Of a stretch of DNA of 27,558 nt, positions 1-27,558 are shown in pieces. The notes under the pieces are model-generated. The model was not told the DNA's origin and did not search any database. It saw only the letters and a list, made by a program, of their open reading frames with translations. Each line of letters begins with the position of its first letter. The stretch's first letter is position 1. Origin of the DNA: a virus. The position numbers and the translations under genes were made by a program. Where the stretch lies: positions 1 to 27,558 of the IMG/VR virus record IMGVR_UViG_3300043424_000206; one strand, given 5' to 3'.

Positions 1-28
1 TTCTAGTTTCTTGTTTGTGACAGACGCT

Positions 29-1144
29 TCACCTTAGTGTGTAGCGCGTGTCAGAGCTTTCGACGATGCCAGCATTTTGACAGGCGTCAAGAAATTCTTG
101 CGTAATTTTTTTCTTTTCTGATTTTTCTTGGCGATCACCAATGGCTTTCGCTATCTTGGAGAGCGGGAAAGTAGCTTCATCCATGACTTCTTCTGGCGTC
201 ATCCCGTATTCGAGAGCTATCCCCATAAGCGCATGATTGTCAGTGACTTTCTTTGATGCTCCCATCGATTGAAGTTTAAGGGTTGGTAATTGTAAACCAT
301 CCTTAACCAACTCAAGAGTGCGAGCTTTCTGGCGATCAGCCCAATTGCTGACGATCTTGCCGATACTCCATAGTTCTTCCAGAATAACTGGATCTTCCGT
401 GTTTTCGATATCCACATCGGGAAGTTGTGGATCTAGCTTCTTGGCGACTTCCAAGACTAGTCCTCCCAAAGCCGGACACATGTCTTCGTATCGGCAGAAG
501 CGGCAGTTCGGTGATGGAGTGAGTTCTTCAATTGCTGGCTTGCCGCCGATCCACTTTGGTCTTGTGGCTTCGGCTTTGAGGATAGCGGCACTAAGTTCCT
601 GTACCAGATTATCGTAGTCCTCCGACCGTTTGAAGGTATGATACAGTGACTGATCGTGTTGTGGCACATAGAATACGAAGGTAATTTCTTCTACCTCTGG
701 AAACTTCTGGAACGCCCCAACCGTATAGGCTTTGGCTTGCCAGTTCTTTTCTGGTGGGTCGATGATGCTGATGCCAGTCTTGTAGTCCGCCATTATGGCG
801 TTGCCGTTTTTAAGAATCAGGAATCGGTCGCAAGTACCCCACGTCTCTGTGCCGTTGAGCTTAACGTCTACTTGGATCTCGTTGTGTTCTTCGGCAATGC
901 CGCTGAAGTTATCCAAGAAGTTCTTTTCCATCTCGACGATCTTCTCATAGATCTCGACTTCCTGTTCGTTGTGTAGGGCAGACGGATCGTGTACTTCCAA
1001 AGCCTCATGGATACGGGTACCCATTTCGGCAGCTGAGTTGGTGCCTTCACGTCCGTGGAATCCAGCGCACTTTGAAACGTACTTCAAAGACGATGGCGAA
1101 AACTCTGCGTGTCCGCGAGAGCTGTGGTCTGGTTGCTGTTTCAT
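29..1144 (-). CDS. Cas4/RecB-like PD-(D/E)XK nuclease, DUF2800-type
   Basis: Likely phage DNA exonuclease or end-processing enzyme of the PD-(D/E)XK superfamily with an iron-sulfur cluster. Seen in the 371 residues: an N-terminal SPSS motif near residue 16 followed by C26; GTRIHEALE at 42-50 with H46 in the motif I position; D106 in GTCDRF; ADYKTG with D120 and K122 as the catalytic D-x-K; Q136-Y140 as the QxxxY motif; and C214, C217 and C223, which with C26 give the four-cysteine 4Fe-4S arrangement known from Cas4 and AddB. The SPSS start and GTxxHExxE spacing match phage DUF2800 proteins. The C-terminal ~140 residues are not recognised. Its ATG sits in an ATGA overlap with the gene upstream, so it is translationally coupled and last in the leftward cluster. 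No cas1 or cas2 is nearby, so a CRISPR role is unlikely. Recombination or replication nuclease is the best reading. Confidence 0.85.
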   Translation of the reverse strand: MKQQPDHSSRGHAEFSPSSLKYVSKCAGFHGREGTNSAAEMGTRIHEALEVHDPSALHNEQEVEIYEKIVEMEKNFLDNFSGIAEEHNEIQVDVKLNGTETWGTCDRFLILKNGNAIMADYKTGISIIDPPEKNWQAKAYTVGAFQKFPEVEEITFVFYVPQHDQSLYHTFKRSEDYDNLVQELSAAILKAEATRPKWIGGKPAIEELTPSPNCRFCRYEDMCPALGGLVLEVAKKLDPQLPDVDIENTEDPVILEELWSIGKIVSNWADRQKARTLELVKDGLQLPTLKLQSMGASKKVTDNHALMGIALEYGMTPEEVMDEATFPLSKIAKAIGDRQEKSEKKKITQEFLDACQNAGIVESSDTRYTLR

Positions 1145-1407
1145 TCTGTTACGATGATGAGGAGTCTATCGTTGCGCTCGATGGCGACAATCTTTTTATT
1201 CGGCAATTTGGGGTGGTATTCCCGCAACGATGTTCCGACACGAATGAACGGACCGCCGGAAGGATCGACGAACTCCAAGTCTGGATGTCCGCCAAAACTG
1301 ATTATCGGTTCAACGAATGAGATCAGATATCGTTTGGGTTTAAGTTTTGTCAGAGTACACGAATGGCCATAACGGCCCATGATTTTAAATGGTTCCACTT
1401 TTTTCAT
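1141..1407 (-). CDS. Small hypothetical phage protein (88 aa)
   Basis: No family recognised. The product is a beta-rich looking small protein with alternating hydrophobic stretches (YLISFVEPIISF, KKIVAIERNDRLLIIVTE) and a central glycine/proline-rich turn region. No membrane segment or cysteine pair is visible. It overlaps the nuclease gene by four bases (ATGA) and the upstream gene by 23 bases, so it lies inside the same leftward transcript. An AAGGAAG stretch directly precedes the ATG, but the spacing is too short for a normal Shine-Dalgarno site. Function unknown. Confidence 0.65.
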   Translation of the reverse strand: MKKVEPFKIMGRYGHSCTLTKLKPKRYLISFVEPIISFGGHPDLEFVDPSGGPFIRVGTSLREYHPKLPNKKIVAIERNDRLLIIVTE

Positions 1408-1582
1408 CTTCCTTAATTGTCTGTATAAGTTCTTTGATTGCGAGTTCGAGTAATTCTATTTCAGCGGTAAGCACTGGCGTAGACCCTAACTTTTCTTTCT
1501 TAACCCTTTTGAAGTATGCTTCTTTCAAAGCGGTTAAGATTATGTTTTGAGCTATTTGTCGCTCGATGTTTTCGGTGTTCAT
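1385..1582 (-). CDS. Small helical hypothetical protein (65 aa)
   Basis: No family recognised. The sequence is helical and charged, with many leucines and isoleucines in heptad-like spacing (IELLELAIKELIQTIKEDE) and no cysteine or membrane segment. Its first 83 bases overlap the 3' end of the gene upstream in another frame, which is long for this otherwise tightly packed cluster. No later in-frame ATG exists, so either the overlap is genuine or the two frames are one gene split by a frameshift. Confidence 0.5.
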   Translation of the reverse strand: MNTENIERQIAQNIILTALKEAYFKRVKKEKLGSTPVLTAEIELLELAIKELIQTIKEDEKSGTI

Positions 1583-1703
1583 TGGATTTAAAGATTACCA
1601 TCTGCTTCCACTTCTCAGCTTCCTGCTTCCAGTACGCCGCATCTTGCATCGCGTTCCTGCGGTCTGCAAGCAATTTTTCAATGGCGTCGTCAACAATGCT
1701 CAT
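1500..1703 (-). CDS. Small coiled-coil hypothetical protein (67 aa)
   Basis: No family recognised. The first 38 residues look like a short coiled coil (AAYWKQEAEKWKQM). The last ~30 are polar and basic and overlap the next gene in a different frame. The start is well supported: its ATG overlaps the stop of the upstream gene in an ATGA. The oddity is the shadow-like C-terminal half over the downstream gene, discussed as a finding. Confidence 0.5.
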   Translation of the reverse strand: MSIVDDAIEKLLADRRNAMQDAAYWKQEAEKWKQMVIFKSNEHRKHRATNSSKHNLNRFERSILQKG

Positions 1704-1993
1704 ATCTTTTCTGATTCTTTGATTAGGGCAAGTAGATCCTTTGCGGACTTTACTTTGAAGGTCTTATTATTGACAGTGGCTTCATACTCTTTGGTTCCGT
1801 ACTCGTTCTCGTAGACGTACCACTCGATCCAGCCATGCGGGTCCACGATGCTGGTAACGGATTCAATGGCATGCCATACGGTATTGAAAAGCGGGCCGTT
1901 GATGTCAATGACGCCGACCTTTTCGGCGTCCCTGAAAATCTTTTCTACTTTTCTACGGTGTTCAAGAATCCTTTGTAGTTGATATAGTTTCAC
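1700..1993 (-). CDS. Hypothetical phage protein (97 aa), GTG start
   Basis: No family recognised. The N-terminal third is basic and helical (RILEHRRKVEKIFRDAEK). A middle segment is rich in aromatic residues (GWIEWYVYENEYG), and the C-terminal part reads as a short beta hairpin plus helix (TFKVKSAKDLLALIKE). The first codon is GTG, preceded by an A-rich, G-poor leader (AACTAAATACC) and no Shine-Dalgarno site. It overlaps the gene upstream by 32 bases and the gene downstream by four (ATGA). The compact fold with many aromatic residues suggests a protein-binding role, but that is a guess. Confidence 0.6.
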   Translation of the reverse strand: MKLYQLQRILEHRRKVEKIFRDAEKVGVIDINGPLFNTVWHAIESVTSIVDPHGWIEWYVYENEYGTKEYEATVNNKTFKVKSAKDLLALIKESEKI

Positions 1994-2186
1994 GGTATTT
2001 AGTTTTGATTACAAGTTTAATTAGGTTGAACAAAGAGATGTGACGGATAATCGAAGTCAGATATCGAACGCCCTTTTCACATGGCGGACAGATTGGTTCT
2101 CTTAATCGCTCTGATGCCACATTGGTGCGGCGTCCTCTATGCCCACACACTTTGCAGGTGTAGCGTCTAGACGGTAGTGGTTTCAT
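1962..2186 (-). CDS. Zinc-ribbon small protein (74 aa)
   Basis: Short protein with two CxxC knuckles, C11-x2-C14 and C33-x2-C36, the usual signature of a zinc ribbon. A basic segment lies between them, so nucleic-acid binding is plausible. The C-terminal 35 residues are hydrophobic then polar and are not recognised. The ATG follows a G-poor leader (ATCAGAACCAATG), and a perfect 10-base inverted repeat lies 17 bases before the ATG, so this gene may be controlled separately. Its 3' end overlaps the next gene by 32 bases. Function unknown beyond metal binding. Confidence 0.55.
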   Translation of the reverse strand: MKPLPSRRYTCKVCGHRGRRTNVASERLREPICPPCEKGVRYLTSIIRHISLFNLIKLVIKTKYRETISTTKDS

Positions 2187-2203
2187 TGGTTCTGATTTGT
2201 TTT

Positions 2204-2230
2204 CAAAGTAACATTGGTCATGTTACTTTG
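2204..2230. repeat. Perfect 10-bp inverted repeat in the leader of the zinc-ribbon gene
   Basis: Arms CAAAGTAACA (2204-2213) and TGTTACTTTG (2221-2230) flank a 7-base loop. The repeat lies in the 56-base gap between two minus-strand genes, 17 bases before the ATG at 2186. On the minus-strand transcript no U-run follows the stem, so it does not look like an intrinsic terminator. An operator or leader hairpin is the better reading. A further half-site, TGTTACTT, occurs at about 2240-2247. Confidence 0.6.
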
Positions 2231-2242
2231 AATGGTTTGATG

Positions 2243-2431
2243 TTACTTACTTTTTCGGTTTGTTCGTTTGTCGTATTCGGCGATCTGTTTGATCCGCTTC
2301 TCGCGGTTGCGTTGGTACCAGCTCTTGTGGTAATCGCTCCTGCATTTAATGCAAGCGGAAACTCCAAAATAAAATTCTCGTTCCGGTTTAGTTGAGCCAC
2401 ACTTTGTACATGTTCTCTCTGTCTCGTTCAT
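2243..2431 (-). CDS. Small zinc-finger protein, HNH/endonuclease VII-associated type (62 aa)
   Basis: The N-terminal half has C8-x2-C11 and C27-x2-C30 around a KPEREFYF segment. This CxxCG-x-x-K-P-x-x-x-FY pattern is typical of short phage proteins and of the region preceding HNH or recombination endonuclease VII domains. The rest is a basic helix (WYQRNREKRIKQIAEYDKR). No HNH catalytic residues follow, so this is the finger module alone. I chose the ATG at 2431 over one 48 bases further upstream because it has an AAGAAG stretch just before it and the finger begins at once; the longer reading would overlap the upstream gene by 92 bases. Nucleic-acid binding is likely, the exact role unknown. 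Confidence 0.6.
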   Translation of the reverse strand: MNETERTCTKCGSTKPEREFYFGVSACIKCRSDYHKSWYQRNREKRIKQIAEYDKRTNRKSK

Positions 2432-2570
2432 TTGTCTTCTTGTAGATCTCAATAATTTCTTTAGCGTACTCCATTGCACGTCGTCGTTCCGACTTTCGGA
2501 TCATGGCTTCGGTGAAGATGGCTCCGACAGCAAAGCCGAGCGAAGCAGCGGCGGCAACAATTAAAATCAT
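2388..2570 (-). CDS. Small single-pass membrane protein (60 aa)
   Basis: Residues 1-22 form one hydrophobic, alanine-rich helix (start MILIVAAAASLGFAVGAIF) followed by a basic stretch (RKSERRR) and a polar helix, so it probably sits in the inner membrane with a cytoplasmic C-terminus. No lipobox or cysteine is present. A signal anchor similar to small phage spanin- or holin-like proteins is possible, but nothing in the tail supports a lysis role. Its start overlaps the upstream stop by one base (TGATG), showing tight coupling. Confidence 0.6.
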   Translation of the reverse strand: MILIVAAAASLGFAVGAIFTEAMIRKSERRRAMEYAKEIIEIYKKTNERDRENMYKVWLN

Positions 2571-3016
2571 CAGTTGTAGTTTTCGTCGCGCATGAGGCGG
2601 TTGAGTTTAGCGACGGCGTTGCCGGAATGGATGACGTTGATGTCGTTGTAAAGCTCAATAAGCAGTCCTCTGTACTCGCTCACCTCTTCGGCAAGTTTCG
2701 CGTTGGCTTCGCGGAGGACCTCTACGTCCTTTGGCAACATCCCTTCTGGAAAGCCAGCCGCCAGCTTATCGGCATAGGCTGTCATTTCGGAAAGCTCGCG
2801 TTGCAGCCCGTCGCGTGAGGCTCTCACAGCATTGAGCTGTTGCTCTTGAAGTTGGAAAAGTCCACGTCGAAACTCCAAGTCGTCCAATGCGGTGTCGCGT
2901 TCGGCTTCCAGCTCTTTTATTTTGCGCTCCATGCTTTCACAGAAGTTCTTAATGGAATAAGTCCACCGACCATCAGCCGCTTGTAATACAGCTTGTGTGT
3001 TTGGCGTATCACTCAT
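2570..3016 (-). CDS. Coiled-coil hypothetical protein (148 aa)
   Basis: Long coiled-coil protein: from about residue 28 to 80 it is almost all charged helix with heptads (MERKIKELEAERDTALDDLE), with a second helix at ~95-120 (VLREANAKLAEEVSEYRGLL). No enzyme motif is visible. I chose the ATG at 3016 because it forms an ATGA overlap with the upstream stop; a longer reading from 3076 would bury 60 bases inside that gene. The conserved-looking end (NAVAKLNRLMRDE) has no family name known to me. Scaffold or oligomerisation role is possible; function unknown. Confidence 0.6.
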   Translation of the reverse strand: MSDTPNTQAVLQAADGRWTYSIKNFCESMERKIKELEAERDTALDDLEFRRGLFQLQEQQLNAVRASRDGLQRELSEMTAYADKLAAGFPEGMLPKDVEVLREANAKLAEEVSEYRGLLIELYNDINVIHSGNAVAKLNRLMRDENYN

Positions 3017-3243
3017 GGCTTCAGTTTCTTGATTTCTTGGATCAGCTTGCCCACAGCCTTTGCGACGTGTGACCACTCGTCAATTTCAAAATGAAGAACA
3101 TCCTCATTGCCGCTTTGTGAGATCTGCCGCATTTCAATAAACGGACCAGCGGCTTCGTCCGTAATGCTGATTTCTGTGGCGAGTTCGCTGAAGATCGGCT
3201 GGTTTTCTGGCAGCACTGTTATTCTTGTTGTTATGGTTTTCAT
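3013..3243 (-). CDS. Hypothetical phage protein (76 aa)
   Basis: No family recognised. The product starts with a beta strand (TITTRITVLPE), has acidic middle residues and ends in a basic helix (VGKLIQEIKKLKP). There are no cysteines and no membrane segment. The leader contains CAGGAACC immediately before the ATG, with spacing too short for a standard Shine-Dalgarno site, and an element repeated upstream. It is coupled to the next gene through an ATGA overlap. Confidence 0.6.
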   Translation of the reverse strand: MKTITTRITVLPENQPIFSELATEISITDEAAGPFIEMRQISQSGNEDVLHFEIDEWSHVAKAVGKLIQEIKKLKP

Positions 3244-3244
3244 G

Positions 3245-3308
3245 GTTCCTGATCGGTAATGTTACTGTTAATTGGTTTCTGTTTTCTGATTTAGTTCCTG
3301 AGCGGTAA
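3245..3308. repeat. Direct repeat of a 15-base element flanking the 3244-3309 gap
   Basis: Two copies of GTTCCTGAKCGGTAA at 3245-3259 and 3294-3308 match at 14 of 15 positions. They bracket the 66-base gap between two minus-strand genes. Read on the minus strand the element is TTACCGMTCAGGAAC, and the copy next to the ATG supplies its leader. It could be a short duplication of a ribosome-binding region or paired regulator sites. Confidence 0.55.
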
Positions 3309-3309
3309 C

Positions 3310-3495
3310 TTAAATGCCGTAGTCCTCAAGAGTCTCCTTATTGAAGATCGACTCCGCTACATCTGGATGCCATGTAAGGTGTACCATAATGGTGCGGAAT
3401 GTCTCGACGTAGTACTCAATCGGTGCGTCAACTGGCAGTGTGATTTGCAGCGACTTTTCTTTTGGCCCTTCGACTGTGATCTTAATTGGTTTCAT
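3310..3495 (-). CDS. Hypothetical phage protein (61 aa)
   Basis: No family recognised. It begins with beta strands (KPIKITVEGPKEKSLQITLP) and ends with a helix and acidic tail. There are no cysteines and no membrane segment. Its ATG overlaps the stop of the diphosphohydrolase gene by four bases (ATGA), so it is translated from the same message. Function unknown. Confidence 0.6.
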   Translation of the reverse strand: MKPIKITVEGPKEKSLQITLPVDAPIEYYVETFRTIMVHLTWHPDVAESIFNKETLEDYGI

Positions 3496-4286
3496 GAGTT
3501 GTATGGATCTGGATATTTGATGTCACAGTCTTCACAGATCCAGCCGTAAAGCCAATGGTAAATGTAGCGGCGACCGCACGTGCATTCACCCATGTCTTGT
3601 TGTTCCGAATTGGAATCACAAGCTTCTTCTTTAAGGTCGCAATCTGCGACCTTTTCTTTAAGATCACACTTTGTGATCTTGCGGCGGTAGGTTCCATTGT
3701 TTACATAGGCTGGCGTAGCCCAACTTTCAATATACAGTGTCAACCAACGACCTTCACCGACATAGACTTCGTCACCGTCCTGTAGTCTATCATCCGCAAA
3801 GAGTATACGGTATTCTGGCACGGTGTCGGGTTCAGGCACATCGTCAATAGACAACTCAAATCCAAAGTCTTCCAAGTCACCTCTGAGCGAAGCGATGATT
3901 CTATCAAACTCTTCGTCGGTCATACCGTTTACCGGAGAATCCTCTTCGACTTCTCCGTTAGTCGGTAGCTTGTTGCGGTCATCCTGTAGCTTGCCTACCG
4001 CAGAGGCGTCCATAAGGATGTTGCAGGAACAGGCAATGTGTGCAAGGTGCGAGAATCCGGATTCAGGATCGAGATCTTCTCCGTCCCGCCACGCGTTAAG
4101 GTGCCGCAGGATGGCGTTAACGTAAGTGCTAGCGCACACGCCAGTCTTGCGCCAATTCCACGGACCGTACTTATCCGCGCCCAACTTATGCGCCCAAGCA
4201 ACTTGTTCCATTGCTGACGGTGGAATAAGTCCGAGCGGTGTTTTGGTTGCGCCAACTGCTCCTTTGGGATCATTATATTCATTCAT
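3492..4286 (-). CDS. dATP/dGTP diphosphohydrolase-like protein (DUF5664-type) with zinc-binding tail
   Basis: Residues ~12-95 match the phage family annotated as dGTP diphosphohydrolase N-terminal (formerly DUF5664). Visible marks are a KTPLGLIPP start, KYGPWNWR at ~39-46, then HLNAWRDGEDLDPESGFSH at 62-80 and LAHIACSCNILMD, an alpha-helical MazG-like metal site. Such enzymes cut dNTPs to dNMP plus pyrophosphate and adjust phage nucleotide pools. In some phages they serve 2-aminoadenine genomes, but no purZ-like gene is in this window, so that is not claimed. Residues ~113-200 are acidic and not recognised. Residues 203-220 are two 9-residue repeats (KITKCDLKE, KVADCDLKE). The C-terminus carries C235-x-C237 and C251-x2-C254, likely a zinc site. 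The added repeat and tail are unusual for the family. It overlaps both neighbouring genes. Confidence 0.75.
   Translation of the reverse strand: MNEYNDPKGAVGATKTPLGLIPPSAMEQVAWAHKLGADKYGPWNWRKTGVCASTYVNAILRHLNAWRDGEDLDPESGFSHLAHIACSCNILMDASAVGKLQDDRNKLPTNGEVEEDSPVNGMTDEEFDRIIASLRGDLEDFGFELSIDDVPEPDTVPEYRILFADDRLQDGDEVYVGEGRWLTLYIESWATPAYVNNGTYRRKITKCDLKEKVADCDLKEEACDSNSEQQDMGECTCGRRYIYHWLYGWICEDCDIKYPDPYNS
3633..3680. repeat. Two tandem 27-bp units, each a perfect hairpin, inside the diphosphohydrolase gene
   Basis: On the plus strand the first hairpin is AAGGTCGCA-ATC-TGCGACCTT (3633-3653) and the second AAGATCACA-CTT-TGTGATCTT (3660-3680), joined by TTCTTT, giving a 27-base period. TTCTTT also precedes the first. 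The arms differ at two positions and both differences are matched on the opposite arm, so each stem stays perfect over nine pairs. A decayed third unit may lie at ~3613-3626. Confidence 0.85.
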
Positions 4287-4488
4287 GGTTTTCGATTACT
4301 GATTGTAGTTGTTGTTTTAGTTCTGCTGCTCTATCGAATTTTCCTTCTGAGATTGCGGTGTCGTGCTTCTTGAGAAGCTCTGCATAAGTAGGCTTCTTGC
4401 GGAAGATGTCGTCAAAGTTATTGCGGTATGCTTCTCCGTCCACGTGTCGCGGCAGATCGCCTTTTCCTGCTCCTGTTCCGAATGACAT
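4279..4488 (-). CDS. Conserved small phage protein, GKGD type (69 aa)
   Basis: The start GAGKGDLPRHVDGEAYRNNF followed by DDIFRKK matches a short protein I know from many phages and prophages (G-KGD-x-PR ... Y-x-x-N-x-D-x-IFGKK). No biochemical role is established to my knowledge. The C-terminal half is a predicted helix (ELKQQLQSVIENHE). The gene overlaps the diphosphohydrolase start by 8 bases and follows the DUF5872-like gene after one base, so it is part of the packed leftward cluster. Confidence 0.65.
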   Translation of the reverse strand: MSFGTGAGKGDLPRHVDGEAYRNNFDDIFRKKPTYAELLKKHDTAISEGKFDRAAELKQQLQSVIENHE

Positions 4489-4489
4489 A

Positions 4490-4831
4490 TTACTTCGTTG
4501 GTGTTACTCGTTTGCCCATGCCGACGCGAGCCTTTTCCAAGATCTTGCGTTTCTTTTCTGACGATGACATCTCGCCAGCCGTCTTTGGCGTATCGCTGGA
4601 GACACGCTTTGTCGGGCGGCAATATTCGTTTTTGCCACCAGCTCCACACGGCTTGCCAGTCTTCTGGTCAACCCACTTCTCTTTCTGCCAACGCTTTAGG
4701 CTGGTTCCTTCTTCGCTCTTGCGAACGCTTCCAGATTCCTTGCGACATTTGGCAATGGCTTGGCTGGCTCTCGCTGAGGGGAATACCTCATACTGAGCCT
4801 TTACTTTTTTGTAGCAACTGTCTTTTGGCAT
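4490..4831 (-). CDS. DUF5872-like basic protein (113 aa)
   Basis: Two short conserved blocks are visible. Residues ~4-31 (SCYKKVKAQYEVFPSARASQ) resemble a YKVWPSAYASG element found in many phage and giant-virus proteins. Residues ~44-89 (LKRWQKEKWVDQKTGKPCG, then YCRPTKRVSSDTPKT and GEM) match the DUF5872 pattern, including its two cysteines. The protein is very basic, suggesting nucleic-acid or virion association, but no activity is known. An ~74-base gap follows toward the helicase, so it may have its own promoter. Confidence 0.7.
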   Translation of the reverse strand: MPKDSCYKKVKAQYEVFPSARASQAIAKCRKESGSVRKSEEGTSLKRWQKEKWVDQKTGKPCGAGGKNEYCRPTKRVSSDTPKTAGEMSSSEKKRKILEKARVGMGKRVTPTK

Positions 4832-4849
4832 AATCGGTATATCTAATTA

Positions 4850-4862
4850 GTAGTGCCACTAC
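4850..4862. promoter_or_regulatory. Small palindrome in the gap upstream of the DUF5872-like gene
   Basis: GTAGTGCCACTAC is a perfect 13-base palindrome with a one-base centre, 18 bases before the ATG at 4831 on the minus strand. A weak promoter-like TTTACA lies further upstream at ~4888. Operator or chance; the 4832-4905 gap holds nothing else I can support. Confidence 0.3.
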
Positions 4863-4905
4863 GATAAGCAGGGCATAAGTTGTGTAAAGAAAAAAGTTGG
4901 GAATT

Positions 4906-6213
4906 TTATGTGCCGTGGATTGCCACTAGATTTTCGGTCTTGGTCTTGATTGCTTTCATGACATGCTCCTCAATTGTTCCAGCGGCGACAAGCACTTTCT
5001 GCACGGCATCTGACTTGGCTCCATTGCGGTGTATTCTACCCAAGACTTGCAGATAGTCTTTGGCGTTAAATGTGGGACAGATCAGGGAGATGCGTGGCCT
5101 TTCGCCACGTATGTCATGTAATGACAGACCAGTCCCGCCAGCCGCGATGTTGACCACAACGCAGTGGGCTACGTCATTTTGGAAATCGTCGATGGCTTGC
5201 TGTCTCTGAGCGGCGTTCTGGTTGCCGTCGATCTTCGGACAGTTTAGGAGACCACACAGCGAATTGACGGTATCGGTAAAGTTGACAAAAATAACCACGC
5301 TGTTGCCGCCATTAATAAAGTCCTCTGCCATTTCGACAATATCTGGAACTTTGAAGGACTCTGCCAACTGGCGGGCTTTAAGTATGTTGACGAGAACGTG
5401 TTCGCTATTTGCTACGGTTCCGTTAAGGATATACTCGTCGATGATCGCTGGCGTGAGGCCCAACTGCTCGTAGGCTTTGTCGATCTTCTTGAGGTCTTTG
5501 AATTCGGTCGGTTCGACGAACACACGGTTGTTTCTGAACGAGTCTGGAAAGTCCGCTGGAGTCAGCTTGTTGGCGTTGACCCCATAGATTGCTTGGCGGA
5601 TCAGAGCCAGCTTACTGCGGTTCGACAGCTTCCATCCACCCCAATCGTCTTGGTAGCATCCGTGTTGCATCATCCAGCTGTACCAGCTAGACAGTCCCTT
5701 CTCCGGCTTGTTGAGAGAGTGCAGTCCCAACAGGAATCCTAAAGCCCGCATCTCTGTAGGATCTTCGGCGGCTGTGGCAGACATGCCGTGGACACGGAAG
5801 CCCTGTTGTACCAATGAGATGACCAGCTGTGCGTTCTGCGTGTACGGTCCTTTGCACTTGTGGATCTCATCGACAAGGATCAAGGAATCAGGGTTCAGGT
5901 TCCAGCGCATGATCTTCTTGCCAACTTTGGTCATCCAGTGGGTCGTGCCATTGCGGACCTTCTCGAAATTGGTGATAAACGTCGGCACAACGCCATGTTC
6001 TGCAAACTCACGCTGCCATGCTGGTATGACAGCTTTCGGGCAAAGGACAGCTACTGGTGCGCCAAGTTCCTTTGCGAGATGGACAGCCACAACCGTCTTG
6101 CCAGTACCGACGCTGGAGCTGTCCAGCGTGTTAATCTTCTGGCGTTGGCAGTTAAGGTAAAAGTCTTTTGCTAGTTCTTGTTTCGGGTATAGTGTCTTCA
6201 TTCGAGACAGCAC
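4906..6213 (-). CDS. SNF2-type superfamily 2 helicase/ATPase
   Basis: 435-residue DNA-dependent ATPase with both RecA-like lobes. Seen: a Q-like PKQELAKDFYL at ~10-20; Walker A VGTGKT at 35-40; DEIH at 115-118 (motif II); SAT at 145-147 (motif III); motif V AAGGTGLSLHD; and QVLGRIHRNG at 389-398 (motif VI), the last typical of SNF2-like proteins. No nuclease or C-terminal zinc domain is added, so it is a compact phage version. Such proteins serve in phage replication restart, recombination or branch remodelling; which of these applies here is not visible. The first codon is GTG at 6213, with GAAG about 9 bases upstream. An ATG at 6201 is an alternative and would drop four residues. It lies between the small conserved gene and the DUF5872-like gene. 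Confidence 0.88.
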   Translation of the reverse strand: MLSRMKTLYPKQELAKDFYLNCQRQKINTLDSSSVGTGKTVVAVHLAKELGAPVAVLCPKAVIPAWQREFAEHGVVPTFITNFEKVRNGTTHWMTKVGKKIMRWNLNPDSLILVDEIHKCKGPYTQNAQLVISLVQQGFRVHGMSATAAEDPTEMRALGFLLGLHSLNKPEKGLSSWYSWMMQHGCYQDDWGGWKLSNRSKLALIRQAIYGVNANKLTPADFPDSFRNNRVFVEPTEFKDLKKIDKAYEQLGLTPAIIDEYILNGTVANSEHVLVNILKARQLAESFKVPDIVEMAEDFINGGNSVVIFVNFTDTVNSLCGLLNCPKIDGNQNAAQRQQAIDDFQNDVAHCVVVNIAAGGTGLSLHDIRGERPRISLICPTFNAKDYLQVLGRIHRNGAKSDAVQKVLVAAGTIEEHVMKAIKTKTENLVAIHGT

Positions 6214-6257
6214 TTACCACAACTTCGTTGGGGAGTCGAGAAAAAAATTGAAAAATT

Positions 6258-6530
6258 TTAAGTGGCCTCATATCCGTCGGCCCAAGACAGGAATGCCGGA
6301 GTGTTTTCGCCGACGTACGCGCCTTCGACATTGTAGTAGAAGTACTCAATCGCTTCATCTGAAGCCATGTCGCGCTCCAAGATTTCAAGACACTTCTCGA
6401 AGTTGTAGACGGCAAACGGCCTACCGAACTGTCGGGCGATACCCATGAATGCTTCCTCAAATCCGGTGGCGAGTAGGATCTCCTCTTCGTCATTGAGGCA
6501 CTGTTCGATTGTTTCTTTGATCTTATCCAT
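6258..6530 (-). CDS. Conserved small phage protein (GFEEAFMGIARQFGRPFAVY type, 90 aa)
   Basis: The blocks GFEEAFMGIARQFGRPFAVY, EILERDM and YNVEGAYVGENTPAF match a short family seen in many phages, where the core reads GFEDAFIGIARQF...PFAVYD...FNV.GAYVGE.TPAF. It has no assigned function that I know. There is no membrane segment and no metal motif. It overlaps the RuvC-like gene upstream by 8 bases, and the leader has no Shine-Dalgarno site. A gap of 44 bases separates it from the helicase. Confidence 0.7.
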   Translation of the reverse strand: MDKIKETIEQCLNDEEEILLATGFEEAFMGIARQFGRPFAVYNFEKCLEILERDMASDEAIEYFYYNVEGAYVGENTPAFLSWADGYEAT

Positions 6531-7005
6531 ATTTTTTTCTGGCGTATTGCGCTATGAGGTAGGCGTCAACGATACCATCATGTGGTACCGTGCAACGGTT
6601 GTTCTTACGCCAGTCCTCATCTGGAGCAAGTTCTTGCGCCTTACGTAGCGCGAAGGTTTTTGTTTGGGACTTCGGCACTTTGCCGAGCATGTCCTTTTGC
6701 CAGTCCAGAACTTGGATCGGCTTGACTTTAAGATGGTGTGACTCACACATGCCAAGGATCTTCCCATATGAGATCCCCATCGAACGCATCGCTTGTGAGG
6801 ACTTCGCGTGTTTCAGCGGTTCCTCAATCGCGATCAATGGTTCGGTGTGCAGGTCGGTGATCCAGTTGTAGATAGTCTTTGTATCTACTTCCCGCTTGCC
6901 AGCTCGCTCAAATGTTGGTGTCGCCCACATATCGATGACAGATCCGTCGTGTGCCGATATCGCACATAATCCGCCGTCGAGTCCGTTGTCGATACCGATG
7001 ATCAT
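6523..7005 (-). CDS. RuvC-like Holliday junction resolvase
   Basis: 160-residue RNase H-fold nuclease, close to the length of cellular RuvC. Likely acidic catalytic residues: D6 in IIGIDNGLDGG, E61/E62 in AIEEPLKHAKS, and D143 and D147 in PHDGIVDAYLIAQY. A middle block, SSQAMRSMGISYGKILGMCE, matches the helix that follows strand 4 in this family. Phage versions resolve branched DNA before packaging and may cut host or recombination intermediates. The start overlaps the DnaA-like gene by four bases (ATGA), with an AAGAAG stretch just before it, and the end overlaps the next gene by 8. Position beside the terminase, helicase and nuclease fits a replication-to-packaging role. Confidence 0.87.
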   Translation of the reverse strand: MIIGIDNGLDGGLCAISAHDGSVIDMWATPTFERAGKREVDTKTIYNWITDLHTEPLIAIEEPLKHAKSSQAMRSMGISYGKILGMCESHHLKVKPIQVLDWQKDMLGKVPKSQTKTFALRKAQELAPDEDWRKNNRCTVPHDGIVDAYLIAQYARKKYG

Positions 7006-7316
7006 TCTTCTTTTTGATCAGTCGCAAGTTTGTATTTCTTGGCGACTTTAAGAGCGGTCTCCTGAAGCTTTTTACTGGAATCGATTTTCCGTTTGGCGTG
7101 AATCACCGTTGAATGATCTCGATTAAACAAGTGGGCTATCTCCGCTAGAGTGCAGTCCAACAAAATTTTCATCAGAGACATTGCGACGTGCCGCGCATTA
7201 GAATTTCTAGCGGATCTATTCTTGCTAAAAATATCTGATGGCTCGCAAGAAAATTCTTCAGATACCAAAGCCAGAATAAGACTTTGGTTTTCTTTGGTGA
7301 AACGCCTATCGATCAT
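7002..7316 (-). CDS. Stand-alone DnaA domain IV-like DNA-binding protein
   Basis: The 104 residues align by eye with the C-terminal DNA-binding domain of bacterial DnaA and nothing else. Residues ~15-35 match the first helix and DIFSKNRS basic loop, NARHVAMSLMKIL (40-52) the second, TLAEIAHLF (56-64) the HTH helix, and RDHSTVIHAKRKI (66-78) the DnaA signature that reads the 9-base DnaA box. There is no AAA+ ATPase, so it cannot act as an initiator by itself. It may bind DnaA boxes of host or phage DNA to block, recruit or redirect initiation; that is inference. It overlaps both neighbours by four bases, sitting between the RuvC-like gene and an unknown gene downstream of the small terminase. 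Confidence 0.87.
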   Translation of the reverse strand: MIDRRFTKENQSLILALVSEEFSCEPSDIFSKNRSARNSNARHVAMSLMKILLDCTLAEIAHLFNRDHSTVIHAKRKIDSSKKLQETALKVAKKYKLATDQKEE

Positions 7317-7555
7317 CGTTCGTGTAAATAGTCAATTATGTCGGCCCTAACCAATACTCCGTCGCCACTTTCCGGCACGTGAATTGTGCTTCCCTTACTC
7401 AGCGTCTGTAAGAAGAATACTTCTCTAGCTGTGTGGGGGAATGTTCTATAGTGTAGACCAGCTAGTGTTTTGACTTCGAAATTAAAATCTCCATTAGGAA
7501 GATTCTTCTTTACTAGCGAGTTAGGATTGAATTCTGGGATTACGTGCTTAAACAT
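7313..7555 (-). CDS. Hypothetical phage protein (80 aa)
   Basis: No family recognised. It looks like a small beta-rich protein with a GLHYRTF / FFLQTLSKGSTIHVP pattern and a short helix at the end (DIIDYLHER). No cysteine or membrane segment. It lies one base after the small terminase stop, whose 3' end supplies a GAAGAA stretch, and overlaps the DnaA-like gene by four bases. Probably translated from the same message as the small terminase. Function unknown. Confidence 0.6.
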   Translation of the reverse strand: MFKHVIPEFNPNSLVKKNLPNGDFNFEVKTLAGLHYRTFPHTAREVFFLQTLSKGSTIHVPESGDGVLVRADIIDYLHER

Positions 7556-7556
7556 A

Positions 7557-8156
7557 TTATTCTTCTACATCAATGATTGTTGGTTTCATTCTGGTAACGG
7601 AACCGTCACCGCGATCTGCTTTTGTATTGTTGAGGATTGAGATGTCAATGTGCATTTTGCTTTGTCCGCCACCACTTTTTGCGTTCAGTCCCAAATTGCG
7701 GCGGATCAATTGGTCCAGTTCAGAAAGCTCACGAACAGTTCGTGGGCCTTTGAGATTCTTCATAGAGTCGCGCAACAGCTTAATTCCAGCAGCGGCGATG
7801 TAGTGCTGGTACTTGTCTGCTGGCGTAGACTGCGCTTCGGCAATGTCCATCAAGGCAGAGTCCTCTGCGATACGGGCATCGTGTTTGGCGAGACGGATAG
7901 CGTCTTCGGTGTAGCCGTCTAGATTCCCTTCGAGATCAACAGCGAGCTGATCGGTATATACGTCAGCAACAGGCTTGTTCTTCGGTCTGGCGAATCCATT
8001 CTTCTTGGCGGGAATGCCAGCCTTTTTGAACCAGCGGCGGATGGTTCCAGCGTGGACGTTAAGTTCTTTTGCAATCGTCTTGATTTTGTAGTCTTTGGCG
8101 TACATCTCCAAAGCCCTCTCAAGGACTAAATTTTCGGTCTCCGAATCATCACTCAT
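7557..8156 (-). CDS. terS: Terminase small subunit
   Basis: DNA-recognition subunit of the packaging motor. The first ~60 residues form a helix-turn-helix (VLERALEMYAKDYKIKTIAK, then ELNVHAGTIRRWFKKAGIPAKK), as in many small terminases that bind the pac or cos site. Residues ~85-165 are helical (QHYIAAAGIKLLRDSMKNL, then LSELDQLIRRNLGLNAKSGG), fitting the oligomerisation region, and a short tail (MKPTIIDVEE) would contact the large subunit. The identification rests on the HTH plus helical layout, the length of 199 residues and the position next to the large subunit, not on a single catalytic motif. It is the first gene of the minus-strand cluster and is transcribed away from the large subunit, which is unusual. 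The leader ends in AACAACCAATG with no Shine-Dalgarno site. Confidence 0.72.
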   Translation of the reverse strand: MSDDSETENLVLERALEMYAKDYKIKTIAKELNVHAGTIRRWFKKAGIPAKKNGFARPKNKPVADVYTDQLAVDLEGNLDGYTEDAIRLAKHDARIAEDSALMDIAEAQSTPADKYQHYIAAAGIKLLRDSMKNLKGPRTVRELSELDQLIRRNLGLNAKSGGGQSKMHIDISILNNTKADRGDGSVTRMKPTIIDVEE

Positions 8157-8162
8157 TGGTTG

Positions 8163-8190
8163 TTGACGGAATGTTTATAGTACGTAAGAT
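8163..8190 (+). promoter_or_regulatory. Candidate promoter for the large terminase operon
   Basis: TTGACG (8163-8168), 16 bases, then TAAGAT (8185-8190) in the 51-base divergent gap. The expected transcript start would fall about 10 bases before the ATG at 8208, leaving almost no leader. The opposite strand carries a weaker TTGCGC with TATAAA 15 bases on, which could drive the small terminase cluster, so the two promoters would overlap. Confidence 0.45.
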
Positions 8191-8207
8191 AACCGCGCAA
8201 GAAAAAA

Positions 8208-9995
8208 ATGAGTACTTCAGAAGAAAAAAATAAAAAAATGTTGGAGCCGCGAATCGACCCAACGACAAAGAAAATGGATGTCGGCGGAATTCTGATCCCC
8301 CCAACCAATCTCATTACTGCTCTCTTATTCGGTTTCGCTAATCACACCAACGCGAAAGCAAAGGAATATTACTTCTGGAGATGTTGTGATGAACTGTGGA
8401 ACAATTCAGATCTGCCAGAGCCTCTGATGGTCCGACATCCGTGGGCCGAGCAAATGATACGGGCGGCTATACGCAATAAATATCTCGCCGTCGGTGGCTC
8501 CGCATCGAGCGGAAAGTCCCACACGTTCGCCGCATGGGGGATCATCAATTGGCTCTCACAGCCGCAAGACACGCTGGTCATGATGACCAGTACCACTTTA
8601 CGTGAAGCCCGACGCCGTATCTGGGGTTCCGTAATCTCGCTCCTGACTGTGGTTCAGGAAGCACCGTGCAAGATACGGGATTCAATTGGTAGCGTAGCCT
8701 ACATCAACGAAAACGGAGATCTGATTGAGCGGGCTGGTCTGATGCTGATCGCCGCCGAAAAGAGCAAGACTCGCGAAGCGGTCGGCAAATTCATCGGTAT
8801 CAAGCAGAAGCGGGTAATCGTGATTGCGGACGAGCTTTCCGAAATTTCGGAGGCAATTCTCCACGCTGGTCTGACCAACTTGTCGAAGAACCCCTTCCTC
8901 CAGATGATCGGTATGAGCAACCCCAACAGCCGATTCGACGCATTCGGTGTGTGGTCGGAGCCGAAAAAGGGCTGGGATTCTGTAGATACTAATACAGCAG
9001 ATCATTGGGAAACCAAATGGAACGGCTACTATCTGCGGCTAGACGGCGAGCGAAGTCCCAACATTCTAGCTGGCGAGACCCTTTATCCGTGGCTACCGAC
9101 GGAGGAGAAACTGGCGGAGGATAGGGCGTTGCTTGGACAGGAGTCTCGCGGCTATATGCGAATGGTCCGTGCCGTCTTCTTTGACAGCGACGAAACCCAA
9201 GGAATCTACAGTGAGGCAGAAATCGCGTCGAGCAAGTCCATGAGCAAAGTCGAGTGGGCCGCGAAGCCGATCACGGTCGCTGGTCTAGATCCAGCCTTTA
9301 CCAACGGCGGAGACCGAACGATCCTCTATACCGCCAAAGTCGGTTATAATAAGGCGGGCCACTACGTCATCGAGTTTGACGAAGCCATCCACTTGAACGA
9401 CGACGCTACTAATAAAGCGATCCCACGAACGTATCAGATCGTGCGGCAAATCAAAGACCACTGCGTCAGACGGAACATCATGCCAGAAAACGTGGCAGTT
9501 GACGCCACTGGCGCTGGCGCTCCGTTCTGCGACGTGCTGGCTGGTGAGTGGTCTGCATCGATCCTCCGTGTCAGTTTCGGCGGCAAAGCGTCAAACAAGC
9601 GGGTCAGCGCAAACAGCAAGCTGACTGGCGAAGAACTCTACGTGAACCGTGTATCCGAACTCTGGTTCGTGGGAAAGGAACTCATGAGAACCAAACAGGT
9701 CTACGGAATCTCCGCAGATCTTGCCCAAGAGATCTGTGCCAGAAACTACGATCTGATCAAAGGCGGCTCACTCAAAGTCAAGATCGAGTCCAAGCCAGAG
9801 TTCAAAGCCAGATTCGGTCGGTCACCGGACTTGGCTGACGCTGCATTTCTCGCAATGGACTGCGCCCGTCAGCAATTAGGGCTGATGGCGATGGAACCAC
9901 CGAACGACGATATGAGTAGCGGGTTCAGGAAACAGGTTACGTTTCAAACGTTGCGGAACGCCCTTTCGAACTCCGAAGCGGTTCTGATCGACTAG
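8208..9995 (+). CDS. terL: Terminase large subunit
   Basis: ATP-driven packaging motor with nuclease. Seen in 595 residues: Walker A GGSASSGKS at 96-104; VIVIADE at 203-209 as Walker B with the catalytic glutamate; coupling-region MIGMSNPN at ~233-240; and a C-terminal RNase H-fold nuclease with acidic residues D361 (AGLDPAFTNGGDRT), D432 (AVDATGAGAPF) and D541/D544 (SPDLADAAFLAMD). The length and order are standard for a full two-domain terminase; nothing is missing. It heads the plus-strand block, and no portal gene follows it, which is unusual. The ATG has no Shine-Dalgarno site, only an A-run. It cuts concatemeric DNA and translocates it into the prohead at the portal. Confidence 0.93.
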   Translation: MSTSEEKNKKMLEPRIDPTTKKMDVGGILIPPTNLITALLFGFANHTNAKAKEYYFWRCCDELWNNSDLPEPLMVRHPWAEQMIRAAIRNKYLAVGGSASSGKSHTFAAWGIINWLSQPQDTLVMMTSTTLREARRRIWGSVISLLTVVQEAPCKIRDSIGSVAYINENGDLIERAGLMLIAAEKSKTREAVGKFIGIKQKRVIVIADELSEISEAILHAGLTNLSKNPFLQMIGMSNPNSRFDAFGVWSEPKKGWDSVDTNTADHWETKWNGYYLRLDGERSPNILAGETLYPWLPTEEKLAEDRALLGQESRGYMRMVRAVFFDSDETQGIYSEAEIASSKSMSKVEWAAKPITVAGLDPAFTNGGDRTILYTAKVGYNKAGHYVIEFDEAIHLNDDATNKAIPRTYQIVRQIKDHCVRRNIMPENVAVDATGAGAPFCDVLAGEWSASILRVSFGGKASNKRVSANSKLTGEELYVNRVSELWFVGKELMRTKQVYGISADLAQEICARNYDLIKGGSLKVKIESKPEFKARFGRSPDLADAAFLAMDCARQQLGLMAMEPPNDDMSSGFRKQVTFQTLRNALSNSEAVLID

Positions 9996-10168
9996 CTCAA
10001 CCCCCCACTTCAAAAAGTCTTTATATAACGACGTAGCTAGTCTGTCGGACACATTAGGTAAGCCAAAATAGAAAACACTTTTATATATAGGGGGTGAGAA
10101 AATTATTGACTGGAGTATTATTTTTTCAAAAAGATTGACATTATTCTTAAATAATTTAAAATAAGTGT
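9996..10168. promoter_or_regulatory. AT-rich intergenic region with candidate promoter
   Basis: The longest gene-free stretch in the window. At its right end TTGACA (10135-10140), 16 bases, TAAAAT (10157-10162) forms a near-consensus promoter whose start point would fall at or next to the GTG at 10169. Another TTGACT at 10106 has no good partner. No convincing terminator for the large terminase is visible; the CCCCCC at ~10000-10006 and the weak ACTT/AAGT pairing that follows are not enough. No RNA gene recognised. Confidence 0.5.
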
Positions 10169-10462
10169 GTGGCTACTCCCCGATTTAAACGATTACCCTC
10201 CGGTCAGATTCAGTATATGGGCGAGAAGTATGCTGGATTTAACAAACCTAAGAAGGCACCAGCAGGTTCTCCAAAGAAGTTTGTAGTGTTGGGCAAAGAA
10301 GGAGATAAAATTAAAAAAGTTTCCTTTGGGGCTAGAGGCTACGAAGATTATACCCAACACAAAGATCCTAAGCGGCGGGCCAATTTCCGGTCTAGACACA
10401 ACTGTAAGACCGCGAATGACAAAACGACCGCCCGCCATTGGGCATGTAAGTATCTGTGGTAA
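10169..10462 (+). CDS. Small basic DUF5754-like protein (97 aa)
   Basis: Strongly basic. The block KIKKVSFGARGYEDYT, then KDPKRRANFRSRHNC, then an ARHWACKYLW end, matches short proteins common in phages and giant viruses (VSFGA.G..D....KDP.RR..F..RH.C......A..W.C..LW). The family has been given DUF names (DUF5754 or a relative), with no known activity. The conserved C and H residues could bind metal. Start is GTG at 10169, sitting at the predicted transcript start; an ATG at 10217 is an alternative that would drop the first 16 residues. In other phages such proteins are often encoded near structural genes, so virion association is possible. Confidence 0.68.
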   Translation: MATPRFKRLPSGQIQYMGEKYAGFNKPKKAPAGSPKKFVVLGKEGDKIKKVSFGARGYEDYTQHKDPKRRANFRSRHNCKTANDKTTARHWACKYLW

Positions 10463-10469
10463 TCAAAGA

Positions 10470-10498
10470 TTGACACTAGATCCCCAATAAATTAATGT
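10470..10498 (+). promoter_or_regulatory. Weak candidate promoter before the 252-aa gene
   Basis: TTGACA at 10470-10475, 17 bases, then TAATGT at 10493-10498. The -35 is perfect, the -10 matches only three of six. If used, the transcript would start at or beside the ATG at 10505. This repeats the spacing seen before the GTG at 10169. Confidence 0.35.
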
Positions 10499-10504
10499 AC
10501 CGCT

Positions 10505-11263
10505 ATGGACGTCGCCGAAGAAGAACGCAAACGCTTTGAAGAAAAATATGGTGTTGCCCCGAAGGGCAAAACACTGGTTGGCTTCAAGTCCAGAAAAGCT
10601 ATTTGGAGTGACGAAGAGGATGAAGATGACGATTCAATCCCAACTAATTCAATTGCTAATCCAGCACTTGATAAGAATTTGATAGAGGGTCGCCAAGGAT
10701 TAGCTGGACGACTTAAAGAGTTTGCACTTACTGGTGGCATGAATCGTCCCGATGGTGAAGAAGCAAGAAATAAAATTCTTGATGAAGCAGAAATAATGGG
10801 GGTATCCCGCTCCCAACTTAGTGATCTCTATAAGAAATATAGATCTGAACAAAATGAAGTTTATAAAAGCCAGATGGCTAAAAAAGAACAAGAAGAAAGA
10901 GCTAAAGAGTGGAACGCAAACTTTAACAGGCCAACGCCGATGCAAGCTTCCCGTAAAATGGTTGGAAGTCCAGAAGTAGAGATTAAAGGCATTCTAAGGA
11001 AAGCCATGAATATGGGTATCAACCCCAATCAACTTATTGCTTCTAAAGAGGGTAATCTTTTTGCAGCAATTGATGCTCTTAAAGCAGCTGGAATTTACCA
11101 CGGCGGTCTTAAAACGGCTGAAGAATCTGAAGCTCATAGAGCTATAACCGCACAAGAGCGCAGAAAACAGAGGGAGCTTGAAAATGCACAATTGAAGATT
11201 TTAAAGAAAAAGTTCTCCGTAGATGAGGGCGAAGACGAAGACGAAGACGAAGACGAAGCTTAA
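10505..11263 (+). CDS. Acidic coiled-coil hypothetical protein (252 aa), probably virion-related
   Basis: No family recognised. The N-terminus is charged (VAEEERKRFEEKYG) with an acidic patch (DEEDEDDDS), the middle is helical with a heptad-like stretch (SEQNEVYKSQMAKKEQEERA), and the C-terminus ends in an acidic run (GEDEDEDEDEDEA) made by a hexamer repeat. No membrane segment, cysteine pair or enzyme motif. It lies between the small basic gene and a second helical gene, ahead of the giant gene, so a scaffold, head-internal or ejection protein is the best guess. No Shine-Dalgarno site before the ATG. Confidence 0.6.
   Translation: MDVAEEERKRFEEKYGVAPKGKTLVGFKSRKAIWSDEEDEDDDSIPTNSIANPALDKNLIEGRQGLAGRLKEFALTGGMNRPDGEEARNKILDEAEIMGVSRSQLSDLYKKYRSEQNEVYKSQMAKKEQEERAKEWNANFNRPTPMQASRKMVGSPEVEIKGILRKAMNMGINPNQLIASKEGNLFAAIDALKAAGIYHGGLKTAEESEAHRAITAQERRKQRELENAQLKILKKKFSVDEGEDEDEDEDEA
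11231..11258 (+). repeat. GAAGAC hexamer tandem repeat
   Basis: Four copies of GAAGAC plus GAAG at the 3' end of the 252-residue gene, coding the alternating Glu-Asp tail. A slippage-prone microsatellite that could change tail length between strains. Confidence 0.8.
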
Positions 11264-11286
11264 TACCACTCATCACACTAATTAAC

Positions 11287-12264
11287 ATGGAAGACTTTGA
11301 TTATTCCAGAGATATCGCCCCAATGAAGGGTGGTTTTTTCTCCGATAATATTGGAGGCGTTTCTCAGCAGGGACGCGAAGCCCTTGAATTAAGAGAACTC
11401 GCTGGGATCAGATCTGAAATTGAGCAGTATAAAGAGCTAGACCAACTCAACAATCTCAGAATGCTCCGCGAAAAGGCTGACTTGGAAATGAAGCGGGCAA
11501 AGCTTAATCTCGATAAAGAACGTAGGGATATTAAAAATCAATTGGAGAGTGACGAAGTAATCCAAAAGATCCAGCCCTTAATTGAAGGGATGTACAATGA
11601 TCCCAATGTTGATGCGGCTACTGGGATTTTTGAAACGGAAAAACTTAGAACTAAACTTGCTTCCGTTACAACTAGTAACCAATTAGTAAATAATTATTTC
11701 GACAGTGTTGTTAATGGTTTTAAAGCAAAAGCAGCAGACCAAACATTAGTTCGACAAGCAGCTGTTGAAGCTGCTGGTAGTGGTGACGTTAAAGCCGCCC
11801 AAGATATTTTGAATTCTGGAAAAGCATTCGACGCTATTTCTCGTTTGGCACAATCGAAACAAGAGTATGCTACGACGAAATCAGAAGCCGAACAACAAAA
11901 ACTCCAGCGAGAAAAAGCCGCAGAATTAGGTGTCGCCCAAACAAAATCTCAGTTGGATTCTCTTAACAAGCAGCTGACTACGATTCTTGGCATGAAACCC
12001 CAATCCGGAAACCTGCCAACTGAAGGTGATGGGGAGTTCGGTGCTTCCCAATCTGGTAAAGTTGCTCCGTCGTATACTCCACAACAAAAGAATACTTTGG
12101 AGATTATGCTTAAGCGGATGAATCCATCTTTAAGGAATAAAGATATGAGAGATGAACCCTTTGACAAATTGTATATCGATGCTCTCGAAGGAACTTATTC
12201 CATGATTGACGAGCTAACTGGTGGAGTTGCTACAGAATCTACTATCTCTAGAAAATCTCAATAA
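11287..12264 (+). CDS. Helical hypothetical protein (325 aa), probably virion-related
   Basis: No family recognised. Residues ~30-100 are a long charged helix with heptads (LREKADLEMKRAKLNLDKER), and ~195-235 a second coiled stretch (KSEAEQQKLQREKAAELGV). A glycine/serine/proline-rich region (QSGNLPTEGDGEFGASQSG) separates these from a final helical part. No membrane segment or catalytic motif. It sits between two other probable virion genes, with short gaps (23 and 34 bases) and no Shine-Dalgarno site; its leader contains ACACTAATTAAC. The helical, alanine-rich layout resembles internal virion or ejection proteins. Inference only. Confidence 0.6.
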   Translation: MEDFDYSRDIAPMKGGFFSDNIGGVSQQGREALELRELAGIRSEIEQYKELDQLNNLRMLREKADLEMKRAKLNLDKERRDIKNQLESDEVIQKIQPLIEGMYNDPNVDAATGIFETEKLRTKLASVTTSNQLVNNYFDSVVNGFKAKAADQTLVRQAAVEAAGSGDVKAAQDILNSGKAFDAISRLAQSKQEYATTKSEAEQQKLQREKAAELGVAQTKSQLDSLNKQLTTILGMKPQSGNLPTEGDGEFGASQSGKVAPSYTPQQKNTLEIMLKRMNPSLRNKDMRDEPFDKLYIDALEGTYSMIDELTGGVATESTISRKSQ

Positions 12265-12298
12265 CATACCCTAACCACATACTACAGAAAGTACTGCT

Positions 12299-15200
12299 AT
12301 GTCAGAACTAGATAAATTGCCTTCACTGGAAGAGGAAGAAGAATTGGTCCAGCAAGAACCAGATTTCAAATCTTTCTCAGATTGGAAAACAGACAACTCT
12401 TCTGGAGATCCTGTTCGGGATCGAGTCAATTGGGGTAATTATGTTAGGGAACAATACGTTGACGCTAATCTTTACGATGACTATGTCGAAAAAGAGATTC
12501 GAGACACGACCAAACAACGTTTAAATGAACTAGTAGAGACAGATCAGATCAAGTCAGAAGATCTGAATAAACGACTTTATGAAATTGACGCTGAGTCGGA
12601 TGCCGATCTCGATTCCAAGATGAAGTCGATCCAGTCTACGTTCGACTATAATACGTATGAATGGGAAACTGCTTCTAAGTATCTCACCTTTAAAGAGTAC
12701 AATCCAGAAGGAACTGAACTCGACGAAGTAACCAAACAGCGCGGAGAAGAACTTTTCACTGAAGCGCAGTCTGTTGCAGATCGTTATTATGATGACGCCA
12801 AAAAACGCATGGCGTTGAGCGGTGAGATCCCAATTGCGAAAGTAACTGGTGAAGATGGTAAAGTAGATTTTATTCTCGGACCATCATTCAATAAGGACAA
12901 TATCGGTGACGCTATCCGCAACAGTAAAAAGGGTGGTGTCTCCTTTGCTGACGCTGCTGGTGTTATGGCAAAGACCAGAACTCCGAAGGGGTATAATGAG
13001 GAAACATATAAAGTCCAACGCTATCTTGAAGCCGGATCTGTTATCGAGACCATTTGGGGTGGATTATCCAACTCCATTCTAGACCGATATGCTGACAAAC
13101 TCGCAGAGGCTGATGCCGATGGTCGCGATCTGACTGAGAATGAACAGCCAGACTTTGCACAGATTCGTAAGGATGTTAATAAGATGCTCCCAGAGAACGA
13201 AGGATTCTCTGATGAAGAAGTGAAAAAAGCTTTTACTCAGATCGCCTATATGAAGGCGAACGGTGGTAATAAGTTCAAAGTCTACGAAGACGAAGAAGCA
13301 TACAAGAACGTCCGAAACGTCGGCTTTGCTGGCCCATTGGTCAATCCGTTGGTCATGGCGAACGAAGAGAAGTTCTTGCAGTCCATCAATGCTAGTCCGC
13401 AATTGACTGAGGAACAGCGTAAAGACCTTACTGCCCAACGCACTCCGTTCCTCCAAGAAAACTTTGATCACTACAATAAGAACTTAACGGAATCAGACTT
13501 GTCCGAAAAATGGCTTAATGCATTGCAAGCAGGACGTGCCAGCGGCATGAAAGACTACGAGATCTTGGATGCATTCTCCAAAGACAAAACCAATTTCAGT
13601 GAGATGTCTGCCAGACTTTCTGGTATTGGCGAGTCTATCCAAGACGCATTTGGAGAATTGGGCGCAGCCATCCCGATGCTTCTTGAAGCTGATTGGGCGC
13701 GTGACTATATGATTGGCAACATCAAAGAGCGTAGCAACCGCCGTGAAGTTGCACGTCTCTTTGGTACGGAGTTTGGTACTGGACAAGACTTCATGGAGAC
13801 TGTTGCTCCGATGCTTGTTGATATCGGTGCGACCGCACTCCTCACTGGAGTTACTTCCCCTCTCGGATCTGCGGCCTACCTTACTGCGAAGTCTGGAGCC
13901 AGACTCACAGCCAAAGGTTTGTTGAAAGGCGTTGCCACAAGTGCGTTCCGCCAACTTCCGAACGAAACGGCTGAACAAGCTGCGAAGCGAGTTCTTGCTG
14001 CTGGTCTTATTAAGGAGTCCACAACTGAAGCTGGTATGACTGGTGCGATGAAAGCCATCGGCGCATACAATAGCTCTCTTGCGAGTTCGATTGGAACTAC
14101 TTCTGCGATGGCCATTCCAGCGTTCAACCGTTCTGCTGGTTCGACTTATGCTTCCGTCTACGCGCAGTTGCAAGCAGATGGCAAGCTATCACCAGAAGAA
14201 ATGCACGACCGCGCATTAGGAGCTGGTCTTACCAGTGGTGCGATCACTGCGGCAATTACTTCTGGATTCGCCGCTTTGGGTAGGGCTGGTATCGAAGATG
14301 CGCTACTCGGCGGTGCTACTAAGAGACAGCTCAAAAACATTCTCTCGAAGATCTCTAAAGTAGACGACATCTCTGACGATGAGTTTACCGCTGTTGTATC
14401 ATCCGCTGTCGCTGATTCCATGAAAAAGTTTGGATCGGCGAATTTTGGTACAAAGGCACTTAAAAACTCTTTTGACGAAGGTGTTGAAGAAGGTCTCGAC
14501 GATTTCATCAACGGCTTTGTTTCCGATGCCGCCACTGATGACGACACTCCTTTCTTGCAACGCTTGGAACAAGCTGGTCGTTCAGCCCTTATCGGTGCTG
14601 GTATGGGTGCTGGAGTTCCAGCCATCAAAGCAGTCAGAGATACCATTGTTAGGCAGGGAACTGCTGATCAACGTCTTGCTGCACAATGGCAAGTATCCAA
14701 AGATGTCAGTGATAAGTTTTCACAACGTCTCGCTGATCAATTGAGGGTATCTAAAGAAGTTCGTGATAAGCTTCTTGAAACGAGTCCGATCTCGGCTGAA
14801 ACTGTTTTTACTATTCTTACGTCTCCACGTTCTGGGAGAGCAGAATATGCTCGCGCTAAATTTGCTGAAGCACGGGAGAGTATGGCAAATGCTGTTTATG
14901 GGCCAATAGAGCTTCCAGAACCAGTGCTTCCAGATCAAGAAACAGCCACTGAAGGAACCACTGTAAAAGAACAAGCTGGCGCAGACGAAAACGAATCGTC
15001 GCCAGCTGTCCTTACTCCAGATGGTCTTGTCAACGCTGGCAAGCCAGCCGAAGCCGCTCCCGAATCCGGAACCGTGACTCCTGAAACCACAGCTCCGAAC
15101 CAGCAAGCAGCTCCCGTTACTCTCAATCTTAAAGAGGAAGTTGAGACTGCTCTCGCGAATCCTGTTGTGATCAACGGCAACAACGTTGAGTTCGCGGAGA

Positions 15201-18200
15201 TTCCGTACAAACACAAGTTCGCAGAAGATCCAGACAGTCCTGTCACTGAACAGACTGGTCAAGCTAGAGCCGTCAACATGGCTGGTCGTCCAGTGGTTGT
15301 CGCTGTGATCAACGGCGTTCGAGTTCCATTCTACCAAAGCACTGGTGCTGGTGGCAAAAAAGATGTTGCTCCTAAGAAATGGTATCCAATATTTGGTATC
15401 AGTGATGGTTGGTTCAATAAGACTTCTGGAAAACAAATCAATAACTACTACGGCTCGCAAGAACTACGTGATGTTGCAGAGTATCTAGACAACAATGTCG
15501 GCGATGTGTTGGGCGTTAATATCCAACGCACTAGCTATTCTGACGATACACCACAAGTTGTAGCAATCAATGAGGGTCTAGATCCCACACCGAATTCACC
15601 AGAGTTTAAACAACGTTTTAACGACAACGTCAGCAATCTTCTTGGTCGCCTTACAGCAGCACGTCCAGCTGTGCAGCAACAAGTTGCAGAACAGACAGTC
15701 GCCGCAGAACAAGCCGCCGCCGAAGAAGCGGAAGCAAATACTCCAATTGCTGCTAAAGTTCCGAAGCCACGCAAAGAGCGGGTCAAGAAGATCAAGCAAG
15801 CCCTACAAGATGCTGATCCAGAAGAGGTCAAAGGAGTTCTCAAGACTATCATCAAAGAAGAGGAAGCGGCATCAGAGATCGCCGACCCCCCGAAGGTGAA
15901 ACAAGTTCCGTCTCCAATCGAAGAGGACGAAACCATTACGCCGCCAGTAATCACACCGCCAGCAGAAGTTGCGCCGTCAGCTCCAGCAGTTACTGCGCCG
16001 AAGAAACAGCCGAAAGCTAAAGCGGCTAAAGCTGTGGCCCAACCACAAGCTCCAGCTCCCGCCGCTCCTGCTCCAGCTACTCCTACTGTTACCACTACGG
16101 CGGCTACTACTGCGCCGAAGAAACAGCCGAAAGCTAAAGCGGCTAAAGCTGTGTCCCAACCACAAGCCCCAACGGAAACTGCGCCAGCGGCTCCCGCTGT
16201 TGCCGCTCCCGCTGTTGCCGCTCCCGCTGTTGCTCAGACTCCGACCAATCCTCAAGATGCACTTAATATCAGTAATGATGAGGAAACTAATCTCACTAAT
16301 AATGCATCTGCCGGAGGACTAGATCCGAAGAAAGCTACCAAGCACGTCCGTAAGGCAATGGTCAAGATGGGCTTACTCAAGCCAGATACTGATGTCGCTT
16401 CTCCGAAACCAGAAGTTGCACAACCAGAAGTTGCCGCCAAAAAACAAAAGCCTACCACTCTGATGGGCGAAGCTCTATCGGAAATGATCGACACTCAACT
16501 CGACTTCCTTGTCGAGAACGGAGTCGTGGCCCGCATCAAGAAGTCTTCCCTTTACGGATTGCCGTCTAACCATACAGACGTCATCGATTCTAATGAACTC
16601 TCAAACAAGTTGGCACAACGAGTGTTTGAGCGTTATAAGCCGCTGACCCCACAAGAAGTATCTGATCTATATCAGATCCCTCTTGCGCTGATGAACTCCG
16701 CTAGAACTCCAGACCGTAGTTGGTGGAATCCGTTTACTAAAACGTATGTTCAAAAGGAGAGAATCCAATACCGCACAGTTATTGATGGTGGTAAGAAGTT
16801 TGGTTTGTTCGACAACAACCCACTTACAATTGCGGCGATGCTACGCAAAGGTCTTCCAGTTTATGTGCCGACAACATTCTCTGGTGAAATAAATAAGGCC
16901 ATTAAGGTAGACAGTTCAACCAGAACGATCTATGATGTAAGCTATCCAGATCCTTTCGGTGGGCCACAAGAAGTTTCTATTGTAAACACTGAGGATAGCA
17001 ACAAACAAAAGTCAGAAGTTGCTGAAATTGTTAGCAACCAATTGGAACTACTCAGTGCGTTCAAACCCCCACTAGATTCTAAAATAAAGGTTGATAGGAA
17101 TCTTACAAATTTGGCGGATAAAACTCAAGTAGAGGATGATCCGTCTATCACTTATTACAAAGCACTTGATCGAGTTGATCGGTTCTTTGGTGACGTGTAT
17201 TCCAATATCGGAGATAGAACTTCTGATAAAGAAAGAAGGAAAATGGTCGGGCCATCTAAAGCTTTCCTCAAGCTCATGGGCTTTGACGATCCGAAAAAAG
17301 GACTCTCTGAGGCTCAGATTATTGAGGCAAAACAATTGGGAATGCTGGAAATAGTTCCAGAGTTCCACATGACTCTGTTTAAGGGTGAGCTGTATCAGAC
17401 TCTTGAAAGAGAAGGGGCGATTAACTTTGATTCTACTAAGAGTAGGAACCAGTATAGCATAGTCGAATCCAAAGCTGGAGTATCTAGAGAAGCTCTCCTT
17501 AGCAGGATCCAAGTACCGACTGACTTTACAATCCCCAAAGAGTTGGAAGGGAAGTCAGATCTTATAAAGAAAGCTTATTTCCTGTTGGATAAGGGATTCA
17601 AAACAGGACAAACTATTCCAAAAATAAACGACGATAAGATTACTGCGGGCAATCTCGACGACCAATCCGCTAACATTGTCGTTGACCAGTTTATATTCAA
17701 CTCGATCAACGATAGTCTTTCTCGACCAGATAATAATGGAATGTTCCCAGACGTAGCTGGTATCGTTAAGCGGGCGACTAACCGCGTTATGGATCGCATT
17801 AAGTTCCGTGACGCATCTGCTAAAAACTCAGACGCATTCGATAGACTCCGCATCGACGACGATCAATCGGCTTCAAGTGTAGATGCATACAGCAAAGAAC
17901 TTGCTGAAGTCTATGGCGTGGAGGAAGCTACCATTGACAGTATCCACTCTTCGTTGGATGCGCTGAAAGCGGAGAACGTCTATCGTGGAGTCCGTTCTCA
18001 AGTTGAAAAACTATTGCGTACGGATAGCACGGTTGCTGGTGCAATGCGTAGCTTGGCTAAGAACACAGTGTTCAAGAACGATCCGTCATTGGCGGACAAT
18101 ATGTATCCTGTACAACTGTTCAATGAAGTTGCGCTATGGGCCTCTTATAATAAGCAAACATCGGCGAGTTCGTTTAGATTCCGCCGCCAATTGCTTGATC

Positions 18201-21200
18201 ATTTCCCATCAGCATCCATATCAAGTAGTCTTGTTCACGATGCCTTTGAAGCTTCTGGTGCATTCCAGTTCAACTTCAAACGAGCTGCCGATAAGAACAC
18301 GATCAATATGCTTATCCGCAACGGCTTCAGCGAACAAGATGCCAAGTTCGTTCTTGAGCGTCGTAACATCAAGCGCATTGTTGACGAGACTGGAGTCACT
18401 GAGGCTGAGGCTGAGAGCATCATGCGCTCGCAGTTGAGAGCGCAGTCGAGCTACTCTGCCCCATCGTTCATTGATGCGAAACATCGTCAGTATTATCGCC
18501 AGCTTAACTTGGCAGAGATCGCACGTCTTGGACTTGAAAGCGGAAACGAACAGAGTGTCGTTGAGGCTCTCCGTAAGATTGCCAAGAACGGCAGGACTGA
18601 GCAGAACAAAGCTGTTGCTCAGTTGATTCTCCGCTTCCAGAACATCTTGCGCGATACCAAGTTCAACATTGTTGATATCCAGTACAACAAAGCAGGAGAG
18701 TTCATCCGTGGTGAGAACGGAACCAACCGTGTTCTTATTAACACTTCTGGATTCTATGGTAGTGGTGTTGAGTCCGTTCTCCTCCATGAGTACATCCACG
18801 CAATTACCCACACGGTCATTGCTAGACCAGACGCAGACCTCACTCCAGCACAGCGTGGTGCTAAGGCACGTCTCAAAGGATTACTCCAGTTGGCTACCAA
18901 AGAATACAACGACAACCTCCAAAAGACTGGTGTCGGTTCCGTTGAATTTGAAGCGGCGACTGTCAATCTTGACGAGTTCATCGCTACCTTCTTCTCGTCA
19001 GTTCAATTCCAGAACCAACTCAAAGTCCTTCGTCAGACCAACCAGAAAGCCAGAAGCTTCTTCGCTCGTATCTATGATGCGATTCTGGACATCTTCGGTA
19101 TCAAGAAGAACAGCAATCTCGACAATGCGTTCGACGCTCTAGTCGATTTGGTAGAGGTTGGCAATGTGAAGGGCCGTTCCTCTCTCGCTGGCTTTATCGA
19201 TAAGTCTCTGATGGAAGCCCGCAACAACGGAGCAAGACGACGCATCGTACCAGTACGACGTGCAGAATCTGCCGCTGAGATTGAAGCTCGCCTGTCTTCG
19301 TTTGAGGGAATCTATGACGGAGAGGACGTTACTCCAGAAGAGCAAGCCGCGATTGACACGCTGATCGATGATGCGGTTCAGAATCTGATCCCATCCAATG
19401 TGGATGTCACCATCTTCGACACACAGAAAGAAGCCGACGACAACGGCATCTTCGGTGACAGACCAGATGCCGCGATCATTGCTGTTCTCATGAAGGACAG
19501 TACTGGACGCTCTATCCCAACCATCTTCATCAACCGCGCCAATATGCGTTCCGCAATGCTGGCTCGCAACTCAGTCATCGAGAATCCAGTAATGGCCAAA
19601 GGAATCCTTGAGGCAGTTCTCAATGAGGAGATGTTCCATATCGCTGAGTTCTATGCGCTGTCCAAAGAAGAAGTTGCCGCTGTCGCTGGAACTATGGCCG
19701 ATGTCGAGTTCGACGAGATTGTAGACCAGTACACTTCCAACGCGACACGCCGCGAGCAGATTAAACAAGCACTCCGTGGGGACAACGGAGCAGAAGTTAA
19801 GTATCAACTTGTTGGTGAGATGCTCCGCATGAGGGCACAGATGATCACTAGAGGATATACTACTGAGCAAGACATCGCTTTCTTTGAGACCAATCCAAGT
19901 CTCATGAGTCTGGCGTTCCGCTACTTCCGTGGCTTCTTCCGCAGGATGTACGCAAGATACAATCTGAATAAGAACAATCCAGAACTCGCGGCATCGATTC
20001 ATTTGATGTCCACTGAGCTTAACTTCCTCCGTCAAGGAACTTACAATCCAGATACCCACGCATCATTCGATCCAAACAATCCAGATGCGAACATGGAGAT
20101 TCTCCGTAAGCGTTTCTCCGCTCTGTCCAAAGACATCACCGCAGAAACTACCGATGATGAAATCATGGAGCGTTTCAAAGGAATGTTTGCCACATTGGAA
20201 CTTCCAGTTGCTCTCTTCAGCAGAGGCGAGTACAAGCACATGAGTACCAAGATGGAGCAGTGGATGAAGGGAGAGGTCGATCCAAGAGTTACTCGCGTGT
20301 ATAAACAGATGGTGTTCTTCCAGCAAGCAACCGATGCTCTCGGCAAATCCATGATGACTCGCATTGAGAAGCTCATCAAAGAAGCTTACGGCAAGAACGG
20401 AATTGATCCTGCCATACTAGCAGATGCTACTGGTACTACGGAGAACATCTACATCGATAAAGATCTCAAGAAGAAATTCCGCCAAGAATTTACCGATGCG
20501 TTCAAGAGTAGGAAAGAACGAGTGATAAACGGCGAGCTTGATCCTAAATGGATTGACGCTGACCATAAAGCAGCAATGCGTAAGGCAATGCTCAATGACC
20601 GCATCGAAGCTGAAACGCTCAAACTTAGACAGGAAGTCCGTGCGAAACAAGCGGCGGCTTTGGATAAGATCTCGAAGGATTCTCCACAGCTTGCCGCCGC
20701 ACTGGTCGAGATGCGTAAGATGACTGACGCGATGTCGAAGGTTATTAAAGATAAGTATAATCTTTCGGAGCAGTTGCAGATTAAGTTCGACAACAACATG
20801 GGCATCTACCTTACCAGAGCGTATGCCGCCTTCAACGAAGAGGGATATATCGAAAAGGTTCTGGAGTCCAAGGATCCCAAGTTCGTTGAGATCAGAGAAG
20901 AAGCCAGCACATACTTCCGCGAAACTTACATCAAGCGTCTGACTAGTATTAAGTACAACGATTCGATTAAGAAAAGTAAGGTTACTGGTGGTACTCCCAT
21001 CACCAAAGAACAAGCCAGAGAACTAGCCGTACTGGAGATCAATAGCAATCCAGCTATCGTTGCTCAGTTCATGGCTCAGTTCTTGCGGGCGTATTCTCCA
21101 GATTACCACAGACGTGCTGGAGTATTACCGAAGGGCGTTACTAAGTCTCTTATCAACAATCTCCGCAGGAAAGGCACTCTTGATCCAAGAGTCCGCAAAC

Positions 21201-23401
21201 TTCTCGGCGAGTACGAGCAAGAGACAGAGGGCGTGAACAACTTGCTCCGCACTTACTCACTAGTGTCTGGCATGGTTGCTCGTCAGTCTTTCTACAACAA
21301 CCTTATTCAGATGGCAGAAGTCCGTCCAGTTCTGGATCCCAACAACAAGCCAGTTCTCGATGAGAACGGCGAGCCAGTGCAAGATGGATTCCTTCTCACT
21401 GAAGACCAACTCCGTGAGCGGATGAAGAAGAATCCGACGATGCAACAGGAATACGTGAACCTTAGAACTGGTAGGATCTACACTCCAGATTCTGAGGATC
21501 AAGTTCCAGCTGGTCTTGAGGGAGAATACGATCCGACATACAACTACTACGGACCGAAGGAAATGATCGAAGGGATGCGTAGGATGTACACGCCGCCGAT
21601 GATCGACGAGAACCTCACTGGCGCACAGCGAGCAACCTCCGCAGTAGTGAATGCGTTCAACGGGATTACTGGTATCTCGCTCGCAACTAAGACTCTCGGA
21701 TCTCTTCCGTTCTATCTGCGAAACATCGTTAGCAATATGTTCTTCTTTGCGCCAGCCCAAGGATTCTTTAGATATGGCAGGATGTTTAAGTCTCTTAAAC
21801 TTGTTACAGATAAAGCCAAGATCGGAGGAACATTCGACATTGATGCTTACCAAGCGGAGCTTATCGCATTGGGTATCCTCAACAACGAGATGACTTCATC
21901 TCTGGTTAAGGATATGTTGAAGGGCAAGTTCAAAGTGGAAAGCGTCAACGAAGAGATCAACACTATCCTTGGTAAGATCAAGAGTGCTGGTGCTAAAGGA
22001 GCAGAGTTTATTAAACCAGCTACAGATAAACTCCAAGCACTATCCGCAGCGGTCGATGGCTTCTACAAGATGGCATACTTTGAACATGAACTCGACATCC
22101 TACGCAAAGCAAAGGATGCGGATGTCAAAGCTGGCAATAGGGATTCATTCTTTGCCAAACTCACTGACGATGAGATGAAGCAGGAAGCCGCACGGAAAGT
22201 TCGGGCTACGGCACAGAGCTACTCAGAAGCTCCGCCAATTGTACAAGAAGCTGTGCGATCCGTTGGTATGTTCATCGCTCCGTTCTTGCGGTTCAAGACT
22301 GAGGTTCCACGGATCATATTCAATACTTATAAAGAAGGTATTGCTGAGATCAAGTCGGGCAATCCAGTTATTTCAAAACGTGGTTGGTGGCGTGTGAGTT
22401 CTATGACTGCATGGCTTGGTGGCGTATCAGCCATAGTGCCGTCGGCAATCCGTATGTTCTTGGGAATCTGGGAAGATGAGGATGAGTTCTTACGCTCAAC
22501 TGTTCCGAGCTATCTACGTGATAACACGTTCTTCTACTATCCGTGGTTTGGGGATAAGCTGAAGTCTGCTGACTTTACTTTCCTCAATCCATTCTCAAGT
22601 GTGATGGATCCCATCATGCGCGGACTCGAACACATCTTCAGAGGTGAACCATCTGATGCTGTGGTTGCATTCACAAGATCGTTCTTGGGAACTTATCTTG
22701 ACGAGCAGATCTTCACTGGAGCTATCGCGGACTTCTACCGAAACAAAGATGCCGACACTGGTCAGCCGATCTACTATGATGCTGACGGACTACAGATATT
22801 CACAAAGGGATTGGGATATGTTGTGACGAAAGCATTCCTTCCGAGAGCTTTGGAGAAGTCGTGGGAGGCAGTTAAGTCTACCATTGGTGAAGCTCCAGAG
22901 ACAGATCAACAACTGTTCGGTATTCTCGCTGGAGAACTCAAGCCCTTCAAACCACACGATATCGACATCAAGAAGCAGTTGTCACGATTCCTCAAACAGA
23001 AGCGTGACGAGCGCAACGATTACTCGTACAGGAAGAACGAACTCAAGACTCCCAAGACTCTGACCGACATCGAGATCCGTGGTCTGGCTAGAGACTTCGT
23101 GGAATCACGAATCAGAATTGATGAGGAACTCTATCGCGGTCTTCGTGCCGTGAGCAAGCTACCGATCATCGGACTCTCTGAGCGTGAGATCGTGGCACAG
23201 ATGCGAGAGAAGGATGTCAACATGGGTCCAAGACGGACGATGCTGTTGCAGAACAAACTTGTAGAGAAGCCAACGCTTGACCCCTCCTTCATCCAAGATG
23301 TCTTGGAGCTAGAAGGAGGAGTCGGACAGCGCAGACTTCAAGTGTTCCAGCAAGAGATTGACCGCTTGTTCCCCACTAGATTCATGCCACTCAACCCATA
23401 A
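12299..23401 (+). CDS. Giant phage polyvalent protein with zincin and LPD38-like regions (3700 aa)
   Basis: Probably virion-carried and delivered into the host with the DNA, as proposed for phage polyvalent proteins. Order of parts: ~1-250 acidic helical; ~440-780 alanine/glycine-rich with hydrophobic stretches (~506-528, 643-665, 760-780) that may enter membrane; ~871-941 low-complexity linker; ~942-1083 a compact part with VPFYQSTGAGGKK and KWYPIFGISDGWFNK, a pattern I recall from other large phage proteins; ~1118-1321 Ala/Pro/Lys linker with repeats; ~2070-2270 zincin metallopeptidase with H2163-E-x-x-H2167 and E2226 (EFIATFF) as likely third ligand; ~2290-2560 a second, degenerate zincin-like part (EEMFH at 2443-2447); ~2570-3000 coiled; ~3315-3450 LPD38-like (AQSYSEAPP, APFLRFKTEVPR, then a probable membrane helix). 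Starts at ATG 12299 after a leader without a Shine-Dalgarno site; its stop overlaps the convergent gene by 11 bases. No frameshift is seen over 11 kb. Confidence 0.8.
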   Translation: MSELDKLPSLEEEEELVQQEPDFKSFSDWKTDNSSGDPVRDRVNWGNYVREQYVDANLYDDYVEKEIRDTTKQRLNELVETDQIKSEDLNKRLYEIDAESDADLDSKMKSIQSTFDYNTYEWETASKYLTFKEYNPEGTELDEVTKQRGEELFTEAQSVADRYYDDAKKRMALSGEIPIAKVTGEDGKVDFILGPSFNKDNIGDAIRNSKKGGVSFADAAGVMAKTRTPKGYNEETYKVQRYLEAGSVIETIWGGLSNSILDRYADKLAEADADGRDLTENEQPDFAQIRKDVNKMLPENEGFSDEEVKKAFTQIAYMKANGGNKFKVYEDEEAYKNVRNVGFAGPLVNPLVMANEEKFLQSINASPQLTEEQRKDLTAQRTPFLQENFDHYNKNLTESDLSEKWLNALQAGRASGMKDYEILDAFSKDKTNFSEMSARLSGIGESIQDAFGELGAAIPMLLEADWARDYMIGNIKERSNRREVARLFGTEFGTGQDFMETVAPMLVDIGATALLTGVTSPLGSAAYLTAKSGARLTAKGLLKGVATSAFRQLPNETAEQAAKRVLAAGLIKESTTEAGMTGAMKAIGAYNSSLASSIGTTSAMAIPAFNRSAGSTYASVYAQLQADGKLSPEEMHDRALGAGLTSGAITAAITSGFAALGRAGIEDALLGGATKRQLKNILSKISKVDDISDDEFTAVVSSAVADSMKKFGSANFGTKALKNSFDEGVEEGLDDFINGFVSDAATDDDTPFLQRLEQAGRSALIGAGMGAGVPAIKAVRDTIVRQGTADQRLAAQWQVSKDVSDKFSQRLADQLRVSKEVRDKLLETSPISAETVFTILTSPRSGRAEYARAKFAEARESMANAVYGPIELPEPVLPDQETATEGTTVKEQAGADENESSPAVLTPDGLVNAGKPAEAAPESGTVTPETTAPNQQAAPVTLNLKEEVETALANPVVINGNNVEFAEIPYKHKFAEDPDSPVTEQTGQARAVNMAGRPVVVAVINGVRVPFYQSTGAGGKKDVAPKKWYPIFGISDGWFNKTSGKQINNYYGSQELRDVAEYLDNNVGDVLGVNIQRTSYSDDTPQVVAINEGLDPTPNSPEFKQRFNDNVSNLLGRLTAARPAVQQQVAEQTVAAEQAAAEEAEANTPIAAKVPKPRKERVKKIKQALQDADPEEVKGVLKTIIKEEEAASEIADPPKVKQVPSPIEEDETITPPVITPPAEVAPSAPAVTAPKKQPKAKAAKAVAQPQAPAPAAPAPATPTVTTTAATTAPKKQPKAKAAKAVSQPQAPTETAPAAPAVAAPAVAAPAVAQTPTNPQDALNISNDEETNLTNNASAGGLDPKKATKHVRKAMVKMGLLKPDTDVASPKPEVAQPEVAAKKQKPTTLMGEALSEMIDTQLDFLVENGVVARIKKSSLYGLPSNHTDVIDSNELSNKLAQRVFERYKPLTPQEVSDLYQIPLALMNSARTPDRSWWNPFTKTYVQKERIQYRTVIDGGKKFGLFDNNPLTIAAMLRKGLPVYVPTTFSGEINKAIKVDSSTRTIYDVSYPDPFGGPQEVSIVNTEDSNKQKSEVAEIVSNQLELLSAFKPPLDSKIKVDRNLTNLADKTQVEDDPSITYYKALDRVDRFFGDVYSNIGDRTSDKERRKMVGPSKAFLKLMGFDDPKKGLSEAQIIEAKQLGMLEIVPEFHMTLFKGELYQTLEREGAINFDSTKSRNQYSIVESKAGVSREALLSRIQVPTDFTIPKELEGKSDLIKKAYFLLDKGFKTGQTIPKINDDKITAGNLDDQSANIVVDQFIFNSINDSLSRPDNNGMFPDVAGIVKRATNRVMDRIKFRDASAKNSDAFDRLRIDDDQSASSVDAYSKELAEVYGVEEATIDSIHSSLDALKAENVYRGVRSQVEKLLRTDSTVAGAMRSLAKNTVFKNDPSLADNMYPVQLFNEVALWASYNKQTSASSFRFRRQLLDHFPSASISSSLVHDAFEASGAFQFNFKRAADKNTINMLIRNGFSEQDAKFVLERRNIKRIVDETGVTEAEAESIMRSQLRAQSSYSAPSFIDAKHRQYYRQLNLAEIARLGLESGNEQSVVEALRKIAKNGRTEQNKAVAQLILRFQNILRDTKFNIVDIQYNKAGEFIRGENGTNRVLINTSGFYGSGVESVLLHEYIHAITHTVIARPDADLTPAQRGAKARLKGLLQLATKEYNDNLQKTGVGSVEFEAATVNLDEFIATFFSSVQFQNQLKVLRQTNQKARSFFARIYDAILDIFGIKKNSNLDNAFDALVDLVEVGNVKGRSSLAGFIDKSLMEARNNGARRRIVPVRRAESAAEIEARLSSFEGIYDGEDVTPEEQAAIDTLIDDAVQNLIPSNVDVTIFDTQKEADDNGIFGDRPDAAIIAVLMKDSTGRSIPTIFINRANMRSAMLARNSVIENPVMAKGILEAVLNEEMFHIAEFYALSKEEVAAVAGTMADVEFDEIVDQYTSNATRREQIKQALRGDNGAEVKYQLVGEMLRMRAQMITRGYTTEQDIAFFETNPSLMSLAFRYFRGFFRRMYARYNLNKNNPELAASIHLMSTELNFLRQGTYNPDTHASFDPNNPDANMEILRKRFSALSKDITAETTDDEIMERFKGMFATLELPVALFSRGEYKHMSTKMEQWMKGEVDPRVTRVYKQMVFFQQATDALGKSMMTRIEKLIKEAYGKNGIDPAILADATGTTENIYIDKDLKKKFRQEFTDAFKSRKERVINGELDPKWIDADHKAAMRKAMLNDRIEAETLKLRQEVRAKQAAALDKISKDSPQLAAALVEMRKMTDAMSKVIKDKYNLSEQLQIKFDNNMGIYLTRAYAAFNEEGYIEKVLESKDPKFVEIREEASTYFRETYIKRLTSIKYNDSIKKSKVTGGTPITKEQARELAVLEINSNPAIVAQFMAQFLRAYSPDYHRRAGVLPKGVTKSLINNLRRKGTLDPRVRKLLGEYEQETEGVNNLLRTYSLVSGMVARQSFYNNLIQMAEVRPVLDPNNKPVLDENGEPVQDGFLLTEDQLRERMKKNPTMQQEYVNLRTGRIYTPDSEDQVPAGLEGEYDPTYNYYGPKEMIEGMRRMYTPPMIDENLTGAQRATSAVVNAFNGITGISLATKTLGSLPFYLRNIVSNMFFFAPAQGFFRYGRMFKSLKLVTDKAKIGGTFDIDAYQAELIALGILNNEMTSSLVKDMLKGKFKVESVNEEINTILGKIKSAGAKGAEFIKPATDKLQALSAAVDGFYKMAYFEHELDILRKAKDADVKAGNRDSFFAKLTDDEMKQEAARKVRATAQSYSEAPPIVQEAVRSVGMFIAPFLRFKTEVPRIIFNTYKEGIAEIKSGNPVISKRGWWRVSSMTAWLGGVSAIVPSAIRMFLGIWEDEDEFLRSTVPSYLRDNTFFYYPWFGDKLKSADFTFLNPFSSVMDPIMRGLEHIFRGEPSDAVVAFTRSFLGTYLDEQIFTGAIADFYRNKDADTGQPIYYDADGLQIFTKGLGYVVTKAFLPRALEKSWEAVKSTIGEAPETDQQLFGILAGELKPFKPHDIDIKKQLSRFLKQKRDERNDYSYRKNELKTPKTLTDIEIRGLARDFVESRIRIDEELYRGLRAVSKLPIIGLSEREIVAQMREKDVNMGPRRTMLLQNKLVEKPTLDPSFIQDVLELEGGVGQRRLQVFQQEIDRLFPTRFMPLNP
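15992..16167 (+). repeat. 59-bp direct repeat in the Ala/Pro/Lys linker
   Basis: Copies at 15992-16050 and 16109-16167, 117 bases apart, match at 58 of 59 positions and encode APKKQPKAKAAKAV(A/S)QPQA. The near-perfect DNA match, including third positions, points to a recent duplication. Confidence 0.85.
16190..16234 (+). repeat. 15-bp tandem repeat, three copies
   Basis: GCTCCCGCTGTTGCC three times, the last ending in GCT, coding APAVA three times within the low-complexity linker of the giant protein. Confidence 0.9.
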
Positions 23402-23708
23402 GGGCGAGCGACTTGATGTAGAGGTCGTTGGCTTGTTGGGACAACTTCTCTTGATTCCAACCGAGCGTTCTCATGTTAGCCGCCTTAATGACAGCGGGCG
23501 ACACGGCGAACGCTTCGGCGGCTTCTCGCGTATTCATGTAGTCGTAATAGAGAGCAATCACTATCGCTAGATCACGCCACGCCTGTAGACTTTTTCGTCG
23601 AGATGGCGCGGCTAGTCTGCCAAATGTGATGCCAGTATCTTCTGAGATTGCCAGCAATATATATTGCACACGCTTCCTGTTGTAGACAGGATCATTGAGT
23701 GGTCTCAT
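23391..23708 (-). CDS. Small protein resembling a divergent DnaA domain IV (105 aa)
   Basis: Residues ~20-85 can be laid on DnaA domain IV: ISEDTGITFGRLAAPSRRKS matches the first helix and basic loop, WRDLAIVIALYYDYMNTRE the middle helices, and AAEAFAVSPAVIKAANMR the HTH and signature helix, where DnaA has RDHTTVLHACRK. The DHT/DHS triplet is replaced (VSPAV), so binding specificity should differ. This is a much weaker match than the other DnaA-like protein, and a general HTH domain is the alternative. The gene starts the right-hand block as read from the left and overlaps the giant gene's stop tail-to-tail by 11 bases. A palindrome (GCAATATATATTGC, 23654-23667) lies in its 5' coding part. 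Confidence 0.55.
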   Translation of the reverse strand: MRPLNDPVYNRKRVQYILLAISEDTGITFGRLAAPSRRKSLQAWRDLAIVIALYYDYMNTREAAEAFAVSPAVIKAANMRTLGWNQEKLSQQANDLYIKSLALMG

Positions 23709-23711
23709 CTG

Positions 23712-23996
23712 TCACGCTTTCACTGGAGGGTTAAGCGTGATAGATAGGATAGCTTCGCGTATCGTCTCTGCATCTTCATCGTCAAAGGAACCAGCGGCGG
23801 CGGCAACGGTCTCCGAGAATGTGATGAGATGTTCCTCTCGATGGATCTTGGCACAGCGAATGGAGCATGAGGGAGTGAAGGCAATGACTGCCCATCCACT
23901 CACATTGTTCTTCTCTGGTCGTGATTTGATGGATACATCTACACCATTGATGTCAATGGTAGCTACGGTTGGGTGGTTGATATTCTCAAATTTCAT
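23712..23996 (-). CDS. Hypothetical phage protein (94 aa)
   Basis: No family recognised. The N-terminal half is beta-rich (NHPTVATIDINGVDVSIKSR, GWAVIAFTP) with two close cysteines (PSCSIRCAK), and the C-terminal half is an acidic helix (DEDAETIREAILS). No membrane segment. The gene lies three bases upstream of the DnaA-like gene, so the two are probably co-translated. The leader is G-poor (CAACTAATATACTACTATG). Function unknown. Confidence 0.6.
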   Translation of the reverse strand: MKFENINHPTVATIDINGVDVSIKSRPEKNNVSGWAVIAFTPSCSIRCAKIHREEHLITFSETVAAAAGSFDDEDAETIREAILSITLNPPVKA

Positions 23997-24026
23997 AGTA
24001 GTATATTAGTTGGTTGTTGTTTATTA

Positions 24027-24200
24027 TCATTCTTCATCTTGATCATACTCGTCGCAGAATCCGAATGCTTCTGTGTTATTCTCTTCTTCAATAATGTCAA
24101 GTCTGTTTCTTGCGGCTTCGATGAGTTCACTGACAGACAAGTCATAGAAGTCTTTGTCTGTAATGATTGAGGCGGCTAGATCGAACATGATGTTTTTCAT
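24027..24200 (-). CDS. Small acidic hypothetical protein (57 aa)
   Basis: Read directly from the minus strand: it starts MKNIMFDLAASIITDKDFYD and ends in CDEYDQDEE. Helical and acidic, with no recognised family. Support comes from the leader, AACTAACCATATG, which carries the same ACTAAC and CATATG as its neighbours, and from filling the gap between two genes with a tight fit. It is short, so coding status is probable rather than proven. Confidence 0.55.
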   Translation of the reverse strand: MKNIMFDLAASIITDKDFYDLSVSELIEAARNRLDIIEEENNTEAFGFCDEYDQDEE

Positions 24201-24204
24201 ATGG

Positions 24205-24378
24205 TTAGTTGAATTGTAGTTCGTATTGGTCTTTGGGTATTACTTGTACGGAATAGGATATGTCTGGATACTTACTCTGCTTCCACAGAATGAAGTCCTC
24301 CATCTCCATATCTTCTGACAGGAACTTGTTGGTAGATCCATCAGACCAGTTCAGCACAACTACTTGGTTAGTCTTCAT
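24205..24378 (-). CDS. Small hypothetical protein (57 aa)
   Basis: No family recognised. The product is a small mixed alpha/beta protein with many aromatic residues (VVVLNWSDGSTNKF, EDFILWKQSKYPDISYSV). I chose the ATG at 24378, which overlaps the upstream stop by 11 bases, rather than one 36 bases earlier that would run deeper into that gene. It has no ACTAAC leader of its own, consistent with translational coupling. Confidence 0.55.
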   Translation of the reverse strand: MKTNQVVVLNWSDGSTNKFLSEDMEMEDFILWKQSKYPDISYSVQVIPKDQYELQFN

Positions 24379-24607
24379 CGTTAGCAATGATCTCCACTTG
24401 GGTTCCATACTCATGCATCACATCACCAGCATCGGTGACAGGATACACGGCGGCTTTGTATTCGTCATCACTATACCACAAGTTGAGCGTAGCGAACTCC
24501 GTGAAGTCATACCACGCATCATCTGATTCAAGTGGGGCGCGGTCGAATGAGTAAGTGTTGAGTCTCGTTTCGAGAGTGAGTTTGTCGTATTCGATTGTCA
24601 GTTTCAT
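24368..24607 (-). CDS. Hypothetical protein (79 aa)
   Basis: No family recognised. Beta-rich start (KLTIEYDKLTLETRLNTYSF), acidic and aromatic middle (DDAWYDFTEFATLNLWYSDD), acidic end (IIANDED). I chose the ATG at 24607 because it follows the ACTAAC...AAACATATG leader of this block; a longer in-frame reading from 24697 would run through that leader and the gene upstream. Function unknown. Confidence 0.6.
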   Translation of the reverse strand: MKLTIEYDKLTLETRLNTYSFDRAPLESDDAWYDFTEFATLNLWYSDDEYKAAVYPVTDAGDVMHEYGTQVEIIANDED

Positions 24608-24611
24608 ATGT

Positions 24612-24896
24612 TTAGTTTTGGTTAGTTTGTTTTGCGAATTGCATGAAGGCATCAGCAAGATTCTCAATGAGATCGTTGAGTTCTTCGTTGGGGTCATCCA
24701 TAGAACAACTGTTGCAGATGTGCCGTTCGATAGGATCCCACACTACAAGCTCCTGCTGGTCGGCGAGTGCTTGCTTGTCGTCGCCGTTGATGTCGGCGAG
24801 TATCGCTTTGCGTAGTCTGTCACCAGTCCAGTCATCGTGTGTAGATGACAGATAGAATGATGCGGCTAGTTTGTATGCTTCGTCACTTGGATTCAT
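24612..24896 (-). CDS. Hypothetical acidic protein (94 aa)
   Basis: No family recognised. Helical start (NPSDEAYKLAASFYLSSTHD), a DRLRKAILADINGDD segment, a CNSC pair in the middle and an acidic amphipathic end (DLIENLADAFMQFAKQ). The two cysteines alone do not make a zinc site. I chose the ATG at 24896 because it follows ACACTAACCACAATAACAAT; the longer reading to 24953 has asparagine/histidine runs made by translating that leader. Confidence 0.6.
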   Translation of the reverse strand: MNPSDEAYKLAASFYLSSTHDDWTGDRLRKAILADINGDDKQALADQQELVVWDPIERHICNSCSMDDPNEELNDLIENLADAFMQFAKQTNQN

Positions 24897-24915
24897 ATTG
24901 TTATTGTGGTTAGTG

Positions 24916-25080
24916 TTATTGTGGTGAGATACCAGTGACATCAGCAATCGCATCGATGATCACATACCAGTGGGCATCGTTGTCTTCTGGATCGGAGTCT
25001 CGCCAGTCACGGAGAGAGTTCTGTATTCTTTGGATCTCATCACGGAATTCAGCCATCTTTGTTTCTTTGTATGTTTCCAT
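24916..25080 (-). CDS. Small hypothetical protein (54 aa)
   Basis: Read directly from the minus strand: METYKETKMAEFRDEIQRIQ, then NSLRDWRDSDPEDNDAHWYV, ending IIDAIADVTGISPQ. Charged helix followed by a hydrophobic C-terminal helix. No family recognised. Its start lies at the end of one copy of the 58-base leader repeat, shared with the next gene to the right, which strongly supports that start. Confidence 0.6.
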   Translation of the reverse strand: METYKETKMAEFRDEIQRIQNSLRDWRDSDPEDNDAHWYVIIDAIADVTGISPQ

Positions 25081-25135
25081 ATGTTTGTTTTCTATTGTTA
25101 GTGGTTGGTGCTACAACTATGCGGTAAGCTACGCA
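25078..25135. repeat. 58-bp leader repeat, copy 1
   Basis: Matches 25353-25410 at 57 of 58 positions. On the minus strand it begins TGCGTAGCTTACCGCATAG, contains CACTAAC and ends in AAACAAACATATG with the start codon of the gene to its left. A short stem, TGCG with CGCA around eight bases, is possible at its 5' end. Confidence 0.85.
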
Positions 25136-25145
25136 TCCAGTTTAA

Positions 25146-25355
25146 TTATTCAGCTGTGTCGAGTAGGAACTCTGGTATGTCTTCTTGTTTGAGGCTTGGG
25201 TCTTCCTCAGTAATCTCTAACACATCATGTATGGAGTCATACTTACACGCTCCACACAGATCCTCATACAACGCATCGAAGGCGTGTTGAACCATCTCTT
25301 CGTCATCTAAATCAACGACATATTCTATTTGTATTTTTACTTTTCCGAGTCTCAT
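25146..25355 (-). CDS. Hypothetical acidic protein (69 aa)
   Basis: No family recognised. Beta strand at the start (KVKIQIEYVVDLD), then a helix (EEMVQHAFDALYEDLCGACK) and an acidic tail. The CGAC pair is isolated. Its start is set by copy 2 of the 58-base leader repeat. Only ten bases separate its stop from copy 1. Function unknown. Confidence 0.62.
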   Translation of the reverse strand: MRLGKVKIQIEYVVDLDDEEMVQHAFDALYEDLCGACKYDSIHDVLEITEEDPSLKQEDIPEFLLDTAE

Positions 25356-25410
25356 ATGTTTGTTTTCTATTGTTAGTGGTTAGTGCTACAACTATGCGGT
25401 AAGCTACGCA
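25353..25410. repeat. 58-bp leader repeat, copy 2
   Basis: Near-identical to 25078-25135 with one difference (TTAGTG for TTGGTG on the plus strand). It supplies the leader and start codon of the 69-residue gene to its left. Confidence 0.85.
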
Positions 25411-25435
25411 GTATCCATCGTGCAGGATACGGGCA

Positions 25436-25534
25436 TCATGGATTAGGGTCGTCGTCGTTTACTACGAATACTCCAGACATGAAGATGACAATGAATGTCA
25501 CCAGCATGAGAGTAAGTGTATTCTCTAGACTCAT
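25436..25534 (-). CDS. Very small membrane protein (32 aa)
   Basis: Read directly from the minus strand: MSLENTLTLMLVTFIVIFMS, then GVFVVNDDDPNP. One hydrophobic helix with a short acidic tail, so a single-pass membrane peptide. It starts four bases after the GP88-family stop (TAAACCCATG), which suggests coupled translation and argues that it is real. A short leader-like peptide or chance ORF remains possible. Confidence 0.45.
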   Translation of the reverse strand: MSLENTLTLMLVTFIVIFMSGVFVVNDDDPNP

Positions 25535-25538
25535 GGGT

Positions 25539-26213
25539 TTAGTGGATTACAAATCCAGTTTTGTCATGCTTTGCTTTTCCTTTAGTGGTCAACCCGACGA
25601 TGACATTGGACGGGTCGAGGAATCGTAGATCAGTTTCGTCACCGTTGACAACTGGCTTGTGCCGCCACTCGTCTGGCAATGAACTGAATACCGCCGCGAC
25701 ATTACCGCCAGCGGCTAGAACTCTAGCCACATCGGTGTCGTTGCATTCTGATCTGGAGAAGGTCAGATGATAGTTCTTCGGGAAACCTCCGTTGATAAAG
25801 CGGAGCATCCGTGGAAAGTGTTTGGTATAGTCATAGAAGATCTGATCACCAAACATATCTATGATACCATACTTCTCCCACATCAAGTCACTGGTTAGAT
25901 TCAAGCGGAAGCATGGAGTCATGCCACTGCGCTTGGACTTCTTGATCGCGGCTTCGATGTCATCGACTAGCAGTTTCATGAACTTGTCGTGGTCATCAAA
26001 GAACATCTGTGTCTTCTTCATCCGCGCAGTCTGGACTGAGTTCATGGCTCCCCTACCAGCGGTGTTGAGACAGGCTTCTCGACAACCAGCGGATGAGGAT
26101 GCACATACATTTCTACCAGATAGGGATGCAGGAATCAGGTGCAGTCCATAAGTCTCATAGCCTTTGGACTTACCCTTTAGTGTCTTGTAGTTGGATGTGG
26201 TCAGTAGCTTCAT
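25539..26213 (-). CDS. GP88-family phage protein (224 aa)
   Basis: The pattern matches the phage family Pfam calls GP88, known from mycobacteriophages and other phages. Seen: LLTTSNYKTLKGKSKGY at the start; HLIPASLSGRNVCASSSAGC with REACLNTAGRG, giving C37, C44 and C48; RLNLTSDLMWE at 103-113; FYDYTK at 126-131; and NYHLTFSRSE near 147-156. The conserved cysteines suggest a metal or iron-sulfur site, but the spacing (C-x6-C-x3-C) is not that of radical SAM enzymes, and no reaction has been shown to my knowledge. I chose the ATG at 26213, which follows the CAAACAAACATATG leader; 31 extra residues from 26306 would be non-homologous proline-rich sequence from translating the leader. Confidence 0.78.
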   Translation of the reverse strand: MKLLTTSNYKTLKGKSKGYETYGLHLIPASLSGRNVCASSSAGCREACLNTAGRGAMNSVQTARMKKTQMFFDDHDKFMKLLVDDIEAAIKKSKRSGMTPCFRLNLTSDLMWEKYGIIDMFGDQIFYDYTKHFPRMLRFINGGFPKNYHLTFSRSECNDTDVARVLAAGGNVAAVFSSLPDEWRHKPVVNGDETDLRFLDPSNVIVGLTTKGKAKHDKTGFVIH

Positions 26214-26232
26214 ATGTTTGTTTGGTGGTTGG

Positions 26233-27276
26233 TTAGGCAAGGAGCGTGGTTGGATACGATTGGGTAGTCGTATCGGATGGCAGGTCGTTGCTGGTATTGT
26301 ATTCATACCATTGGTTGGGATTCTTCTCGTCGTTCAGTGCCGTGTCGTAGAGAGCGGCAAGAGTCTTGACATTGTCTTTACTGAACTTGAGTCCGAACGG
26401 ATGCGGTTCTGTAAAACCACAACGCTTGAACACAGCCATGAGTTTGTCCCAATACTCAAACAGATCTTCTGGAAACTCAAAGCGGAATATGTGTTGACCA
26501 TAGTAGAGGTCGGTTTGTTGCTTTGAACGCGCCCACAGAGTCTTGTCGGAGTTATCTACGAATGGCCCTTCGAATGGATTCGATAAGCGGATCCGTGGTC
26601 TGGATGCATAGTAATCCATTTGAGAGTATGGAGCATGACGGTTACGCTTGAATTTATCTAAATAACTTTCAAAGCATAGTAAGTTCTCTAGCATGGATCG
26701 GAATGTATCAACTTTAGAGTTGATGTCGCCGTTGACATCGACATCATTGAAGATGTTCAATACTTGTTTCATATCATTGAATTGCTCAGAGTATGATATT
26801 TCAGTCATAGATCCTTCGACAGTGATGTGATAGTCGTTGATCTGTTTGGCGAAAGCGGTCAGTGGATACTGCCATACCCAAGTCCAGTATAGATCAAAGT
26901 CTTGGACTGGAATACTCTTACGGATATACTCTGTGAGATAATCCCAATTACTCTTGAGCTTACGAGTATTGACTTCGACCATGTCGAGACATTGCATAAG
27001 CACACAGAGATTACCGTTTGCCATATACTTACTCACGATGTTGTCATACTTGTTCGTGTCAGCATATCTACTGCTGTGCTTGCCGAACTCTTTGTTATAG
27101 AACATTATGCCATCAAAGAACAGCATACCGATCTTCCACTTGTTGGTGTCTTTGCTGTCACACTTCTTGTCGAGATACAACAGCGTCTTGTTGCGCCCAT
27201 ACCAGCGCAGTGAGGTTGATGTGCAGTTGTTGGTGTTGTCACTGAGGACAGCTTCGATTACTTGTTGGTTTGTCAT
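26233..27276 (-). CDS. Hypothetical protein (347 aa)
   Basis: No family recognised. It reads as a soluble alpha/beta protein rich in Asn, Tyr, Trp and Phe (FDLYWTWVWQYPLTAFAKQI; SKQQTDLYYGQHIFRFEF). There is no membrane segment, Walker motif or cysteine cluster. The end is low in complexity (STTTQSYPTTLLA-like). It is the largest unknown in the right-hand block, placed between the GP88-family gene and the VWA-like gene. The leader is AACTAACTGAAATACACATATG-like, with the overlapping palindromes just upstream, so it may be regulated by itself. A partner or substrate of the VWA-like protein is possible but unsupported. Confidence 0.65.
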   Translation of the reverse strand: MTNQQVIEAVLSDNTNNCTSTSLRWYGRNKTLLYLDKKCDSKDTNKWKIGMLFFDGIMFYNKEFGKHSSRYADTNKYDNIVSKYMANGNLCVLMQCLDMVEVNTRKLKSNWDYLTEYIRKSIPVQDFDLYWTWVWQYPLTAFAKQINDYHITVEGSMTEISYSEQFNDMKQVLNIFNDVDVNGDINSKVDTFRSMLENLLCFESYLDKFKRNRHAPYSQMDYYASRPRIRLSNPFEGPFVDNSDKTLWARSKQQTDLYYGQHIFRFEFPEDLFEYWDKLMAVFKRCGFTEPHPFGLKFSKDNVKTLAALYDTALNDEKNPNQWYEYNTSNDLPSDTTTQSYPTTLLA

Positions 27277-27299
27277 ATGTGTATTTCAGTTAGTTGTTG

Positions 27300-27327
27300 T
27301 GCATTATTTAATGCAATATTTATTGCA
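27300..27327. promoter_or_regulatory. Two overlapping perfect palindromes upstream of the 347-aa gene
   Basis: TGCATTATTTAATGCA (27300-27315) and TGCAATATTTATTGCA (27312-27327) each have 7-base arms around TT and share four bases. They lie in the 89-base gap before the minus-strand ATG at 27276. On that strand TTGCAA, 16 bases, TAATGC could be a promoter overlapping both palindromes. No other gene or terminator is visible in 27277-27365. Confidence 0.5.
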
Positions 27328-27365
27328 AGTTGTGAGCGTGATCAGATGCGCTCCCCCTGTTGGTA

Positions 27366-27558
27366 TTAGGCGGTGATATTATTTAACACCGAAAGTGGCA
27401 CGACTTGGCCGAAAGGATAGCAGGACTCGGCACGATCCCACGACAGCCAGAGCGTTGGGATGTCTGGAACTTCTTTGGGAAAGTCACCCCAACCATCGGT
27501 CAGATAGATGAGGACGCGAGCATCGGATGCGTTGTCCCTTACCCAATCGAATGCTGGT
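27366..27558 (-). CDS. VWA-like metallopeptidase-type protein (DUF2201), 3' part, cut by window edge
   Basis: The last ~63 codons can be read to a TAA at 27366-27368; the 5' part lies beyond the window. The visible block VRDNASDARVLIYLTDGWGD, FPKEVPDIPTLWLSWDRAES and CYPFGQVVPLSV matches the C-terminal end of the VWA-like DUF2201 family (LTDG.GDFP...P.....LW......PFG.VV.L). In full-length members an N-terminal zincin-like region precedes this part, and such genes are often paired with a MoxR-type AAA+ ATPase; neither can be seen here. Phage copies exist, role unknown. The identification rests on the C-terminal motif only. Confidence 0.68.
   Translation of the reverse strand, partial: PAFDWVRDNASDARVLIYLTDGWGDFPKEVPDIPTLWLSWDRAESCYPFGQVVPLSVLNNITA

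Follow-up and report, generated by a model that had tools for sequence, protein, structure and literature searches.

What keeps two palindromes perfectly paired, side by side and in frame, within the coding sequence of a phage gene, when the arms of one differ from those of the other? The question arises in the window, by which we mean the whole stretch of DNA that was analysed (27,558 nt, positions 1-27,558 of IMG/VR record IMGVR_UViG_3300043424_000206). An initial annotation of this DNA had proposed that the pairing, more than the peptide, appears to be maintained, and had offered three readings: a mobile palindromic element placed in frame, an RNA processing or stability signal, or a protein-binding array.

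Two perfect palindromes in a phage gene

The gene that carries the palindromes (3492-4286, minus strand) encodes 264 aa: a dGTP_diPhyd_N domain at the N-terminus (residues 6-104; PF18909, E 4.8e-31), a linker module ending in TYRRK, the palindromic units, and a C-terminal ECxCGRRYIYHWLYGWICEDC motif; its PHROG assignment is dATP/dGTP pyrophosphohydrolase. The linker module (minus strand, 3675-3810, boundaries approximate) reads about EYRILFADDRLQDGDEVYVGEGRWLTLYIESWATPAYVNNGTYRRK, its end abuts the palindromes, and alignment shows it duplicated or lost in relatives. The hairpins do lie inside the diphosphohydrolase gene, as had been annotated, but they occupy its C-terminal linker (residues 203-220) and fall outside the domain itself. 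Because the AlphaFold2 model of the protein is poor (mean pLDDT 45.6), the low confidence at residues 210-231 is just a weak pointer to a flexible linker. No DNA similarity of the unit region to known phages was found, and a tblastn search of phages with the linker modules as queries gave no match. Elsewhere, the window contains a single 3700-aa open reading frame (12299-23401), unusually long for a phage record.

The palindromes belong to two tandem 27-nt units on the minus strand. In the coding direction the G-type unit (3627-3653) comprises AAGGTCGCA-gat-TGCGACCTT (3653-3633) and an AAAGAA spacer (3632-3627) and encodes KVADCDLKE, while the A-type unit (3654-3680) comprises AAGATCACA-aag-TGTGATCTT (3680-3660) and an AAAGAA spacer (3659-3654) and encodes KITKCDLKE; on the plus strand the two read TTCTTT AAGGTCGCA atc TGCGACCTT and TTCTTT AAGATCACA ctt TGTGATCTT. 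Both palindromes (3633-3653 and 3660-3680) are perfect, with 9-bp arms and a 3-nt loop, and both are in frame. The annotation had correctly described two adjoining perfect hairpins in tandem 27-nt units, although the repeat starts at 3627 and not at 3633, and its observation that each of two arm differences is matched on the other arm holds exactly. The synonymous third-position changes that it reported (TGT/TGC and GAT/GAC) are those of the right arm, whereas the changes in the left arm (ATC/GTC and ACA/GCA) alter residues.

No other perfect palindrome with 9-base arms and a 3-nt loop occurs in the window, and 60 dinucleotide shuffles gave a mean of 0.17 and a maximum of 1; given the peptides and the codon usage of the phage, the probabilities of such perfect arms are 0.0033 and 0.0023. 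As RNA, the units fold with z = -2.95, and the centroid holds both hairpins. A weaker, putative third hairpin (3600-3625, minus strand; GATTCC-aattc-GGAAC in the coding direction) adjoins the two units and was seen in the sequence and the RNA fold; its TTCC/GGAA arms reappear in relatives with other loops.

Scanning IMG/VR yielded 76 relatives, and the alignment joined 14 of them to the window protein. Each aligned locus carries 0-3 exact palindromes, which vary in position and are in frame without exception. A second linker module is present in L003, L012, L013, L014 and L017, and since every module is closed by a palindrome, the palindromes mark module joints; in L019 the frame is lost past the linker module (QEGCTAGSAKTV...), apparently by deletion near the palindrome site. 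The units with distinct surroundings (n=54) divide into 30 of G-type, 23 of A-type and one chimera, in L014, whose G-type left arm and A-type right arm form two G.T pairs. The arms are thus matched at the two varying positions in 53 of 54 units. A conserved peptide with broken pairing, which the annotation had named as evidence against its proposal, is limited at these positions to that one unit, which keeps G.T wobble; among the three outermost arm positions, mismatches occur in some of the other units. A formal count gives 2 covarying pairs in the phage family; as its units are mainly two types that were copied, with few independent events, they are by themselves weak evidence for covariation. 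In the phage records searched, the palindromes are confined to this gene and have not spread through the phage genomes, and no insertion with matched empty and filled sites was caught.

A palindrome family associated with ORF6N genes

The annotation had suggested searching phage genomes for such units, and further occurrences did turn up in viral contigs: 80 stretches contain GGTCGCAAWTTGCGACC, whereas a control palindrome with identical dinucleotides gave 4. In the viral loci L082, L121, L129, L180 and L431, intergenic copies precede T runs, an arrangement like that of intrinsic terminators. In bacterial genomes, at least 119 stretches from many phyla contain the 21-mer AAGGTCGCAAWTTGCGACCTT, where our own estimate for 257 billion bases predicts fewer than one by chance, and the majority of these stretches lie within genes for ORF6N-domain proteins. 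Exact copies are few (1-4 per genome in 20 genomes), some copies of the palindrome lie outside genes, and the 6-mer that most often adjoins the 21-mer is AAAGAA, which is also the spacer of the window units. ORF6N genes read the 21-mer as LRSQ[IF]ATLK and the phage gene, in another frame, as KVAxCDLK (K[IV][TA]xCDLK), while some ORF6N genes use a second reading frame, giving VTNCDxL (VANCDxL). Genome matches outside ORF6N genes that look coding (for example L287) were left out of the count of in-frame insertions because the start codon is probably located downstream of them.

The family so defined consists of 21-25 bp coding palindromes with a TnnCAnnnTGnnA core and outer arms that are free in sequence yet complementary, and they occupy a fixed spot in the ORF6N genes of several phyla. 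Both window units fit this description in core and complementary arms, but they lie neither in nor beside an ORF6N gene; indeed, none was found in the window or in 11 related phage records, which may be fragments.

We measured pairing in ORF6N genes collected regardless of symmetry, by profile PF10543 in six bacterial genome searches and, for viral loci, by protein search; these profile and alignment-anchored sets replaced pattern-based parsing, which missed many genes (4, then 45 found). The best palindrome in the first 81 ORF6N domains has a mean of 8.1 of 9 arm positions paired, compared with 6.5 after synonymous shuffling; for 135 domains the corresponding means are 7.45 of 8 and 6.0. When only the protein alignment was used to anchor 155 domains, 138 had 9 or more of 11 arm positions paired and 65 had all 11, with many different arm sequences; offset 4 was paired in 138 domains, where 50 would be expected with independent sides. 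Set A3 shows 94.9% pairing versus 73.6% in shuffles, and a covariation score of 0.552 versus 0.156, but it was selected for pairing, which inflates the 94.9% and makes the alignment-anchored set the fair one. On the tree, the left base changed 12-39 times per offset at the offsets listed, with the right base seldom going the opposite way, and independent-pairs tests gave 2-8 supported pairs at the offsets listed, so few that the support is directional only. Amino acids covary as pairing requires: S with A or V; F, C and Y with G; and V with I-P. The central proposal of the annotation, that pairing is kept rather than the peptide, is therefore supported more by the wider ORF6N family than by the phage gene, and the covariation for which it proposed a test is likewise stronger there than in the two pairs of the phage family.

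Palindromes are also concentrated around ORF6N genes: their density is 0.78 per kb in the 150 bp before the gene and 0.52 per kb in the 150 bp after it, versus roughly 0.1 at greater distance. Of 173 genes, 24 have a copy no more than 300 bp upstream and 13 have one no more than 300 bp downstream. There are copies 15-75 bp before start codons and just past stops, and both window arm types are found beside ORF6N genes. At least two in-frame palindromes occur in 22 of 265 ORF6N ORFs, and one gene (L338) has eight, with mostly different arms. Flanking copies match the gene's own internal copy at 3.37 of 5 positions versus 3.30 by chance (p 0.27), that is, not beyond chance.

Template switching, the proposed mechanism, and its rivals

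Between nearest relatives, arm changes affect both sides in 68 cases and one side in 41, including some pairs of more than 90% identity. The two loop directions are about equally frequent (AAT 48/ATT 44, AAA 15/TTT 11, ATC 9/GAT 4), and the window loops, gat and aag, are not among the commonest in ORF6N genes. Homogenisation of arms and inversion of the spacer are known outcomes of template switching between inverted repeats (PMC8604942), and the both-sided arm changes and two-way loops fit that prediction. We therefore favour, with a probability of roughly 0.55, the reading that the window units are hairpin-forming coding palindromes of the ORF6N-associated family, kept at the DNA level largely by template switching. 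There is good support for the identity of the family; what it does and how it spreads we infer.

On this reading the inverted repeat would fold into a hairpin in single-stranded DNA during replication, and polymerase template switching would rewrite one arm from the other and flip the loop, so that the arms would change together and symmetry would outlast sequence. New copies might arise by slippage or recombination at hairpins, and in-frame copies would persist wherever a flexible linker takes nine extra polar residues without harm. As symmetry is kept while letters, direction and reading frame change, DNA shape rather than peptide seems to be what persists. That the palindrome keeps one position in the ORF6N genes of several phyla points to a function under selection, and a purely mutational account leaves this unexplained. 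Should a protein also use the hairpin, the first candidate would be the ORF6N protein of the host.

The strongest rival would make the palindromes operators, bound by a dimeric ORF6N or KilA-N-type protein, of the host or of another phage, whose sites drift symmetrically with its specificity. ORF6N is a presumed DNA-binding domain, the palindromes have dyad symmetry with conserved TnnCAAnTTGnnA positions, and copies precede ORF6N starts by 15-75 bp or follow just after stops, all as such an array would have it. However, unlike arms adjoin within one locus, both in the window and among the eight different palindromes of L338, flanking copies resemble the internal copy no better than chance, the outer, non-conserved positions are paired as well, and these phages lack an ORF6N gene (in the window and the 11 related, possibly fragmentary, records). 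We consider this reading unlikely, though it retains a real share of the probability, and the sequence-specific form of the protein-binding array in the annotation is weakened by the differing arms within a locus and the dissimilar flanking copies. A bolder reading has ORF6N proteins, some of which bear a C-terminal domain whose HDRFLIID...GASLKD motif resembles PLD-type nucleases, acting on the hairpins; the gene together with the palindromes within and around it would then be a self-propagating unit that recognises DNA by shape and not by sequence, and phage genes would have captured its hairpins. This is a somewhat more speculative proposal still.

Less probable again is that the hairpins are stems in mRNA or antisense RNA, serving stability, processing, pausing or termination. 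Both window units fold as RNA, many viral intergenic copies have terminator-like T runs behind them, and the plus-strand G unit with its TTCTTT scores as terminator-like; that match within the ORF, however, is antisense and of shuffle-level frequency, and on the coding strand each window unit is followed by AAAGAA and not by the T run that follows the stem of an intrinsic terminator. Rfam returned nothing above the gathering score. Mismatches in the wider family are more often A.C (34) than G.T (13; p 0.003), opposite to what a sense-RNA stem should show, although amino-acid constraints contribute to this bias; the RNA signal of the annotation is accordingly not favoured.

Convergence, in which the phage units arose locally and merely resemble the ORF6N palindromes, appears improbable: the phage records examined have no ORF6N gene, and template switching alone could perhaps create hairpins of this length (as PMC8604942 would imply), but nine of nine arm bases and the flanking AAAGAA equal the commonest ORF6N-associated form, and both arm types are found beside ORF6N genes too. 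Least credible of all is a duplicated 9-residue K[IV][TA]xCDLKE peptide whose palindromic DNA is a codon accident, since, for all that the units are in frame, their peptides similar and the phage family largely two copied types, perfect arms are improbable given the peptide and one DNA palindrome yields different peptides in different frames as well as copies outside genes, so that the changes of frame already strain it.

The differing side-by-side arms, the dissimilar flanking copies, the A.C-biased mismatches and the signatures of template switching together make a DNA-level hairpin the best account. Of the readings first offered, the in-frame palindromic element fits best, as copy number and position vary in frame and ORF6N genes use another frame, at the expense of the RNA signal and the protein array.

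Relation to known repeats

No nearest known kind of element (RPE, PARCEL, REP or the nematomorph palindromes) matches the family in length, distribution and behaviour. RPEs, known from Rickettsia (and Wolbachia), are 105-146 bp long and lie in frame in protein genes and between genes (PMC2229807); the likeness is palindromic DNA, in frame and intergenic, that the protein tolerates, but here a 21-bp palindrome in a 27-nt unit occurs across many phyla and phages, has one gene family as its home, and has freely varying complementary arms. PARCEL, a 25-residue (75-nt) amphipathic motif conserved as protein (PMC2996958), shares tandem in-frame repeats, dyad-symmetric coding DNA and scattered taxa, whereas our unit has 9 residues in 27 nt, and its peptide shifts with the frame while the palindrome stays. 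REPs are short palindromes of similar size (20-40 bp), but they are extragenic, high in copy number and tagged by GTAG/CGTC (PMC3733652), unlike the present ones, which are mostly within genes at 1-4 exact copies per genome (20 genomes). The coding palindromes of nematomorph mitochondria (PMC6649704) are likewise perfect inverted repeats kept within protein genes, but they are far longer, at up to 284 bp, and mitochondrial. Inverted repeats homogenised by template switching share the homogenised arms and inverted spacers, but are scattered mutations in yeast genes and not a conserved element family (PMC8604942). We found no literature linking ORF6N with palindromes or giving these sequences, in a search that covered few subscription journals and is no proof of novelty; the family is widespread and apparently undescribed.

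These palindromes point to a DNA-level constraint on a common, uncharacterised family of genes in bacteria and phages, at its most conserved part, where pairing dictates which amino acids may go together (S with either A or V, and G with F, C or Y). They also offer natural, repeated material for setting template switching alone, as the force maintaining palindromes over long evolution, against a protein that reads hairpin shape, and they caution that DNA structure, not protein function, may lie behind conserved peptides such as LRSQIATLK.

As for the ORF6N proteins themselves, a sequence search found no solved structure. Many of them (L338, L274 and many other loci) end in a conserved HDRFLIID...GASLKDLGKK domain, which had no Pfam match in the two proteins scanned and looks PLD-type-like by eye; a strict pattern finds it in 29 of about 270 ORFs.
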